A stretch of DNA of 64,000 nucleotides from Pigmentiphaga sp. NML030171 (GTDB lineage: Bacteria > Pseudomonadota > Gammaproteobacteria > Burkholderiales > Burkholderiaceae_B), in contig NZ_NINX01000032.1 of the NCBI RefSeq assembly GCF_002188635.1, positions 1 through 64,000 on the forward strand. Direction: 5' to 3'. Below the pieces are notes generated by a model, which ran no database searches, was not told the origin of the DNA, and worked only from the letters and a program-made list of their open reading frames with translations. This document shows, one piece after another, positions 1-64,000 of the stretch; the stretch's first letter is position 1, and every line of letters begins with the position of its first letter. The position numbers and the translations under genes are program-made.

Positions 1-127
1 CGACTACATCGAGCGGTTCTACAACACAAGGCGCCAGCACTCAACGCTGGGATACGTCAGCCCCATGCAGTTCGAGGCGGCGGTTTGTTAGGTTAAACAA
101 CCTGTCCGGAGAGGCGGGGCAAGCCCA
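1..127 (+). mobile_element. Right end of an IS3-family insertion sequence
   Basis: The window opens inside the 3' end of a transposase gene (frame 2, stop at 89-91). About 35 bases of IS tail follow, including the GC-rich stretch at 103-127 that ends in the dinucleotide CA, as IS3-family ends usually do. From about base 130 the sequence reads in frame as a TPR protein, so the IS/target junction should be near 127-130. The exact inverted repeat cannot be checked because the left end is not present. Confidence 0.6.
2..91 (+). CDS. IS3-family transposase OrfB, C-terminal end (partial)
   Basis: Only the last 29 residues are present. They read DYIERFYNTRRQHSTLGY and then SPMQFEAAVC before the stop. 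The FYN..R.HS.LGY.SP..FE pattern is the characteristic C-terminus of the DDE integrase-core transposases of the IS3 family, which cut and join IS ends. The gene is cut by the left window edge, so nothing can be said about whether it is intact. Confidence 0.75.
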   Translation, partial: DYIERFYNTRRQHSTLGYVSPMQFEAAVC

Positions 128-129
128 CC

Positions 130-1308
130 GCGATCTCCCTAGCTCCCAACCTCGGTATCGCCCACCACAACTTCGCGCGACTATTGCAGCTTCAAGACCG
201 TATCGACGAAGCTATTGTTTCGTACTCGACAGCACTAAGCTACCAAGCGGACGACGTTCAAGCCCATCACAACCTAGGCATGCTAATGGAGCAGACGGGC
301 CACATTGAAGAGGCCCGGCTGCATTACCAAGCGGCTTTGACTATCTCGCCGACATTCATTCCTGCCCATCGCGCGCTAGCCGACATAGCAATGCGTACGG
401 TTCCGCTTTGGCACGTTCCAATGATGAACGACGTTGGGCGCAACGAAGCGTACCAAGCCGCATTGAGCCGCGCCGTTACTCCCGGATCCGTAGTTTTCGA
501 GATCGGTACAGGGTCTGGTCTGCTCGCCATGATGGCGGCCAAACTCGGCGCAGAAACAGTAGTCACCTGCGAAGCGGATGCGACTATCGCTGAGACAGCA
601 ATTGAGGTCATCAAACGCAATGGTTACACCTCGAAGATCCATGTCGTGCCAGTGCACTCCAGTGACATCCACATTGGAGACCAACTTCCGCGTTCGCCAG
701 ATGTGTTCGTCTCTGAAGTATTCTCGAGCGAACTGCTCGGTGAACATGTTCTCGGCGCCATTGAAGATGCCAAACGACGAATCTTGGCGCCTACGACCAA
801 AATCATCCCGCAAGCCGCCAGTATCATGATTGCATTGGTGGGCGGAGACTCCCTTTGCGACAACCTATTTGTTGGCGATGTCTGCGACTTCGATCTGCGC
901 CCCTTCAACTCGATCATTCCAAAGCGACAGCCGCTAGCCCGTGAAGACCTTACTCCTCAGTTGCTCAGCGATCCGGTAGAAGCGTTTTCATTCGACTTCC
1001 GAAGGCAGACAGCTTGGGCGGGGCAGACGAAATCCATAGAAATATCGGCCACGCGCGATGGGAAATGCGTTGGCATCCTCCAGTGGATTCGCGTCTATTT
1101 GGACGACAAAAGCACCTTCGAAAATGCCCCCGACAATCGTGCAGCCGCGGCGAGCTGGACGCGATCGGTCTATCTCTTTTCGGAACCGACGATGTTGCAA
1201 CGAGGAGATGTGGCAACGGTACTGGGTACGCACAATCGCAATTGTCCTTGGTTCGTCCTGGAAAAGCTCAAGCAGCCTAGCAGGCAGATCGCGGCAAACG
1301 CGACGTAG
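130..1308 (+). pseudogene. TPR and class I SAM-methyltransferase protein, 5'-truncated by the IS
   Basis: The reading frame begins at the IS border, with no start codon or ribosome site of its own, in the middle of a tetratricopeptide repeat (APNLGIAHHNFARL then DRIDEAIVSYSTAL). A second TPR with AHHNLGMLMEQTG follows. After that comes a methyltransferase domain with motif I EIGTGSGLLAMMAA and a SEVFSSELLGE stretch resembling the double-E loop of protein arginine methyltransferases. The protein could add methyl groups to protein side chains, but the substrate is unknown. A TTG at 184 is the first possible internal start; it lies inside a TPR and is unlikely to be native. The gene is read here as beheaded by the IS insertion. 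The low GC matches the following cargo genes. Confidence 0.7.
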
Positions 1309-1489
1309 AGCAAGAATCTACTTCGTCAGAGACCCGCTTCATTATCTTCAACAGCCACACAGCGGCCTACACGCAGGTGGGGACGACCTGCGCTTTTCAG
1401 AAGGAGCCGTCCTCTCTACTGCAGCGCCTACTGGCTGGGTTACCATAGCAGGATGTTTATCGCAGTAGTGTGCTGGAGACCCTGCAGTG

Positions 1490-1891
1490 ATGTACGGCGC
1501 CACTGAGCGGCGTTCTGCGCCAACACCCCGAAGGCGGGGCCTTAATCGCCGACGGATGATCGTTACAACTGCGATCATCCTCGTAGCGCTTCTCGTGCGC
1601 TGCATACTCGGCGCAAGCGTTGGCTACTGCAACCATGGCTCCGCAGGACCCGAAAGAGGCCACCCCGGCCACCATGTAGATATACACCTTTCACAGGGAC
1701 ATACATCTAAGACCAAGGCCGTACACCATTCGTGCGAGGTATGCCACGCTTTTGGCTTACTAGCCATCATGCCTCAGTTCGATACGGATGCCCAAATCCT
1801 TCCCCGCCGCGTCAAGTTTGGCGCCGTCTCTCAGCACTACCAATCAACAATCGCTCCTAGTCCAGATCGACCGCAATGGTCTGTTGGCTAG
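1490..1891 (+). CDS. CzcI-like exported metal-response protein
   Basis: A protein of about 133 residues with a positively charged N-terminus and one hydrophobic segment (IILVALLVRCILGA), probably a signal peptide. A histidine-rich stretch follows (YCNHG, GHPGHHVDIH), then HHSCEVCH, and the C-terminus ends in PDRPQW. This layout of YC.H, HxGHHxH, C..CH and a final PxRPxW matches the small periplasmic CzcI proteins that accompany czcCBA heavy-metal efflux operons and modulate them. No czcC, czcB, czcA or sensor genes are in the window, so it is an orphan. The start is uncertain: GTG at 1487, ATG at 1490 or ATG at 1556. The charged segment before the hydrophobic stretch favours the upstream start. 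Confidence 0.55.
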   Translation: MYGATERRSAPTPRRRGLNRRRMIVTTAIILVALLVRCILGASVGYCNHGSAGPERGHPGHHVDIHLSQGHTSKTKAVHHSCEVCHAFGLLAIMPQFDTDAQILPRRVKFGAVSQHYQSTIAPSPDRPQWSVG

Positions 1892-2129
1892 CGAGCTGAA
1901 TCGCGTGATCGATAGCCGTCCCATCGGGACGCTCTAGCAGTCTACATAGACCTCGCGCCTATTCAGCAGTACCTCCCCCCGCTATGTGCGTGTCGCCTTC
2001 GACGGCGGCGCGTGCATTCGTCCTGCGCAGCAGAAGTCTTTCGGCGAGTAGGCATACCGAGAACTGACTCGTGCATATCGTGGCTTTGACCGAAGCCACA
2101 TGCGAGCTACCAACGAATAGGCACGACCC

Positions 2130-3800
2130 ATGAAACTCAGACTGTTCCCATTGCTCTGGAGCAAGGGAGAGGCGCGCGCACCTTTACGGTGGCGTATTCC
2201 ACCGATATCTATCGAGCTTCTTCTTTTAGCGGTAAGTATTTGGTTTGCGCTTTCGGCAAACACGAGCTTCTGGCAGGCGGTCGTCCGCCATAGTGGCCGT
2301 GCTCCCGACGAACTGCCTTGGCTCCTTGTCAACGTTGCAACGATCCTTATTGCAACGCAGTGGTCACTGTTGCTGCTATTCGTGCCCAGATCCGCAGCGA
2401 AGTTCGTACTCCCCGTTCTGTGCATCACCACGTCGGCAGCGGCATATCTCATGCATGCATATGGCGTGTACCTGGATAAGGGGATGCTGCAGAACGTATT
2501 CGAAACGAACGTCGCAGAGACTAGAGAACTGGTCTCTAACGATAGCTTGCTTTGGCACGTGTTTGTGTTCGGCGCCCTACCCAGCGCCGCTCTGATTCTC
2601 TTACCTGTGAAGCGATTCGGGTATCGCCATGCAGTGATCCGGCGGAGCGTTTGCATCGTGCTTAGTATCTTGATAGCGACTGGCGCCTTGTGGAACGCTG
2701 CAGGTGACTTAGTTCCCTTGTTTCGTGAGCAAAAGGAACTGCGCTATCTCGTAACGCCTGCAAACTATCTCACCTCCGCAGCACGAGTGTTGACCGAGGC
2801 CCAGCCCAGCGGAAATTCGCCTAAGCTTGTAGCTGCGCCAGACGCTATTCGCATTACCCCTTCTGTACCGTACAAACCAAAGGCATTCGTCGTGATAGTA
2901 GGAGAAACGATAAGGGCCGCGAACTGGGGGTTGAATGGATATAGACGGCAGACCACACCTAGTCTCTCGCAACGTCAAGTCATCAACTTCGAAGATGTAG
3001 AGAGCTGCGGGACGAGCACTGCGGTATCCTTGCCCTGCATGTTCTCATTCCGTGGCCGTAGGAACTACGACGAGCGGCAAATCAGAGCTACCGAATCGGT
3101 CTTGCACGTGCTTAATAGGGTGGGGGTGACTACACTCTGGCGTGACAATCAAGCTGGTTGCAAGGGAGTTTGCGAAGGCCTGCCCTTCGAATCGCTGAAC
3201 GAGGCTCTACCTGATTGCCGAAAAACTCAATGTTTCGATGAACATCTGCTTGACGGCCTAGCCAAGAAAATTCAGTCCAATAATGGCGACATACTCATCG
3301 TGCTTCACATGATGGGGAATCACGGACCGGCCTATTCACTACGTTATCCGCCCACCTTTATGCGCTGGGCTCCTGTGTGTACAGACGTAAACCTTGGCCT
3401 TTGCACAACGTCTGCTTTAGTCAACGCCTACGACAACGGTGTTGCCTATGCAGACTATGTGGTTTCCAAAGCGATCGACCTCCTGGGGCAGATCAGCAGT
3501 CATGAAACTGGGCTCCTTTTCATATCTGACCATGGCGAATCTCTCGGCGAGAGCAATGTATATCTGCACGGCTTGCCCTATGTTCTTGCACCAGATGTGC
3601 AAAAGCGTGTGCCCTTGGTGATGTGGCTATCCGAGCCACTGTCGCACACTCTAGCCGTCGATATATCTTGCTTGCGCCGCACGACAAAGACGCCGCGCTC
3701 TCACGATGACCTGCCGTCAACATTGCTCGGACTGTTCGACGTCAAAGCGACTGCATACGAACCAAAGTTTGATCTGTTAGCAGCTTGCCGTCGGCAATGA
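2130..3800 (+). CDS. eptA: EptA-type lipid A phosphoethanolamine transferase
   Basis: A 556-residue inner-membrane enzyme of the alkaline phosphatase superfamily. The family transfers phosphoethanolamine from phosphatidylethanolamine to lipid A, which lowers the negative surface charge. About five membrane helices fill residues 25-190, followed by a periplasmic catalytic domain. Family landmarks are all present: E259 in VGETIRAANWGL, the nucleophile T297 in SCGTSTAVSLPCMF, H398 in NHGPAY, D467/H468 in SDHGES and H480. Cysteine pairs C293/C303, C344/C348, C363/C368 and C417/C425 match the conserved disulfides. The gene therefore appears intact. It lies in low-GC cargo next to an orphan czcI-like gene. 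Polymyxin resistance is possible for this family but cannot be read from the sequence. Confidence 0.88.
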   Translation: MKLRLFPLLWSKGEARAPLRWRIPPISIELLLLAVSIWFALSANTSFWQAVVRHSGRAPDELPWLLVNVATILIATQWSLLLLFVPRSAAKFVLPVLCITTSAAAYLMHAYGVYLDKGMLQNVFETNVAETRELVSNDSLLWHVFVFGALPSAALILLPVKRFGYRHAVIRRSVCIVLSILIATGALWNAAGDLVPLFREQKELRYLVTPANYLTSAARVLTEAQPSGNSPKLVAAPDAIRITPSVPYKPKAFVVIVGETIRAANWGLNGYRRQTTPSLSQRQVINFEDVESCGTSTAVSLPCMFSFRGRRNYDERQIRATESVLHVLNRVGVTTLWRDNQAGCKGVCEGLPFESLNEALPDCRKTQCFDEHLLDGLAKKIQSNNGDILIVLHMMGNHGPAYSLRYPPTFMRWAPVCTDVNLGLCTTSALVNAYDNGVAYADYVVSKAIDLLGQISSHETGLLFISDHGESLGESNVYLHGLPYVLAPDVQKRVPLVMWLSEPLSHTLAVDISCLRRTTKTPRSHDDLPSTLLGLFDVKATAYEPKFDLLAACRRQ

Positions 3801-3931
3801 TGGCATCGCCTTTGTCTGCTTGCCTAGTCAGCGCTTGCGCAAAGGCAGCGACTCCATAATATCCAGCGCTCTCCGTGAGATGGTCTTTGCGGTGCAAAAA
3901 ATAGAGCGCGCCATTAAGCGTAACTGACGGA

Positions 3932-4843
3932 ATGGAAATTCGCCATATAAGATACTTCTTGGCTTTAGCTGAGGAGCTGCATTTTGGAAGAGCTGCGGCA
4001 CGTGCTCATATCGAGCAGTCGCCACTGTCCCGCAGCATTACGCAACTGGAAGAGGAGTTAGGAGTACCGCTATTCATCCGCTCTCGGCAAGGCGGCACGA
4101 GCCTGACACCAGCCGGCGAGGCCTTGCGCGACCAAGCCCGCGAAATATTGACCGCCATCGAGCGGGCGCGTCGCACCGTCGCGCAGATCGGGGGCGAGCC
4201 CACCGTACTGCGCGTCGGCTTGGCCGAAGGTATGGCGCAACCCCGGCTGTCCGAGCTGTTCCAGCGCTGGCGAGAGACGAGTACCGATGTCCAGTTGCGC
4301 ATCACCGAGCTCCCGTCTTTCCAGCAGCATGAGGCCCTGCTGATCGAGCGTATCGACCTTGGGCTTTCGTTCGGCGTGGCCCAGGAAGAAGGCCTAACGA
4401 TCGAACCGCTCTGGAGCGATCCGATCGTGGCAGCCGTATCCACCGAGCATCCGCTGTCGCAGGCCGAGACGTTGACGTTGGCCGATGCGGCCGCCTGTCC
4501 ACTGATCTTCTGTCACGCGCGCTTCAAACCCGGCCCGCGTGCGCAGATCGAGCCGTTGCTGCAGGCGCGGGGCATTACGCCGATTCTGGCCGAGCCGGTC
4601 GATAGTCTGGCGGGGTTCATCGTCAAGGTCGGCGCGGGCTGCGGGGTCGGGTTTCTGGATGCCAACCATGCCCGGACGCTGCAGCGCCCGGACGTGGCGA
4701 TGGTGCCCGTGGTCGATCCCGATGCCCGGCTGACCATCTTCGCGGCCACCAAAGCGGCCCGCCATGATGACCTTCGTGCCTCGATGGCGCGGTTCGTGGC
4801 GCTGGGCCGCAGCGTGGCGGAGGTCCATACAGACGCTGTATGA
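3932..4843 (+). CDS. LysR-family transcriptional regulator of the transfer module
   Basis: A 303-residue LysR protein. Residues 1-60 form the winged helix-turn-helix (FLALAEELHFGRAAARAHIE, SPLSRSITQLEEELGVPLF). Residues 90-300 form the periplasmic-binding-like effector domain. LysR genes in this place, just upstream of and co-oriented with traG, are common in Tn4371-like elements, so control of the tra/trb operon is a reasonable inference. The inducer is unknown. The first ~150 bases use AT-rich codons like the cargo, whereas the rest is GC-rich like traG. The base-composition break around 4,050-4,100 falls inside the DNA-binding domain and suggests recombination. No convincing Shine-Dalgarno sequence precedes the ATG. 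Confidence 0.85.
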   Translation: MEIRHIRYFLALAEELHFGRAAARAHIEQSPLSRSITQLEEELGVPLFIRSRQGGTSLTPAGEALRDQAREILTAIERARRTVAQIGGEPTVLRVGLAEGMAQPRLSELFQRWRETSTDVQLRITELPSFQQHEALLIERIDLGLSFGVAQEEGLTIEPLWSDPIVAAVSTEHPLSQAETLTLADAAACPLIFCHARFKPGPRAQIEPLLQARGITPILAEPVDSLAGFIVKVGAGCGVGFLDANHARTLQRPDVAMVPVVDPDARLTIFAATKAARHDDLRASMARFVALGRSVAEVHTDAV

Positions 4844-5181
4844 CCTGCAACACAACGCCGTCTTTCCCAGTTTGATTTGACACCCTGGCATGGTCTGTCG
4901 ATGCTTGTGACAAGACCATGACACGGCACGCCGGCCTGCGCCCAGTTTCGCTCCAGGCCGCGCCTTCGCTCGCACACAGCACGCCCGACACCCGTGTGCG
5001 ATCCGCCGTGCGCCGAGACTGAACCCAGCCGAGGCTGGCGACTACGCCACGCTACGCCCGGCCCGGTTTGCATGATGCGCCTTCGCTTCCAGACTGGCGG
5101 CACGTTTCCGCGTGCCTGCCCCGACACGCTTGCGTGCCGCGAAGGCGGACGCGGGACGGACCGACCTGGAAGGAGGACCGT
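4844..5181 (+). promoter_or_regulatory. Leader/promoter region of the tra/trb operon with a palindromic operator
   Basis: This 338-base gap between the LysR gene and traG has no convincing gene. A perfect TTGACA box lies at 4877-4882. Centred just downstream is an inverted repeat with arms CATGGTCT (4889-4896) and AGACCATG (4913-4920); a bulged pairing of GTC with GAC extends it. A weak -10 candidate (GATGCT, 4900-4905) would lie in the loop at 17-base spacing. This is what a repressible or activatable promoter for the conjugation operon would look like. A strong ribosome site AAGGAGGA sits at 5170-5177, just before traG. Confidence 0.45.
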
Positions 5182-7167
5182 ATGCCGACCGGCGTGTTGT
5201 TTGGACAGATCATCGCAGTGCTCGCCACGGCGCTGGCGTGCCTGTGGGGCGCTACGCAATGGACGGCTGGCGCGTTGGGCTATCAGAGCCAGCTCGGTTT
5301 GCCGTGGTTCACGTTAGGCGATGTGCCGGTCTACCACCCGTGGGATCTTTTCCTGTGGTGGTACGCCTTCGATGCCTACGCGCCCGAGATCTTCATGCGT
5401 GGGGGCGCGCTGGCCGCGCTGGGCGGTATCCTGCCGATCGGCATGGCCATTGCCATATCGGTCTGGCGGGCACGGCAGGCCCGGCGCGTGACCACCTACG
5501 GATCGGCAAGGTGGGCCACGGCTGAAGATATCGAACAGGCGGGCCTGCTGCGCCCGGCCGGCGTCTTTCTCGGCAGACTGGACGGCAAGGCGCCGGCCTA
5601 CCTGCGCCATGACGGCCCCGAGCACGTCATGGCCATTGCGCCCACCCGCAGTGGCAAAGGCGTCGGGCTGGTGGTGCCCACGCTCCTGTCCTGGCCACAG
5701 TCCGTGGTCGTGCACGACATCAAAGGGGAAAACTGGGCCTTGACCGCCGGCTGGCGCTCGCGCTTCTCGCATTGTCTGCTGTTCAACCCCACGGACCCGC
5801 GCTCGGCAGCGAACAACCCCCTGCTGGAAGTGCGCCAGGGCGTGCACGAAGTGCGCGATGCGCAGAACGTGGCCGACATTCTGGTGGATCCTGAAGGAGC
5901 GCTGGAGCGCAGGAACCACTGGGAAAAAACCAGCCATGCGCTGCTTGTCGGTGCGATATTGCATGTGCTCTATGCAGAGGACGACAAGACGCTGCGCGGC
6001 GTGGCGGCATTCCTGTCCAATCCGTCATGGCCTTTCGAGACCTCGTTGCGCCTCATGATGGACACACGCCACCTCGACGACGGTCCGCACCCGGTCGTGG
6101 CGTCAGCAGCGCGCGAAGTCCTGAACAAATCAGAAAACGAACGCTCAGGGGTCTTGTCGACCGCAATGTCGTTCCTCGGCCTGTACCGCGATCCGACGGT
6201 CGCAGCGGTAACGTCCCGCTGTGACTGGCGAATCGCCGATCTGATCGATGGCGAGCATCCCGTTTCCCTCTATCTGGTCGTGCCGCCTTCGGACATCAAC
6301 CGGACCAAACCCTTGATCCGGCTGCTGCTGAACCAGATCGGCCGCCGATTGACCGAGTCCCTGGACGGTTCGGATGGCATTGCCCGCCGGCACAAACTGC
6401 TGCTGATGCTGGACGAATTCGCAGCCCTTGGAAGGCTGGATTTCTTCGAGTCCGCATTGGCGTTCATCGCCGGGTATGGGCTTCGGGCATATCTGATCGC
6501 GCAGTCGCTGAATCAGGTGGAACGGGCCTACGGCCAGAACAATTCGATTCTCGACAACTGCCACGTGCGCGTCGTCTTTTCATCGAACGACGAGCGGACC
6601 GCCAAACGCATCTCAGATTCTTTGGGAACCGCGACCGAGCAGCGCAGCCAGCGCAATTATGCCGGCCACCGCCTGGCGCCGTGGCTGGGGCATTTGATGG
6701 TGTCGCGCCAGGAGACGGCGAGAGCCTTACGCACGCCGGGCGAAATCATGCAGTTGCCGGCAGACGACGAGATCATCATGGTGTCGGGGCAGCCGCCCAT
6801 TCAGGCGAAGAAGCTGCGCTATTACGAGGATCACAATTTCACGCGGCGCATTCTGCCGCCGCCCGTGCTCGCCCCGGGGGGCTACGCCGACCTGCCGGCG
6901 TCCAGGCCGGATGACTGGACGGGGCTGCCCATACCGCCTCTTCGAGATGATCCGGCCGAGGACGCCGCGAACGATGCCGACGACGGCGGCCTGTACATCC
7001 GGCCGGAACTGGATGCTGACGTAGCCGCGGTGCAGCCCGCGTCGGATGTCAGCCTGGATCTGCTCGACGATGAGGATGAAGCAGCGCTGCCTATGGCGCC
7101 CGACCGGCGCCTGCAGCGTGCCGCACGCCTGGCCGCACTCGATCCGGCCGACGGGATACCGCTATGA
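5182..7167 (+). CDS. traG: TraG/VirD4-type conjugation coupling protein
   Basis: A 661-residue inner-membrane ATPase that couples the relaxosome to the type IV secretion channel. The start at 5182 is chosen because of the AAGGAGGA ribosome site 5 bases upstream; the open frame continues further upstream without support. There are two N-terminal membrane segments (about 5-25 and 75-95). Then come Walker A APTRSGKGVGLVV near residue 155 and Walker B LLLMLDEFAALGRLDF near residue 405. The length is typical for TraG. The C-terminus is acidic. Its stop overlaps the next start (ATGA), so it is translationally coupled to the CopG-like gene and heads the transfer operon. Confidence 0.95.
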   Translation: MPTGVLFGQIIAVLATALACLWGATQWTAGALGYQSQLGLPWFTLGDVPVYHPWDLFLWWYAFDAYAPEIFMRGGALAALGGILPIGMAIAISVWRARQARRVTTYGSARWATAEDIEQAGLLRPAGVFLGRLDGKAPAYLRHDGPEHVMAIAPTRSGKGVGLVVPTLLSWPQSVVVHDIKGENWALTAGWRSRFSHCLLFNPTDPRSAANNPLLEVRQGVHEVRDAQNVADILVDPEGALERRNHWEKTSHALLVGAILHVLYAEDDKTLRGVAAFLSNPSWPFETSLRLMMDTRHLDDGPHPVVASAAREVLNKSENERSGVLSTAMSFLGLYRDPTVAAVTSRCDWRIADLIDGEHPVSLYLVVPPSDINRTKPLIRLLLNQIGRRLTESLDGSDGIARRHKLLLMLDEFAALGRLDFFESALAFIAGYGLRAYLIAQSLNQVERAYGQNNSILDNCHVRVVFSSNDERTAKRISDSLGTATEQRSQRNYAGHRLAPWLGHLMVSRQETARALRTPGEIMQLPADDEIIMVSGQPPIQAKKLRYYEDHNFTRRILPPPVLAPGGYADLPASRPDDWTGLPIPPLRDDPAEDAANDADDGGLYIRPELDADVAAVQPASDVSLDLLDDEDEAALPMAPDRRLQRAARLAALDPADGIPL

Positions 7168-7652
7168 GCCGTACCCGCCTGAACTTGTTCATTGAGCCGG
7201 CCCACGCCCGGCGCCTGGACGACCTCGCCGCGCACCGCGGAGTCTCTAAGTCCTCGATCGTCGCGGCCGCTCTGGCGGCGTTCCTGTCGCCCGATGCCGC
7301 CGACCAGCGCGAAGCCGCATTGACGCGGCGCCTGGACCGGCTCTCCCGGCAGTTCGACAAGCTGGACAGGGATCAATCCATTCTGATCGAAACCGTCGCG
7401 CTGTACGTGCGCTACTTCCTGACCGTCTCGCCGCCGGTCACGGAAGCGCACCAGGAGGCCGCGCGTGCCCAGGGCAAGGCGCGCTACGCCCAGTTCGTCG
7501 ACCAGCTCGCCCGCCACTTGCAGCGGGGCCGCAGTCTGGTCCGAGACGTTCACGAAGAACTATTCCCCGATCCCTACATAGCCGGATCGATAGGTAGCAC
7601 GCAGGTGCCGCCCTCTGCCACCGAGGAGACCACACATGAGCGCCAAGCCTGA
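7164..7652 (+). CDS. CopG/ribbon-helix-helix family protein between traG and trbB
   Basis: A 162-residue protein whose N-terminus (RTRLNLFIEPAHARRLDDLA then GVSKSSIVAAALAAFL) has the strand-helix-helix pattern of ribbon-helix-helix DNA-binding proteins. The rest is helical with no recognised domain. A gene of this type sits between traG and trbB in many Tn4371-like elements. It may autoregulate the operon or act as an accessory relaxosome protein; neither has been shown here. It overlaps traG by 4 bases and trbB by 17 bases, which indicates tight operon coupling. Confidence 0.8.
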   Translation: MSRTRLNLFIEPAHARRLDDLAAHRGVSKSSIVAAALAAFLSPDAADQREAALTRRLDRLSRQFDKLDRDQSILIETVALYVRYFLTVSPPVTEAHQEAARAQGKARYAQFVDQLARHLQRGRSLVRDVHEELFPDPYIAGSIGSTQVPPSATEETTHERQA

Positions 7653-8616
7653 CGCCGACGACGAATCACGCGCGCGCAGCCTGCAGATGCTGCGCACGGC
7701 GATGGGACCCACCATTGCCGAAGCACTGGACGACCCCGACGTGGTGGAGATCATGCTGAACCCGGACGGCCGGCTCTGGTTGGACCGACATCGCAGCGGA
7801 CGCGCTCCGACCGGCGTGTCGATGTCGGCGGCCGACGCCGAGCGGATCATTCGGCTGGTGGCGGCCTGCGTGCGCGCCGAAGTGCACCGCGCACGGCCGC
7901 TGCTGTCGGCGCGGCTGCCGTTGGGCGGCGAACGCTTCGAAGGGGTGCTGCCTCCGGTGGTGTACTCGCCCAGCTTCAGCATCCGCAAGCATTCCAGCGT
8001 GATGTTCACGCTGGATGACTACGTGCGCGCCGGCATCCTGGAGGCCGGCCACGCCGATTTTCTGCGGGCGGCCGTGCGCGATCGGCTGAACATCGTGGTG
8101 GCCGGCGGCACCAGCTCGGGCAAGACGACGTTCGCCAATGCGCTGCTCGACGAGATCGCCGGCGGCGGCGACCGCATCCTGATCCTGGAAGACACGCCCG
8201 AACTGCAGTGCCGCAACGACGATCGCGTGCAGCTCTGCACGTCGCCCGGCGCAGCCTCGATGGCGGACCTGGTGCGCTCGACGCTGCGCCAGCGTCCTGA
8301 TCGCATCATCGTGGGCGAAGTGCGCGGCGGCGAGGCGTTGGACTTGCTCAAGGCCTGGGGCACCGGCCATCCGGGCGGCATCGCCACGCTGCATGCCAAT
8401 TCTGCCTACGGCGCGCTGCTGCGCCTGGAACAGCTCACGCTGGAAGCGGCCAACGCCGTACCGCGTCCGCTCATTGCCGAAACCGTCAACGTGATTGTCT
8501 TCCTGACGGGGCGCGGCGAAGCCCGGCGCGTCAAGGAAGTCGTTCGTGTCGTTGGCCTGTCCGGCGAGCAATACCACCTCGAACCCGTTTCCGCCAACAC
8601 AGGAGCGTCCTCATGA
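7636..8616 (+). CDS. trbB: TrbB, VirB11-like traffic ATPase of the mating-pair system
   Basis: A 326-residue cytoplasmic hexameric ATPase of the PulE/VirB11 family that powers pilus and channel assembly. Visible motifs are Walker A GGTSSGKTTFANAL near residue 160, an Asp box ILILEDTPELQ, Walker B-type RPDRIIVGEVRGGEALD, and the His box GHPGGIATLHANS. The length matches RP4 TrbB. It overlaps its upstream neighbour by 17 bases and trbC by 4 bases. Confidence 0.95.
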   Translation: MSAKPDADDESRARSLQMLRTAMGPTIAEALDDPDVVEIMLNPDGRLWLDRHRSGRAPTGVSMSAADAERIIRLVAACVRAEVHRARPLLSARLPLGGERFEGVLPPVVYSPSFSIRKHSSVMFTLDDYVRAGILEAGHADFLRAAVRDRLNIVVAGGTSSGKTTFANALLDEIAGGGDRILILEDTPELQCRNDDRVQLCTSPGAASMADLVRSTLRQRPDRIIVGEVRGGEALDLLKAWGTGHPGGIATLHANSAYGALLRLEQLTLEAANAVPRPLIAETVNVIVFLTGRGEARRVKEVVRVVGLSGEQYHLEPVSANTGASS

Positions 8617-8960
8617 CGACCGCCTACGCATTGCCGCCGCGCAGCCAGGCCGCGGCTTTCCTGCACCGCCATAGCTGGCTGGTGCTGTTCGCCGCGATGC
8701 TGCTGATGCGCGTGCATGCGGCCGGCTCCAGCATGCCGTGGGAGGCGCCGCTGGAATCCATTCTGGAGTCCGTACAGGGGCCGGTCGCGCGCATCGTCGC
8801 CGTCATCATCATCGTGGTGACCGGCTTGGCATTGGCTTTCGGGGATACGTCGGGAGGATTTCGCCGGCTGGTGCAGATTGTTTTCGGTCTGAGCATTGCG
8901 TTCGCGGCGTCGTCGTTTTTCCTGAGCTTCTTCAGCTTCTCGGGCGGAGCGCTGGTATGA
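8613..8960 (+). CDS. trbC: TrbC, conjugative pilin precursor
   Basis: A 115-residue VirB2-like protein: a long N-terminal leader with a hydrophobic segment ending in VHAAGSS, and a mature part with two membrane helices (VARIVAVIIIVVTGLALAF and the GLSIAFAASSFFLSFF region). Pilins of this group are cleaved and, in RP4, circularised. Size and position after trbB fit. It overlaps both trbB and trbD by 4 bases. Confidence 0.9.
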   Translation: MTTAYALPPRSQAAAFLHRHSWLVLFAAMLLMRVHAAGSSMPWEAPLESILESVQGPVARIVAVIIIVVTGLALAFGDTSGGFRRLVQIVFGLSIAFAASSFFLSFFSFSGGALV

Positions 8961-9229
8961 CGTTGCCCGCATCGCTTCCCGACGGCTTCGAGGCGCCGCT
9001 GCATCGTGCGCTGACGGAACCCATCCTGCTGGGCGGCGCGCCTCGCACCGTGGCGATCGCAAACGGCACGCTGGCTGCCGCGATCGGCCTGGGGCTGCAG
9101 CTCTGGGTGCCAGGCCTGGCGTGCTGGTTCGTCGGGCACATGCTGGCGGTATGGGGCGCCCGCATGGACGTGCAGTTCGCGCAAGTCTTCGCGCGGCATG
9201 TGAAGTATCCGGCGTTGCTGGACGTGTAA
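8957..9229 (+). CDS. trbD: TrbD, VirB3-like membrane protein
   Basis: A 90-residue protein (MTLPASLPDGFEAPLHRALT) with a hydrophobic middle (TLAAAIGLGLQLWVPGLACW followed by VGHMLAVWGA). This is the small inner-membrane VirB3/TrbD subunit that associates with the TrbE ATPase. The start at 8957 is chosen because it overlaps the trbC stop as ATGA; the longer upstream frame is a trbC shadow. Confidence 0.9.
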   Translation: MTLPASLPDGFEAPLHRALTEPILLGGAPRTVAIANGTLAAAIGLGLQLWVPGLACWFVGHMLAVWGARMDVQFAQVFARHVKYPALLDV

Positions 9230-9234
9230 GCGCC

Positions 9235-11676
9235 ATGCTGAACCTGGCCGAATACCGCAAACGCCCCGCGCTGTTGGCCGACTGGCTGCCGTGGGCGGCG
9301 CTGGTGGGCGAAGGCGTCGTGCTGAACAAGGACGGTGCGTTCCAGCGCACAGCGCGACTGCGCGGCCCGGACTTGGACAGCGCCACCGACACCGAACTGG
9401 TGGCCGTGGCGGCGCGGCTGAACAATGCGCTCAAGCGGTTCGGATCAGGCTGGGCGCTCTTCATGGAAGGTGAGCGCTTCGAAGCCGGTGCATATCCCCG
9501 GTCTTCCTTTCCGGAAGCCGCGTCCTGGCTGGTCGATGAGGAACGGCGTGCTGCCTTCGAAGAAGCGGGCTCGCACTTCGAGAGCCGCTACTACCTGACC
9601 GGGCTGTGGCTGCCGCCCGAGGATGCGACGGCGCACGCCGGCCGGCTGCTCTATGAGAACCAGGCCCGCCAAGGCGTGGACTGGCGTGAACGGCTGGCCG
9701 GGTTCCAGGCAGAGACCGAGCGGTTCTATGGACTGCTCAAAGGAACCATTCCAGAAATCCGGTGGCTCGACAGCCCCGAAACGCTGACTTACCTGCATGG
9801 CACGATCTCCACCCGCCGGCATCCGGTCAGCGTGCCGGAGGTGCCGTTCCATCTGGACCATCTGCTGGCCGACTGCCCGCTGACCACCGGCGTGGCGCCG
9901 GTGCTGGGCGACGAACATCTTCGGGTACTGTCGATCCGGGGGTTCCCGGCCTCCACCTGGCCAGGGCTGTTGGATGACCTGAACCGCTTGGGTATCGCGT
10001 ATCGGTGGGTGACACGTTTCATCTGCCTGGACAAACGCGAAGCCGAAGCGGAACTGACACGGATTCGACGGCAATGGTTCGCCAAGAGAAAGAGCGTGCT
10101 CACCTTGCTGCGCGAGACGTTGTCCCAGCAGGAAAGCCCCCTGGTCGATACCGACGCCGACAACAAATCGTTGGATGCCGACGCGGCGCTGCAGGCGCTG
10201 GGCGCCGACGACGTGGCCTACGGCTACATCACCGCCACGGTGGTGGTGCGCGACCGGAATGCCGCGGCAGCCGATGAAAAGCTGCGCTTGGCGGCCCGGG
10301 TCATCGAGGGACGCGGCTACGTCGCCGTACCGGAAACACTCAATGCGGTGGAGGCCTGGCTGTCGTCGCTGCCCGGCCACGCCTACGCCAATGTCCGGCA
10401 GTACCTCGTGTCCACGCTGAATCTGGCCCACATGATGCCGGTCTCGGCGGTCTGGGCCGGGCAGGAACGCAATGACCATCTCGACGGCCCGCCCTTGATC
10501 ATCACGCGCACGGATGGCTCGACGCCGTTCCGTCTGGTCACCCATATCGGCGATGTGGGCCATACCGCCGTGGTCGGTCCCACGGGCGCGGGCAAGTCGA
10601 CCCTGCTGTCGCTGCTGACCATGCAGTTTCGCCGCTATCCGAATTCCGCCGTCTATGTGTTCGAGATGGGCCGGTCGCTGCGGGCCACGATCCTAGGCCT
10701 GGGCGGGCACTATCACGACCTCAGCCTGGATGGCGACATGGCGTTCCAGCCGCTGGCGCGGGTCGACGAGCCGGGCTATCGGAGCTGGGCCGCCGAGTGG
10801 ATCGAGGCACGGCTGGCGATGGAAGGCCTGACGGCCGATCCTGACGACAAAGCGGCGGTCTGGTCGGCACTGGGCAGCTTGGCCACCGCGCCCGCCGAGC
10901 AGCGGACGATGACAGGGCTGTCGGCGCTGCTGCAATCCAACCGCCTGCGCCAGGCGCTGGCACCTTATGTACTCGGGGGAGCCTACGGGCGGCTGCTGGA
11001 CGCCGACCGGAGCCGTCTGGCCGACGGCTACATCCAAGGCTTCGACATGACGGCCCTGCGGCCGCATAAAGCCGCCGCCAATGCCGTGCTGCGCTATCTC
11101 TTCGAATGGCTGGCGACCCGGTTCGACGGCCGGCCAACGGTCCTGGTGATCGACGAGGCCTGGGTAGCGCTGGACGATCCGCTGTTTCTGGCGCAACTGC
11201 GTGAATGGTTGAAGCTGCTGCGCAAGCTGGGCGTGTCGGTCATCTTCGCCACCCAGTCGCTGGCCGACATCCGCGATTCCAGTATCGCCGCGGCCATCAT
11301 CGAAGGATGTGCCAATCGCATCTTCCTGCCCAATCCGCAGGCGACCGAGCCGCTGATTCGAGACATCTATACGAGCTTCGGCCTGAGCGCTCGGCAGATC
11401 CAACTGATCGCGCACGCGCAGCCCAAGCGTGACTACTACTACCAGTCGAGGCTGGGCAACCGCGTTTTCGATCTGGACTTGGGGCCGGTGGCCATGGCGT
11501 TTGCCGGCGCGTCCACGCCGGCCGACCAGCGTGCAATCGATGCCGTACTGGCCGAGCACGGCCCCGAAGGCTTTGCCGCGGCATGGGTGCGACACCAGAA
11601 CCTGGGCTGGGCCGCCGACATGATCGACCAGTTCATTCCTTTGCCTGATTCCCAACCCGAGGAGGTCTTGCCATGA
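9235..11676 (+). CDS. trbE: TrbE, VirB4-family secretion ATPase
   Basis: An 813-residue CagE/TrbE/VirB4 ATPase, the largest motor of the type IV channel. The ATG at 9235, 5 bases after the trbD stop, gives the expected N-terminus MLNLAEYRKRPALLADWLPW; the open frame further upstream is a shadow of trbD. Walker A is VVGPTGAGKSTLLSLL near residue 447, Walker B TVLVIDEAWVALDD near residue 636, and FATQSLADIRDS follows. The gene looks intact and overlaps trbJ by 4 bases (ATGA). Confidence 0.96.
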   Translation: MLNLAEYRKRPALLADWLPWAALVGEGVVLNKDGAFQRTARLRGPDLDSATDTELVAVAARLNNALKRFGSGWALFMEGERFEAGAYPRSSFPEAASWLVDEERRAAFEEAGSHFESRYYLTGLWLPPEDATAHAGRLLYENQARQGVDWRERLAGFQAETERFYGLLKGTIPEIRWLDSPETLTYLHGTISTRRHPVSVPEVPFHLDHLLADCPLTTGVAPVLGDEHLRVLSIRGFPASTWPGLLDDLNRLGIAYRWVTRFICLDKREAEAELTRIRRQWFAKRKSVLTLLRETLSQQESPLVDTDADNKSLDADAALQALGADDVAYGYITATVVVRDRNAAAADEKLRLAARVIEGRGYVAVPETLNAVEAWLSSLPGHAYANVRQYLVSTLNLAHMMPVSAVWAGQERNDHLDGPPLIITRTDGSTPFRLVTHIGDVGHTAVVGPTGAGKSTLLSLLTMQFRRYPNSAVYVFEMGRSLRATILGLGGHYHDLSLDGDMAFQPLARVDEPGYRSWAAEWIEARLAMEGLTADPDDKAAVWSALGSLATAPAEQRTMTGLSALLQSNRLRQALAPYVLGGAYGRLLDADRSRLADGYIQGFDMTALRPHKAAANAVLRYLFEWLATRFDGRPTVLVIDEAWVALDDPLFLAQLREWLKLLRKLGVSVIFATQSLADIRDSSIAAAIIEGCANRIFLPNPQATEPLIRDIYTSFGLSARQIQLIAHAQPKRDYYYQSRLGNRVFDLDLGPVAMAFAGASTPADQRAIDAVLAEHGPEGFAAAWVRHQNLGWAADMIDQFIPLPDSQPEEVLP

Positions 11677-12392
11677 AACGCCTGCTGTTCACTGCCGCCG
11701 TGCTGGCGGCCCTGGCCGCGCCGCCTGCCGGTGCGCTGACGGTCTTCGATCCGTCGAACTACTCCCAGAACGTCATGACCGCGGCACGCACGCTGGAGCA
11801 GATCAACAACCAGATCCTGCAATTGCAGAACGAAGCTCGGATGCTCACCAACCAGGCGCTGAACCTGACCGGGCTGAACTTCAATGCCATCGGCCGGCTG
11901 CGCACGGCGCTGGCCTCGACCAACCGGCTGTTGGACCAGGCGCGGGGCTTGTCCTTCGACGTGTCGCGCGCCGATGCCGATTTCGCCCGGTTGTACCCGG
12001 AGCAGTACGCCTCAACCGTCACGAACGACGCGATGGCGCAAGACGCTCGCCAGCGATGGATGCAGTCGCAGCAGGCGCTGCGCACCACCGCCGACATGCA
12101 GGCGCGCGCAGTGCAGAACCTGGCCGACGACCAGGGCGTGCTGTCCGACATCGTGGCGCAGAGCCAGTCGGCCGTAGGTTCGCTGCAGGCGACCCAGGCC
12201 ACCAATCAACTCTTGGCGTTACAGGCCAAGCAGGCGATCCAGCACCAGCAGCTCCAGATCGCCCAGGACCGGGCGATGGCGCTGGACCGCGCACAGGAGG
12301 CCGCCGAGATGGCGCGCGCCGAAGCCGTGCGCCAGCAGTTCTCGGGTGCCCCGTCGCGCTACACCCCGCAACCCGTGCAGTTCTACCGTTAA
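11673..12392 (+). CDS. trbJ: TrbJ, VirB5-like periplasmic mating-pair protein
   Basis: A 239-residue exported protein with a cleavable signal peptide (MKRLLFTAAVLAALAAPPAGA) and a long helical, glutamine-rich coiled-coil body (ARTLEQINNQILQLQNEA). This is typical of TrbJ/VirB5 minor pilus components. It is translationally coupled to trbE. The C-terminal tail SRYTPQPVQFYR closely resembles the tail of the next protein in the operon, which is described as a finding. Confidence 0.92.
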   Translation: MKRLLFTAAVLAALAAPPAGALTVFDPSNYSQNVMTAARTLEQINNQILQLQNEARMLTNQALNLTGLNFNAIGRLRTALASTNRLLDQARGLSFDVSRADADFARLYPEQYASTVTNDAMAQDARQRWMQSQQALRTTADMQARAVQNLADDQGVLSDIVAQSQSAVGSLQATQATNQLLALQAKQAIQHQQLQIAQDRAMALDRAQEAAEMARAEAVRQQFSGAPSRYTPQPVQFYR

Positions 12393-12402
12393 GGAGCATG
12401 CC

Positions 12403-12615
12403 ATGACCCGATGCTGGATTGCGAGTGCCCTCCTGATGGGTGCCATTGCCGGCTGCGGCAAGGAGGAACCGCCCGCGGCACCGCTGGCCGATACGCCTGC
12501 CTTGCCATCGGTTGCCGACGAGGCCAAGGCAAAGCAGGAGGCCGACCAGCGCCGCAAGCAGTTCTACGGCGATGGCAAGTCGCGCTACACCCCGCAGGAC
12601 GTGCAAGGATTCTGA
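12403..12615 (+). CDS. trbK: TrbK-like small lipoprotein (candidate entry-exclusion protein)
   Basis: A 70-residue lipoprotein. The ATG at 12403 has AAGGAG upstream at 12391-12396 and gives a classic lipobox GAIAGC with Cys18. The mature part is short and charged and ends in KSRYTPQDVQGF. In RP4 and related elements the small lipoprotein gene between trbJ and trbL is trbK, which blocks redundant uptake of the same element. The name here rests on size, lipobox and position, because TrbK sequences are poorly conserved. The tail shares SRYTPQ.VQ with TrbJ. Confidence 0.75.
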   Translation: MTRCWIASALLMGAIAGCGKEEPPAAPLADTPALPSVADEAKAKQEADQRRKQFYGDGKSRYTPQDVQGF

Positions 12616-12617
12616 CC

Positions 12618-13883
12618 GTGGACGACCTGGCCGTCATCGACCGCTTCCTGGACACGTTCTCTCGATACATCGACAGCGGTTTCGGGCTGCTGCATGGCGA
12701 GGTCGCGTTTCTCACGGCTACGCTCGTGGCCATCGACATGACGCTGGCCGGGCTCGCATGGGCGATGGGGCATGGCGGCCAGGACGAGATCCTCGGCCGG
12801 CTGATCAAGAAAACCCTTTACGTCGGCGCCTTCGCGTACATCATCGGTAATTTCAATGCCTTGGCCGGCGTTCTGTTCCGGTCCTTCGCCGGCCTCGGGC
12901 TGATGGCCTCCGGCTCGACCATCTCGCAGGCACAGCTTCTCCAGCCGGGCCGGCTCGCGCAGGTGGGTGTCGATACGGCCGCGCCGCTGCTCGAACAGGT
13001 CGGCCGGCTTTCGGGGTTCACGACCATCTTTGCCAACTTCGAAACCATCGTCGTGCTGCTGCTGGCCTGGGTGATCGTCATCATCAGCTTCTTCGTGTTG
13101 TCGATTCAGGTGTTCGTGACGTTGCTCGAATTCAAGCTGACCACTTTGGCGGGGTTCGTCCTGGTCCCGTTCTCGTTGTGGGGCAAAAGCGCGTTCCTAG
13201 CCGAAAAGGTGCTGGGTAACGTCATTTCCTCCGGCATCAAGGTATTGGTGTTGGCGGTCATCGTTGGCATCAGCACCTTGGTCTTCAATGATTTCCGGGC
13301 CGGTATCTCCCCGGCGCCGACACTGAACGAAGCCACCGCCGTGATGCTGGCGTCGTTGGCGATGCTGGGTCTGGGTATCTTCGGGCCGGGCATCGCTACG
13401 GGCCTCGTGTCCGGTGCACCGCAGCTCGGCGCAGGGGCGGCGGTAGGGACGGCGGTCGGGGCGGCCGGTGTCGCGGCTGCGGGCGTGGCGGTTGGCGCAT
13501 CGGCAGCGGGCAGCGCCGCACGCCTGTCCGGCGGCGGCGTGCGGGCCGCCGCGTCGATGGCCGCCGGCGCACGCAAGGCGTATGTCGAGGGCAGCAGCTT
13601 TTCGGGGCAGACGGGATTGAAGGCGGTCGGCGCGGGCCTGGCGGACGTGGCTCGTGCCGGGGCATCCGCCGTTGGTAGCCGGGTGAAGGCGGGCTTGCGG
13701 GGCAGCGGTGGCGCCGCGCCCGCGCCTTCTTCAGCACCGTCTGAACCTCCCGCCTGGGCCAAGCGGGCCCAGGCGCGCCAGCACGCCGCGCATGGCGCGA
13801 TGCTCGCCGCCCACGCCGTGCGTTCCGGCGATGCCGGCGGAAGCGGCGCCGGCCCCAGTCTGCGCGATGACTCGAACGGATAG
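12618..13883 (+). CDS. trbL: TrbL, VirB6-like polytopic channel protein
   Basis: A 421-residue inner-membrane protein of the TrbL/VirB6 family. GTG at 12618, 2 bases after the previous stop, is chosen as start (DDLAVIDRFLDTFSRYID). The frame continues upstream only as a trbK shadow. Several membrane helices span residues ~30-280 (for example IVVLLLAWVIVIISFFVL). The C-terminal ~130 residues are low complexity, rich in Ala, Gly and Ser, and end charged; this is common in TrbL. No cysteine-rich or enzymatic motif is seen. Confidence 0.92.
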   Translation: MDDLAVIDRFLDTFSRYIDSGFGLLHGEVAFLTATLVAIDMTLAGLAWAMGHGGQDEILGRLIKKTLYVGAFAYIIGNFNALAGVLFRSFAGLGLMASGSTISQAQLLQPGRLAQVGVDTAAPLLEQVGRLSGFTTIFANFETIVVLLLAWVIVIISFFVLSIQVFVTLLEFKLTTLAGFVLVPFSLWGKSAFLAEKVLGNVISSGIKVLVLAVIVGISTLVFNDFRAGISPAPTLNEATAVMLASLAMLGLGIFGPGIATGLVSGAPQLGAGAAVGTAVGAAGVAAAGVAVGASAAGSAARLSGGGVRAAASMAAGARKAYVEGSSFSGQTGLKAVGAGLADVARAGASAVGSRVKAGLRGSGGAAPAPSSAPSEPPAWAKRAQARQHAAHGAMLAAHAVRSGDAGGSGAGPSLRDDSNG

Positions 13884-13892
13884 GAGAACACG

Positions 13893-14606
13893 ATGCGCTT
13901 TCGGCGACCTTCCGTGCATTACGGCACGTCCCCCGAGCCCGTCACGCCATACCAGCGGGCGACCCAGGCTTGGGACGAGCGGCTGGGCAGTGCCCGCGTA
14001 CAGGCGCACAACTGGCGGGCGATGGCCTTCGGCTGCCTGCTGCTGGCGATAGGCTCGACCAGCGCCTATGTGTGGCGTTCGACGCAATCGCTGGTTACGC
14101 CCTACGTCGTCGAGGTCGCGCGCAGCGGTGAGGTGCGGGCGGTCGGCGAAGCCGCCACGCCATACCAACCCAGGGACGCGCAGATCGCCCACCACCTGGA
14201 GCAGTTCGTGGCCAACGTCCGGTCGGTATCCATCGATCCCATCGTCGTGCGCAAGCAATGGCTCGATGCCTATGCCTACACCACCGACCGGGGCGCGGCC
14301 TTTCTGAACGAGTACGCCCGCCAGAACGATCCTTTCGCACAGATCGGCAAGCGGTCCATCACGGTCGCGGTATCCAGCATCGTGCGCGCCAGCGACAAAT
14401 CCTTCCAGGTCCAGTGGGAGGAAAAGGCCTATGTCAATGGAACCGCGGCGGGTTCTGACCGCTGGACTGCGATTCTGACCATCGTGCTGCAGCCGCCGAA
14501 CACGGAAGCCAAGCTGCGCGCCAATCCCCTGGGCATCTATGTGGACGGCATCAGTTGGAGCCGCCAGTTGTCCACGAACGCTTTGTCCGGAGGCACTTCG
14601 CCATGA
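13893..14606 (+). CDS. trbF: TrbF, VirB8-like inner-membrane scaffold
   Basis: A 237-residue bitopic protein. It has a cytoplasmic N-terminus, a single membrane helix around residues 48-66 (MAFGCLLLAIGSTSAYVW) and a periplasmic VirB8 fold with TPYVVEVARSGEVRAVGEA and the conserved QWEEKAYVNG region. The family nucleates assembly of the channel core. The start ATG at 13893 has GGAG upstream at 13883-13886. It overlaps trbG by 4 bases. Confidence 0.93.
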   Translation: MRFRRPSVHYGTSPEPVTPYQRATQAWDERLGSARVQAHNWRAMAFGCLLLAIGSTSAYVWRSTQSLVTPYVVEVARSGEVRAVGEAATPYQPRDAQIAHHLEQFVANVRSVSIDPIVVRKQWLDAYAYTTDRGAAFLNEYARQNDPFAQIGKRSITVAVSSIVRASDKSFQVQWEEKAYVNGTAAGSDRWTAILTIVLQPPNTEAKLRANPLGIYVDGISWSRQLSTNALSGGTSP

Positions 14607-15595
14607 AAAGCCCCATTCCTACGCTTGTCGTGCTCGCCACGATTGCCGGCTGCGCCTCGCGCGGCACGCCACCGCCTGAAATCGCACTGGACGATCCGCC
14701 TGTCGCGCAAAGCGAGCCGGTCGCGCTGCCCGAGCCGCCCAAGCCGGTGGAGATCGTGCCGATGCCGCAGCTGCTGCCTTTGCCGGGGCAGTTGAAACCC
14801 GTCGACGAACCGCTGCCCGCGCCCGAACCGGCCAACCCCGCTACGCGCATCGCCCGAGCGAATCAGGAGGCGCGCATGGCGCCGAGCCGTGACGGGTTCA
14901 TCAACGCCATCCAGACCTGGCCGTACAGCGAGGGCGCGCTGTACCAGGTCTACGCCAGTCCGGGCCGCGTGACGCTGATCCAGTTGCAGCCCGGCGAAAA
15001 GCTGATCGACGTGTCGGCCGGCGACACGGTGCGCTGGATCGTTGGGGATTCGAGTAGCGGCAGCGGTGCCACGGCACGAGCCAACCTGCAGGTCAAGCCC
15101 GTGCGGGCGGGCCTGACAACCAATCTGGTGGTGACGACCGACCGGCGCATCTATCTGCTGGAGCTGGCCTCCACTGCGTCGGCCTGGATGGCGTCTGTAT
15201 CGTGGGACTATCCACAGGACCGGATGGCCGAGTTGAAGAAGCGCAACGAGGAAGCCCAGGCCGCCACACCGCTGGCCGCGGGTGTGCCGGTGGAGCAATT
15301 GCGCTTCCGCTACGACATTACGGGCGATACGCCGCCCTGGCGGCCGCTGCGCGCTTTCGACGACGGCCAGAGGGTCTACATCCAGTTCCCAGCCGGCATC
15401 GCCCAGGGCGAGCTGCCGCCGCTGTTCCTGGTCGGCCCCAGCGGCGACTTGCAGTTGGTGAACCACCAGTACCGGGCGCCGTACTACGTGGTGGACCGGC
15501 TGTTCGGGGCGGTGGAATTGCGTCTGGGCGGTGACGATGCCAAGGTCGTGCGCATCAGCCGCAACGACGTGGCCACCGCGCGGGGCGGATCATGA
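14603..15595 (+). CDS. trbG: TrbG, VirB9-like outer-membrane core component
   Basis: A 330-residue periplasmic protein with a lipoprotein-like N-terminus (LVVLATIAGCAS), a proline-rich linker, and the VirB9/TrbG domain (LIDVSAGDTVRWIVGD, ANLQVKPVRAGLTTNLVVTT, RRIYLLELAS, and C-terminal VDRLFGAVELRLG). The ATG at 14603 overlaps the trbF stop; the frame upstream is spurious. It forms the outer ring with TrbI. It overlaps trbI by 4 bases. Confidence 0.94.
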   Translation: MKSPIPTLVVLATIAGCASRGTPPPEIALDDPPVAQSEPVALPEPPKPVEIVPMPQLLPLPGQLKPVDEPLPAPEPANPATRIARANQEARMAPSRDGFINAIQTWPYSEGALYQVYASPGRVTLIQLQPGEKLIDVSAGDTVRWIVGDSSSGSGATARANLQVKPVRAGLTTNLVVTTDRRIYLLELASTASAWMASVSWDYPQDRMAELKKRNEEAQAATPLAAGVPVEQLRFRYDITGDTPPWRPLRAFDDGQRVYIQFPAGIAQGELPPLFLVGPSGDLQLVNHQYRAPYYVVDRLFGAVELRLGGDDAKVVRISRNDVATARGGS

Positions 15596-16824
15596 GCGAG
15601 CCGACCGAAGAGCCCGGCACGCCGCCGCCCAAGCTGCCGCCCGAGTCGGTCGAGTTGCGGGCTGCGCCCCGGCCCGCAATGCGCCTGAACCGTCGCACGC
15701 TTGTCGTGGGGGCCGGGGTCGTGTCGTTCGCTGTCCTGGGTGCCACCATCTGGTCGCTGCAGCCACGCTCGCGCCCGGCAGGCGCCGGCGAGGAACTTTA
15801 TAACGTCGATCGCATTTCACAGGCCGAAGGCTTGCAGACGCTGCCGCGCGACTACAGCCAGGTGCCGCCGCCTGCGCCGCCGCCCGTGCTGGGCGAGCCG
15901 CTACCGGGGGACCTCGGGCGGCCCATCGTGCGCGCCGAGCAAGAGGCTGGACTGCGGCCGGCCGGCCCGACCGCGGCCGATGCCGAACGCCAGGCGCGGG
16001 CGAAGGAGGCAGCCGATGCGGCGCGGGCGCCGCTCTTCTACAAATCGAGCAATCGCGGCGGTTCGCCGGCCAGCGCGGCTTCGACGGCTGACACAGCGCC
16101 AACTGGGAGCGCTCCTGCTGAGGGCGGTGCGGTCGATAGCGTACAGACGCAGAACATGCAGGACAACAAGATCGCGTTCGCTGGCCAGGGTCGAACGGTC
16201 ACTCAGAGCGCGCATGGCCTGGAAGCGTCTCGGGAGCCCAATACGCTGATGGCCGGTACGGTCATCGCCGCCGCATTGATGACCGGCATCAAGTCCGACC
16301 TGCCAGGCGACATCATCGCCACCGTGACCGAAGATGTCTACGACAGTGCGACCCACCGCAACGTGTTGATTCCGCAGGGCTCACGCCTGATGGGGCGGTA
16401 CAACAGCCAGGTAGCCTACGGGCAGAGCCTGATGCAGGGCGTATTGGACCGCATCATCATGCCCGACACGTCATCGGTGGTGCTCGACAATCTGGCCGCC
16501 ACCGACCCCGCCGGCTACGCCGGGCTGGAGGACGACGTGGACTGGCACTGGAGCCGGATACTGGCTGGTGCGGCGCTGACGACGCTTCTGGGTGTCGGCG
16601 CCGAGCTGGCGGCCCCACAGAACCAGGGCAGCGGCGACGGGCGCGTCATCATCGCTACGCGTGACGGCGTACAGGACACCGTGAACCAGGTTGGACAGGA
16701 AATCACCCGGCGCAACATAAACATCCAGCCCACGTTGACGATCCGGCCTGGAATGCCGTTGCGCGTGATCGTGAACCGGGACATCACGCTGCGGCCATAT
16801 CGGCCGCTCTTCATCAATAGGTGA
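15592..16824 (+). CDS. trbI: TrbI, VirB10-like envelope-spanning channel protein
   Basis: A 410-residue protein. It has a cytoplasmic proline-rich N-terminus, one membrane helix near residues 38-60 (RTLVVGAGVVSFAVLGATIW), a proline-rich periplasmic linker, and a C-terminal TrbI/VirB10 beta-barrel domain (LMAGTVIAAALMTGIKSDLP, VLIPQGSRLMGRYNS, PGMPLRVIVNRDI). It connects inner and outer membranes. It is the last canonical gene of the trb operon and is followed by a DUF2274 gene 4 bases downstream. Confidence 0.95.
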   Translation: MSEPTEEPGTPPPKLPPESVELRAAPRPAMRLNRRTLVVGAGVVSFAVLGATIWSLQPRSRPAGAGEELYNVDRISQAEGLQTLPRDYSQVPPPAPPPVLGEPLPGDLGRPIVRAEQEAGLRPAGPTAADAERQARAKEAADAARAPLFYKSSNRGGSPASAASTADTAPTGSAPAEGGAVDSVQTQNMQDNKIAFAGQGRTVTQSAHGLEASREPNTLMAGTVIAAALMTGIKSDLPGDIIATVTEDVYDSATHRNVLIPQGSRLMGRYNSQVAYGQSLMQGVLDRIIMPDTSSVVLDNLAATDPAGYAGLEDDVDWHWSRILAGAALTTLLGVGAELAAPQNQGSGDGRVIIATRDGVQDTVNQVGQEITRRNINIQPTLTIRPGMPLRVIVNRDITLRPYRPLFINR

Positions 16825-16828
16825 GGGG

Positions 16829-17041
16829 ATGGCAACGAAACTGCGCTTGGGGCCGCTCCCGAAGCAGGAGACCGTCAAGATGACGATCAGCCTGCCGGTG
16901 GAGCTGAAGGCCAATCTGGAACGGTACGCCGCCATGCACAGTCAGGTTTACGGCGAACAGGTCGATGCGGCCGCGCTCGCGCCGCACATGCTGGCTTGGT
17001 TCCTCAAGAACGACCGGGGGTTCAGGCAGCGAAGCGAATAG
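16829..17041 (+). CDS. DUF2274 family small protein
   Basis: A 70-residue protein with the DUF2274 pattern: LRLGPLPKQETVKMTISLPV, then LKANLERYAAMHSQVYGE and a C-terminal helix ending in WFLKNDRGF. The family regularly follows trbI in Tn4371-like elements. The TISLPVELKANLERYA segment is reminiscent of a ribbon-helix-helix strand and helix, so DNA or RNA binding is conceivable. Its role in transfer is unknown. It starts 4 bases after trbI and so belongs to the operon. Confidence 0.8.
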   Translation: MATKLRLGPLPKQETVKMTISLPVELKANLERYAAMHSQVYGEQVDAAALAPHMLAWFLKNDRGFRQRSE

Positions 17042-17115
17042 AGCTTAGGTGCGTCAGGGGTAGGCCGGAGAGGCTTGATACACTGCATAGGTCTCCAATG
17101 CGGAAGGATCCTCTT

Positions 17116-17352
17116 ATGCCTAAAACCATGCTAGTGGTTTCGATGGCGGTGTTGGCTGGTTGCGCGCCGGCTAGGGAGGATCGCCCAGTCGGCATGGCCA
17201 ATCCGGCCTCCGTTTACTGCGAGGACCAGGGCGGACGGCTTCGCATCGAACAACGGCCTGGCGGACAGGTGGGAATCTGCGTATTAGCCAGCGGCGAGGA
17301 AATCGAGGAGTGGGCGCTGTATCGTCGCGACCATCCTGCACCAAAGCAGTGA
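17116..17352 (+). CDS. DUF333-type small lipoprotein
   Basis: A 78-residue lipoprotein with lipobox VLAGC (Cys16), followed by NPASVYCEDQGGRLRIEQ and GQVGICVLASGEEIEEWALYR. The pattern NPAS.YC...GG.........G..GIC....G...EEWA is that of DUF333 proteins, once called putative hemolysins; real function is unknown. The ATG at 17116 has AAGGA 8 bases upstream. The frame extending to 16996 is a shadow of the preceding gene. It lies 74 bases after the DUF2274 gene and may have its own promoter. Confidence 0.8.
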   Translation: MPKTMLVVSMAVLAGCAPAREDRPVGMANPASVYCEDQGGRLRIEQRPGGQVGICVLASGEEIEEWALYRRDHPAPKQ

Positions 17353-17448
17353 ATGCTTGCCTAGAGCTCGATTGATGTGAAGACGACATCCGAGCGTCGG
17401 TACGGCTCACGTGTCGTTGTCAGTTAGCCCTGCCTGGAGGTCCATCCA

Positions 17449-17958
17449 ATGCGCCGTTACTACCTCATCGACTCTAACGGCGAGGATACGAACCTTCAGT
17501 TGTACTCGCTCAAACAGGCCAAGCTCTATTGGGCCGCGCTTACGAACGATCTCGCGCAAGGCAGCGACGTCGATCATTTTCATGAGAGGTGCGTGTTCAT
17601 CATATGCACCATCGGACTAAGCGTGACGCAACTGCTTGGCCAGAACAATCCTGTTCCCGGCAACCGAGTGCCCTCACCGTTCAAGATATTCGAGTTTCTC
17701 GTTGATGAGCATCAACTCGCTCACGAGCTGAAAGATCAGTTTCGAGAGTTCGCTGACACTTACGATCACTGTAGGCACTTCGGTTTAACGAGCGACGGCA
17801 GCAGACACTGGCAGGTCAGCCAAGTAACGCTTGAGAAGACTCGCAAGCTTTATGAGTTCGGCCTTTTCGTATGGTCGACTGTCATTGGAATTTATCGGCG
17901 CGATCCGCAGAACGAGTTGGATGACTTGGACTTGGAAAGGGTCGAGAACGAGCCCTAA
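17449..17958 (+). CDS. Hypothetical protein in the ICE accessory block
   Basis: A 169-residue protein not recognised. The N-terminus (RRYYLIDSNGEDTNLQLYS) looks like beta strands and the rest is helical, with ELKDQFREFADTYDHCRHFG and KLYEFGLFVWSTVIGIYRR. There is no signal peptide or membrane anchor. The helical D-x-x-x-H-rich stretch loosely recalls HEPN or Abi-type proteins, but the R-x4-6-H motif is not clear and this is not claimed. A GGAGG ribosome site sits 8 bases before the ATG. GC content is lower than in trb. It lies between the lipoprotein gene and alpA, a usual place for element-maintenance or defence genes. Confidence 0.7.
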   Translation: MRRYYLIDSNGEDTNLQLYSLKQAKLYWAALTNDLAQGSDVDHFHERCVFIICTIGLSVTQLLGQNNPVPGNRVPSPFKIFEFLVDEHQLAHELKDQFREFADTYDHCRHFGLTSDGSRHWQVSQVTLEKTRKLYEFGLFVWSTVIGIYRRDPQNELDDLDLERVENEP

Positions 17959-18062
17959 CAGTTCGTTCGAGAGTCTATTCTTCGCTGTACTACGCTGGAG
18001 CATGTGTGCATGTGAATTCATTTGGGGCAATCTGGTGTTGGAGGGAACACCCGGAGACCCGC

Positions 18063-18362
18063 ATGTTTCATACCGAACAGCACGCGCCCCAAAAATCTGC
18101 TTCGGAACCTCATCGCGCATCGCCCATGTTCTACCGCATGCGTGACGTGCTGCGCATGACGTCACTAAGCCGATCTAGCCTTTATCGGCGCATCGCGGCC
18201 GGCGCTTTCCCCCCACCTGTGTCGTTGGGCGGTGCGGCGAAAGGCTGGCGCCGCAGCGATCTAGAGCAGTGGGCACAGGATCCAGCAGGTTTCAAGCTGA
18301 TGGAGTCCTGCAAGACCATTACCACTGCCCTGGGTGCCAAGGTGCGCCAAGTACGCTATTGA
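18063..18362 (+). CDS. AlpA-family DNA-binding regulator / excisionase
   Basis: A protein of about 99 residues with an AlpA winged-helix domain (YRMRDVLRMTSLSRSSLYRR, AAGAFPPPVSLGG, GWRRSDLEQW). AlpA proteins activate or assist excision of integrated elements next to a cognate tyrosine integrase. ATG 18063 is chosen because GGAG lies 8 bases upstream; ATG 18126 would give a 78-residue protein closer to the usual AlpA size. The gene converges on the integrase: its last 7 bases overlap the integrase stop region (18356-18362). Confidence 0.85.
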   Translation: MFHTEQHAPQKSASEPHRASPMFYRMRDVLRMTSLSRSSLYRRIAAGAFPPPVSLGGAAKGWRRSDLEQWAQDPAGFKLMESCKTITTALGAKVRQVRY

Positions 18363-19708
18363 AGCGTAGGCGGCGAGGCAGAGAGGCCGTCGTCAATGTC
18401 GGGGTGGTTTCTGACTAATAGCGTAGGGGTGAAGCGCCGGGCCGGTGGTATTTTGTTGTCCGCCAATTGGTCCAGGTAGTCCGCCCATGCCTGCGCCATT
18501 GCATGGCGCTGTTCGATGAAGCGGGTTCGGTCGTAGGCATCACCCAGTTCCTCATCCGACACATGCGCCAGGTGCTTTTCGATCAGTTCCCTGTCCCAAC
18601 CGAGCTTTTCACGGATCAGCGTTCGGGCCATTGCCCTGAAGCCATGCCCGGTGATGTCCTGCTGGGTGTCGTAGCCCAAGGCGCGCAGCGCGCTGTTCAT
18701 CGTGTTGTTCGATATGTACCGAGAGAAGCCGTCTTTCCCTCGCCGGCGGGATACGCTCTTGAACACAGGTCCCGATGGGCCGGTGATCGTGTGCAACCGG
18801 GTAAGGATCTCGATGACCTGACGCGGCAGCGGCACGATGTGCGGGGGCGTCTGATTGTCGAACTTGTGAATCTCCCGCAGCTTCATGATGTGCGGAGGGC
18901 AGGTCCAGATGCCGGCATCTAGGTCGAGCTGCTCCCATTCCATCATGCGTATCTGACCGGGCCGCTGGAACACGTAGGGCATGATCTGCAGAGCGCAGCA
19001 GACGGTGTAGTGCCCCTTGTAGCCGCGGATGTCGCGCAAGAGCTTCCCGATCTTCTCGGGATCGAGCATGGTGGCGTAGTGCTTCACCCTAGGGGTGCGC
19101 AACTTGAAGTCGGCAACGCTCTTGGCCATGAAGTTCTCGCCCGGCTCCAGCACGCCGACTGTGACGGCCCTGGCGTAAACGCGTTGCAGGCTTTCGCGCA
19201 GGCGGATGGCGGTCTCCCTCGTGCCGGCCAGAGAGACCGCCTCCAGGCACTGCAGGACATCCATCTGGCTGAGGGTGTTGATGGGGTGGCGCCCCAGTCT
19301 GGGAAAGGCATGCAGTTCCAGCTGCCGAAGAATCTTCTGGCTGTAGCTCTCGCTCCACTCGTGCAGCTCGGTCGCGTGAGCATGCCACTCGCGCGCCACC
19401 TTCTCGAAGGTGGCCAGCGCCTGGCGCACGGCTTCCTGGCGTTCTTCATGCTTTCTGACGCGAGGATCCTTGCCCATGGCAAGGTGCCGCCGCTGTTCCG
19501 CCGCGAGGTCTCGGGCACCGGCCAGAGAGATCTCCGGGTAGGGACCCAGCGTCAGCTTGACCCGCCTACCGTCGACGCTGGGATAGTTGAACTGCCAGCT
19601 CTTGCCGCCGCCTGGACGGACACGAAGATAGAGCTTGTCCCCGTCGGACAGTAGGTACTCCTTGTCCGCAGGCTGGGCTTGTTCGATGATCTTGGCAGTG
19701 AGTCTCAT
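18356..19708 (-). CDS. int: Site-specific tyrosine integrase of the ICE
   Basis: A 450-residue phage-type integrase. It has an N-terminal DUF4102 arm-binding domain (MRLTAKIIEQAQPADKEYLL, KLYLRVRPGGGKSW), a core-binding helical domain, and a catalytic domain. Candidate catalytic residues are R249 in FQRPGQIRMMEW, H355-R358 in GHGFRAMART, H382 in HLAHVSDE and Y392 in GDAYDRTRF. All are present, so the enzyme should be active. The start at 19708 gives the standard family N-terminus; the frame reaches 19774 without support. It is transcribed away from the tRNA gene, with its start 178 bases from the tRNA 3' end. Four GGGAACA-type sites lie just upstream. Confidence 0.93.
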   Translation of the reverse strand: MRLTAKIIEQAQPADKEYLLSDGDKLYLRVRPGGGKSWQFNYPSVDGRRVKLTLGPYPEISLAGARDLAAEQRRHLAMGKDPRVRKHEERQEAVRQALATFEKVAREWHAHATELHEWSESYSQKILRQLELHAFPRLGRHPINTLSQMDVLQCLEAVSLAGTRETAIRLRESLQRVYARAVTVGVLEPGENFMAKSVADFKLRTPRVKHYATMLDPEKIGKLLRDIRGYKGHYTVCCALQIMPYVFQRPGQIRMMEWEQLDLDAGIWTCPPHIMKLREIHKFDNQTPPHIVPLPRQVIEILTRLHTITGPSGPVFKSVSRRRGKDGFSRYISNNTMNSALRALGYDTQQDITGHGFRAMARTLIREKLGWDRELIEKHLAHVSDEELGDAYDRTRFIEQRHAMAQAWADYLDQLADNKIPPARRFTPTLLVRNHPDIDDGLSASPPTLQ

Positions 19709-19724
19709 AGCCGCGCTCCCGGCG

Positions 19725-19773
19725 TGTTCCCCAGATAGACAGGGAACAGGGTAAGGGAACACGTCGGGGAACA
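19725..19773. repeat. Four GGGAACA half-sites upstream of the integrase gene
   Basis: TGTTCCC at 19725-19731 is followed by GGGAACA at 19742-19748, 19755-19761 and 19767-19773. The first two face each other as an inverted repeat with a 10-base gap; the last three are direct repeats at 13- and 12-base spacing. They lie 17-65 bases upstream of the integrase start and 114 bases from the tRNA. They could be arm sites for the integrase or operator sites for the AlpA-like factor. The binding protein is not known. Confidence 0.5.
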
Positions 19774-19886
19774 AAAACCCCGGGATTCGGTGGAACCCGA
19801 TGCAACGCTATGGGACAGGCTTCTGGCGTAAGCCCATGTTTTCTCAAGGAAAATGGGACTTTGTGAAACCGGATGGGAAAGGGGGA

Positions 19887-19930
19887 TGGTGGCCTGGGGC
19901 GGAATCGAACCACCGACACGCGGATTTTCA
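19887..19930. other. Probable attachment site (attR side) in the 3' half of tRNA-Phe
   Basis: The integrase gene faces away from the tRNA gene and the tRNA 3' end is its nearest neighbour, the normal layout when an ICE integrates into a tRNA 3' end and restores it. The core crossover should lie within the T arm and acceptor stem, roughly 19887-19930. The matching direct repeat at the other element end is outside the window, so core length cannot be set. Confidence 0.55.
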
Positions 19931-19962
19931 ATCCGCTGCTCTACCAACTGAGCTACCAGGCC
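19887..19962 (-). tRNA. tRNA-Phe (GAA anticodon)
   Basis: A 76-nt cloverleaf on the minus strand. The 7-bp acceptor stem GGCCTGG/CCAGGCC is perfect and is followed by an encoded A-CCA end (TGGT at 19887-19890 on the plus strand). The D arm carries AGCTCAGTTGGTAGAGC and the T arm GGTTCGATTCC. The anticodon loop reads TTGAAAA, giving GAA for phenylalanine. The complete 3' end shows that ICE insertion has preserved or rebuilt the gene. Confidence 0.96.
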
Positions 19963-20117
19963 AGTGTCGCAACGAGCGCTGCAACGAAACGCTTTACGGC
20001 TACGCGAAATTAAGCGCGTCCCGTAAAGAACGCAGGATATTACACACTTTTTTCCCGCTTGGCAAAGCGCTCGGCCCTATGCGACCGCCCGTCGCACCCT
20101 CCCCCGCCCCGACCCTT

Positions 20118-20123
20118 TATAAT
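20118..20123 (+). promoter_or_regulatory. Candidate -10 box for hemA
   Basis: A perfect TATAAT lies 40 bases before the hemA ATG in otherwise GC-rich sequence. No good -35 is seen at 17 bases: the closest weak match, GTCGCA at 20091, is too far. A promoter starting the hemA-prfA-prmC run is plausible. Confidence 0.4.
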
Positions 20124-20162
20124 GGCGGGTGGCCCTCCTCATCCGGGCCCTTTTTCCTGCCC

Positions 20163-21440
20163 ATGTCCGTCGACGTCCTTACATTCGGCCTGAACCACGT
20201 CTCCGCCCCGGTCTCGGTGCGGGAACGGGTGTCGCTGCCGCTGGAGCTGGTTCGCCCGGCGCTGGCGGGGTTGCGGTCGGCGTTCGGGGGCGCGGTGCGC
20301 GAAGCGGCCATCCTGTCCACCTGTAATCGCACCGAGATCTACTGTGCGGCCGAACCGGGTGTGGCCGAGCATCTGCCGGCCTGGCTGGCGGACTATCGCC
20401 AGTTCGACAACCGGTCGCTGCAGCCGCATTTGTATCGGCATATCCATCACGACGCCGTCCGGCACGCGTTCCGCGTGGCCAGCGGGCTGGATTCGATGGT
20501 GCTGGGCGAGCCGCAAATCCTCGGGCAGATGAAGGACGCGGTGCGCGCCGCCGAGGAAGCCGGGGCGATGGGCACGCTGTTGCACCAGTTGTTCCAGCGC
20601 ACGTTCTCGGTGGCCAAGGAGGTCCGCTCGCAGACCGCGATCGGCGCGCAGTCGGTGTCGATGGCCGCGGCGGCGGCGCGGCTGGCCGAGCGGGTGTTCG
20701 GCGATCTGGCCGAGGTCAATGTGCTGCTGATCGGCGCGGGCGAGATGATCGAGCTCTGTGCGACGCACCTGGCCGCGCATCATCCGAAGAAGATGGTGGT
20801 GGCCAATCGCACGGTGGAACGGGCCGAGACGCTGGCCTCGAAGTTCGCGGCCGGCGCGATGCGGCTGTCGGAGCTGCCCGAGAAGCTGGCGGATTTCGAC
20901 GTGGTGGTGTCCAGCACGGCCAGTTCGCTGCCCATCCTGGGGCTGGGCATGGTGGAGCGCGCCACCAAGACGCGCCGCCACCGGCCGATGGTGATGATCG
21001 ATCTGGCGGTGCCGCGCGACATCGAACCCGAGGTCGGCCGGCTGGACGACGTGTACCTGTATTCGGTGGACGACCTGGGCCGGCTGGTGCAGAACGCTTC
21101 CGACGCGCGCAAGGCGGCGGTGGTGCAGGCCGAGGCCATCATCGAGACACGGGTGCAGAATTTCATGCACTGGATGGATACGCGCACCATCGTGCCGGTC
21201 ATCCGCGACCTGCACCAGGCTGCCGACGCGATGCGGCAGGCGGAGCTGGATCGCGCCCGCAAGGCGCTGGCCCGGGGCGATGCGCCGGATCAAGTCCTGG
21301 AACAATTGGCGCACGGCCTGACGCAGAAGTACCTGCACGGCCCGCTGTCCGCCCTCAACCATAGCGAAGGCGCCGACCGCCAGCAGCTGCTGGCCTGGTT
21401 GCCGCGCCTGTTTTCGTCGCGCTCTGAGCGCAACCACTAG
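20163..21440 (+). CDS. hemA: Glutamyl-tRNA reductase
   Basis: A 425-residue enzyme that reduces Glu-tRNA(Glu) to glutamate-1-semialdehyde with NADPH, the first step of C5 tetrapyrrole synthesis. The ATG at 20163 gives the family N-terminus [20 protein letters not shown]. The catalytic cysteine is in [31 protein letters not shown] and the NADPH fold [19 protein letters not shown] follow. Apparent open sequence upstream to 19800 crosses the tRNA gene and is not coding. The hemA-prfA-prmC order is common in betaproteobacteria. Sirohaem for NirB in this window ultimately depends on this pathway. Confidence 0.97.
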
Positions 21441-21446
21441 CCTTTC

Positions 21447-22526
21447 ATGAAAGCATCGATGCGGGCCCGGCTCGAGCAGTTGTCTCGACGCCTTGCCGAA
21501 CTGGACGCGTTGCTCGCGGCGCCTGAAACCGCCAGCGACATGGACACCTTTCGCAAGTTGTCGCGGGAACGCTCGGAGATCGAACCGGTCGCCAATGGCT
21601 TCAAACAGTACGAAGGCACCGAGGCGGACATCGAGACGGCCCAGGAGATGCTGGGCGATCCCGACATGAAGGCCATGGCCGAGGAAGAGCTGCGCGCGGG
21701 CCGGGACCGGCTGGAGGAACTGGAAGGCGAGCTGCGCATCCTGCTGCTGCCGCGCGACCCGGACGACAACCGCAGCCTGTTCCTGGAAGTGCGCGCCGGC
21801 ACGGGCGGCGACGAGAGCGCACTGTTCGCCGGCGACCTGCTGCGCATGTACACCCGCTATGCCGAGCGCAATCGCTGGCAGGTGGAGATCATGTCGATGA
21901 GCGAGTCGGAACTGGGCGGCTACAAGGAAGTGATCGCGCGCATCGCGGGCGACGGCGCCTACGGCAAGCTCAAGTTCGAATCGGGCGGGCATCGCGTGCA
22001 GCGGGTGCCCGCCACCGAAACGCAAGGCCGCATCCATACGTCGGCCTGCACGGTGGCGATCATGCCGGAAGCGGACGAGGTGGCCGAGGTGCAGATCAAT
22101 CCGGCCGACCTGCGCATCGATACCTTCCGCGCCAGCGGCGCGGGCGGGCAGCACATCAACAAGACCGATTCGGCGGTGCGCATCACCCACCTGCCCACGG
22201 GCATCGTGGTCGAATGCCAGGACGATCGTTCGCAGCACCGCAACCGCGACAAGGCGATGAAGGTGCTGGCGGCCCGGATCAAGGACAAGGAACAGCGCGA
22301 GCGCCATGCCAAGGAAGCGGCGCACCGCAAGAGCCTGGTCGGCTCGGGCGACCGTTCAGAGCGCATCCGCACGTACAACTTCCCGCAGGGCCGGGTGACC
22401 GACCACCGCATCAACCTGACGCTGTACAAGCTGCAGAACGTGCTGGACGGCGACCTGGAGGAACTGATCTCCGCCCTGGCCTCGGAACACCAGGCCGAGT
22501 TGCTGGCCGCGCTGGGCGACGACTGA
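21447..22526 (+). CDS. prfA: Peptide chain release factor 1
   Basis: A 359-residue class I release factor that reads UAA/UAG stop codons and triggers peptide hydrolysis. The GGQ loop is in [19 protein letters not shown]. The N-terminal coiled coil and the anticodon-like PAT-type element ([17 protein letters not shown]) are in place. Full length. It starts 6 bases after hemA and is followed 5 bases later by prmC, which methylates the GGQ glutamine. Confidence 0.98.
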
Positions 22527-22531
22527 GCGTC

Positions 22532-23353
22532 ATGGCCACCGCGCGCGAGCTGATCGCCGGCAGCGGCCTGCCGCTGCTGGAGGCCCGCATGCTGCTGGAG
22601 CGGGCCCTGGGCGTCGGCCGTGCGTGGCTGATCGCCCACGACGACGAGGCCCTGCCCGACGACCGGGCGGCGGTCTTCCGGGACTGGGCGCGGCGGCGCG
22701 GCAATGGCGAGCCCATGGCCTATCTGCTGGGCGAGCGCGAGTTCATGGGCCACGATTTCCAGGTGTCGCCGGCGGTGCTGATTCCCCGCCCCGAAACCGA
22801 GCTGCTGGTGGAAACCGCGCTGGAGCACCTGCGCGGCCGGGCCACCCCGCGTGTGCTGGACCTGGGCACCGGCAGCGGCGCCATCGCCGTCTCGATCGCA
22901 CTGGCGCGTCCCGACGCGGCGGTCCAGGCCACGGACCTGAGCGCCGAGGCACTGGCGGTGGCCGCCGCCAACGCCTCGCGGCTGGGCGCTGCCGTCACGT
23001 TCGCCCGGGGAGACTGGTACGGGGCCTTGAACGGTGCCGCGCCCGCCCCCACCTATGACGTGATCGTCTCCAATCCGCCCTACATCGCCGCCGCCGATCC
23101 GCACCTGTCGCAAGGCGACCTGCGCCATGAACCGCCGCTGGCCCTGACGGACCGGGCCGACGGGCTGGAGGCGCTGCGCGCCATCGTCCGCGGCGCCCCG
23201 GCCTGGCTCAGGCCCGGCGGCGCGCTCTGGATGGAGCATGGCTGGGACCAGGCCGCCCGGGTGCGGGACTTGCTGCACGCGGCCGGATTCGCCCACGTCG
23301 AAAGCCGCCGCGACCTGGCGGGCATCGAGCGGATTTCCGGCGGGTACCTATAA
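22532..23353 (+). CDS. prmC: Release factor glutamine methyltransferase
   Basis: A 273-residue SAM-dependent enzyme that methylates the Gln of the GGQ motif in RF1/RF2. Motif I VLDLGTGSGAIAVSIAL and the NPPY catalytic motif in DVIVSNPPYIAAADPHL are both present, as is the substrate-binding FMGHDFQVSPAVLIPRPETE. The ATG at 22532 is chosen because it lies 5 bases after prfA and matches the family N-terminus; the longer upstream frame overlaps prfA. Confidence 0.97.
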   Translation: MATARELIAGSGLPLLEARMLLERALGVGRAWLIAHDDEALPDDRAAVFRDWARRRGNGEPMAYLLGEREFMGHDFQVSPAVLIPRPETELLVETALEHLRGRATPRVLDLGTGSGAIAVSIALARPDAAVQATDLSAEALAVAAANASRLGAAVTFARGDWYGALNGAAPAPTYDVIVSNPPYIAAADPHLSQGDLRHEPPLALTDRADGLEALRAIVRGAPAWLRPGGALWMEHGWDQAARVRDLLHAAGFAHVESRRDLAGIERISGGYL

Positions 23354-23354
23354 T
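23349..23354 (+). promoter_or_regulatory. Candidate -10 box for grxD
   Basis: TATAAT overlaps the last codons of prmC, 36 bases before the grxD ATG. The -35 region is GC-rich and unconvincing. This could give grxD its own transcript. Confidence 0.3.
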
Positions 23355-23390
23355 CGACATCATCACCTTTCACTCTGTACGAGGATCGCC

Positions 23391-23717
23391 ATGAGCGACG
23401 TGCAAGATTTCATCCGGCAGACCGTTACCGACAACCCTGTCGTGCTGTTCATGAAGGGCACCGCCCAGTTTCCGCAATGCGGCTTCTCGGGGCGCGCCAT
23501 CCAGCTGCTCAAGGCCAACGGCGTGCGCCAGCTGGCCACCGTGAACGTGCTGGAAGACGACGCGGTCCGCCAGGGCATCAAGGAATATTCCAACTGGCCC
23601 ACCATCCCGCAGCTCTACATCAAGGGCGAGTTCATCGGCGGCTCGGACATCCTGGCCGAATTGCACGAAAGCGGCGAACTGAAGCAGTTGCTGACGGACG
23701 CCGGCGTCGTGGCCTGA
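23391..23717 (+). CDS. grxD: Monothiol glutaredoxin (Grx4 type)
   Basis: A 108-residue CGFS-type glutaredoxin that binds and passes on [2Fe-2S] clusters with glutathione, rather than reducing disulfides. The active site is in FMKGTAQFPQCGFSGRA; the glutathione site WPTIPQLYIKGEFIGGSDI is conserved. The ATG at 23391 gives the standard length. It follows prmC by 37 bases. Confidence 0.97.
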   Translation: MSDVQDFIRQTVTDNPVVLFMKGTAQFPQCGFSGRAIQLLKANGVRQLATVNVLEDDAVRQGIKEYSNWPTIPQLYIKGEFIGGSDILAELHESGELKQLLTDAGVVA

Positions 23718-23734
23718 CCCGGAACCGGCCCGCC

Positions 23735-24253
23735 ATGCGGATCTACCTGGCCGGGCCGGACGTATTCCGGCCCGACGCCCGCGCCCATGGCCAACGGCTG
23801 AAGGCCGCCTGCGCCCGGCACGGCCATGAAGGGCTGTTTCCCCTGGACGAACCGGTTACGCACGCCGCGTCCCCGGACGCGGCGCGGGGCATCTACCGGG
23901 CCAACCTGGCGCTGCTGGAGCGGGCCGACGTGGTGATGGCCAACCTGGCGCCTTTCCGTGGCCAGGAGCCGGATTCGGGCACGGCGTTCGAGATCGGCTA
24001 TGCGGCCGCGCGGGGCAAGCCCGTCTGGGCCTACGCCGACGATACGCGGCCGCTGGCGCAGCGCGTCGCCACCGGCACGGATGCCCAAGGCCGTCCGGTC
24101 GACGCCCGGGGCCACCTGGTCGAGAATTTCGGACTGGGCCTGAACCTGATGCTGGCCTGCAGCGTCACCCTGGTCCGGGGTGGCCCGGACGACTGCCTGC
24201 AAGCCATTGCCGCGGCGCATGCGGCCTCTCCCTCCCACCAGGAGTCATCATGA
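23735..24253 (+). CDS. Nucleoside 2-deoxyribosyltransferase family protein
   Basis: A 172-residue protein beginning MRIYLAGPDVFRPDARAHG, with the family's central NLAPFRGQEPDSGTAFEIGY segment carrying the likely catalytic glutamates and aspartate, and GLGLNLMLACS near the end. The family exchanges bases on deoxyribonucleosides or hydrolyses nucleotides; which applies is not known. ATG 23735 is 17 bases after grxD. The stop overlaps the next start by 4 bases. Confidence 0.88.
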   Translation: MRIYLAGPDVFRPDARAHGQRLKAACARHGHEGLFPLDEPVTHAASPDAARGIYRANLALLERADVVMANLAPFRGQEPDSGTAFEIGYAAARGKPVWAYADDTRPLAQRVATGTDAQGRPVDARGHLVENFGLGLNLMLACSVTLVRGGPDDCLQAIAAAHAASPSHQESS

Positions 24254-24639
24254 ATGTCACGCGCAACGCGCTCGCGGCCGTGGCGCTGGCCGCAGCGCTC
24301 CATGCCCCCCAAGGCCATGCCGCCGACGCGGCCGCCATCGAGACCGAGACGCAGATGCTCAAGACACTGCTGACGGCCATCGAAGCCGGCAACTACCAGC
24401 AATTCGTGTCCTCGGGCAGCGCCGATTTCGCCAAGCTGGACCGCGCCCAGTTCGATGCCGTGGCGACGCAGCTGGGACCGCGCCTGCATGCCGGCTACCA
24501 GGTGCAGCGCCTGGGCGACTACCGGCAGCAGTCCTACGAATTCTCGCTGTGGAAGATCACGTTCAAGGACGGCGGCGACGACCTGGTGGGCACGCTGAAC
24601 CTGCAGGGCGGCAAGGTCGGCGGCTTCGTACTGCGCTGA
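24250..24639 (+). CDS. Small exported protein of unknown function
   Basis: A 129-residue protein with a signal peptide (RNALAAVALAAALHAPQGHA). The mature part (TLLTAIEAGNYQQFVSSGSA, FKDGGDDLVGTLNLQGGKVG) has the helix-plus-sheet look of NTF2-like or cystatin-like periplasmic proteins. No catalytic residues are recognisable. The ATGA overlap with the upstream deoxyribosyltransferase gene suggests a two-gene unit. Confidence 0.75.
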   Translation: MNVTRNALAAVALAAALHAPQGHAADAAAIETETQMLKTLLTAIEAGNYQQFVSSGSADFAKLDRAQFDAVATQLGPRLHAGYQVQRLGDYRQQSYEFSLWKITFKDGGDDLVGTLNLQGGKVGGFVLR

Positions 24640-25857
24640 TCAGGCCCGCCGATGGGCGGCCGCGGGCAGCCGCCGCACCCAGAACGCATACAGGGACAGG
24701 GCCGACAGCGTGCACACGGCCATGATGCCGGTGATGGCCCGCGCGCTGTGGCCGTCGTACAGCATGGTCACCAGCGATCCCGACAGCGCGCCCACCGCCA
24801 TCATCACGCAGCTGACCACGGCCGAGGCCACGCCCGCCACCTCGGGCAGCGGTTCCACCGCCGCGTGCGAGGCGTTCGGCGCGATCATGCCGAACGAGAA
24901 AGTGTTCAGCATCAGCAGCGGCACCAGCGACCACGCCGACAGGGCATCGGCGAACCCCAGCACCGCCAGCAGCACGCTGGTCGAGCTCGACAGGATCAGT
25001 CCGGTCCACAGGAGCTTGTGGGGCGCGATGCCGCGCGCGTTCAGGCGGCCGTTGATGAGCGAGGCCGCCATGATGCCGAATGCCGTCATCGCGAACACGG
25101 CGCCGAAGGCCTGCGGCGACATGCCCAGCAGCTGCATCATCAAGAGCGGCGATCCGGTGATGTAGGCGAACTGGCAGCCGAAGGTCAGCGCGTTGACCAG
25201 GGTGTTGCCCAGCAGGACGGGATTGCTCAGCACCCGCGCGTAGGTGCGCAGCAGCGCGCCCACCGAGATGCGCACGGGCGCGGCATCCGCCGGCCGGGTC
25301 TCGGCCATGCCCAGGTACACCGCCAGGGTCGTCGCCACGCCCGCCAGGGCCATCACCCCGTAGATCGAGCGCCAGCCGGCGAAGTACATGACCCAGCTGC
25401 CCAGCGTGGGCGCGATCATGGGCGCGACGATGCGCATGCTGGCGACATACGACAGGCGGGCGCGCGCGATGTGGCCCTGGAACAGGTCGCGCACGATGGT
25501 CAGCGACATGACCGAGCCGGCGCCCGCCCCCACCCCTTGCAGCACCCGGAAGACCAGCAGCGAAGCCAGGCTGGGCGCCAGTGCGCACGCCGCGCTGGCC
25601 AGCGAGAACAGCACCCCGCCGAACAGTACGATGGGGCGGCGGCCGTAGCGGTCGGCCAGGGGGCCGTAGGCCAGCGGCGCGATGGCGAAGCCGGCCAGGA
25701 ACAGGCTCAGGGTCAGGGCGGCGCTGGAGGGAGGAACGTGCAGGTCCAGGCCGATGGCGGCCAGGGCGGGCAGCGCCATGTCGGTGGAGAGCGCCGGCAG
25801 CGCGGACAATGAGGCCAGAAGCAGGACGAATGCCGCGGAGTCGGGACGTATGCGCAT
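24640..25857 (-). CDS. Bcr/CflA-family MFS drug-resistance transporter
   Basis: A 405-residue major facilitator with 12 predicted membrane helices. The family hallmark GPLADRYGRRPIVLFG (loop 2-3 motif) and motif C-like sequence VLQGVGAGAGSVMSLTIVRD are present. Bcr/CflA pumps export bicyclomycin, chloramphenicol or similar compounds by proton antiport; the substrate here is unknown. It abuts the previous plus-strand gene tail to tail with no gap. Confidence 0.9.
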   Translation of the reverse strand: MRIRPDSAAFVLLLASLSALPALSTDMALPALAAIGLDLHVPPSSAALTLSLFLAGFAIAPLAYGPLADRYGRRPIVLFGGVLFSLASAACALAPSLASLLVFRVLQGVGAGAGSVMSLTIVRDLFQGHIARARLSYVASMRIVAPMIAPTLGSWVMYFAGWRSIYGVMALAGVATTLAVYLGMAETRPADAAPVRISVGALLRTYARVLSNPVLLGNTLVNALTFGCQFAYITGSPLLMMQLLGMSPQAFGAVFAMTAFGIMAASLINGRLNARGIAPHKLLWTGLILSSSTSVLLAVLGFADALSAWSLVPLLMLNTFSFGMIAPNASHAAVEPLPEVAGVASAVVSCVMMAVGALSGSLVTMLYDGHSARAITGIMAVCTLSALSLYAFWVRRLPAAAHRRA

Positions 25858-25924
25858 GGCCGGCAGTTTACCGCCTTTGCCCCTACCGGCCCGGCCCCCG
25901 ACGGGAGCCGGACCGGATCCCGCG

Positions 25925-28141
25925 TCAGAACGTGATGTTGGCGGCCAGCCAGAACGTGCGGCCCGGCTGGATGGTGCCCCGGGTCGATTGCGCGGAATGG
26001 ATGTACTCGTTCAGGTACACCGTCTCGCCGGCGCCGTTCACGTAGGACTTGAACTTCATGAAGTCCTTGTCCAGCAAGTTGTAGACCGTGCCGGTCAGGG
26101 TCACGTTCTTCGAGACCTTGTAGGACCCGCCCAGGTGCAGCAGCGAGTAGGCCTTCAGGTCGCCCACCTGCTGTTGGGCCAGGAGGTTGTCGCCGGTGAG
26201 CGCGGCCGGATCGCCGTCGAAGCGCCGGCTCTTGCCGCGGAACTCGGCGCGCAGCCACATGGCGAACTTGTCGGTGGCCTGCCAGCGTAGGTTGGCGTTG
26301 GCCATGTGCTTGGGCGTGTCGGCCAGCTTGCCGCCGTAGACGCCGCCGTTCTTCACTTCGCTGTCGGTGAAGGTGTAGTTCAGCCCCAGCGTCCAGCGTG
26401 GCGCCAGCGGCACGCGGGTGCCCAGCTCCAGGCCGCGCGTGGTGGCCTGCTCCAGGTTGACCTGCTGGCCGAACTCGGCCTGGGTGGGCAGCGCGCCGAT
26501 CGAGATGCAGCCCGGCTGGTTGGGGTTGGCCGCGTAGTCGCAGTTCGGGATGCCCTTGGCCGCGGCGGAGATCTTGTCCTTGAAGCGGTTGTGGAACAGC
26601 GTCGCATTGGCGGTCAGGCCGGCCAAGTTGTCGTAGTTGACGCCGAATTCCGTGCTGGTGCTGACCTCGGGCTTGAGGTTGGGATTGCCGATGGTGAGCG
26701 TGCGGCCCTGGCCGCTGATGCCGTTGATGCCGTCGTGCAGCTGGTTCAGGCGAGGCGTGCGGTAGCCGCGGCTGACGCCGCCCTTGACCGTCCAGTTGGG
26801 CGTGGTGTTCCAGACCAGGTAGCCGCGCGGGCTGAAATGGCCGCCGAAGGCATCGTGGTGGTCGTAGCGCACGCCGGTGGTCAGGGCAAGATCTTCGCGC
26901 AGGCGCCATTCGTCCTCGGCGAACAGCGACTTGGTGGTCTGCTTGTAGCGCTGGGTGGCCAGGCTGTCCGTCATCTCGGCATCCCAGTACTGGCCGCCCA
27001 GGGTCAGCATGTGCGAGTCGCCGATGGCCTTGACCAGCTTGGTGTCGAGCACGACGTTGGTGGTTTCCAGCTTGCGGGGCGCGCCCGGCACCAGCACCGC
27101 CGCGAGCGGCGAATTGGCGGCGATGTTGGGCACCGTGCGGCCCAGCGTCTCGGTGTTGTTGACCATCAGGCTCGATTGCAGCGTGCCGAACTCGAACCGG
27201 CTGGTGTGGCCGACGGCCAACTGGTCGCGGTTGAAGCGCAGGTCGCGGCTGTAGCCGTTGTAGGTGTTGGTGGACGGGTCGTCCAGCGTGCCGAGCTGGC
27301 TTTCGTCGTTGTTGTACCACTGGCGCGAACGGTCGACATCCAGCCAGAAATCATGCTGCTTGTTCGGCGTCAGCGTGAGCTTGGCTCCGGCCGTGTAGAT
27401 GCGCGATTCCACCGGCGCCGGTCCGCGCTTGCTGATGCTGCCGGTACCCTCGGGCAGGTCGATGTCGGTCGCGCCGCGGTTGAAGATGCCGCCGCGCACG
27501 GCCAGGCCCAGCATGTCAGGCACCAGCGGGCCGCTTACGTAGAAATTCGCGTTGGAGGTGTCGCCGAAGTCGCTGTTCTGCGGGATGCCCTTGTCGAAAG
27601 TGATCGAGCCGCCCCAGGCCGTGGCGACCTTCTTGGTGATGATGTTGACCACCCCGCCCATGGCGTCCGAGCCGTAGAGCGTGGACATGGGCCCGCGGAT
27701 GACTTCGATGCGCTCGATGGCCGAGAGCGGCGGCATGAAGCTGGTGCTGGTCTCGCCGAAGCCGTTTGGCGTGACGTCGCCGGCGGCGTTCTGGCGCCGG
27801 CCGTCGATCAGGATCAGCGTGTACTCGCTGGGCAGGCCGCGGATGCTGATGTTCAGGCCGCCGGTCTTGCCGGTGTTGCCGCGCACGTCCACCCCTTCGA
27901 CCTCGCTCAGGGCTTCCGCCAGGTTGTTGTAGCGCTTCTCCTGCAGGGCCTCCTGTCCGATCACCGTGATGCTGGCGGGGGCGTTCTTGATTTCCTGCTC
28001 GTAGCCGGTCGCCGTCACGACGATGGGCGCGAGTTCGGTCGTGGCTTCCTGCGCCAGGACCTTGCCGGAGGCGAGCGCGGCAAGGACGGCAAGATGGGAC
28101 GTGGACAGCAGGAAAGGAATGCCCCGGGCGGCTAAAGCCAT
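25925..28141 (-). CDS. TonB-dependent outer-membrane siderophore receptor
   Basis: A 738-residue receptor. It has a signal peptide ending near GKVLAQ, a plug domain (LAPIVVTATGYEQEIKNAPA, GLNISIRGLPSEYTLILIDG, IERIEVIRGPMSTLYGSDAM, GGVVNIITKK) and a 22-strand barrel that ends in aromatic FWLAANITF. Plug features resemble FepA-like catecholate receptors. Start 28141 is chosen for the signal peptide; the very long open frame upstream is non-coding. A Fur-box-like site lies ~105-120 bases upstream, so iron repression is likely. The ligand is unknown. Confidence 0.93.
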   Translation of the reverse strand: MALAARGIPFLLSTSHLAVLAALASGKVLAQEATTELAPIVVTATGYEQEIKNAPASITVIGQEALQEKRYNNLAEALSEVEGVDVRGNTGKTGGLNISIRGLPSEYTLILIDGRRQNAAGDVTPNGFGETSTSFMPPLSAIERIEVIRGPMSTLYGSDAMGGVVNIITKKVATAWGGSITFDKGIPQNSDFGDTSNANFYVSGPLVPDMLGLAVRGGIFNRGATDIDLPEGTGSISKRGPAPVESRIYTAGAKLTLTPNKQHDFWLDVDRSRQWYNNDESQLGTLDDPSTNTYNGYSRDLRFNRDQLAVGHTSRFEFGTLQSSLMVNNTETLGRTVPNIAANSPLAAVLVPGAPRKLETTNVVLDTKLVKAIGDSHMLTLGGQYWDAEMTDSLATQRYKQTTKSLFAEDEWRLREDLALTTGVRYDHHDAFGGHFSPRGYLVWNTTPNWTVKGGVSRGYRTPRLNQLHDGINGISGQGRTLTIGNPNLKPEVSTSTEFGVNYDNLAGLTANATLFHNRFKDKISAAAKGIPNCDYAANPNQPGCISIGALPTQAEFGQQVNLEQATTRGLELGTRVPLAPRWTLGLNYTFTDSEVKNGGVYGGKLADTPKHMANANLRWQATDKFAMWLRAEFRGKSRRFDGDPAALTGDNLLAQQQVGDLKAYSLLHLGGSYKVSKNVTLTGTVYNLLDKDFMKFKSYVNGAGETVYLNEYIHSAQSTRGTIQPGRTFWLAANITF

Positions 28142-28243
28142 TCTTGAAGTTCTCCAGGTGGATGGGGGGAATCCGCGCGGGCGCCGCAGAACGCCTCGGG
28201 CGAACCTGACAAAAAGCTGACTTACATAAAGCTGAACGGCACG

Positions 28244-28262
28244 AATAATAATCATTCTTATC
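28244..28262 (-). promoter_or_regulatory. Fur-box-like iron operator
   Basis: AATAATAATCATTCTTATC on the plus strand contains the ATAATCATT core of the 19-bp Fur consensus and repeats of the A/T hexamer, in an AT-rich island within GC-rich DNA. It lies between the divergent TonB receptor and nrtA genes, nearer the receptor, and most likely serves the receptor. Confidence 0.6.
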
Positions 28263-28403
28263 ATCATTTGTCGAATCCGGGTCCGCTCGCCTCGTTTCCG
28301 GGCACGTCTTTGGTGCATTGCACAAGATTGGGGTGTGCACTTGGCGCCATCCGCGGGTTTTCCGGGCATACGGCCGATGGCATGGCTATTGCTTGATGGA
28401 TGT

Positions 28404-28455
28404 GCCGGCCAATGCGGGCCGGTAGACAACTCAGCGGTAGGAACAACGGCGTTCC
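28404..28455 (+). ncRNA. ANTAR-target leader RNA upstream of nrtA (two hexaloop hairpins)
   Basis: Hairpin 1: stem CCGGCC (28405-28410) / GGCCGG (28417-28422) with loop AATGCG. Hairpin 2: stem GGAAC (28440-28444) / GTTCC (28451-28455) with loop AACGGC. Both loops have six bases with A at position 1 and G at position 4, the signature recognised by ANTAR antiterminators; the hairpins are 17 bases apart. The 3' arm of hairpin 2 overlaps the 5' arm of the terminator at 28449, so binding of NasT to the two hairpins would prevent termination. The rest of the 372-base gap between the receptor and nrtA holds the Fur-like site and no gene. Confidence 0.85.
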
Positions 28456-28499
28456 GCGGCGACCAGGCACGGCCTTGTTCGCGCGGGACGCTTTTTTTT
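28449..28499 (+). terminator. Intrinsic terminator in the nrtA leader (attenuator)
   Basis: Arms GCGTTCCGCG (28449-28458) and CGCGGGACGC (28482-28491) pair over 10 bp with one G-T wobble and are followed directly by eight T residues (28492-28499). The terminator ends only 14 bases before the nrtA start codon, so it must be antiterminated for expression of nrtA and its followers. Confidence 0.88.
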
Positions 28500-28513
28500 G
28501 CCTGGAGCGCCGG

Positions 28514-29791
28514 ATGACACAGACCCCCTCGCACGATTCTTCGCCTGCAGCCGCCCCCGATGGGCAACGGCGCAGGCTGCTGACAGCCGGCGCCGCCACG
28601 GGCCTCATGAGCCTGGTCGATCCGCTGGTGCGCGCCGGCGCCTGGGCGGCGGGCTCGGACGCGCCCGAAAAGGCCGAGGTCAAGATCGGTTTCATCCCGC
28701 TGACCGACTGCGCCTCGGTGGTGATGGCATCCACGCTCGGGCTGGACAAGAAGTACGGGGTGAAGATCACGCCGGTGAAGGAAGCGTCGTGGCCCGGCGT
28801 GCGGGACAAGCTGGTCAACGGCGAGCTGGACCTGGCCCACGTGCTGTACGGCCTGGTCTACGGCGTGCAGCTGGGCATAGGCGGCCCGCGCAAGGACATG
28901 GCGGTGCTGATGAACCTGAACAACAACGGCCAGGCCATCACTCTTTCCGGCAAGCTCAAGGACAAGGGCGTGCGCGACGGCGCCACGCTGGCCAAGCTGA
29001 TGAAGAGCGAAAAGGCCGAGTACACCTTCGCGCAGACCTTCCCGACCGGCACGCACGCGATGTGGATCTATTACTGGCTGGCCGCCCATGGCATCAATCC
29101 CATGCGCGACGCCAAGGTGATCACCGTGCCGCCGCCGCAGATGGTGGCGAACATGCGGGTCGGCAACATGGACGGTTTCTGCGTGGGCGAGCCCTGGAAC
29201 GCGCGGGCCATCATCGACAGGATAGGCTTCACGGCCACCACCACCCAGGGCATCTGGACCGACCATCCCGAAAAGGTCCTGGGCACGACCGCGGAGTTCG
29301 TGCAGCGCTATCCGAACACCGCGCGCGCCGTGACGGCGGCGGTGCTGGAGGCGGGCAGGTTCATCGACGCCTCGGCCTCCAACCGCCGCAAGACGGCCGA
29401 GACCATCGCCGCCAAGTCGTATGTCAACACCGACATGGACGTGATCCTGGACCGCATGCTGGGGCGCTACTCGGACGGCCTGGGCAAGACCTGGGACGAC
29501 CCCGACGCGATGAAATTCTTCAACGACGGCGCCGCCAACTTCCCCTACCTGTCGGACGGCATGTGGTTCCTGACCCAGCATAAGCGCTGGGGCCTGCTCA
29601 AGAGCCATCCCGACTATCTCGCGACGGCGCGGCAGGTCAATCGCATCGACGTCTACAAGCAGGCCGCGAGCGCGGCCGGGGTCTCGCTGCCCAAGTCGGA
29701 GATGCGTTCGTCCAAGCTCGTCGACGGCGTCGTCTGGGACGGTAAGAATCCCGCCGCCTATGCCGACGGCTTCAAGATCAACGCGGCCTGA
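28514..29791 (+). CDS. nrtA: Nitrate ABC transporter substrate-binding protein
   Basis: A 425-residue exported NrtA/SsuA-like protein. A twin-arginine-like signal (QRRRLLTAGAATGLMSLVD) precedes the binding domain that starts VKIGFIPLTDCASVVMAS. Conserved segments include FPTGTHAMWIYYWLAAHGIN, PPPQMVANMRVGNMDGFCVG and HPEKVLGTT. It delivers nitrate (or nitrite) to NrtB/NrtD. GGAG at 28504-28507 is the ribosome site. It is controlled by the ANTAR leader just upstream. It is clearly related to the nasS product at 32133, which lacks the signal peptide. Confidence 0.94.
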   Translation: MTQTPSHDSSPAAAPDGQRRRLLTAGAATGLMSLVDPLVRAGAWAAGSDAPEKAEVKIGFIPLTDCASVVMASTLGLDKKYGVKITPVKEASWPGVRDKLVNGELDLAHVLYGLVYGVQLGIGGPRKDMAVLMNLNNNGQAITLSGKLKDKGVRDGATLAKLMKSEKAEYTFAQTFPTGTHAMWIYYWLAAHGINPMRDAKVITVPPPQMVANMRVGNMDGFCVGEPWNARAIIDRIGFTATTTQGIWTDHPEKVLGTTAEFVQRYPNTARAVTAAVLEAGRFIDASASNRRKTAETIAAKSYVNTDMDVILDRMLGRYSDGLGKTWDDPDAMKFFNDGAANFPYLSDGMWFLTQHKRWGLLKSHPDYLATARQVNRIDVYKQAASAAGVSLPKSEMRSSKLVDGVVWDGKNPAAYADGFKINAA

Positions 29792-29813
29792 GCGCCGCCC
29801 CGGGAGCCCCGCC

Positions 29814-30734
29814 ATGACCGCCACGGCCCGTACCCTTTCCCCCGGCCCCGCCGCCGCTCCGCCGGTTGCCGAAGTCATCGACCTGCATGCGGCCGCCTCG
29901 TCCGTGCCAACCCCGGCCGCGCCGTCCCGCCCGCCCCTGCTCGCCCGCGTCGACTGGCGGGGCGTCTGGGAAACCCTCGTCAAGACGGTGGCGGGCCCCT
30001 GCCTGGGCTTCGCGCTGCTGATCCTGGCCTGGCAACTGGTGTCCAACGCCATCCCCGAGATTCCCACCCCGGCCGTGACGGGCAAGGCGGCGCTGGCGCT
30101 GTTCTCCGACCCCTTCTACGACAACGGGCCCAACGACCAGGGCATAGGCTGGAACCTGTTGTCGTCGCTGCGGCGCGTGGCCATCGGCTTCGGCCTGGCG
30201 GCGCTGGTCGGCATCCCGGCCGGCTTCGTCATCGGCCGCTTCGCCGCGGTCAGCGCGGTGGTCTCGCCCCTGATCAGCCTGCTGCGCCCGGTCTCGCCGC
30301 TGGCGTGGCTGCCGCTGGGCCTGCTGCTGTTCAAGGCGGCCAACCTGGCCGCCATCTGGGCCATCTTCATCTGCTCCATCTGGCCGATGATCATCAACAC
30401 CGCGGTCGGGGTGACGCGCGTGCCGCAGGATTACATGAACGTGGCGCGGGTGCTGAAGCTGTCCGAATGGAAGGTCATGACGCGCGTGCTGTTTCCCGCC
30501 GTGCTGCCCTACATGCTGACGGGGGTGAGGCTGTCCATCAGCACGGCCTGGCTGGTGATCGTCGCCGCGGAGATGCTGACCGGCGGCGTGGGCATCGGCT
30601 TCTGGCTGTGGGACGAATGGAACAACCTCAAGGTCGAGCACATCGTCATCGCCATCTTCGTGATCGGCATCGTCGGGCTGGTGCTGGAAGTCCTGCTGAC
30701 GCAACTGGTCAAGCGCTTCACCTACGCCGACTGA
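29814..30734 (+). CDS. nrtB: Nitrate ABC transporter permease
   Basis: A 306-residue inner-membrane permease with about six helices. The ABC-permease EAA loop region reads VPQDYMNVARVLKLSEWKVM then LFPAVLPYMLTGVRLSISTA. The N-terminal ~50 residues are a proline/alanine-rich cytoplasmic extension. ATG 29814 lies 22 bases after nrtA. The end VEHIVIAIFVIGIVGLVLE is typical of NrtB. Confidence 0.93.
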   Translation: MTATARTLSPGPAAAPPVAEVIDLHAAASSVPTPAAPSRPPLLARVDWRGVWETLVKTVAGPCLGFALLILAWQLVSNAIPEIPTPAVTGKAALALFSDPFYDNGPNDQGIGWNLLSSLRRVAIGFGLAALVGIPAGFVIGRFAAVSAVVSPLISLLRPVSPLAWLPLGLLLFKAANLAAIWAIFICSIWPMIINTAVGVTRVPQDYMNVARVLKLSEWKVMTRVLFPAVLPYMLTGVRLSISTAWLVIVAAEMLTGGVGIGFWLWDEWNNLKVEHIVIAIFVIGIVGLVLEVLLTQLVKRFTYAD

Positions 30735-30752
30735 CACGAACAAGGAATCGCC

Positions 30753-31553
30753 ATGGACAAGTTCCTCAGCATCGAAAACGTGGGCCAGGTCTTCAAGACC
30801 CGCAAGGGCAGCTTCGTGGCCCTGCGCGACATCGACCTGACCGTCGCCAAGGGCGAGTTCATCTCGCTGATCGGCCATTCGGGATGCGGCAAGTCGACGC
30901 TGCTCAATCTCGTGGCGGGCCTGACGCGCCCGACCTCCGGCGCGCTGATCTGCGCGGGACGCGAAATCGATGGCCCGGGCCCCGAGCGCGCGGTGGTGTT
31001 CCAGAACCACTCGCTGCTGCCCTGGCTGAGTTGCTACAAGAACATCCACCTGGGCGTGGAACGGGTGTTCGGCGCCACCGAGAGCAAGGCGCGGCTGCGC
31101 GAGCGTACGCTGGCCGCGCTGCAACTGGTAGGCCTGGCCCATGCCGAACACAAGCTGCCGCACGAGATCTCGGGCGGCATGAAGCAGCGCGTGGGCATCG
31201 CCCGCGCGCTGGCGATCGAACCCGACGTGCTGCTGATGGACGAGCCATTCGGCGCGCTGGACGCGCTGACCCGCGCGCACCCGCAGGACGAGCTGCTGGA
31301 GATCGTGGCCAAGACGGGCAGCACGGTGATCATGGTCACCCACGACGTGGACGAGGCCGTGCTGCTGTCGGACCGCATCGTGATGCTGACCAACGGCCCG
31401 GCCGCCACCATAGGCGAGATCCTGGACGTGCGCCTGCCCCGGCCGCGCAGCCGGGTCGAACTGGCGGACGACGAGCACTACCATGCGTGCCGCACGGCCG
31501 TCATCGACTTCCTTTACCGCAAGCAAAGCCACCCCGCGCGCGAGGCGGCCTGA
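30753..31553 (+). CDS. nrtD: Nitrate ABC transporter ATP-binding protein
   Basis: A 266-residue ABC ATPase. Walker A is [11 protein letters not shown]; the Q-loop is in [14 protein letters not shown], signature [20 protein letters not shown], Walker [17 protein letters not shown], and the H-loop [10 protein letters not shown]. It energises nitrate import with NrtB. It follows nrtB by 18 bases. It lacks the C-terminal NrtA-like domain of cyanobacterial NrtC, so it is NrtD-like. Confidence 0.94.
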
Positions 31554-31563
31554 CCGTCTTCCC

Positions 31564-32142
31564 ATGCCTCGAGTCCTGCTGGTCAACGACACTGACAAGC
31601 CCATCGCCGAACTGCGCGAGGCCTTGCAGCGGGCGGGCTACGAGATCCTGGCCGACGTCGCGCATGCCCGCGCGCTGCTGCACGCCGTCGAGACCCAGCG
31701 CCCGGACGTGATCCTGATCGATACCGAATCGCCCACCCGCGACACGCTGGAACAACTGGCGGTCATGAACGCCTCGGCGCCTCGGCCGGTGGTCATGTTC
31801 TCGGACGCCGCCGACCAGTCCGTCATCCGGGCCGCGGTGCGCGCGGGTGTCACGACCTACGTGGTCGACGGCATGGCGCCCGGGAAGCTCGTTCCCATCC
31901 TCGAGGTGGCCTGTGCCCGCTTCGACGAGGAAGACAAGCTGAGGCGGCGCCTGGCCGAGGTCGAGCAACAGTTGGCCGACCGCAAGGACATCGACCGCGC
32001 CAAGGGCTGGCTGATGGACCGGTACGGGCTGGGCGAGTCCGAGGCATTCGAACTGCTGCGCGGCCAGGCCATGAAACAGGGCGTCAGGCTGGGCGACGTC
32101 GCGCGGCAGTTGCTGTCGCGGTCGGAGCCGCCATGCCCATGA
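31564..32142 (+). CDS. nasT: NasT, ANTAR-domain transcription antiterminator
   Basis: A 192-residue response regulator-like protein. The receiver domain (VLLVNDTDKPIAELREAL, RPDVILIDTESP with D53 at the usual acceptor place) is followed by a coiled coil and a C-terminal ANTAR RNA-binding domain (DIDRAKGWLMDRYGLGESEA, FELLRGQAMKQGVRLGDVAR). In known NasST systems, NasS holds NasT inactive until nitrate binds NasS; free NasT then binds paired hexaloop hairpins in leader RNAs. Two such leaders are in this window. It overlaps nasS by 10 bases. Confidence 0.94.
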   Translation: MPRVLLVNDTDKPIAELREALQRAGYEILADVAHARALLHAVETQRPDVILIDTESPTRDTLEQLAVMNASAPRPVVMFSDAADQSVIRAAVRAGVTTYVVDGMAPGKLVPILEVACARFDEEDKLRRRLAEVEQQLADRKDIDRAKGWLMDRYGLGESEAFELLRGQAMKQGVRLGDVARQLLSRSEPPCP

Positions 32143-33317
32143 ACGGAGATACCCCGATGCCCTCCTCTCCCCCGGCGCCGCAGGCGGGCCGCGTGATCGC
32201 GGGGTCCGATGCGCCCGAAAAACCCCAGTTGCGCGTGGGCTTCATCGCGCTGACCGATTGCGCGCCGCTGGTCATCGCGGTGGCGCGTGGCTACGACCGC
32301 AAGTACGGGCTGGAGATCGTCCTGCAACGGCAGCCTTCGTGGGCGGCGGTGCGCGACAGGTTGCTGTCGGGCGACCTGGATGCCTCGCATGCGCTGTATG
32401 GACTGGGATACGGCATCCAGCTGGGGTTGGGCGGACCGCAGCGCGACATGGCCATGCTGATGTCGCTGAACCAGGGCGGCCAGGCCATCACGCTGTCGCG
32501 CGCGCTGGCCGCCCGGGCGGCCAGCGGCGCGGCGCTGGCCCGCGTCATCCACGGGTCGCCCGATCGCCTGACCTTCGCCCACACCTTTCCGACCGGCTCC
32601 CACGCCATGCTGCTGTACTACTGGCTGGCCGCGCACGGCATCCATCCGCTGCATGACGTACGCAGTACCGTCATCCCGCCACCCCAGATGGCCGAGGCGC
32701 TGCGGCGCGGCGACGTGGACGGCTATTGCGTGGGAGAACCCTGGAACGCGCTGGCGCAGAGCGAAGGCAAGGGGCTTACCGTCGCGCTGACGTCCGAGGT
32801 CTGGCCCAACCACCCCGAGAAGGTGCTGGCCTGCACGCGCGACTTCGCCGATCGCCATCCGAACACGGCGCGGGCGCTGATCATGGCCTTGCTGGAAGCC
32901 TGCCGCTACCTGGACGTCCCCGCCCACAGGGAAGAGGCGGCCTCCTGGCTGGCGCTGCCCGATTTCGTGGACGCGCCGCGCGACGTGATCGCCGCGCGCC
33001 TGCTGCCGGAGAAGGCCGCGGACGGCAGCGCGCCCGGCATACGCTTCTTCGCCGACGGCGAGGCCAACTATCCGTATCTGTCGGACGGCATGTGGATGGC
33101 CACGCAATACCGGCGATGGGGCATGCTGCGCGAGGATCCTGACTATCTGCGCATCGCGCAGTCCATCAACCGGCTGGACCTGTACCGCGAGGCGGCCGCG
33201 CAGCTGGGCGTGGCGGTACCCGCGTCCGCCATGCGTTCCAGCCGGCTCATGGATGGCCGGACCTGGGACGGCGGCCATGCCGCGGGCTACGCGCGCGGCT
33301 TCGACATCCGGGCCTGA
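32133..33317 (+). CDS. nasS: NasS, cytoplasmic nitrate/nitrite sensor
   Basis: A 394-residue NrtA homologue without a signal peptide: the N-terminus is short and hydrophilic, and the binding domain begins LRVGFIALTDCAPLVIAVAR. It mirrors the nrtA product through FPTGSHAMLLYYWLAAHGIH, PPPQMAEALRRGDVDGYCVG and HPEKVLACT. This absence of export plus overlap with nasT fits NasS, which sequesters NasT in the cytoplasm when nitrate is absent. The start could be 32133, 32139 or 32157. Confidence 0.92.
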   Translation: MPMNGDTPMPSSPPAPQAGRVIAGSDAPEKPQLRVGFIALTDCAPLVIAVARGYDRKYGLEIVLQRQPSWAAVRDRLLSGDLDASHALYGLGYGIQLGLGGPQRDMAMLMSLNQGGQAITLSRALAARAASGAALARVIHGSPDRLTFAHTFPTGSHAMLLYYWLAAHGIHPLHDVRSTVIPPPQMAEALRRGDVDGYCVGEPWNALAQSEGKGLTVALTSEVWPNHPEKVLACTRDFADRHPNTARALIMALLEACRYLDVPAHREEAASWLALPDFVDAPRDVIAARLLPEKAADGSAPGIRFFADGEANYPYLSDGMWMATQYRRWGMLREDPDYLRIAQSINRLDLYREAAAQLGVAVPASAMRSSRLMDGRTWDGGHAAGYARGFDIRA

Positions 33318-33635
33318 AGGCGCCGCGCGCACGCGGAAACGGGCTCGGCCGCCCCGCCGGGGTGCGCCGTGGGCACGGAGCGCACAAGGCCGGTGCATGC
33401 GGCCCGGGCGAACCCCGCCTTCCGTCCCGGTCCAGCCCCGCCCATGCAGGGCGCCACCGGGTTTCCCGCCCATCCGGCACGCCCCTTGCTTAATCCAGGA
33501 TGCGGCCGCTCGCGCGGCACGCATTTCCGGGCGCCCGCACCCTGGGCGGCCCGGCCCCGGACAACGGCGTCCCCTCGCAGCCCTGCTGCGGCGGGACGCC
33601 GTTGTCGCTTCCGGAACAGTCTGATCGAGTCGAAC
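33318..33635 (+). promoter_or_regulatory. Leader region of nirB with a second ANTAR-type hairpin and long stem
   Basis: This 318-base gap has no gene. Near its 3' end are a strong hairpin at 33527-33554 (CCGGG-CGCCC / GGGCG-CCCGG with one bulge, loop GCACCCT) and a short hairpin GGAC-AACGGC-GTCC (33559-33572) whose hexaloop is identical to hairpin 2 of the nrtA leader. That hairpin overlaps a perfect 13-bp stem ACAACGGCGTCCC (33561-33573) / GGGACGCCGTTGT (33593-33605), which is mutually exclusive with it. No run of T follows the stem, so if it terminates it is atypical. The first hairpin does not show a clear A1/G4 hexaloop. NasT control of nirB is a strong inference. Confidence 0.65.
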
Positions 33636-36083
33636 ATGATGAACAGATCGAAACTGGTCGTGGTGGGCAACGGCATGGCGGGCATACGCACGCTGGAAGA
33701 GCTGCTGACGCTGGCGCCCGACCGCTACGACATCACGGTCTTCGGCGCCGAGCCGCACCCGAACTACAACCGCATCTTGTTGTCGCCGGTCCTGGCCGGT
33801 GAGCAGGACTTCCAGGACATCGTGCTCAATCCCCTGTCCTGGTACGAGGAACACGGCATCGACTTGCGCACCGGCACGCCCGTCGCGCGCATCGACAGGC
33901 GCCGCCGCGTGGTGGTGGCCGCCGACGGCACCGAGGCGCCCTATGACCGCCTGCTGCTGGCCACCGGATCCAATCCCTTCATCCTGCCGATACCGGGCAG
34001 GGACCTGGACGGCGTCATCACCTACCGCGACATCCAGGACACGCAGAAGATGATCGCGGCGGCCCGCACCCAGCGCCGCGCGGTCGTCATCGGCGGCGGC
34101 CTGCTGGGCCTGGAGGCCGCCAACGGGCTGAAGCTGCGCGGCATGGACGTGAGCGTGGTGCACCTGGGCGACTGGCTGCTGGAGCGCCAGCTCGACCGCA
34201 CCGCCGGCAAGATGCTGGAGGCCTCGCTGGCCGATCGCGGGCTGGACTTCCTGCTGGGCCGCTCGACCAGCGAGATCCTGGGCGACGACGCCGGCCGCGT
34301 GCGCGGCGTGCGCTTCAAGGACGGCTCGGAGATCGAGACCGACCTGGTGGTGATGGCCGTGGGCATCCGGCCCAACACCGCCCTGGCCGAGGCGGCCGGC
34401 CTGCACTGCCGCAACGGCGTCGTCGTCAACGACGTGCTGCAGACCTTCGATCCGCGCATCTACGCCGTGGGCGAATGCGTGAACCACCGCGGCACGGCGT
34501 ATGGCCTGGTGGCGCCGCTGTTCGAGATGGCCAAGGTGGCGGCCAATCACCTGGCCGAGCTGGGCTATGGCGCGTACAAGGGCTCGGTGCTGTCGACCAA
34601 GCTCAAGGTCACGGGCATAGACCTGTTCTCGGCCGGCGACTTCACCGGCGGCGCCGACACCGAGGACATCGTGCTGTCCGATCCGGCCGGCGGCGTCTAC
34701 AAGCGGCTGATCATCAAGGACGGCAAGCTGGTCGGCGCCTGCCTGTACGGCGACACCGTGGACGGCGCGTGGTACTTCAAGCTGCTGCGCGAGGGCCGTG
34801 CCATCGGCGAACTGCGCGACCGGCTGATGTTCGGCGAATCGAGCGTGGGCGACGCCGGCGTGCAGGGGCAGAGCCGCGCGGCGGCCATGCAGGACGCCGA
34901 CGAGGTGTGCGGCTGCAACGGCGTCTGCAAGGGCACCATCGTGCGCGCCATCCAGGACCAGGGCCTGTTCACCGTGGACGACGTCAAGAAGCACACCAAG
35001 GCCGCGAGTTCCTGCGGCTCGTGCACCGGCCTGGTGGAACAGATCCTGATGAACACGCTGGGTTCCAATTTCCAGGAAGCGCCCAAGACCAAGGCGGTAT
35101 GCGGCTGTACCGACCACAGCCACGCCGCGCTGCGCCAGGCCATACGCGAGCACCGGCTGCTGAGCCACGCCCAGGTCTACGAGTTCATGGACTGGCGCAC
35201 CCCCAACGGCTGCAGCACCTGCCGGCCCGCGATCAACTACTACCTGATCTCGACCTGGCCCCACGAGGCGGTGGACGATCCGCAAAGCCGCTTCATCAAC
35301 GAGCGCGCGCACGCCAACATCCAGAAGGACGGCACGTTCTCGGTGGTGCCGCAGATGAAGGGCGGCGTGACCAATCCCGACGAACTGCGCCGCATCGCCG
35401 ACGTGGCCGACAAATACGCCATCCCCATGGTCAAGGTCACGGGCGGGCAGCGCATCGACCTGCTGGGCGTGAAGAAGGAAGACCTGGTGTCCGTCTGGCG
35501 CGACCTGGGCATGAACTCCGGCCATGCCTACGGCAAGTCCATCCGCACCGTGAAGACCTGCGTGGGCATGGAGTTCTGCCGCTTCGGCACGCAGGACAGC
35601 ACGCGGATGGGCATCGAGCTGGAGACCATGCTGGCCAACATGTGGAGCCCGCACAAGGTCAAGCTGGCGGTGTCGGGCTGCCCGCGCAACTGCGCCGAAT
35701 CGGGCATCAAGGACGTGGGCGTGATCGCCGTCGACAGCGGCTGGGAGATCTACGTGGGCGGCAACGGCGGCATCAAGACCGAGGTGGCGCAGTTCCTGGC
35801 CAAGGTGCGGACGCCGGAAGAGGTCAAGGAATATGCCGGCGCCTTCCTGCAGCTGTATCGCGAGGAAGCCTGGTACCTGGACCGGACCGTGCACTACATC
35901 GAGCGCGTGGGCCTGGACTACGTCAAGCGCCGGATCGTCGAGGACGCCGCCGGCCGCCGCGCGCTGCACGAACGCCTGCTGCATGCCTTGCAGGGCCTGC
36001 GCGACCCCTGGGCCGAACGGGTGGACGGCAAGGCCGCCCGCGAATACATCCCCCTGAAACTGGTCTCGGAGGAAATCGCATGA
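33636..36083 (+). CDS. nirB: Assimilatory nitrite reductase [NAD(P)H] large subunit
   Basis: An 815-residue cytoplasmic enzyme that reduces nitrite to ammonium with six electrons. In order: an FAD/NAD reductase domain (KLVVVGNGMAGIRTLEELL, RAVVIGGGLLGLEAANGLKL), two BFD-like [2Fe-2S] segments (CGCNGVCKGTIVRA with SSCGSCTGL; CGCTDHSH with GCSTCRPA), a ferredoxin-like half-domain, and the sirohaem/[4Fe-4S] domain with TCVGMEFCRFG and GCPRNCAESG supplying four cysteines. The start at 33636 follows the leader by 30 bases. The stop overlaps nirD. Confidence 0.96.
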   Translation: MMNRSKLVVVGNGMAGIRTLEELLTLAPDRYDITVFGAEPHPNYNRILLSPVLAGEQDFQDIVLNPLSWYEEHGIDLRTGTPVARIDRRRRVVVAADGTEAPYDRLLLATGSNPFILPIPGRDLDGVITYRDIQDTQKMIAAARTQRRAVVIGGGLLGLEAANGLKLRGMDVSVVHLGDWLLERQLDRTAGKMLEASLADRGLDFLLGRSTSEILGDDAGRVRGVRFKDGSEIETDLVVMAVGIRPNTALAEAAGLHCRNGVVVNDVLQTFDPRIYAVGECVNHRGTAYGLVAPLFEMAKVAANHLAELGYGAYKGSVLSTKLKVTGIDLFSAGDFTGGADTEDIVLSDPAGGVYKRLIIKDGKLVGACLYGDTVDGAWYFKLLREGRAIGELRDRLMFGESSVGDAGVQGQSRAAAMQDADEVCGCNGVCKGTIVRAIQDQGLFTVDDVKKHTKAASSCGSCTGLVEQILMNTLGSNFQEAPKTKAVCGCTDHSHAALRQAIREHRLLSHAQVYEFMDWRTPNGCSTCRPAINYYLISTWPHEAVDDPQSRFINERAHANIQKDGTFSVVPQMKGGVTNPDELRRIADVADKYAIPMVKVTGGQRIDLLGVKKEDLVSVWRDLGMNSGHAYGKSIRTVKTCVGMEFCRFGTQDSTRMGIELETMLANMWSPHKVKLAVSGCPRNCAESGIKDVGVIAVDSGWEIYVGGNGGIKTEVAQFLAKVRTPEEVKEYAGAFLQLYREEAWYLDRTVHYIERVGLDYVKRRIVEDAAGRRALHERLLHALQGLRDPWAERVDGKAAREYIPLKLVSEEIA

Positions 36084-36409
36084 TGAGCGCCCACGACGCA
36101 CACCCCTGGATACGCCTGTGCCGGGTCGACGACATCCCGCGCCTGGGCAGCCGCGTCGTCGAGCGCGCGGAGGGCAACCTGGCGGTGTTCCGCACCGCCC
36201 AGGACAAGGTCTTCGCGCTGCTGGACCGGTGTCCCCACAAGGCCGGGCCGCTGTCGCAAGGCATCGTGCACGGCGAATCGGTGACCTGCCCGCTGCACGG
36301 CTGGCAGCTCGGGCTGGAGGACGGCCGCGCCCGGGCGCCCGACGAGGGATGCGCGCGCCGCTTCCCCGTGCGCGTGGACGAAGGCGTGGTCTACCTGGGC
36401 CTGGACTGA
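36080..36409 (+). CDS. nirD: Nitrite reductase small subunit (Rieske-type)
   Basis: A 109-residue Rieske-fold protein with complete cluster ligands CPHKAGPLSQG and CPLHGWQLGLEDG. Some NirD proteins lack these residues; here both Cys-x-His pairs are present, so it may carry a [2Fe-2S] cluster. The ATG at 36080 overlaps the nirB stop (ATGATG). It works with NirB. Confidence 0.94.
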   Translation: MMSAHDAHPWIRLCRVDDIPRLGSRVVERAEGNLAVFRTAQDKVFALLDRCPHKAGPLSQGIVHGESVTCPLHGWQLGLEDGRARAPDEGCARRFPVRVDEGVVYLGLD

Positions 36410-36424
36410 AGGCGGGAGGACGTC

Positions 36425-39133
36425 ATGGGCGAGCCACGAACCACCGCGTCGACCTGCTGCTACTGCGGCGTGGGTTGCGGTGTCCTGATCGACAGCGAGG
36501 ATGGCCGCATCACGGGCGTGCGCGGCGATCCCGACCACCCCGCCAATGCCGGCAGGCTGTGCTCCAAGGGCCTGTCGCTGGCGCAGACCGCCCAAAGCGA
36601 TGCCGGCCGCGCGCTGCGCCCGGCGTGGCGGCCGCGGCGCGAAGCGCCGCTCGCGCCGGTGGACTGGGACACCGCGCTGGACCACGTGGCCGCCCGGCTG
36701 GCCGACGTCGTGCGCCGGCACGGCCCCGACGCGGTGGCCTTCTACGTGTCCGGGCAGTTGCTGACCGAGGACTACTACGTCTTCAACAAGCTGGCCAAGG
36801 GCCTGGTCGGCACCAACAACATCGACACCAATTCCCGCCTGTGCATGTCCAGCGCCGTGACCGGCTACAAGCTGTCGCTGGGCGCCGACGGACCGCCCAC
36901 CTGCTACGAGGACCTGGACCACGCGGACACGGTGCTGATCGCCGGCAGCAACATGGCCTACGCCCATCCGGTGCTGTACCGCCGGCTGGAAGCCGCGCGC
37001 GAGGCTCGGCCCGGCACGCGCTGGATCGTCGTGGACCCGCGGCGCACCGACACCGCGGCGATGGCGGACCTGCACCTGCCCATCCAGCCGGGTACCGACG
37101 TCGCGCTGTTCAACGGCATGCTGCACCACCTGATCTGGGAAGGCTGGCTGGATCCGGACCACATCGCCGGCAGTACCGAGGGCTTCGACGCCGTCAAGCG
37201 CATGGTGCGCGACACGCCCCCGTCGGTGGCCGCGGCGCTGTGCGGCATACGCGAGCGCGACCTGTGCCAGGCGGCCGAATGGTTCGCCCGCAGCCCCGCC
37301 ACGCTGTCGCTGTACTGCATGGGCCTGAACCAGTCCAGCCATGGCACGGACAAGAACCTGGCGCTGATCAACCTGCACCTGGCCACCGGCCAGATCGGCC
37401 GCGCCGGCGCCGGCCCCTTTTCGCTGACGGGCCAGCCCAACGCCATGGGCGGCCGCGAAGTGGGCGGCATGGCGACCATGCTGGCCGCCCACCGGGACAT
37501 CGCCAGCCAGACGGACCGCGCCGAGGTGGCCGCGTTCTGGGGCGTGGATGCCGTGTCCGACCGGCCGGGGCTGGCCGCCGTCGACATGTTCCAGGCCCTG
37601 GAGACCGGCAAGGTCAAGGCGATATGGATAGCCTGCACCAACCCCGCCCATTCCCTGCCGGATCTCGCGGCCGTGCGGCGCGCGCTGCGCCGGGCCGAGC
37701 TGGTGGTGGTGCAGGAAGCCTATGCCGACACCGACACGGTGGCCTACGCCGACGTATTGCTGCCCGCATCGAGCTGGGGCGAGAAGGACGGCACCGTCAC
37801 CAACTCGGAACGCCGCATCTCGCGCGTGCGGCCCGCCGTGGCGCCGCCCGGCCAGGCGCGCGCCGACTGGCGCATCGTGGCCGAGGTCGGGCGGCGCATG
37901 CAGGCCCTGCTGCGTCCGGGCACGCCGGACCTGTTCCCCTACCGGACGCCGCGCGAGATATTCGACGAACACCGGGCGCTGACCCGCGGGCGCGACCTGG
38001 ACATCGGCGGACTGGACTACGAGTTGCTCGAGACACGCGGCCCCCAGCAATGGCCCTTCCCCGCCGGCCAGGCCACCGGCCTGGCGCGCCGCTACGCCGA
38101 CGGCCGCTACGCCACCGCATCCGGCCGCGCGCGCTTCCAGCCCGTGCCCTATCGCCCCGTGGCGGTGGCGACCAGCGCGCGCCATCCTTTCCACCTGACC
38201 ACGGGCCGGCTGCGCGACCAGTGGCACGGCATGAGCCGCACCGGCCGCATCGCCCAGGCCTTCTCGCACGCGCCGGACCCCACCCTGGACATGCACCCGG
38301 CCGACGCATCCCGGCGCGGGCTGGCCGACGGCGACCTGGTGCGCGTGGCCAGCCGCGACGGTGCCATGGTGCTGCCGCTGCGGCTGACGGAGGACGTGCC
38401 GCCCGGCAGTCTGTTCGCGGCCATGCACTGGAACGCGCAGTTCCTGAACAGCGGCGGCATCAACGAGGTCTGCAATGCGGCCGTGGACGACAAGTCCTTC
38501 CAGCCCGAGCTCAAGCACAGCGCGGTCCGGGTCGAGAAGGCGGAGCTGGGATGGCGGATCCGTGCGGCGATCGCGGCCACGGACCAGGAAGACACGCAAC
38601 GCCTGCGCGCCGCGCTGCGTCCCCTGCTGGCGCCCTGTGGCTACGCCGCGCTGTGCCTGCGCGGCGACGCCTCGCGCTCCGTGCTGACCCTGACCGCCGC
38701 GATGGCGGCTCCCGATGAAGCCTGGCTGGACGCGCTGGCCGTCGCGCTGGACATGGGCGCGAGCCCCGACGTCCTGGAATACCTCGACCGCGGCCAGGGC
38801 GTACGCAAATGCGCGCGCTGGGAGGCGGGACGGCTGCGCGCCTTCCTGCTGGCCGGCGACGCCGGCCATGCCGAACCGCTGATCGAACGCCTGCTGTCCG
38901 CCGAGCCGTGGAGCGGCTCGCGCCTGCGCGTCTTCACGCCCGAAGGCGGCGCCCCCGCGCGGGACCGCACGGTCTGCCAATGCAAGGGCGTGCCCGAATC
39001 GGCCATCGCCGCCGCCATCGCGCGCGGGGCCGACGTCGCGGCGCTGAAAGCCACCTTGGGGTGCGGGACCGTGTGCGGGTCCTGCGTTCCGGAACTGTCC
39101 CGCCTGTGCGGGGCCTCGCGGATGTCGGCATGA
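36425..39133 (+). CDS. nasA: Assimilatory nitrate reductase catalytic subunit
   Basis: A 902-residue molybdenum bis-MGD enzyme that reduces nitrate to nitrite. The N-terminal [4Fe-4S] site is TCCYCGVGCGVLID with the later LCSKG. The molybdopterin domain includes NNIDTNSRLCMSSAVTGYK, ADTVLIAGSNMAYAHPV and GKVKAIWIACTNPAHSLPD; the dinucleotide-binding domain has HLTTGRLRDQWHGMSRTG. The C-terminus has an extra BFD-like [2Fe-2S] module (CQCKGVPESAI and LGCGTVCGSCVPEL), probably an electron entry point. There is no Tat signal, so it is cytoplasmic and assimilatory. It is 15 bases after nirD. Confidence 0.96.
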   Translation: MGEPRTTASTCCYCGVGCGVLIDSEDGRITGVRGDPDHPANAGRLCSKGLSLAQTAQSDAGRALRPAWRPRREAPLAPVDWDTALDHVAARLADVVRRHGPDAVAFYVSGQLLTEDYYVFNKLAKGLVGTNNIDTNSRLCMSSAVTGYKLSLGADGPPTCYEDLDHADTVLIAGSNMAYAHPVLYRRLEAAREARPGTRWIVVDPRRTDTAAMADLHLPIQPGTDVALFNGMLHHLIWEGWLDPDHIAGSTEGFDAVKRMVRDTPPSVAAALCGIRERDLCQAAEWFARSPATLSLYCMGLNQSSHGTDKNLALINLHLATGQIGRAGAGPFSLTGQPNAMGGREVGGMATMLAAHRDIASQTDRAEVAAFWGVDAVSDRPGLAAVDMFQALETGKVKAIWIACTNPAHSLPDLAAVRRALRRAELVVVQEAYADTDTVAYADVLLPASSWGEKDGTVTNSERRISRVRPAVAPPGQARADWRIVAEVGRRMQALLRPGTPDLFPYRTPREIFDEHRALTRGRDLDIGGLDYELLETRGPQQWPFPAGQATGLARRYADGRYATASGRARFQPVPYRPVAVATSARHPFHLTTGRLRDQWHGMSRTGRIAQAFSHAPDPTLDMHPADASRRGLADGDLVRVASRDGAMVLPLRLTEDVPPGSLFAAMHWNAQFLNSGGINEVCNAAVDDKSFQPELKHSAVRVEKAELGWRIRAAIAATDQEDTQRLRAALRPLLAPCGYAALCLRGDASRSVLTLTAAMAAPDEAWLDALAVALDMGASPDVLEYLDRGQGVRKCARWEAGRLRAFLLAGDAGHAEPLIERLLSAEPWSGSRLRVFTPEGGAPARDRTVCQCKGVPESAIAAAIARGADVAALKATLGCGTVCGSCVPELSRLCGASRMSA

Positions 39134-39157
39134 CGCCGCCTCGACAAGGACGATGAC

Positions 39158-39904
39158 ATGAAGCCAGGACGAGTGATTCTGATGGGCGCCGGCCCGGGCG
39201 ACCCGGACCTGCTGACACGCAAGGCGGTCCGCGCCCTGCTGTCGGCGGACGTGCTGCTGCTGGACGAACTGGTGCCGCCCGACATCGCCGAACTCGCTCC
39301 CCGGGCGCGGGTGCTGCGGGTGGGCAAGCGCGGCGGCTGCCGTTCCACGCCCCAGCCCTTCATCCAGCGGCTGATGCGCCGCTACGCGCTGCAAGGCAGG
39401 ACCGTGGTGCGCGTCAAGGGTGGCGAAGCCTTGATGTTCGGACGCGCGGGCGAAGAAATCGCCTTCCTGGAAGCCGCCGGCATCGAAGTGGAACTGATCA
39501 ATGGCATCAGCGCCGGCATGGCGGCCGCCGCGGCGCTGGGCATCTCGCTCACCCACCGGGATCACTGCCACGGGGTCAGCTTCGTCACCGCCCATACCCA
39601 GGACGGCGCGCAGCCGGACTGGCAGGCGCTGGCGCGCAGCCGCACCACGCTGGTCATCTACATGGGCATGCAGCGTATCGAGCAAGTGCAGGCCGGCCTG
39701 CTGGCGCACCTGCCCGCCTCCACCCCGGCCGCGGTGGTGCAGTGGGCCTCGACACCGCACGAAACAAGGCTGGCGACCCGGCTGGGCCAGCTGGCGGACG
39801 ATGCGCGCGGGGCGGGGCTGGGCAGCCCCGCGATCATCCTCGTGGGAGACGCGATCGGCCTGGCCCGCGCGCATGCCGCGCCGGCCATGCGCCACAGCGC
39901 CTGA
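39158..39904 (+). CDS. cobA: Uroporphyrinogen-III C-methyltransferase (sirohaem synthesis)
   Basis: A 248-residue SAM enzyme that makes precorrin-2, the precursor of the sirohaem needed by NirB. It begins RVILMGAGPGDPDLLTRKAV and has DVLLLDELVPPDI, VVRVKGGEALMFGRAGEEI and GISAGMAAAAALGISLTHRD, all characteristic of SUMT. It lacks the CysG dehydrogenase/chelatase half. It lies 24 bases after nasA and appears to be the last gene of the nir/nas operon. Confidence 0.94.
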   Translation: MKPGRVILMGAGPGDPDLLTRKAVRALLSADVLLLDELVPPDIAELAPRARVLRVGKRGGCRSTPQPFIQRLMRRYALQGRTVVRVKGGEALMFGRAGEEIAFLEAAGIEVELINGISAGMAAAAALGISLTHRDHCHGVSFVTAHTQDGAQPDWQALARSRTTLVIYMGMQRIEQVQAGLLAHLPASTPAAVVQWASTPHETRLATRLGQLADDARGAGLGSPAIILVGDAIGLARAHAAPAMRHSA

Positions 39905-39922
39905 CCGGGCATCGCCGCAGCG

Positions 39923-40702
39923 TCAGCGGCGGCGCCCCGCCATCCATGCCAGGGTGTCCTCGGTCCGGCCCGTGGGCACGTACTCGGCGCCGACGAAGCC
40001 GTCGTAGGGCAGCTCGTCCAGCGCGGCGAACACGTTGGGGAAATGGATTTCGCCGGTTCCCGGCTCGTGGCGCCCCGGCGTGTCGGCGAACTGGATGTGG
40101 CCGATGCGCGCACAGTGGGTGCGCAGGCTGCGGATCAGGTCGCCCTCCATGATCTGCATATGGTAGAGGTCGTACTGGATGCGCAGGTTGGGATGCCCCG
40201 CGCGATCGATGACGTCGAGCGCGGCCCGCGTGGTGTCGATCAGGTAGCGGGGACGGTCCACGGTATTGACCGCCTCGGTCACCACGCCCATGCCCAGGTC
40301 GCCCAGGACCTGGGCGGCGTGGGCCAGGTTGCCGGCCAGCGTATCCAGGCAGCGCTCGCGATCGTGCTCGGGCCCGGGGCAACCCGCCAACACGTTGACG
40401 TTGCGAGGCCGCAGCACCTGCGCAACCTTGGCGGCCTGCGCCACCGCCTCGCGAAAGGCGGCCTCCCTTCCCGGCACCGCCGCCAGGCCCTGTCCGCCCG
40501 CCATCAGATCGCCCGCCGGCACGTTGCACAGCGCCAGCTCGACCCCCGCCGCGTGAAGCGCGTCGCGCCACCGCGCGGCCTCGTGGTCGTAGGGAAACTG
40601 GACCTCGACGGCGTCGAAGCCGGCCCGGCGGGCGGCCGCCGGCCGCTCCAGTTCGGGCACCTCGAGGAAGAGCATGGACAGGTTGGCCGAGAATCGGATC
40701 AT
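39923..40702 (-). CDS. hyi: Hydroxypyruvate isomerase-like TIM-barrel protein
   Basis: A 259-residue AP-endonuclease-2/xylose-isomerase-like TIM barrel of the Hyi/OtnI group, which interconverts hydroxypyruvate and tartronate semialdehyde (or a related 2-oxo sugar acid). It begins IRFSANLSMLFLEVPELERP. Likely metal and catalytic residues are in VVTEAVNTVDRP, IQYDLYHMQIMEGD, GHIQFADTPGRHEPG and FVGAEYVPTG. The start at 40702 is chosen from the family N-terminus. It is the last gene of the minus-strand operon, with a reductase for tartronate semialdehyde-type substrates encoded upstream at 44154. Confidence 0.85.
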   Translation of the reverse strand: MIRFSANLSMLFLEVPELERPAAARRAGFDAVEVQFPYDHEAARWRDALHAAGVELALCNVPAGDLMAGGQGLAAVPGREAAFREAVAQAAKVAQVLRPRNVNVLAGCPGPEHDRERCLDTLAGNLAHAAQVLGDLGMGVVTEAVNTVDRPRYLIDTTRAALDVIDRAGHPNLRIQYDLYHMQIMEGDLIRSLRTHCARIGHIQFADTPGRHEPGTGEIHFPNVFAALDELPYDGFVGAEYVPTGRTEDTLAWMAGRRR

Positions 40703-40743
40703 GGCGGGAATCAGGACAGGTTCGAGACGGAAGCGCGCACGGT

Positions 40744-41511
40744 TCAGGACTCCTCGGGAAAGCCGCGCAGGAAGAACCGGCGGGCGCGCCCCAGCAGGAA
40801 GTTCAGCACCAGGCCAAGCAGCGAGATCGCGACCAGCGCGACGAACATGTCGACGGTGATGAAGCTGCGCGAGGCGATCACGAGCTGGTGGCCGAGGCCG
40901 TCGGTGGACGTGATCATCTCCGCCAGGAACACCACCACGCAGGAAATGACCAGGCCGATGCGGCAGCCGGTCAGGATGGACGGCATGGCCGCCGGCAGGA
41001 CGATGGAAGTCACGATGCGCGAGCGCGGCGTGCCGGCGGCCAGCGCCGACCAGATCAGCTTGGGTTCCACCGAGCGCGCGCCATGCAGCGTGGCGAGCAG
41101 GATGGGAAAGGCGGCGTCGGCCACGACCAGCGCGATCTTGGACGAATGGTCGAAACCCAGCAGCAGGATGAAGGCGGGATAGAGCGCCACCTTGGGGATG
41201 GGGCCCAGCACCCTGACCACGGGCACCACGACCGCGGCGCCCACCTTGGACCGGGCGGCCGCCATGCCCAGGCCGACGCCCAGCACCAGCGCGATGAAGA
41301 AACCCACGAACAGACGGAACAGGGTGATGCCGACATCGGACAGGAAAGCCGGCGAAGCCAGCTGCTCGAGCAGCCTCATGACCACCGCGTACAGGCTGGG
41401 CAACTGGTTCTCGGTGACCCGGCCCGACATGGCCAGCCCCTGCCATGCGGCCAGGATCAGCACGATGGGCAGCGCGCCGATGAACGGAGAGATGCGGCGG
41501 ACCGTCTTCAT
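40744..41511 (-). CDS. NitT/TauT-type ABC transporter permease (second)
   Basis: A 255-residue inner-membrane permease with about six helices. The EAA region is WSALAAGTPRSRIVTSIVLP then AAMPSILTGCRIGLVISCVV, typical of SsuC/TauC. Its start overlaps the stop of the previous permease (ATGA). Substrate unknown. Confidence 0.9.
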   Translation of the reverse strand: MKTVRRISPFIGALPIVLILAAWQGLAMSGRVTENQLPSLYAVVMRLLEQLASPAFLSDVGITLFRLFVGFFIALVLGVGLGMAAARSKVGAAVVVPVVRVLGPIPKVALYPAFILLLGFDHSSKIALVVADAAFPILLATLHGARSVEPKLIWSALAAGTPRSRIVTSIVLPAAMPSILTGCRIGLVISCVVVFLAEMITSTDGLGHQLVIASRSFITVDMFVALVAISLLGLVLNFLLGRARRFFLRGFPEES

Positions 41512-42290
41512 AGGGCCCCCATGGCGGCATCGGACTGCCGGTCGGCCCAGCGGGTCAGCCGCGCGCGCACCGCCTCGAAACACATGTCGAGCACGATGCC
41601 CAGGACGCCGATGACGATGATCATGGCGTACACGGTCTCGTACTGGGCCATGTCCATGGCATTGAACAGGATGTTGCCCGCGCCGGTCTGGCGCGCGATC
41701 ATTTCGCTGGTGATCATGGTGATCAGGCCCATCACGATGCCGGTCCGGCAGCCGGTCAGAATCTCCGGCAGCGCGGCCGGCAGCACGATCCGGAACATGC
41801 GCTGCGCGCCGTTCATGCCCATGGCCGCGGCGGACCACAGCATCTTCTCCTCGACCGCGCGCGCCCCCTGGTAGCTGTGGTACAGCAGCGGCAGGCTGAC
41901 GCCCAGGAACACCACCAGGATCTTCGAGGCATCGCCCACGCCCAGCCACAGCATGATGAGCGGCATCAGCGCGGCCTTGGGAATGGGATAGACCACCATC
42001 AGGAGCGGATTCATCAGCGTCTCGACCACCGGCGAACGGCCCATCAGGAGCCCGATGGGACCGGCCACCATCAGCGCCAGGACGAAGCCGATCAGCATGC
42101 GCCGCAGCGAATCCAGGATGTCGAAGGTCGCCTGCGGATCGGCGAAGATGCGCGGCAGTTCGGTCAGCGCCTGCGCGGCCGTCGGCAGGCCCGGGTTGTC
42201 GTACAGGCGCGCCGCCAGTTCCCATGCCGCCAGCAGCCCCAGGCACACCAGCAGCGCGGAAACGCCCGGCGCTCGCAGCAGCTTCTTCAC
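41508..42290 (-). CDS. NitT/TauT-type ABC transporter permease (first)
   Basis: A 260-residue permease paralogous to its downstream neighbour, with about six helices and the EAA segment WSAAAMGMNGAQRMFRIVLP then AALPEILTGCRTGIVMGLIT. The start is a GTG that overlaps the ATPase stop (GTGA). Two different permeases imply a heterodimeric membrane part. Confidence 0.9.
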   Translation of the reverse strand: MKKLLRAPGVSALLVCLGLLAAWELAARLYDNPGLPTAAQALTELPRIFADPQATFDILDSLRRMLIGFVLALMVAGPIGLLMGRSPVVETLMNPLLMVVYPIPKAALMPLIMLWLGVGDASKILVVFLGVSLPLLYHSYQGARAVEEKMLWSAAAMGMNGAQRMFRIVLPAALPEILTGCRTGIVMGLITMITSEMIARQTGAGNILFNAMDMAQYETVYAMIIVIGVLGIVLDMCFEAVRARLTRWADRQSDAAMGAL

Positions 42291-43063
42291 GCCGCTTCCT
42301 CCTGCTCGGGCTGGTTGTCGATCATCGCCTCGATGTCGATGACGTATTGCTGGTAGCGGGGGTTGAGCAGCAGCTCGGCGCGCATGCGCGGCCGGGGCAG
42401 GTCGATGGTGACGATTTCCTTGATGCGCCCGGGCGACTTGGTCAGCACCACGACCCGGTCGGACAGGTAGACCGCCTCTTCCACGCTGTGGGTGACGAAC
42501 AGCACGCTCTTGCGGTCGCGCTCCCAGATCTTGAGCAGGTCGTTCTGCAGGCGGTTGCGGGTATGCGCGTCCAGCGCGCCGAACGGTTCGTCCATCAGCA
42601 GGACGGCGGGGTTGTAGGCCAGCGTGCGGGCGATGGCCACCCGCTGCTTCATGCCGCCCGACAATTGCTTGGCGTAGAAATTCTCGTAGCCCGACAGGCC
42701 CACCATGGACAGCAGCTCACGCGCCCGCGCCTCGGCCGGCGCCCGGGCCACGCCCTGCTGGCGCAGGCCGTAGGCCACGTTGCCCAGCACCGTCTTCCAT
42801 GGATAGAGCGCGAACTCCTGGAACACCGGTCCGCGGTCCGGGCCGGGACCGGTGACCGGCCGGCCGTCGATCTCGACCGACCCCGAACTCTGCTTGACGA
42901 ATCCGCCCACGATGTACAGCAGCGTGGACTTGCCGCAACCCGAGGGGCCGAGGATGGAGATGAACTCGCCGTCGCGAAGGTCCAGGGAAATGTCCGACAG
43001 CGCGACATGCCGCTCGCCCTTGCCGACGGCGAAGACCTGGGAAACGTGCTTGATGGCAATCAT
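42287..43063 (-). CDS. NitT/TauT-type ABC transporter ATP-binding protein
   Basis: A 258-residue ABC ATPase with Walker [15 protein letters not shown], signature [20 protein letters not shown], Walker [17 protein letters not shown] and H-loop LFVTHSVEEAV. It belongs to the SsuB/TauB group and energises the two permeases encoded just downstream. Confidence 0.93.
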   Translation of the reverse strand: MIAIKHVSQVFAVGKGERHVALSDISLDLRDGEFISILGPSGCGKSTLLYIVGGFVKQSSGSVEIDGRPVTGPGPDRGPVFQEFALYPWKTVLGNVAYGLRQQGVARAPAEARARELLSMVGLSGYENFYAKQLSGGMKQRVAIARTLAYNPAVLLMDEPFGALDAHTRNRLQNDLLKIWERDRKSVLFVTHSVEEAVYLSDRVVVLTKSPGRIKEIVTIDLPRPRMRAELLLNPRYQQYVIDIEAMIDNQPEQEEAA

Positions 43064-43124
43064 GGAGAAGTTCCAGAGCGCGGCCCCGCCCGTGCGGGAC
43101 CTGTCCTTGCATCGCGCCGGGGCG

Positions 43125-44099
43125 CTACTTGATCGGGGCGTGGATGTCGCCGTTCCTGAACGAGGCCACGTCCACCTTTTGCGACATCAGGCCCGCCTGC
43201 GTGAAGCTGTCGAGCAGGCTCTGGATGGCCGGGAAGTTGGGGGCCATGCCGGGATCGCGGGCGAAGTCGTTGCCCTTGAGCAGGTAGGTATCCAGCACCG
43301 ATACCGGCGCCTTGGTCACCTCGGACACGACCTTCAGCGTCTCGGGACGATTGGCCAGCACCTTGCCCATCGCGGTGGTCAGGTCACGGATGTAGGCCTT
43401 CACCAGCTCGGGGTTCTGGTCCACGAAATCCTTGCGGCACGCTTCCAGGATGTGCACGAAATTGGGCTGCTGGTCGGCCACCGAGAACAGCTTGCGCAGG
43501 CCGCCCTTGGCCTCGGCGCGCGCGGCGAAAGGCTGGTTCAGCACGCCGGCGTCCACGCGGCCCGAACGGATGGCATCCTCGGACGGCGCAAAACCGGTCT
43601 CGATCATCTTCACGTCGGTCTTGGGGTCGAGGCCGTTCTTCTCCAGCATCTGCACCAGCGGCGCGTAGACGCCGGCGCCCAGCACCGACACGCCGATGCG
43701 CTTGCCCTTGAGGTCCTTGACGGACTTGATGGGCGAATCGTCCTTGACGGCCCAGTACACCGAGAAGCTGGTGGGCGTCTCGAACACGTGCTGGGCGATG
43801 ATCGAGGTCTGCACCTTGGCCTCGATCAGGCCCTGCCCCACGGACAGCGGCGTCTGCGTGCCGCAGTCCACCGCCTTGGCGGCGAAGGCCTGCATGACGG
43901 GCGAGGTGCCCTGGAACTGCACCCACTCGATCTTGTATTTCGAGCCCAGTTGCGGGAACTCGGCGGGGCGCTTCATCATCCAGTACTTGGCCTCCTCGGC
44001 CGGAATCAGCCAGCCCACGCGGATCACCTGCTGGGCGGCGGCGGGTACGGACCATGCGGCGATGAGGCCGGTCAGGGCAAGCGCTGCGATTTTCTTCAT
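43125..44099 (-). CDS. ABC transporter substrate-binding protein (SsuA/TauA-like)
   Basis: A 324-residue periplasmic protein with signal peptide (KKIAALALTGLIAAWSVPAAA) and an NMT1/SsuA-like fold starting VIRVGWLIPAEEAKYWMMKR. Conserved GLIEAKVQTSIIAQHVFETP and IKSVKDLKGKRIGVSVLGAG are visible. The ligand is not predictable. It is encoded 61 bases upstream of the ATPase within the catabolic operon, so the transporter probably imports the substrate of that pathway. Confidence 0.9.
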   Translation of the reverse strand: MKKIAALALTGLIAAWSVPAAAQQVIRVGWLIPAEEAKYWMMKRPAEFPQLGSKYKIEWVQFQGTSPVMQAFAAKAVDCGTQTPLSVGQGLIEAKVQTSIIAQHVFETPTSFSVYWAVKDDSPIKSVKDLKGKRIGVSVLGAGVYAPLVQMLEKNGLDPKTDVKMIETGFAPSEDAIRSGRVDAGVLNQPFAARAEAKGGLRKLFSVADQQPNFVHILEACRKDFVDQNPELVKAYIRDLTTAMGKVLANRPETLKVVSEVTKAPVSVLDTYLLKGNDFARDPGMAPNFPAIQSLLDSFTQAGLMSQKVDVASFRNGDIHAPIK

Positions 44100-44153
44100 G
44101 AATGACTCCTGGCAGGTTGACGATCGGATTTCAATTCCACGATGCTTGGGGGG

Positions 44154-45035
44154 TCAGCGGCTTTCGCTCAGCTTGTAGATTTCGAGCGCTTCGGACTCGG
44201 GGCCCCGCGTCGCGTTGACCAGCCGGAACATCTGCGAGGCGACGGCGGTCATCGGCACCGGCGTACCGGTCTGGCGGGCCAGTTCGACCACGCTGTCCAG
44301 GTCCTTGAGCATGGTGTAGGTGTGGCCGATGGGGGGATTGTGGATACCCTGCGCCATGCGCGGCAGGAACAGCTGCAGCGGCTTGGAGTCGGCGAACCCG
44401 CCGGCCAGGGCCTGCGGCAGCAGCATCGGATCGATGCCCGAGTTCGCCGCCAGCCGGGTGGCCTCGGCCAGGATGGCCATGGTGCCGCCCACGATGATCT
44501 GGTTGCACAGCTTGGTCGTCTGCCCCGCCCCCAGCGGCCCCATCAGTGTGAAGCGCTGGGCCATGTGCGCCACGTAGGGCTGCACGCGATCGTAGTCTTC
44601 CTGGCTGCCGCCGGCCATGATGGCCAGCGATCCTTCCTCGGCGCCCTTGGTCCCGCCCGACACCGGCGCATCCATCCAGCGCATGCCGTTGGCGGCAGCC
44701 AGGCGGGCCGCGATGTCACGCGTGGCGGCCGGCGTGATGGACGAGAAATCGACCACCACCTTGCCCCGGCCGGGCACGGACGCGAGCCCGTTCGCGCCGA
44801 ACACCACGTCCTCGACCGCGGCGGCGTCGGTCAGGCACATGAACACGATGTCGGCCTCGCGTGCCACCTCGGCGGGACTGGCCGCCACGCGCGCGCCGGC
44901 CGCCCGGGCCGGTTCGGCCTTGGCCGCCGACCGGTTCCAGACGGCAAGTTCGCAACCCGCCGCCCGCAACCGCAGCGACATGGGCAGGCCCATCAGGCCC
45001 ATGCCCAGATATCCCAATCGTGCCGTGCTACTCAT
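44154..45035 (-). CDS. 3-hydroxyisobutyrate / tartronate-semialdehyde-type dehydrogenase
   Basis: A 293-residue beta-hydroxyacid dehydrogenase. The NAD(P) site is LGYLGMGLMGLPMSLRL; the substrate site is MDAPVSGGTKGAEEGSLAIM; the catalytic lysine is in GAGQTTKLCNQIIVGG. The family covers 3-hydroxyisobutyrate dehydrogenase, GarR/GlxR tartronate-semialdehyde reductase and 6-phosphogluconate-like enzymes. The hydroxypyruvate isomerase-like gene in the same operon favours the GarR/GlxR reading, but this is inference. It lies 31 bases after the dehydratase gene. Confidence 0.85.
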   Translation of the reverse strand: MSSTARLGYLGMGLMGLPMSLRLRAAGCELAVWNRSAAKAEPARAAGARVAASPAEVAREADIVFMCLTDAAAVEDVVFGANGLASVPGRGKVVVDFSSITPAATRDIAARLAAANGMRWMDAPVSGGTKGAEEGSLAIMAGGSQEDYDRVQPYVAHMAQRFTLMGPLGAGQTTKLCNQIIVGGTMAILAEATRLAANSGIDPMLLPQALAGGFADSKPLQLFLPRMAQGIHNPPIGHTYTMLKDLDSVVELARQTGTPVPMTAVASQMFRLVNATRGPESEALEIYKLSESR

Positions 45036-45066
45036 GATGCTTCCTTTGTCTCGAAGGCGGTGGCGT

Positions 45067-46779
45067 TCAAACGGAGGGGGCCGCCGGCTCGGGCCACTGC
45101 GCGCCCCCGGCATGGGTGACGGCGCCGGTATCGGCCTGCCCCACGGTCCTGGCGTACTTGGACAGCAGCCCTGCCTTGTGATTGGGCGGCGGCGGTTGCC
45201 AGGCGGCACGGCGGCGCGCCAGCTCGGCATCGTCCACCAGCAGTTCCAGGGTGCGCGCGTCGCCGTCGATGCGGATGCGGTCGCCGTCGCGCACCAGCGC
45301 CAGGGGGCCGCCCGCGGCCGCCTCGGGCGCGATGTGGCCCACGCAGATGCCGCGCGTGGCGCCCGAGAACCGGCCGTCGGTCAACAGGGCCACCTTCTCG
45401 CCCATCTGCTGGCCGTAGATCAGCGCCGTCACGCCCAGCATCTCGCGCATGCCGGGGCCGCCGGCCGGGCCCTCGTAGCGGATGATGAGCACGTCGCCCT
45501 CGGCGTAGCGCCGCTGGCTGACGGCCTCGGCGCAGGCATCCTCGCCGTCGAACACACGGGCGGGACCTTCATGCACGCGCTTGGCCAGGCCCGCGACCTT
45601 CAGCAGCGCGCCGCTGGGCGCGAGGTTGCCCTTGAGCACCGCCAGGCCGCCGTCGACCAGGATGGGCTGATCGGCCCGGCGCACGACCTTCTCGTCGGGC
45701 TCCGGCGCCGCGCCATGCTCCTCGGCCAGCGTGCGGCCGGTCACGGTGACGCAGCTGCCGTCGATGTGCCCGCTGCGTATCAGTTCGCGTATCAACACCG
45801 ACACGCCGCCGATGTCGTAGACGTCCTTGGCCACGTACTTGCCGCCCGGCCGCAGATCGCCGATCAGCGGCGTGCGCGCGAACACCGCCGCCACGTCGTC
45901 CACGTCGAAGGCGATGCCGGCCTCGTTGGCGATGGCGGGAATGTGCAGCGCCGCGTTGGTCGAGCCGCCGGTGGCCGCCACCAGCGCACAGGCGTTCTCC
46001 AGCGCCTTGCGCGTGACGATGTCGCGCGGCAGCGGGCCGCCGTTCTCGATCAGCTTCATCACGATCTGGCCGGCGCGCCGAGCGATGTCCAGGCGCTCGG
46101 AGTACACGCCCGGCACCATGGCCGAATTCGGCACGGTCAGCCCCAGCGCCTCGGCCACCATGGCCATGGTGTTGGCGGTGAACTGGCCGGCGCAGGCGCC
46201 GATGGTGGGCTTGCAGGCGCGCTCGAGCATCATGACCTTCTCTTCGGTCATCTTGCCCGTCTGCGCCGCGCCCACCGCTTCATAGGCATCCAGCACCGTG
46301 ATGTCGCGCCCTTCGAAACGGCCCGGCAGCGCGCTGCCGCCGTAGACGAACACGCCCGGCACGTTGCAGCGGACCAGGCCCATCATCGCACCAGGCAGGG
46401 TCTTGTCGCAGCCGCCGAACGCCACCAGCCCGTCGTGCGCATGGCCGTGCACCACGGCCTCGATGGAATCGGCGATCAGCTCCCGGCTGACCAGCGAGAA
46501 CTTCATGCCCTCGTGGTTCATGCCTATGCCGTCGGACACCGAGATGGTGGAGAACTCCCGCGGCGTGCCGCCGGCCGAGGCGACCCCCATGCGCGCGGCC
46601 TCGACCTGCGGCGCGTGGGTCATGTTGCAGGGGCTCAGGTCGCCGCGCATGCTGACGATGCCCACCATGGGTTTGGCGATGTCCTCGTCGTCCAGGCCCG
46701 TGGCGCGCATGAAGGCGCGGTGCGGCGTCCGGTCCAGTCCCTCGCGGGTGATGTCGGATCTCAGGCGCTTGGTCTTCAT
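45067..46779 (-). CDS. IlvD/Edd-family dehydratase
   Basis: A 570-residue iron-sulfur dehydratase. Cluster and active-site segments are MRGDLSPCNMTHAPQ, VAFGGCDKTLPGAMMGL and KPTIGACAGQFTANTMAM. The family includes dihydroxy-acid dehydratase (branched amino acids) and sugar-acid dehydratases. Closeness to IlvD in length is clear, but the catabolic surroundings suggest a second copy acting on a sugar acid or a 2,3-dihydroxy acid. No ilv genes are nearby. Confidence 0.88.
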   Translation of the reverse strand: MKTKRLRSDITREGLDRTPHRAFMRATGLDDEDIAKPMVGIVSMRGDLSPCNMTHAPQVEAARMGVASAGGTPREFSTISVSDGIGMNHEGMKFSLVSRELIADSIEAVVHGHAHDGLVAFGGCDKTLPGAMMGLVRCNVPGVFVYGGSALPGRFEGRDITVLDAYEAVGAAQTGKMTEEKVMMLERACKPTIGACAGQFTANTMAMVAEALGLTVPNSAMVPGVYSERLDIARRAGQIVMKLIENGGPLPRDIVTRKALENACALVAATGGSTNAALHIPAIANEAGIAFDVDDVAAVFARTPLIGDLRPGGKYVAKDVYDIGGVSVLIRELIRSGHIDGSCVTVTGRTLAEEHGAAPEPDEKVVRRADQPILVDGGLAVLKGNLAPSGALLKVAGLAKRVHEGPARVFDGEDACAEAVSQRRYAEGDVLIIRYEGPAGGPGMREMLGVTALIYGQQMGEKVALLTDGRFSGATRGICVGHIAPEAAAGGPLALVRDGDRIRIDGDARTLELLVDDAELARRRAAWQPPPPNHKAGLLSKYARTVGQADTGAVTHAGGAQWPEPAAPSV

Positions 46780-46816
46780 TCTCTTCTACTCCGGATTCTC
46801 GGTCTTGTTGCCGGCC

Positions 46817-47512
46817 TTATCGGCTCATGGCATCGGGCACGGCGCTGAGCCGGTCGAACACCCAGCTCACGTCGGTCTCGATGAATTTTCGGGCCTGCGC
46901 ATAGTCGCCCGCGCGCATGGCCGCCACCGCGGACTCGTGCAGGCGATCGGCGGCGATGGTGTCGGTGTGCAGGAACTCGCGCGTGGCGCGCAGGTAGGCG
47001 CCCGACTGCAGCCAGAGGCTGTCGATCATGGCAAGCATGACGGGCGACTGCGCGGCCTGGTAGATGGTGTAGTGGAAGATGCGGTTCTTCTCCAGGCTGT
47101 CGGCCAGCCCTTCGCGCGAACGGCGCGCCACCGTGATCTCGGCGGCCAGTTGTTCCAGGTCGTCCAGCTGGCGGGCGGTCAGCCGCGGTCCCGCCCATTC
47201 GGTGACCGTGCCCTCGATCAGCACGCGCGAACGCCGGATGTCGTCCAGCCGCTCGGGCGTGATCAGCGGCACGCGCACGGTGCCGCTGCGCATCGGTTCC
47301 AGCCCTTGCTGCGCCACCAGTTGGCGCAGCGCTTCCCGCACCGGCATGGTGCTGGTTTCCAGCGCGTTGGCCAGGTCCTGGATGCCCAGCAGCTGGCCGG
47401 CGGGATATTCGCCGTGCATCAGCTTGTTGCGCAGGGTCTGGTAGACCGCGTCGGACACCGAGGACCGAACGACGGGTTTGATTTCGCCCAGGGCAGGGAG
47501 CATGGCGGCCAT
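46817..47512 (-). CDS. GntR-family (FCD) transcriptional regulator
   Basis: A 231-residue regulator. The N-terminal winged helix (DAVYQTLRNKLMHGEYPAGQ, LANALETSTMPVREALRQLV) is followed by an FCD ligand-binding helical domain with the metal-binding style residues in NRIFHYTIYQAA and DRLHESAVAAMRAGDY. It sits inside the operon between the oxygenase and dehydratase genes, so it probably autoregulates the cluster. Its start is 1 base beyond the preceding stop. Confidence 0.88.
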   Translation of the reverse strand: MAAMLPALGEIKPVVRSSVSDAVYQTLRNKLMHGEYPAGQLLGIQDLANALETSTMPVREALRQLVAQQGLEPMRSGTVRVPLITPERLDDIRRSRVLIEGTVTEWAGPRLTARQLDDLEQLAAEITVARRSREGLADSLEKNRIFHYTIYQAAQSPVMLAMIDSLWLQSGAYLRATREFLHTDTIAADRLHESAVAAMRAGDYAQARKFIETDVSWVFDRLSAVPDAMSR

Positions 47513-47513
47513 C

Positions 47514-48020
47514 CTAGACGCAGTAGAAATCGATCATGGTGGGAATGACGTCGTTCATCAGCACGATCTTCTTGGCGGCGATGCGCCAGCCCTCGCCTTC
47601 CGGCCGCAGCAGGTGCTCGTAGCGGCCGAAGAAGGTGTGCTGGTCGCGGTGCTTGACGTTGTAGACATGGCAGGTCCAGGCCGACTCGACCCGCACCCGG
47701 CCTTCGCCGGCCGCCGTCGCCACGCATCCCGTCACGGCGTGACAGGTACGGGGCAAGGGAGTGGACGCGACCGACAGCCCGGACCGCACCCGCCAGACCC
47801 GGTCTTCCAGGCCCGCGCGCGCGGCGCAATACATCAACGACAACTCGCTGTCCGGTGATACCGACAGGCGATGTTCGTCGGTCCAGGCCGGCAGCCAGAA
47901 ACTCGCGTCCTCGGCATACAGCGCCAGCCAGTCGTCCCAGCGCTGCGCGTCCAGGTGGGCGGCCTCCTGGAACACGACGGCCTGCGCATCGGCCTGCACT
48001 TCCAGCGCCAGCCTGCTCAT
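47514..48020 (-). CDS. Aromatic-ring-hydroxylating oxygenase, beta subunit
   Basis: A 168-residue NTF2-fold small subunit: QEAAHLDAQRWDDWLALYAE, DASFWLPAW and the C-terminal IAAKKIVLMNDVIPTMIDFY are typical of BenB/AntB-like beta subunits. It stabilises the alpha-subunit hexamer. The start at 48020 overlaps the alpha-subunit stop by 4 bases (ATGA). Confidence 0.9.
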   Translation of the reverse strand: MSRLALEVQADAQAVVFQEAAHLDAQRWDDWLALYAEDASFWLPAWTDEHRLSVSPDSELSLMYCAARAGLEDRVWRVRSGLSVASTPLPRTCHAVTGCVATAAGEGRVRVESAWTCHVYNVKHRDQHTFFGRYEHLLRPEGEGWRIAAKKIVLMNDVIPTMIDFYCV

Positions 48021-49333
48021 TTCAACTTCCTCGACCAGTTGCGGTACAGCGCGTGGAACACGGTCTCGTCGCTCATCTCGAACGGCCCCGCGATCGACGT
48101 ATCGGGCGCGATGTCCAGTTCCGCCGCATGGGCGTCGGCGCCCCGTACCACCCGCCCCATGCCGCGCGCATAGCCTTGCTGCCATTCGATCTCGCCGCTT
48201 TCGAAGCCGCGCTGGCAGTCCTCGAAGGTGACCGTGTCGTCCGGCGTGGCCAGCCCGCTGGGGTTGAAGAAATCCTCGTACTGGCGCAGGCGCTGGCGCC
48301 GCTGCTCGGCATCCTCGCCCACCGGGGCCAGGCAATAAGAGGTGATCTCGGTCAGGTCCACCGCCAGCGGGCGGATCACGCGCATCTGCAGGGCCGCGTT
48401 GGAAGCCAGCTGCAGGTTGGGAAAGATGTTGCACTGGCGCGTGCGCAGCATCCATTCGGCGCGCGTATCGCCCACGCGCGCGCGCAGTTCCGGCAGGCGC
48501 GCATACAAGGGGTGGTTCTCCACCGGCGAGGTGGTCCATACCAGCGCGTGCCCGTTGGGAAAGCCGAAGGATCCCATCATTTCCTCGCGCTTCTTGCCGC
48601 CGGCCTGCCAGATCGCCGCCTCGACGTCGGTGCGCCCCGCCATCCCCGAGCGCCGGTCCAGCAGCCGCAGGTAGGACGGATGCGTGGACGTGAAATGGTA
48701 GGCGTCGGTGGAATTCTCCAGCTGCAGCTTCCAGTTGGCGCGATAGGTATAGGTGACCGCGCCGGGAACGATTTCCAGGCCGGCCTCGCTCTGGTCGACC
48801 GCCATGTCGATGAAGCGCCGGATGTCGCCCAGGTGTGTCTCGAGCGGCGGCACCTCGGCCGCCAGGCTGGCGAACAGGAAGCCGCGGTATTCCGCGAAGC
48901 GGGCCACCGGCTGGAGGTCGTGGCTGTCGTCGTCGAAGGCGGCGGGATAGTCGCCCTGGGCCCTGCCCTTGACGCCCAGGTTGCGCCCGTCGCTGCCATA
49001 GGCCCAGCCGTGGTAGTGGCAGACATGAGTGCGGCGATTGCCGCGCCGCTGGTGGAAGACCAGGGCGCCCTTGTGACGACAGGAATTGTGGAAACAGCGC
49101 AGCGTGCCGTCCTGGCCGCGCATGACGACCAGCGGCTGCCGGCCGATGCTGGTCGTGAGGTAGTCCTGCGGGTTGGGCACCTGGGAAGCATGGGCGACGA
49201 ACACCCAGCCGCCATGGAAAAAGCGGTCCATTTCCCGGGCGTAGACATCCTGGCGACGGAAAACGTCGCGATGGACGCGGAATACGCCGTCCGCCGGCCG
49301 GTCGTCGATGAGCTGGGCGATGTCTGCCGGCAT
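48017..49333 (-). CDS. Aromatic-ring-hydroxylating oxygenase, alpha subunit
   Basis: A 438-residue Rieske non-haem iron oxygenase of the benzoate/anthranilate type. The Rieske ligands are CRHKGALVFHQ and CHYHGWAYGSDGRN. The mononuclear iron site is ENSTDAYHFTSTHPSYL (Asp, His, His), with a third carboxylate expected further on. The substrate is not evident and no reductase/ferredoxin gene is adjacent, so electrons must come from elsewhere. The start at 49333 is chosen as the family N-terminus; the frame further upstream is AT-rich regulatory DNA. Confidence 0.92.
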   Translation of the reverse strand: MPADIAQLIDDRPADGVFRVHRDVFRRQDVYAREMDRFFHGGWVFVAHASQVPNPQDYLTTSIGRQPLVVMRGQDGTLRCFHNSCRHKGALVFHQRRGNRRTHVCHYHGWAYGSDGRNLGVKGRAQGDYPAAFDDDSHDLQPVARFAEYRGFLFASLAAEVPPLETHLGDIRRFIDMAVDQSEAGLEIVPGAVTYTYRANWKLQLENSTDAYHFTSTHPSYLRLLDRRSGMAGRTDVEAAIWQAGGKKREEMMGSFGFPNGHALVWTTSPVENHPLYARLPELRARVGDTRAEWMLRTRQCNIFPNLQLASNAALQMRVIRPLAVDLTEITSYCLAPVGEDAEQRRQRLRQYEDFFNPSGLATPDDTVTFEDCQRGFESGEIEWQQGYARGMGRVVRGADAHAAELDIAPDTSIAGPFEMSDETVFHALYRNWSRKLK

Positions 49334-49355
49334 GGATTCCCCGAGGCGCGCCAGA

Positions 49356-49387
49356 ATTCGATATTGGATATTCGATCTTTGATCAAA
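49356..49387 (-). promoter_or_regulatory. Candidate operator of the oxygenase operon
   Basis: An AT-rich island 23-54 bases upstream of the oxygenase start. It has two direct copies of ATTCGAT (49356-49362 and 49370-49376, 14 bases apart) and a perfect palindrome TTTGATCAAA at 49378-49387. Position and symmetry fit an operator for the GntR/FCD regulator encoded in the same operon. Confidence 0.5.
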
Positions 49388-49488
49388 TCCTAGCAAGCGG
49401 ATGACCACGATGACCAGGGGGTTTACCCGTGCCGCGCCACCGCGCGCACCCCGGCGTAAACTGCGCCCACTCTTGCGGAACCGACGAC

Positions 49489-50454
49489 ATGAAGAAGATC
49501 GCCGCGCTACTGGCCCTGGCCGCCTTCGCACTCTGGGCCGGCAACACCTCGCTGTTCCACGCCCCCCGCGACGGTCACCCGCTCCCCCTGGCGCATCGCG
49601 GCGTGCACCGGACCTATGCCGTGCAGGACCTGGACGCCGATACCTGCACCGCGGCCCGGATCCGGCCGCCCGTGCACGGCTACATGGAAAACACGCTCGC
49701 CTCGATGCGTGCCGCCTTCGAGGCCGGCGCCCGGACGGTCGAACTGGACGTGCACCTGACCCCGGACGGGAAGTTCGCGGTCTTTCACGACTGGACGCTG
49801 GACTGCCGCACGAACGGCCACGGCGTCACCCAGGACACGCCCATGACGGTGTTGCGGACCCTGGACGTCGGCCATGGCTATACCGCCGACGACGGCAGGA
49901 CCTGGCCGCTGCGAGGCCGCGGCGTGGGCCAGATGCCCACGCTGGACGAGGTGCTGGACGCCTTCCCCGGCGGCCGCTTCCTGGTCAATTTCAAGAGCCG
50001 GCGGGAAGAGGAAGGCCGGGCCCTGGCGGAAATGCTCGCGGCCCATCCCGCGTGGCGCGAGGCGGTCATGGGCGTCTACGGCGGCGCCGAGCCCACGCGC
50101 GCCAGCATCGCGCGCGTGCCGGGGCTGCGTGGCTACGATCGCGCATCCACGCTGTCCTGCCTGCTGCGCTACGAACTCCAGGGCTGGAGTGGCATCGTGC
50201 CCGAGGCATGCCGCAATACGCTGGTGATCGTGCCGGTCAACTACGCCTGGGCATTGTGGGGCTGGCCCTATCGTTTCGCCGCACGCATGCGCGAGGCGGG
50301 CAGCGAGGTCATCGTGATGGGCGCCTACTCGGGCGGGGGCTTCAGTTCGGGCATCGACACGCCGGCCGACCTGGCGCAGGTGCCGGCCCGCTTTCCCGGC
50401 CATGTCTGGACCAATCGGATAGAAACGATGGGCGGCCCTATCCGGGCGCATTGA
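49489..50454 (+). CDS. Exported glycerophosphodiester phosphodiesterase-like protein
   Basis: A 321-residue protein with an N-terminal signal or anchor (KKIAALLALAAFALWAGNTS) and a GDPD TIM barrel. Catalytic and metal residues appear as LAHRGVHRTY, YMENTLASM, ARTVELDVHLTPDGKFAVFH and DWTLDCRTNG. GDPDs split glycerophosphodiesters into glycerol-3-phosphate and an alcohol. The substrate is not fixed by the sequence. It is transcribed divergently from the oxygenase operon. Confidence 0.87.
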   Translation: MKKIAALLALAAFALWAGNTSLFHAPRDGHPLPLAHRGVHRTYAVQDLDADTCTAARIRPPVHGYMENTLASMRAAFEAGARTVELDVHLTPDGKFAVFHDWTLDCRTNGHGVTQDTPMTVLRTLDVGHGYTADDGRTWPLRGRGVGQMPTLDEVLDAFPGGRFLVNFKSRREEEGRALAEMLAAHPAWREAVMGVYGGAEPTRASIARVPGLRGYDRASTLSCLLRYELQGWSGIVPEACRNTLVIVPVNYAWALWGWPYRFAARMREAGSEVIVMGAYSGGGFSSGIDTPADLAQVPARFPGHVWTNRIETMGGPIRAH

Positions 50455-50476
50455 ACCGGCCAGGGTATGCTAGGGC

Positions 50477-51019
50477 ATGCCCGCCACCGCTTCCGACCAC
50501 GCCCGCTGCTTCATCGCCCTCGGTCCCGACGACGACACGCGCGCCCGCCTGGCCGCGCTGGGCGCATGTCTGCCGCCGGCGCGCCTGCTGCCCGCCGACC
50601 TGCATCTGACCATCGCTTTCCTGGGCAGCCTGACGCCCGATCACGAGCACCGGCTACAGGCGGCCCTGGCTCCCCTGGCGCGCGCCCTGCCCGTGCTGGA
50701 CGGCGAGTCTTTGGAACTCTGGCCGCAGCCCGCCCGGCCCCGCGTGGCGGTGGCCAGTTTCTCATTGCCCGCGCCGCTGCGCCGGCTGGTCGAGGACACG
50801 CGGGCCATCGTGCGCGGCATGGGCTTGCCGGTGGAAGGCCGCCCCTTCCGCCCGCACGTGACGCTGGCGCGCTTCAAGGCGGGCCAGTCCATGCCGCACC
50901 TGCCAAGGCCCATGCCGGCGGTTCCGCCGGCACGCTTCGGCACCCTGGGGCTGTATGCCTCGGCGCCGGCCGGATCGGAGCGGCGCTACGCCGCGCTGTT
51001 CCGCTTCGACCTGGCCTGA
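50477..51019 (+). CDS. thpR: RNA 2',3'-cyclic phosphodiesterase (2'-5' RNA ligase family)
   Basis: A 180-residue 2H phosphoesterase. The two catalytic HxT motifs are HLTIAFLG and HVTLARFK; the start HARCFIALGPDDDTRARLAA is typical of ThpR/LigT. The protein hydrolyses RNA 2',3'-cyclic phosphates and can ligate 2'-5' ends in vitro. It follows the GDPD gene by 22 bases. Confidence 0.92.
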   Translation: MPATASDHARCFIALGPDDDTRARLAALGACLPPARLLPADLHLTIAFLGSLTPDHEHRLQAALAPLARALPVLDGESLELWPQPARPRVAVASFSLPAPLRRLVEDTRAIVRGMGLPVEGRPFRPHVTLARFKAGQSMPHLPRPMPAVPPARFGTLGLYASAPAGSERRYAALFRFDLA

Positions 51020-51027
51020 CGCCCGCC

Positions 51028-52650
51028 TCAGGCCTGCGCGCTGGGCAGGGGCGAGCTTTCCGACAGGCGGACCATCTCCACCGCCAGCGCGGCCACGAGG
51101 CGATCCCGCTGGCCTCGGGCCGACGGTTCGTTCCACAGGTCCTCGACCTCGTGCGGGTCGGCTTCCAGGTCGTAGAACTCGCACACCGCCGGGTCGTCCG
51201 ACAGCGTCAGCCGGTAGCGGCCGTCGAACAGCGTACGCACCTTGAAGCGGCGGGGCCGCCCGAACGCGTATTGCAAAGGCTCGCTTTCGACCACGATGCC
51301 GGCGCGTTCGGGGACCGACGCGGCCTCGCCGCGGATGGCCGGCAGCAGGTTCGCGCCCTGGATGCCGTTGAAGGGCGCCAGGCCCGCGCGCGCCAGGATG
51401 GTCTGCGCGATGTCTATCGTGCCCGCCACGTCGTCCACCACCGCGCCGCGCCTGGGTCCGGGCAGTTGCGGGTCGTGCCAGATGAACGGGACCTGGGTCA
51501 CGCTGCGATAGTGCATGACGCCCTTGAGCGCGATGCCGTGGTCGCCCATCATCTCGCCGTGGTCGGAGGTAAAGATGACCACGGTGTCCTCGCGCAGTCC
51601 CAGCTCGTCCAGCTTGGCCAGCACCCGGCCGACGGAATCGTCCACCAGGCTGATCGAGCCGTAGGTCAGCGCGGTCACCTCGCGGCACTCGCGCTCGTTC
51701 AGGGCGAACGGTACGTAGGCCTCGCGCGAGGCGCCCGCGCGAGTGCGCTCGTGCACGGCCCGCAGCAGCGCCGGCATGTTCTCCTGGTGAAAGGACGGCG
51801 GCAGCGGAATGCCGGCCGGGTCGTACATGTCCCAGTACTTGCCGGGAGGCGTGAACGGGTGGTGCGGATCGGGAAACGAGCACTGGATGAAGAACGGCGC
51901 GTCATCGTCCCGCCGCGCGTGCCGGGCCAGCCACTCGCAGGTCTGCTCGGCCACGTAGGTCGAGGGATACAGTTCCACCGGCATGCGCGTGCGCCAGGCC
52001 TGCGGCGAATCGTAGCGGTCGTCGGGAATGGCGTTCTCGCGGCCGCGCAGGCTGTCCGGATCGGGATGCCGCTCGGCCAGCCAGCGCGCGTAGTCGCCTT
52101 GCACGCGGTCGCCGTGCAAGGTGCACAGGCGCACGTCGTCGAAGCCGTAGAACGGCGTCTGTACATGGAAGGACGGATCGGCCTTCCAGTACGGCGTCCA
52201 CTCGTTGTCGTACTCGCGGCCGCGACGGTGATGCCGGTGCGCATCCTTCATCGCCTCGGAAGGCGGCGTGCCGCCGTTCAGGTTTTCCCAGCCGCGGATA
52301 GGCGGATTGTTGTAGCCGAAGTTCTGCAGGTGCGACTTGCCGATCAGCGCCGTGGCGTAGCCCGCGTCGCGCAGCAGCTCGACGAAGGTGACGTCCTCGC
52401 GCGACAGCGGGATGCCGTTGTGCAGCACACCGTGCAGCGAGGGCATGCGTCCGGTCATCAGCGTAGCCCGGTTGGACATGCAGGTGGGGCTGGCCACGTA
52501 GAACTGCGAGGCCCGCACCCCGTCGCGCGCCAGCGCGTCCAGGTGCGGCGTGCGCAGGATGGGATTGCCGTAGCAGCCCAGGTGATCGGCCCGCTGCTGG
52601 TCGGTCATGACCAGCAGGATGTTGGGCCGCTTGGAAGCGCGTGGATCCAT
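51028..52650 (-). CDS. Sulfatase / alkaline-phosphatase-superfamily hydrolase
   Basis: A 540-residue cytoplasmic hydrolase with no signal peptide. Metal ligands are in NILLVMTDQQRADHLGCYGN and IFTSDHGEMMGDHGI; the signature around the formylglycine position is SPTCMSNRATLMTGRMPSLH. Cys57 and Arg61 are present but the usual Pro/Ala at +2 is Ser. The family includes choline sulfatases, arylsulfatases and phosphonate monoester hydrolases. It is followed downstream (minus strand) by thpR tail to tail and preceded by a Bug binding protein 4 bases upstream. Confidence 0.88.
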   Translation of the reverse strand: MDPRASKRPNILLVMTDQQRADHLGCYGNPILRTPHLDALARDGVRASQFYVASPTCMSNRATLMTGRMPSLHGVLHNGIPLSREDVTFVELLRDAGYATALIGKSHLQNFGYNNPPIRGWENLNGGTPPSEAMKDAHRHHRRGREYDNEWTPYWKADPSFHVQTPFYGFDDVRLCTLHGDRVQGDYARWLAERHPDPDSLRGRENAIPDDRYDSPQAWRTRMPVELYPSTYVAEQTCEWLARHARRDDDAPFFIQCSFPDPHHPFTPPGKYWDMYDPAGIPLPPSFHQENMPALLRAVHERTRAGASREAYVPFALNERECREVTALTYGSISLVDDSVGRVLAKLDELGLREDTVVIFTSDHGEMMGDHGIALKGVMHYRSVTQVPFIWHDPQLPGPRRGAVVDDVAGTIDIAQTILARAGLAPFNGIQGANLLPAIRGEAASVPERAGIVVESEPLQYAFGRPRRFKVRTLFDGRYRLTLSDDPAVCEFYDLEADPHEVEDLWNEPSARGQRDRLVAALAVEMVRLSESSPLPSAQA

Positions 52651-52654
52651 GCGA

Positions 52655-53638
52655 TCAATCGGCCGAGATGTTGAATTCCTTGACGATCTTGCCGTAGCTC
52701 TCGTACTCGGCCCTGGCCATGCGGGCGAGGTCCTCGGACGAGCCGCCCAGCGGCACTTCCCACTGCTGCTTGAGCTTGGCGGCGGTGTCCGGCTGGCGCA
52801 GCACGGTGTTGAACTCCTGGTTCAGCTTCTCGACCACGGCGGGCGGCGTGCCCTTGGGCGCGAACACGCCGTACCAGGCGCCGGTCGCGGTGTTGGGGTA
52901 GCCCTGCTCGGCCAGCGTGGGCAGGTCGGGCATCAGCGGCGAACGCTCTTTCTCGGCCATGCCCAGGGCCACCAGGCGGCCGGCGGCGATGTGCTGTGCC
53001 ACCACGCCGATGCTGGCGTAGGTGATCTTCACGTGGCCGCCCAGCACGTCGGCGATCGCCGGCGCCACGCCCTTGTAGGGCACGTGCAGCATGTCCACGC
53101 CGGCCGACTTCTTGAACAGTTCGCCGGCGATGTGCATGGGCGAGCCGCTGCCAGGCGTGGCGTAGGCCAGCCCCGGCTGCTTCTTCAGCAGCGCGACCAG
53201 CTCCTTGGCGTTCTTCACGCCCAGCGACGGATGGGCGACCATCATCATCGCGCCTTTGGACGGCGCGACGATGGGCACGAAGTCGTTCAGCACGTCCAGG
53301 TTCACGTTCGCGCCCTTGGGCAACACGTGGGGAGCGATCAGGAAAGTGTTGGGCGCGAACAGCAGGGTATAGCCGTCGGCCGGCGCACGCGCGACGGCGG
53401 ACGCCCCCATCATGCCGCTGACGCCCGGGCGGTTCTCGACGATGACGGACTGGTGCAGGCGTGCGGCCAGCTTCTCGCCCAGCATGCGCGCGCCGATGTC
53501 CGGCCCGCCGCCGGCGGGATAGCCGACGATGATGGTGATGGGCTTGGAGGGGAAATCGTTCCCTTGCGCATGCGCGGTCAGCGCGGCAAGCGGCAGACAG
53601 CCCAGGGCCAGGGCGAATTTGCGGAGCAATGCGTACAT
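52655..53638 (-). CDS. Bug-family (TctC) periplasmic solute-binding protein
   Basis: A 327-residue protein with signal peptide (LRKFALALGCLPLAALTAHA) and Bug hallmarks: FPSKPITIIVGYPAGGGPDI, VIVENRPGVSGMMGASAVAR, ADGYTLLFAPN and MLHVPYKGVAPAIADVLGGH. Bug proteins bind carboxylates and amides and are strongly expanded in Bordetella and relatives. It is co-transcribed with the sulfatase, so a sulfated or phosphonylated organic acid could be the ligand. An AraC gene is divergent. Confidence 0.92.
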   Translation of the reverse strand: MYALLRKFALALGCLPLAALTAHAQGNDFPSKPITIIVGYPAGGGPDIGARMLGEKLAARLHQSVIVENRPGVSGMMGASAVARAPADGYTLLFAPNTFLIAPHVLPKGANVNLDVLNDFVPIVAPSKGAMMMVAHPSLGVKNAKELVALLKKQPGLAYATPGSGSPMHIAGELFKKSAGVDMLHVPYKGVAPAIADVLGGHVKITYASIGVVAQHIAAGRLVALGMAEKERSPLMPDLPTLAEQGYPNTATGAWYGVFAPKGTPPAVVEKLNQEFNTVLRQPDTAAKLKQQWEVPLGGSSEDLARMARAEYESYGKIVKEFNISAD

Positions 53639-53787
53639 AGGGGCACCTATCGGATACGAGGCGAACGCGAAGAAGGGCAGATTCTTCCCTGAAAATCGGC
53701 CGGCCTCCACCCCAATAACGCCTCATTAGGGCGCAATTCGTCCCGCCTGCCGATAAAATCGACGCTGCGCGATCGACGGAGGAAGAA

Positions 53788-54720
53788 GTGGATGTATTGA
53801 GCGAGGTCCTGTCCGGCTGCCGGGCCGACAGCGCCACGACCGGCCGCTTCACCCTGCATGCCCCGTGGTCGCTGGAATCCACCGGCCTGCAGGGCGCGAT
53901 GTTCCGCATCGCCCGGGGCGCGCCCTACTGGATACAGCCCGAAGGCATGGCGCCCGTGCGGGTGCCGGCGGGCGACCTCGTCGTGCTGCCCCGCGGCGGC
54001 CGGCACATCATCTCGTCCGAGCCGGGACTCGCGCCCGTTCCCTTCGCCGAGGTGCTGGCGGCGCACGGCATGCGCGAGCGCGGGGAAAAGCCGCTGGTGT
54101 TCACCCACGGCGAAGGCGGCACGCCCACCGAACTCTTCACCACCATCGTCGACTACGGCCCCGTCGGGCAGAACACCGTGCTGCGCTTCCTGCCCGGCCT
54201 GATCCACCTGCGCGAGGACGACGTGAACCTGGCCTCGTGCCTGGCGCCCACCATGCGGCTGTTCATCGAGGAAAGCCTGAACCGCGAGCCGGGCTGGAAA
54301 CTGTCGGCCGCGCGCATGGGAGACCTGCTGATGGTGCACGTGCTGCGCGCCTACCTGCTGCGGCACCGCGACACCGAGCCGAACTGGCTGCGCGGCCTGG
54401 CCGACCCCAAGATCGCGCAAGCGATCATGCTGATGCACCGCTGGCCCGAGAAACCCTGGACCCTGCCCTCGCTGGCCGACGAGGTCTGCATGTCGCGATC
54501 ACGCTTCAGCGCGCGCTTCCGCGAGCTGGTGGGCGTATCGCCGATCTCCTACCTGACGGCGCGCCGCATGGAGCGGGCCGCCGAACGGCTGCGGCTGGGA
54601 TCGGTACGCTTGGCCGACGTGGCCGAACTGGTCGGCTACGGCTCGGAAAAGATATTCGCCCGCGCCTTCCGGCGCTGGGCTGGCGTGCCCCCCGGGGAAT
54701 ACGGGCGGCGCGCGGGCTGA
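53788..54720 (+). CDS. AraC-family transcriptional regulator with cupin sensor domain
   Basis: A 310-residue regulator. The N-terminal cupin (GAPYWIQPEGMAPVRVPAGD, LVVLPRGGRHIISSEPG) is followed by two helix-turn-helix motifs (WTLPSLADEVCMSRSRFSAR, GSVRLADVAELVGYGSEKIF). GGAGG lies shortly before the GTG start at 53788. It is divergent from the Bug-sulfatase pair, which it may control. Confidence 0.88.
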   Translation: MDVLSEVLSGCRADSATTGRFTLHAPWSLESTGLQGAMFRIARGAPYWIQPEGMAPVRVPAGDLVVLPRGGRHIISSEPGLAPVPFAEVLAAHGMRERGEKPLVFTHGEGGTPTELFTTIVDYGPVGQNTVLRFLPGLIHLREDDVNLASCLAPTMRLFIEESLNREPGWKLSAARMGDLLMVHVLRAYLLRHRDTEPNWLRGLADPKIAQAIMLMHRWPEKPWTLPSLADEVCMSRSRFSARFRELVGVSPISYLTARRMERAAERLRLGSVRLADVAELVGYGSEKIFARAFRRWAGVPPGEYGRRAG

Positions 54721-54725
54721 GCCAA

Positions 54726-55583
54726 TCAGGGCTGCCGCTGGCGGACGATCAGCACGTCGCAGGGCGTGTGCTGGATCAATTGTTCCGCCACGCTGCCGAT
54801 GGCCGTGCGCAGTATTCCCGTGCGGCCGTGCGTGCCGACCACCAGCAGCTCGGAGGGATGGCGCGCCACGTAGTCGGGCAACACGTCTTCCGGCAGGCCG
54901 TGCTCGATCTTCCATTCGATGTCGGGCCGGTTCAACAGCGCCGCGTTCCGTTTCATGAACTCGGTCACTTCGTTGTCGGCCTTCGCCCTTGCCTGCTCCA
55001 CCACGGCCGCCTCGGCATGGGCGTTATGGGCGGAGAAGGCGTGGAACAACAGCGGGCGCGCATCCGGGAACAGCGTCAGGGCCGCTTGCAGCGCCTGGCG
55101 CGACCCCTCGGAGAAATCGACGGCGGCGACGAAATCGCGATAGTCGTGATGCGGGCGTTCGCGCACCACCAGGATGGGCTGGGCGGCCTCGCGCGCCAGC
55201 TTCTCGACCGTGGTGCCCAGCAGCAGGCGGCCCAGGGTCTCGTCGCGGGCCACCCCGGTGACGATGAGGTCGCAATGGCGTGCCTCGGCCGTCTTGCGGA
55301 TGACCTCGACCGCATGCCCCGTTTCCAGCACCAGTTCGGCCTGGACGTCGACGCTGCCCAGGCCGGCCCGGAAGCGCCGCTCGGCGGCGTTGCGGTCGGC
55401 CACCTGGCTGCGGCGGGCGGTCAGCACGTCGCCCAGCGACGTCTCGTTCACGCACACCGCGATCAGCTTGGCGCCGTGCTCGCGGGCCAGTTGCACGGCC
55501 CGGTCCTGGGCGCGGTCGCAGCGCGCGCTCAGGTCGGTGGCAAGCAGGATGCAACGCAGGTTTTCGGTGGAGGGTCCTTCCAT
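54726..55583 (-). CDS. Universal stress protein with two Usp domains
   Basis: A 285-residue tandem UspA protein. Domain 1 (LRCILLATDLSARCDRAQDR) ends near residue 135 and domain 2 (YRDFVAAVDFSEGSRQALQA) ends with GTHGRTGILRTAIGSVAEQL, the nucleotide-binding G-2x-G-9x-G-(S/T)-type loop. In domain 1 the loop (TGVARDETLGRLLLGTTVEK) lacks parts of that pattern. It ends 6 bases from the convergent AraC gene. Confidence 0.9.
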   Translation of the reverse strand: MEGPSTENLRCILLATDLSARCDRAQDRAVQLAREHGAKLIAVCVNETSLGDVLTARRSQVADRNAAERRFRAGLGSVDVQAELVLETGHAVEVIRKTAEARHCDLIVTGVARDETLGRLLLGTTVEKLAREAAQPILVVRERPHHDYRDFVAAVDFSEGSRQALQAALTLFPDARPLLFHAFSAHNAHAEAAVVEQARAKADNEVTEFMKRNAALLNRPDIEWKIEHGLPEDVLPDYVARHPSELLVVGTHGRTGILRTAIGSVAEQLIQHTPCDVLIVRQRQP

Positions 55584-55728
55584 GCTGATCTCCCTGGTGT
55601 GGCGGACGCGGCGGCGCGCGTGTTGCGGCCCGTTGGGCGGGCGAGGATCCGGAGGCGGGACGGGAAGACTGCGGATCGCGCGGCGTCCCCGTCGGACCTA
55701 CGATACCAACGGAAGGCGACCCTGCCAA

Positions 55729-56658
55729 TCACGATGACGCGCGAGGGGCCTCGCGCTCGGCCGTGGAACAGGCCTCGATGTAGTCCGCCAGGCGCCGCGC
55801 CGCCGCCGACAACGGCCGCCGCTCGTCATGGGCCAGCCACAAACCCATGGTCATGGGCGGCCCGCCGGGCGACAGCTCGGCCAGGAGGCCGGATTCGACG
55901 TCCTGCCGGACCGTCTTCGCCAGCACGCACCAGATGCCCACTCCCGCCGCCGTCAGTTCCCGCACCATCCCGGACTCGGTGGCGCGCGAGGCCACCGGCG
56001 TGCCGGCGATGCCCGCGGCGCGCAGCATGTCGGCCATGTGGATCGAGAAACCCGAACGGTGCGCGGCCCGCACGAACTTGTGCCGGGCCAGCTCCCGCGG
56101 CGGCACGGCGGCGCGTCCGGCCAGGGGATGCGAGGGTGCGGCAACCAGGGCGAAACGCTCGACGCCGATGGCCCGGCCGGCCACGCCCTCCTGCGGCCAC
56201 CGGCTCAGGAAACAGGCCAGGTCGGCGGTGCCGTCGCGCAACTGCGCCAGGACTTCGTCCAGCGTGCCGGCCACCATGGCCAGCTCGTACTCGGGATGCT
56301 CCCGGGCGAAGCCGGCCAGCGCCGGCGGCAGCACCGAATTGGCCACCGGCCGCTGGCAGGCGAAGGCGATGCGCCGTTCTCCGGCCCCCCGGCCGCCGCC
56401 CAGGTCCTCGGACAGCCGCGCCGCGTCGTCCAGCACCGCGCGGGCATGCGCCAGCACGCGCTCGCCCGCCTCGGTCAGCGTGGCGCGCCGGCCGCGCTGG
56501 CGCAGGAACAGGACTGTTCCCGCCCTGCGCTCCAGGATCTGGATGTGCTGGCTGACCGACGGCTGGGCGATGTCCAGTTGCCGGGCGGCACCGGCGAAGC
56601 TGCCGGTCTCGGCCACCGCCACCAGCACCTCGAGTCCGCGCGGAGACAGGCTGATCAT
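55729..56658 (-). CDS. LysR-family regulator, divergent from a Bug/enolase locus
   Basis: A 309-residue LysR protein with helix-turn-helix GSFAGAARQLDIAQPSVSQH and IQILERRAGTVLFLRQ, then an effector domain. It is transcribed divergently from the Bug protein and the enolase-superfamily gene, and an operator-like palindrome lies between them. It probably activates those genes in response to their substrate. Confidence 0.9.
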   Translation of the reverse strand: MISLSPRGLEVLVAVAETGSFAGAARQLDIAQPSVSQHIQILERRAGTVLFLRQRGRRATLTEAGERVLAHARAVLDDAARLSEDLGGGRGAGERRIAFACQRPVANSVLPPALAGFAREHPEYELAMVAGTLDEVLAQLRDGTADLACFLSRWPQEGVAGRAIGVERFALVAAPSHPLAGRAAVPPRELARHKFVRAAHRSGFSIHMADMLRAAGIAGTPVASRATESGMVRELTAAGVGIWCVLAKTVRQDVESGLLAELSPGGPPMTMGLWLAHDERRPLSAAARRLADYIEACSTAEREAPRASS

Positions 56659-56669
56659 GCGTCCTCCGA

Positions 56670-56696
56670 TAGGCCATTACCTATATCTCATATAGG
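56670..56696. promoter_or_regulatory. Candidate LysR operator: three ATAGG/CCTAT half-sites
   Basis: ATAGG (56670-56674), then the perfect palindrome CCTATAT-CTC-ATATAGG (56680-56696). The first half-site also pairs with CCTAT across 5-6 bases. It sits 12-38 bases upstream of the LysR start and about 95-120 bases before the divergent Bug gene, the usual place for a LysR autoregulatory site. Confidence 0.5.
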
Positions 56697-56789
56697 GTAC
56701 CGGCCCGTTGCCCCGGACCGCCCCCGACGATGATACTGCCTGGCTTCCAAGGCGCCGCCTCGCGGCGCCCATGACAACAGGAGGCATCC

Positions 56790-57767
56790 ATGAAACGTTT
56801 GCTGGCCCCCGCGCTGGCCCTCGCGGCGCTGCTGGCCTGCGGCGCGCCCCAGGCCCAGTCCCGGCCCGACTTTCCGTCCAAGGGCGTGCACATCGTCAAT
56901 CCCTTCCCGCCCGGCTCGCCGGTCGAGTACGTCGGCCGCCTGGTCGCGCAGAACCTGGAACAGGCCTGGGGCAAATACGTCGTCGTCGAAAGCCGCTCGG
57001 GCGCCGGCGGCACCGTGGGCGCCAACTACGTCGCCAAGGCGGCGCCCGATGGCCATACGCTGCTGGTCACCACGGCGTCGCCCATTTCCTTCGCCGCCGC
57101 GCTGTACGAGAAGCTGCCCTACGACCCGGTCAAGGATCTCGCTCCCGTCTGGGGCATCGTCACGCCCGGACAGGTCGTGGTGGTCAACAGCCAGCTTCCG
57201 GTCCGCACGCTGGCCGAACTCGTAGCCTACGCCAAGGCCAACCCCGGCAAGCTGTCGTACGCCTCGTCGGGCATAGGCACCGTCCAGCATTTCGGCGGCG
57301 AGCTGTTCCAGGCCCGTACCGGCACCAAGATGGTCCACGTCCCCTACCGGGGCGGCGCTCCCGCCGCCACCGACCTGGCCGGCGGGCACGTGCAGGTCAT
57401 GTTCGACTCGCTCACCAACCAGCTCCGCAACATCGAGGCCGGCAAGGTCCGGCCGCTGGCCATCCTGCGATCGCGGCGCGACAGCAAGCTGCCCGACGTG
57501 CCCACCGCCGCCGAGGCCGGCGTGTCCGGCGTCGAGGTCGTCAACTGGATCAGCCTGTTCGCGCCGGCCGGCACGCCCGCCGACGTGCTGCGCACGCTGC
57601 GCCAGACGGCGAAGTCCGTCATGGCGGCGCCGGACAACGTCGCCAAGCTGACCGAGACCTTCGGCGAGGCCCAGGTCCTGGACGGCGAGCAGCTCGCGCA
57701 GATGATCCCGACCGAGGCCCGCACCTACATCGAACTGGTCGAACACGCCGGCATCCCCAAGCAATGA
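56790..57767 (+). CDS. Bug-family (TctC) periplasmic solute-binding protein
   Basis: A 325-residue protein with signal peptide (KRLLAPALALAALLACGAPQ) and family features FPSKGVHIVNPFPPGSPVEY, VVVESRSGAGGTVGANYVAK, APDGHTLLVTT and VHVPYRGGAPAATDLAGGHV. ACAGGAGG precedes the ATG. It is followed by an enolase-superfamily gene, so it probably binds the acid that the enzyme acts on. Confidence 0.93.
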   Translation: MKRLLAPALALAALLACGAPQAQSRPDFPSKGVHIVNPFPPGSPVEYVGRLVAQNLEQAWGKYVVVESRSGAGGTVGANYVAKAAPDGHTLLVTTASPISFAAALYEKLPYDPVKDLAPVWGIVTPGQVVVVNSQLPVRTLAELVAYAKANPGKLSYASSGIGTVQHFGGELFQARTGTKMVHVPYRGGAPAATDLAGGHVQVMFDSLTNQLRNIEAGKVRPLAILRSRRDSKLPDVPTAAEAGVSGVEVVNWISLFAPAGTPADVLRTLRQTAKSVMAAPDNVAKLTETFGEAQVLDGEQLAQMIPTEARTYIELVEHAGIPKQ

Positions 57768-57801
57768 CCGCGGCCCCCGCCGCCCCACGCAGGAACCCCG
57801 C

Positions 57802-58914
57802 ATGAAAATCGTCCGCGTCGAAACCATCCTGCTGACCATCGCGCTCAATCGCGACTATGGCGGCAGCGTCTACAGCGTGCCCCGCAAGAACGCCATCGTC
57901 ACCCGCATCCATACCGACCAGGGCCTGGTCGGCCATTGCGTGAACGGCGAAGGCAACTTCGACGTCCATCGCCAGGCGCGCGAGATCGTCGACCGGGAAC
58001 TGGCCCCGCTGCTGATCGGCGAGGACCCCACCGCCATCGAAACCCTGTGGTCGCGCATGTGGACGTCCACCCATCGCGGCGGCCGCGACAAATGGGCTGC
58101 CGTGCGCGCCGTGGCCTGCGTGGACAGCGCATTGTGGGACCTGCTCGGCAAGCGCGCCGGACTGCCCCTCTACCAATTGTGGGGCGGCGCGCGCCACGCG
58201 CTGCCCATCGTCGCCATCGGCGGCCAGTACCGCGAGGGCTACGCGCCGCAGGACTACGGCGCCGAGATGGAGGAATACCGCGCGCTGGGCCTGGCCGGCT
58301 GCAAGTTCAAGGTGGGCGGGCGCGAAGTCGAGGAAGACCTGGCGCGCACCCGCGCCGCGCGGCGCGCGGGCGGCGACGATTTCGTGCTGTTCGCCGATGC
58401 CAACCGTGCCTGGAGCCGCACCCAGGCCCTGGCCTTCTGCCGGCAGGCGGCCGACCTGGGCCTGCGCTGGTTCGAGGAGCCCTGCCACTGGGACGACGAC
58501 CGGCGCGACCTGGCGCTGCTGCGCGCGCAGACGGGCATGCCCATCGCCGCCGGCCAGTCGGAGATCACCACCCAGGACTGCCGCGACCTGATGCTGGACG
58601 CCGCCATCGATGTCTGCAACCTGGACGCGAGCTGGGGCGGCGGCCCCACCGCCTGGCTGCGGGTGGCGCGCATGGCGGCGTGCTTCGGGGTGCAGATGGG
58701 CCACCACGGCGAGCCCATGGTGGGCTCGCACCTGCTGGCCGCGGTGGAGAACGGCACCTATGTCGAAACCCACCATCCCGACCGGGACCCGATCTTCCAC
58801 CAGATGCTGATCGGACGCGGCGCGATAGCGAACGGGCACTACATGCTGCCCCAGGGGCCGGGCTGGGGCGTGGATTTCGATCCGGAGTTCATCGAGCGGT
58901 ACCGGACGGATTGA
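57802..58914 (+). CDS. Mandelate racemase/muconate-lactonizing enzyme family protein
   Basis: A 370-residue enolase-superfamily enzyme. Metal ligands are in LFADANRAWSRT, LRWFEEPCHWDD and IAAGQSEITTQD; the general base region GCKFKVGGREVEED holds the lysine pair and HHGEPMVGSHL a histidine. The subgroup dehydrates or epimerises sugar acids or aromatic 2-hydroxy acids; the substrate is not predictable. It begins 34 bases after the Bug gene. Confidence 0.9.
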   Translation: MKIVRVETILLTIALNRDYGGSVYSVPRKNAIVTRIHTDQGLVGHCVNGEGNFDVHRQAREIVDRELAPLLIGEDPTAIETLWSRMWTSTHRGGRDKWAAVRAVACVDSALWDLLGKRAGLPLYQLWGGARHALPIVAIGGQYREGYAPQDYGAEMEEYRALGLAGCKFKVGGREVEEDLARTRAARRAGGDDFVLFADANRAWSRTQALAFCRQAADLGLRWFEEPCHWDDDRRDLALLRAQTGMPIAAGQSEITTQDCRDLMLDAAIDVCNLDASWGGGPTAWLRVARMAACFGVQMGHHGEPMVGSHLLAAVENGTYVETHHPDRDPIFHQMLIGRGAIANGHYMLPQGPGWGVDFDPEFIERYRTD

Positions 58915-58930
58915 AGGCGGACGAGCCGGC

Positions 58931-59989
58931 TCAGAACCGGTGGTTGATCCCGATCGCGAAGGCCCGGTTGCCGGCCAGCGCATTGCCCACATCGTTGGCG
59001 TTCCATACCTTGTAGAAGCCGGTGGGCGACGTATTGGGCGCCTTGTTGTCGATGTAGGTGTAGGACGTGTACAGGCTGGTGCGCTTGGACAGGTCGTATA
59101 CGTAGCCGATGGCGTACAGGCGCGCGTCATGGTTGTCGGCGGTGCGGTCGTTCTTGTTGATGAACGAGACGATGACGCGGCCGCGGGCGCCGGCGGGAAT
59201 GCGCGCGCCCAGCAACAGGTCCTCGGATTTGTCGTTGACCGTGCCGGGCACGATGGATCCGCGGTTGATGACGTAGTTGACGAAGGCGGTGGCCACGCCG
59301 AAGTCGTACTTGGCGCCGATGAAGGTCATCTTGGCGTCCTTGCCCGGGGCGACGGCATCGTTGGCCTTGGCGTAGGCGATCTTCATGCCGAACGGGCCCT
59401 TGGTGTAGCCCACCGAGGCGCCCAGTTGCGAGTTCGTGCTGCTGGAACCTGCGACCTCGCCCGGGGCATATGACAGCTCGCCATTGAAACCCGAGGCGTG
59501 GCCCAGGTAGTACTTGGCGACATTGTTGGCGCGATTGCTTCCGCCCTGGCCGCCGGCCGAGATCAGGCTGGCCGAGGTGCCGGTCATGCCGGTCGAGAAG
59601 GGATCGAACTCGACCTGCGCCATGGCCACGGTCGTGTACTGGCGGCCCAGCGTGAGGCGGCCCAGGCTGCCTTCGAGCCCGACCCAGGCCTGGCGGCCGA
59701 ACAGCGTGCCGCCCTGGGCCGAACTGCCGTTATCGACGTTGACGCCGCCTTCCAGCATGAAGATGGCCTTGTTGCCCCCGCCCAGGTCCTCGCTGCCCAT
59801 CAGACCGAAACGCGAGCCGGACATGATGCCCGAGTTGAGCTTGTTGTTGGTGCCGGCGGCGTTGCCGCTGTCATGCAGGAAGCCCATGTCCACGATCCCG
59901 AACAAGGTGACGCTGGAGGTCTGGGCGAACAGGGGCGCACTGGCGCAGGTCGCCAGGAGAGCGGGCAGAAGTCGGGTGCGAAGCTTCAT
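58931..59989 (-). CDS. General porin of the betaproteobacterial type
   Basis: A 352-residue outer-membrane porin with signal peptide (KLRTRLLPALLATCASAPLF) then AQTSSVTLFGIVDMGFLHD, periodic beta strands and a C-terminal phenylalanine (AIGINHRF), which is needed for barrel assembly. It resembles porins of Bordetella. It is 125 bases downstream of the TRAP permease on the same strand, so it may be co-regulated with the uptake system. Confidence 0.92.
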   Translation of the reverse strand: MKLRTRLLPALLATCASAPLFAQTSSVTLFGIVDMGFLHDSGNAAGTNNKLNSGIMSGSRFGLMGSEDLGGGNKAIFMLEGGVNVDNGSSAQGGTLFGRQAWVGLEGSLGRLTLGRQYTTVAMAQVEFDPFSTGMTGTSASLISAGGQGGSNRANNVAKYYLGHASGFNGELSYAPGEVAGSSSTNSQLGASVGYTKGPFGMKIAYAKANDAVAPGKDAKMTFIGAKYDFGVATAFVNYVINRGSIVPGTVNDKSEDLLLGARIPAGARGRVIVSFINKNDRTADNHDARLYAIGYVYDLSKRTSLYTSYTYIDNKAPNTSPTGFYKVWNANDVGNALAGNRAFAIGINHRF

Positions 59990-60114
59990 GACATTTCCTT
60001 CTATGAGCACAGGGCTGGAAGAGAGGCGTTGCCGGCCAGGCGTGGGTGGCGGCCGGCAAACCGTGGGTGGCGAGCCGCGGAAGCCCGCGTCCCGCCGTGG
60101 ATCACATGGCGCGG

Positions 60115-61410
60115 TCAGGCTCCGTAGCCGAACATCCTGGGCAGCCACAGCGACAGTCCCGGGAACAGCACCAGGAGCAGCAGGACGCCAACCAACAGGA
60201 AGCAGAACGGCCATATCGCGCGGTTGATCTGTCCGATGGGAACGCCCGATAGCGCCGACAGCACGAACAGGATCAATCCGTAGGGCGGCGAGATGATCGC
60301 GATCATGAAGTTCAGCGTCGCGACCACGCCGAAATGCACCAGGTCGATTCCCAAGGCATGGACCGCGGGCAGCAGCACCGGCACCAGCACCAGCAGCATG
60401 ACGGCGCCGTCGAGCACCGTGCCCAGCACCAGGAACATGAGGTTGACCAGCAGCAGGAACATCACGGGCGACAGGTCCAGGCCCATGACGTAGCCCGCCA
60501 GCGACTGGCTCAGCCCTTCCGAGGTGAAGGCGTAGTTGACGATGAAGGAGCTGAAGATCAGCAGCATCACCGCCGCCGACTGGCGCATGGATTGCACGAA
60601 TACGGCGGCCAGGCCGCGCAGGCCGACGTTGCGGTAGACCAGCACGCCCAGCACCATGGCCCAGAAGGCCGCGACCGTGGCGGACTCGGTGGGCGTGAAA
60701 ATGCCGGTCCAGATGCCCCCCAGCAGGATGACCGGCAGCGTCATGGGCACCGCGGTGCGCGCCAGCACGCCGGGCAGTTCGGACAGCGGCACCGCGCGGC
60801 CGCGCGGCAGGTCGTGGCGGCGCGCCATCCACACGATCATGGCCATCAGCGCGACGGTCATGATCAGCGCCGGCACGATGCCCGCCATGAACAGCGCGCC
60901 GATCGAGGCGCCGCTGATCAGCGCATAGATCACCATCGGGATCGACGGCGGCACCATGGGGGCGAGGCAGGACGCGGCCGCGGTGATCGCCACCGACAGG
61001 CCGCCGGGATAATTCCCGACCTTGCGCATCATGCGCGTGGCGACCATCCCGGCGCCGGCGGCCTCGCTCACCGCGCTGCCCGACAGGCTGGACATGACCA
61101 GGTTCATCAGGATGGTGACGTGGCCCATCCCGCCGCGAAAGCGGCCCACCAGGGCGTCGGCCGCGCCCCAGAGCCGCTCGCTGATGGTGGCGGCGTTCAT
61201 CACGTTGCCGGCCAGGATGAACATGGGCACGGCGATCAACACGGTCATCTCGAACGACGAATTCAGGGTCTGGTCGACGATGATGCCGAGGTCCTGGCCG
61301 CTTACCAACAGGTAGAGCACGCCGGAACAGAACATGATCAGCACGACCGGGAAGCGCAGCACGGCGCCCAGGACGACGACGGCGCACAGCGCCAGGAATG
61401 CGGTGCTCAT
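60115..61410 (-). CDS. dctM: TRAP transporter large permease (DctM type)
   Basis: A 431-residue polytopic membrane protein with 11-12 helices. DctM features include LIAVPMFILAGNVMNAATIS, SGSAVSEAAGAGMV, APMVPPSIPMVIYALISGAS and a hydrophobic C-terminus. It is driven by the sodium or proton gradient with DctQ and DctP. It is 7 bases downstream of dctQ. Confidence 0.94.
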   Translation of the reverse strand: MSTAFLALCAVVVLGAVLRFPVVLIMFCSGVLYLLVSGQDLGIIVDQTLNSSFEMTVLIAVPMFILAGNVMNAATISERLWGAADALVGRFRGGMGHVTILMNLVMSSLSGSAVSEAAGAGMVATRMMRKVGNYPGGLSVAITAAASCLAPMVPPSIPMVIYALISGASIGALFMAGIVPALIMTVALMAMIVWMARRHDLPRGRAVPLSELPGVLARTAVPMTLPVILLGGIWTGIFTPTESATVAAFWAMVLGVLVYRNVGLRGLAAVFVQSMRQSAAVMLLIFSSFIVNYAFTSEGLSQSLAGYVMGLDLSPVMFLLLVNLMFLVLGTVLDGAVMLLVLVPVLLPAVHALGIDLVHFGVVATLNFMIAIISPPYGLILFVLSALSGVPIGQINRAIWPFCFLLVGVLLLLVLFPGLSLWLPRMFGYGA

Positions 61411-61417
61411 GGAACGA

Positions 61418-61939
61418 TCAGCCGAGGATGTTGGAGTTTTCTTCAGGCGCGTCGTCAGCAACGCGCTCGCGCCAGTCCGGCCGCAACAGCTGCCAGAACT
61501 GGATGACGGCACGCACGATGACGGCCACCCAATAGACGACGAAGCAGCTGAACACTGCATCGAGGCGCCAATCGAGCACCGAGGTACGCTCGCGCCACAG
61601 GAAGGCGACGTAGTCGTAGATGGTGGGCAGGGAGGCGAGGAAGGTCACGCCAATGGCCAGTGACGCCAGCAACCCTATGCCCCGCCGGCCGCGCGGTCCG
61701 CACAGGTCGTAGACCACGTCGAACCGCACCTGCTCTCGATCGGACAGCAGCAGGCCGTCGGTCAACAGCACGACCCACAGCAGCAGCACCATCGCCAGCT
61801 CGTCCGTCCAGACCAGCGGCATGGAGAACACGTAGCGCATCACGATGCCCAGGAGCGAAATCCCGAAGATCGCCACGAAGGCCAGCGTACACAGCGCTTC
61901 CATGCCTCGCTGCAGGCGAACGAACCCTTTCCGGTACAT
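61418..61939 (-). CDS. dctQ: TRAP transporter small permease (DctQ type)
   Basis: A 173-residue membrane protein with four helices and the DctQ segment YVFSMPLVWTDELAMVLLLW then VVLLTDGLLLSDREQVRFDV. It associates with DctM. It lies 6 bases downstream of dctP. Confidence 0.92.
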   Translation of the reverse strand: MYRKGFVRLQRGMEALCTLAFVAIFGISLLGIVMRYVFSMPLVWTDELAMVLLLWVVLLTDGLLLSDREQVRFDVVYDLCGPRGRRGIGLLASLAIGVTFLASLPTIYDYVAFLWRERTSVLDWRLDAVFSCFVVYWVAVIVRAVIQFWQLLRPDWRERVADDAPEENSNILG

Positions 61940-61945
61940 GGCTGC

Positions 61946-62950
61946 CTACCTCACCGCTTCGATTTTTTCCTTCAGTCCCTTGGGCCACTTGGCGGCAATG
62001 CCCGCCTGCGCGTACTCCTTGTCGACGCTCGCGCGGAAAGCAGCCAGGTCCGGCGTCTGTATCGTCAGGCCCTTGCTCTTGAAGAAATCCACGATCTCGG
62101 CTTCTTCCTTGATGCGGCCCTGGTCGTTGTAGTCGGCGGCCAGGCGGGCGGCCTGGCGTACGGCCTGCTGGCCGGCGGCGTCGATCTGGTCCCATTTCTT
62201 CTTGGCCATGGTCAGGAACACCGGCTGCACCAGGTGGCTGGTCAGCACGATGGTCTTGGTGACTTCCTGGAAGTTGTTCGCCTTGGTGATGGGCAGCGGA
62301 TTTTCCTGGCCATCGATGGCGCCGGTCTTCAAGGCCAGGTAGACCTCGGACACCGCCATGGGAGTGGGCGTGACGCCCAGGCCCTTGCCGAGCGCGACCC
62401 AGCCGGGGCCGCCCGGCACGCGCAGCTTGATGCCGGACAGGTCGGCCGGCGTCTTCACGGCGCGGCCGTCGCGCAGGTTGACCTGGCGCGTGCCCAGGTA
62501 CATGGGCTCGATGATCTGCAGCTCCATCTTCCTGGCCACCTCGGCGAAGTAGGCCTTGCCGATGTCGCTGTCGAACACCTTGCGGGCATGCGCGTAGTCA
62601 CGGAACAGGTAGCCCGACGAGAACACCGAGAACTCGGGAATCTGCTGTTCGACCTCGAACGTGGTCATCGTGCTCATCTCGAGGTTGCCGCGCTGCAGGG
62701 CGGGTACCTCCGTTCCCTGGCGAAACAGCGAGCTGCCGGTGTAGACCTCGACCGCGAACTTGCCCGGGGCCAGTTTCTCGAGCTGTTCCTTGAACACGCG
62801 CAGGCCGCCCGAGAGCCAGTCGGTGTCGGCCGCCGCCGACGACACGCGCAGCTTGATGGGATCGGCGGCCAGCGCGAGCGCCGGCGCCAGCGCCGCCGCA
62901 AGGCCCAGCGCGCCGGCGATCTTGGTGAAGGTCCTCTTGTCCATGGTCAT
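61946..62950 (-). CDS. dctP: TRAP transporter substrate-binding protein (DctP type)
   Basis: A 334-residue periplasmic protein with signal peptide (KRTFTKIAGALGLAAALAPA). The DctP fold includes the conserved arginine region LSGIKLRVPGGPGWVALGKG, which clamps the ligand's carboxylate, and VYLALKTGAIDGQENPLPIT. ATG 62950 is chosen because AGAGGA lies just upstream; ATG 62944 is a close alternative. The ligand is likely an organic or sugar acid. Confidence 0.93.
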   Translation of the reverse strand: MTMDKRTFTKIAGALGLAAALAPALALAADPIKLRVSSAAADTDWLSGGLRVFKEQLEKLAPGKFAVEVYTGSSLFRQGTEVPALQRGNLEMSTMTTFEVEQQIPEFSVFSSGYLFRDYAHARKVFDSDIGKAYFAEVARKMELQIIEPMYLGTRQVNLRDGRAVKTPADLSGIKLRVPGGPGWVALGKGLGVTPTPMAVSEVYLALKTGAIDGQENPLPITKANNFQEVTKTIVLTSHLVQPVFLTMAKKKWDQIDAAGQQAVRQAARLAADYNDQGRIKEEAEIVDFFKSKGLTIQTPDLAAFRASVDKEYAQAGIAAKWPKGLKEKIEAVR

Positions 62951-63048
62951 GATTCCTCTGAAGTCGGGTAAAAGGGGGCCCGCCTCCCCCTTCGGGGTGG
63001 CACGGAACGCCTGGATGCGGGGTTGCGCGGCCGCCGGCCGCAGCCGTA

Positions 63049-64000
63049 CTAGGGCATGTGTTCGAAAAAGTGCCGCACGGAATCGGCCAGCGCATGGCTG
63101 GGTGCCCAACCCAGTTCGCGGCGCGCGGCGGAGATGTCCGAAGGCGTATGGCGTATGTGCGGAAAACCGGCGAATCCGCCCTTGGGCGTGACCGCCAACC
63201 GCACGCGCAGCCCGGGGTGCGCCGCGCGGACCGCATCGACGAAGTCATCGAAGCGATGCAGCGCGCCGCTGCCTATGGTGTAGACGCCCTGTGCCGGCTC
63301 GCGCGCATCGAGCGCGGCGACGTTGGCCCGGGCGCAATCGCGGGCATCGACGAATTCATCGCCCCCCTCCCAGACCAGCAGCGGATCGTCGATCACCGCC
63401 TCGCGGCCGGCACGGGCCGCTTCGAGCAAGGTGGCCAGCAGCTTGCCGGGCACCGAGGTGCCCGGACCGGACCATCCGCCCAGCACGGCGGCATAGCGCA
63501 ACGCGACCACGTCCAGCGCATGGAGATCGCGGTACAGCAGGCCGAAGTATTCGGCGGCGACCTTGGTGCCCGCATAGATCGACGCCGGCCGATGAGCGAG
63601 CATGCGCATGGGGTAGTCCTCGGGGAAGGCCGGACCGGCGAAATCGCCGAACGCCGGGTAGTGGACGGTGGTGGAGCTGGCCAGCACGACGCGCTTGAAC
63701 GCCAGACGACGGGCAAGCTCGAGGATGTTGGCGGTCCCCATCACGTTGACGCGGATACCGTCGAGCGGCGATCGGCGGATGGCATTGGACAGCAGGGCGG
63801 CGGTATGCACGACCCGGTCGACGCCTTCCTGCTCGGCCACGCGCGCCAGATGATCCAGGTCGGTCACATCGCCGGTTACGACCGAGGCCCGCGAATCGTC
63901 CACGATGGAGGCAATCGCGCCGGGAATGGGGCAGGCGTCGTAGAGCACGACCCGTTCGCCCCGCTCCGCCAGCAGACGGGCGGTATGGCAGCCGATCAGT
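63049..64000 (-). CDS. NAD-dependent epimerase/dehydratase family protein (partial at window edge)
   Basis: The C-terminal ~317 residues of an extended short-chain dehydrogenase. The frame stays open to base 64000, where IGCHTARLLAERGERVVLYD shows most of the N-terminal Rossmann strand-helix; the first glycines are cut off. Ser-Tyr-Lys-type residues are in VVLASSTTVHYP and ASIYAGTKVAAEYFG. The family includes UDP-sugar epimerases, uronate dehydrogenase and erythronate dehydrogenase. Being upstream of a TRAP operon favours oxidation of an imported sugar acid, but this is inference. Confidence 0.88.
   Translation of the reverse strand, partial: LIGCHTARLLAERGERVVLYDACPIPGAIASIVDDSRASVVTGDVTDLDHLARVAEQEGVDRVVHTAALLSNAIRRSPLDGIRVNVMGTANILELARRLAFKRVVLASSTTVHYPAFGDFAGPAFPEDYPMRMLAHRPASIYAGTKVAAEYFGLLYRDLHALDVVALRYAAVLGGWSGPGTSVPGKLLATLLEAARAGREAVIDDPLLVWEGGDEFVDARDCARANVAALDAREPAQGVYTIGSGALHRFDDFVDAVRAAHPGLRVRLAVTPKGGFAGFPHIRHTPSDISAARRELGWAPSHALADSVRHFFEHMP

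Follow-up and report, generated by a model that had tools for sequence, protein, structure and literature searches.

The locus described here raises the question of how a nitrate-assimilation operon in Pigmentiphaga sp. NML030171 is switched on, and whether the regulator that would act on its leader RNA is itself produced under the control of that leader. The window, by which we mean the whole stretch of 64,000 nucleotides analysed, carries the following genes, whose identities were assigned by profile matches:

28514 to 29791, + strand: nrtA, nitrate ABC transporter binding protein (Pfam NMT1_2, 1e-103), with GGAG 6 nt before its ATG
29814 to 30734, + strand: nrtB, nitrate ABC transporter permease (TIGR01183, above cut-off)
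30753 to 31553, + strand: nrtC, nitrate ABC transporter ATPase (TIGR01184, above cut-off)
31564 to 32142, + strand: nasT, receiver-ANTAR antiterminator (PF03861, 2.9e-19), its ATG about 10 nt after nrtC
32133 to 33317, + strand: nasS, NrtA-like nitrate sensor (Pfam NMT1_2), overlapping nasT by 10 nt
33636 to 36083, + strand: nirB, nitrite reductase large subunit (TIGR02374)
36083 to 36409, + strand: nirD, nitrite reductase small subunit (TIGR02378)
36425 to 39133, + strand: nasA-type assimilatory nitrate reductase (Pfam Molybdopterin, 1.2e-72)
39158 to 39904, + strand: cobA, uroporphyrinogen-III methyltransferase, providing siroheme for NirB (PRK06136/TIGR01469, above cut-off)

The name nasA is given from context, since the nearest NCBIfam models score below their cut-offs. 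Intergenic gaps from nrtA through cobA are at most 25 nt, except for 318 nt between nasS and nirB (computed with nrtB and nasT starts at 29817 and 31561, the actual ATGs being at 29814 and 31564). The receiver-ANTAR protein NasT is adjoined by the NrtA-like NasS, as in a NasS-NasT system, and because NasT is the sole ANTAR protein of the genome it is hardly in doubt as the partner, if any ANTAR protein acts here.

The sequence immediately upstream of nrtA can be folded into three elements:

28403 to 28424, + strand: P1 hairpin, eight pairs (28403-28410 with 28417-28424) and a hexaloop AAUGCG (28411-28416) with A at position 1 and G at position 4 (A1/G4)
28440 to 28455, + strand: P2 hairpin, the putative antiterminator, five pairs (28440-28444 with 28451-28455) and an A1/G4 hexaloop AACGGC (28445-28450)
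28449 to 28499, + strand: intrinsic terminator overlapping P2, a 10-bp stem (GCGUUCCGCG, 28449-28458, paired with CGCGGGACGC, 28482-28491) followed by U8 (28492-28499)

An initial annotation of this DNA had noted both hexaloop hairpins, the sharing of bases between the second hairpin and a 10-bp terminator stem followed by eight T, and the presence of sensor, antiterminator and RNA target in one locus with nasT and nasS downstream; all of these were recovered on recomputation and profile searching. The spacing of 17 bases that it gave holds if P1 is counted as 6 bp, but P1 has eight pairs and the unpaired linker is then 15 nt, which is above the range of the eut leaders (5-12 nt) and inside the 2-25 nt accepted for ANTAR-target RNAs (PMC8164766). 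The 3′ strand of P2 and the last two bases of its loop (together 28449-28455) also belong to the terminator, so the two structures are mutually exclusive, and with predicted energies of -14.7 (P1), -4.9 (P2) and -27.5 kcal/mol (terminator), P2 would lose against the terminator unless something held it. Twin A1/G4 hexaloop hairpins with an overlapping terminator occur once in the window when both strands are searched, and the same search of 40 dinucleotide shuffles of the window gave one match in total. The folding stability of the whole 131-nt stretch is modest on its own (z = -2.3; 4 of 200 shuffles equally stable). Standard searches do not list the element: no Rfam family reaches its gathering score in the nrtA leader, with weak sub-threshold matches and no ANTAR-like family at E up to 10, and a terminator scan limited to loops of 3-8 nt omits this terminator, whose 23-nt loop was detected with a purpose-written search.

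These structures are conserved in the family. NasT (E up to 1e-25) is present in 59 of 246 family genomes, from which we extracted 45 nrtA-type leaders, three of them (L114, L115, L137) preceding a gene that is 34-51% identical to the NrtA of the window. The 14 NasT-positive genomes that gave none are 11 of genus g23 with no nrtA match in the fetched stretch (L124-L133, L166), G038 (L144), truncated by the end of a contig, G009, and G098 (L172), without nrtA in the stretch. In all 45 leaders an A1/G4 P2 overlaps a terminator with a T-run of 4-10, and 44 have an A1/G4 P1, a count slightly flattered by our preference for A1/G4 candidates when placing P1; the P1 loop stands in register in the alignment of the leaders. 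The sole exception is P. humi (L006), whose P1 loop CAUUCC has neither A1 nor G4 and whose P2 and terminator are intact, and a 46th leader, from G009, has A1/G4 in both loops. Loss of the two loops in homologous leaders had been named beforehand as an outcome that would count against an ANTAR target; instead, nearly all leaders keep A1/G4 in both.

Both alternative folds covary, which supports the mutual exclusion of P2 and the terminator. In alignment A1, which holds 22 of the 45 leaders, 97.1% of cells are paired in the P1-plus-terminator fold, where 11 of 17 pairs show two-sided changes, and 95.1% in the P1-plus-P2 fold, where 8 of 13 do; none of 500 shuffles reached these two measures for either fold, and slid registers gave 39-52% and 25-57% paired, respectively. 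Taken singly in these 22 leaders, P1 has two-sided changes in 6 of 8 pairs, the terminator in 5 of 9 with 100% of cells paired, and P2 in 2 of 5 with 97.3% paired. Shuffling helix by helix with 41 distinct rows, the two-sided changes were matched in 13 (P1), 39 (P2) and 1 (terminator) of 2000 shuffles, and the number of P2 pair types in 1725 of 2000, no better than chance. The covariation is thus carried by P1 and the terminator, P2 being weak alone and supported mainly by its near-constant pairing. In addition, where the outermost terminator pair switches from G-C to A-U, base 5 of the P2 loop switches with it.

These data bear on whether the leader could instead be coding, either because nrtA is extended from an ATG that lies in frame within the P1 loop, at 28412, or because a leader peptide controls nrtA. 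The frame from 28400 is indeed open into nrtA (ORF 28400-29791), but the U-run is 6, 8 and 7 nt long in L002, L004 and L005 as compared with 8 in the window, so that the nrtA-extending frame is shifted in close relatives; the leader shows base-pair covariation instead, and nrtA has its own GGAG 6 nt before the ATG at 28514. We regard a coding function as scarcely credible.

A covariance-model search across related genomes, which the initial annotation had proposed as a check, ties the element to ANTAR proteins. Model R1 finds the nrtA leader in its own genome with 86.8 bits (E 2.7e-16; the next best match has E 0.2), and matches 69 of the 246 family genomes, 125 of which encode an ANTAR protein: there is a match in 68 of the 125 genomes with such a protein and in 1 of the 121 without (E 0.005), a Fisher p of 1.7e-24 that counts related genomes as independent. 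Twenty-two of the 69 R1-positive genomes had supplied training rows of the model. R1 is absent from 57 ANTAR-bearing genomes and from 13 of the 59 NasT-positive ones (12 in one genus); the family search ran with stricter filters, and in one of the 13 (G146/L137) the element is present by script. Among 66 ANTAR-bearing genomes without a NasT match, 22 have R1; several ANTAR frames in NasT-negative genomes, of about 430-480 residues, would fit NasR-like proteins.

The association with ANTAR proteins also helps to separate a regulated leader from a plain, unregulated terminator or attenuator whose hexaloops are incidental. Terminators ahead of operons do exist, and the leader has been read here from sequence; however, a terminator alone needs no P1, which is conserved and covaries, and the gene upstream of the leader, which encodes a TonB-dependent receptor (25925-28141, Pfam), reads on the - strand and so needs no terminator here. 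With the presence of the element tracking that of ANTAR proteins, we consider a plain terminator very improbable.

Two putative promoter elements precede the leader:

28302 to 28316, + strand: NtrC-like site GCACGTCTTTGGTGC, a palindrome that precedes the predicted start by about 95 nt
28378 to 28393, + strand: sigma54-type promoter TGGCATG-N4-TTGCT, matching 11 of 12 consensus positions

With the sigma54 consensus and a 12-nt offset to +1, the predicted RNA start is at 28404, and P1 would therefore form the 5′ end of the RNA and be the first part made. A sigma54-like site (at least 10 of 12 positions) is present in all 45 leaders, preceding the P1 loop by 19-22 nt in 43 of them and by 32 nt in two. 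The NtrC-like site, assigned by a consensus pattern, is weak evidence: the pattern is present in six of 11 leaders (the window, L002, L004, L005, L112 and L150) and absent from five (L006, L113, L136, L155 and L167). An AT-rich palindrome at 28240-28265, upstream of the divergent receptor gene, resembles a Fur box by eye.

Taken together, we propose that 28403-28499 is a NasT-dependent ANTAR attenuator gating nrtABC-nasTS(-nirBD-nasA-cobA) on nitrate, with NasT probably promoting its own synthesis, and we put the probability of this reading at about 0.88. Under nitrogen shortage, RNA polymerase carrying sigma54, probably together with NtrC, would start at about 28404 and make P1 first; the promoter-like sequence and its conservation are seen directly, the start site and NtrC being predicted. 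The anatomy, together with the literature on NasS-NasT and on ANTAR proteins, leads us to infer a termination step controlled by NasS and NasT. Without nitrate NasS would hold NasT, the RNA would adopt the terminator fold and transcription would end at U8, upstream of nrtA; with nitrate or nitrite NasS would free NasT, which would be recruited at P1 and stabilise P2, so that the terminator is blocked and the operon is read.

As such the leader belongs to a known kind and is a textbook case of NasT-type ANTAR attenuation. Recognition of A1/G4 in twin hairpins by ANTAR proteins is described in excerpts of PMC3369931 and PMC8934654, and dissociation of NasS-NasT by nitrate in Paracoccus in an excerpt of PMC3795266. 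The closest parallel is the NasS-NasT/nasA system of Paracoccus denitrificans, which in the excerpted accounts (PMC3795266, PMC5424462) likewise combines an ANTAR NasT, an NrtA-like NasS and leader hairpins before nitrate-assimilation genes, but there the element precedes nasA rather than nrtA, and nasTS lies upstream of the nasA leader rather than inside the attenuated operon. Mutation of the first hairpin of the Paracoccus nasA leader causes severe loss of activity and mutation of the second has little effect (excerpt of PMC5424462), results that do not fit neatly with the twin-hairpin model. The nasF leader of Klebsiella oxytoca, described in PMC3369931, is similar in its nitrate-responsive ANTAR antitermination and in an A1/G4 hexaloop beside a terminator, but NasR itself senses nitrate through a NIT domain whereas here NasS is separate. 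The eut leaders of Enterococcus faecalis, as excerpted from PMC3369931 and PMC8934654, share twin A1/G4 hairpins, a P2 exclusive with the terminator and several cassettes per locus, and differ in responding to ethanolamine and AdoCbl, in having EutW as partner of EutV, and in linkers of 5-12 nt as compared with 15 here. In the AmiC-AmiR system acting on amiEBCRS of Pseudomonas aeruginosa, a sensor that binds a small molecule likewise sequesters the ANTAR protein, although the signal is an amide and the structural genes are unrelated (PMC3795266, in part). None of the papers listed in searches of open-licence literature deals with the Pigmentiphaga operon or with leaders of this type in the family, and plasmids searched for distant DNA matches to the leader gave none; excerpts of PMC3369931 include Burkholderia among the ANTAR hits, and related leaders may already be listed in its supplementary tables. 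What is added here is a well-supported family-wide example of NasT-type attenuation at nrtA, comprising 45 leaders and alternative folds that covary, and, beyond the initial annotation, the sigma54-like promoter, the position of nasTS behind its own terminator, a foreign-type nasTS block and a cassette before nirB.

The family also shows how far P1 and P2 can stand apart. Counted with a 7-bp P1 and a 5-bp P2, the linkers of the 45 leaders range from 7 to 28 nt. None of the ten linkers of 17 nt or less has a fold of -4 kcal/mol or better, as compared with 31 of the 35 longer ones (see L134-L165), whose unpaired remainder has a median of 13 nt; the four exceptions belong to one genus (g3) and are 19-22 nt long. 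Pandoraea-type linkers span 50-53 nt, and in the three loci checked they include a hairpin with an energy near -21 kcal/mol. Because a 20-nt extension abolished antitermination by EutV (excerpt of PMC8934654), a helical spacer is a sensible reading of the long linkers, although 23 of the 35 are from one genus (g2), so there are fewer independent events than the counts suggest. That ANTAR proteins tolerate a long distance between P1 and P2 if a helix takes up the slack is a testable prediction.

Since nasT and nasS lie behind the terminator, NasT released by nitrate would raise the synthesis of both itself and its inhibitor, giving a positive loop bounded by NasS. Self-promotion is probable because nasTS stands behind the terminator, nasT begins about 10 nt after nrtC and no promoter-like + strand site lies just before it: a consensus scan of 28250-33700 found no sigma70-like site on the + strand, and between 28393 and 33475 there is one poor match to the sigma54 pattern, at 28636. 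In P. aeruginosa amiC and amiR follow the attenuated amiE leader, so that the regulator lies within the regulated operon, as here. An alternative is that NasT controls the leader but nasTS is transcribed from a separate promoter within nrtC, or receives enough leak, so that there is no meaningful positive feedback. Many promoters escape consensus scans, so a private nasT promoter is compatible with ours; nasTS transcript levels in Paracoccus are similar with nitrate or glutamate (excerpt of PMC5424462); and nasT usually lies outside the attenuated transcript, on the strand opposite nrtA in 36 of the 45 leaders and upstream on the same strand in three more. The short nrtC-nasT gap and the result of the scan nonetheless lead us to judge this alternative rather unlikely, and positive feedback, as suggested by gene order, likely. 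An antiterminator behind its own terminator makes memory or bistability in the nitrate response testable by comparison with sister genomes that have nasT outside.

In the remaining six leaders (window, L002, L004, L005, L006 and L112) nasT is downstream, inside the operon, and the gene order is nrtABC-nasTS-nirB followed by nirD-nasA-cobA wherever the retrieved sequence extends far enough (for L112 it ends at nirB). A seventh clade member, G009 (L003), has nrtBC-nasTS-nirBD-nasA-cobA at a contig start, and its nrtA (96.5% identical), with an intact A1/G4 leader, lies inside another contig with no nrtB behind it (L174, G009:C8). Because nrtA stands apart from nrtBC-nasTS, through either rearrangement or assembly error, G009 is not counted among loci with nasTS behind the leader. 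We had considered its R1 match to be a contig-edge nrtA leader, and rejected this since nrtA is inside the contig without nrtB behind. Pigmentiphaga G001 (L113) has retained the divergent arrangement and has an ANTAR leader of its own.

There are indications that the operon is a hybrid. The NasT of this clade shares 36-45% identity with NasT elsewhere in the family and 54-67% with that of other Burkholderiales and Xanthomonadales, and in trees the clade NasT and NirB fall apart from the family with support of 99/99 and 97/100 (the placement of two long branches, L125 NasT and L155 NirB, is uncertain). By contrast, nrtA, nrtB and nrtC share 79, 72 and 79% identity with their G001 counterparts, so that a native nrtABC appears to be joined to a foreign-type nasTS-nirBD-nasA-cobA, the assignment of nrtABC being made by identities. 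We tentatively suggest, as a scenario with somewhat less than an even chance of being correct, that the foreign-type block was inserted behind native nrtABC and its native leader; that the native leader came under the control of the foreign NasT, which shares about 42% identity with the NasT native to the family and was itself now caught behind that leader, so that an open-loop switch came to feed itself; and that the ANTAR leader belonging to the block was no longer needed and decayed. Comparable gene orders exist elsewhere, as Pandoraea and some other Burkholderiales have same-strand nasTS downstream of an ANTAR-led nirB operon.

The 318-nt gap before nirB contains a candidate for such a decayed leader:

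33475 to 33490, + strand: second sigma54-like site, CGGCACGCCCCTTGCT; the six other clade loci (L002-L006, L112) have a similar site at the corresponding position
33559 to 33606, + strand: cassette B, a P2-like GGAC AACGGC GUCC within a perfect 14-bp hairpin, with no U-run and no A1/G4 P1

As an ANTAR target cassette B is deficient, an A1/G4 P1 (of at least 4 bp) being absent from all seven clade loci and the U-run lost in six of them, and it matches R1 partially (15.5 bits, E 6.3). The nirB leader of P. humi keeps a U-run (GTTTTGTTTTT), and the six other clade loci share the U-less form. In 16 Pandoraea loci a related cassette precedes nirB and has both a U-run and a P1 (AAAGGC or AAAGAC, 5 bp, in 16 of 16). 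Cassette B of the window is most likely a decaying leader.

Several smaller observations concern these cassettes. The P2 and hairpin of cassette B are nearly unchanged and strongly conserved in six loci although apparently disarmed. P. humi (L006; 5709-5807 and 11011) shows the reverse of its relatives, with the odd P1 loop in its nrtA leader and the U-run retained in its nirB leader. G1/A4 P1 loops in the Pandoraea nirB leaders were dropped as candidates, an A1/G4 P1 standing nearer the start site. The strict U-less cassette B pattern occurs in 1 of 399 order genomes, the window's own, a count that says little because the sample has few genomes of the family and no other listed congener, and L042, which fits the pattern, is evidently absent from it; matches in Paraburkholderia to a pattern requiring 8 pairs, which misses cassette B, are chance coding sites. 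In three Burkholderia loci (L034 at 7927, L042 at 8010 and L046 at 8005) a similar cassette with a good A1/G4 P1 and the same GTTGTCG tail (5, 7 and 5 T in 12, respectively) precedes cobA-nasTS, and in these loci, too, NasT may therefore act on the mRNA that encodes it. Finally, R1 has further matches in other Pigmentiphaga genomes (three in G001 and two each in G004 and G005), perhaps reflecting a small NasT regulon.
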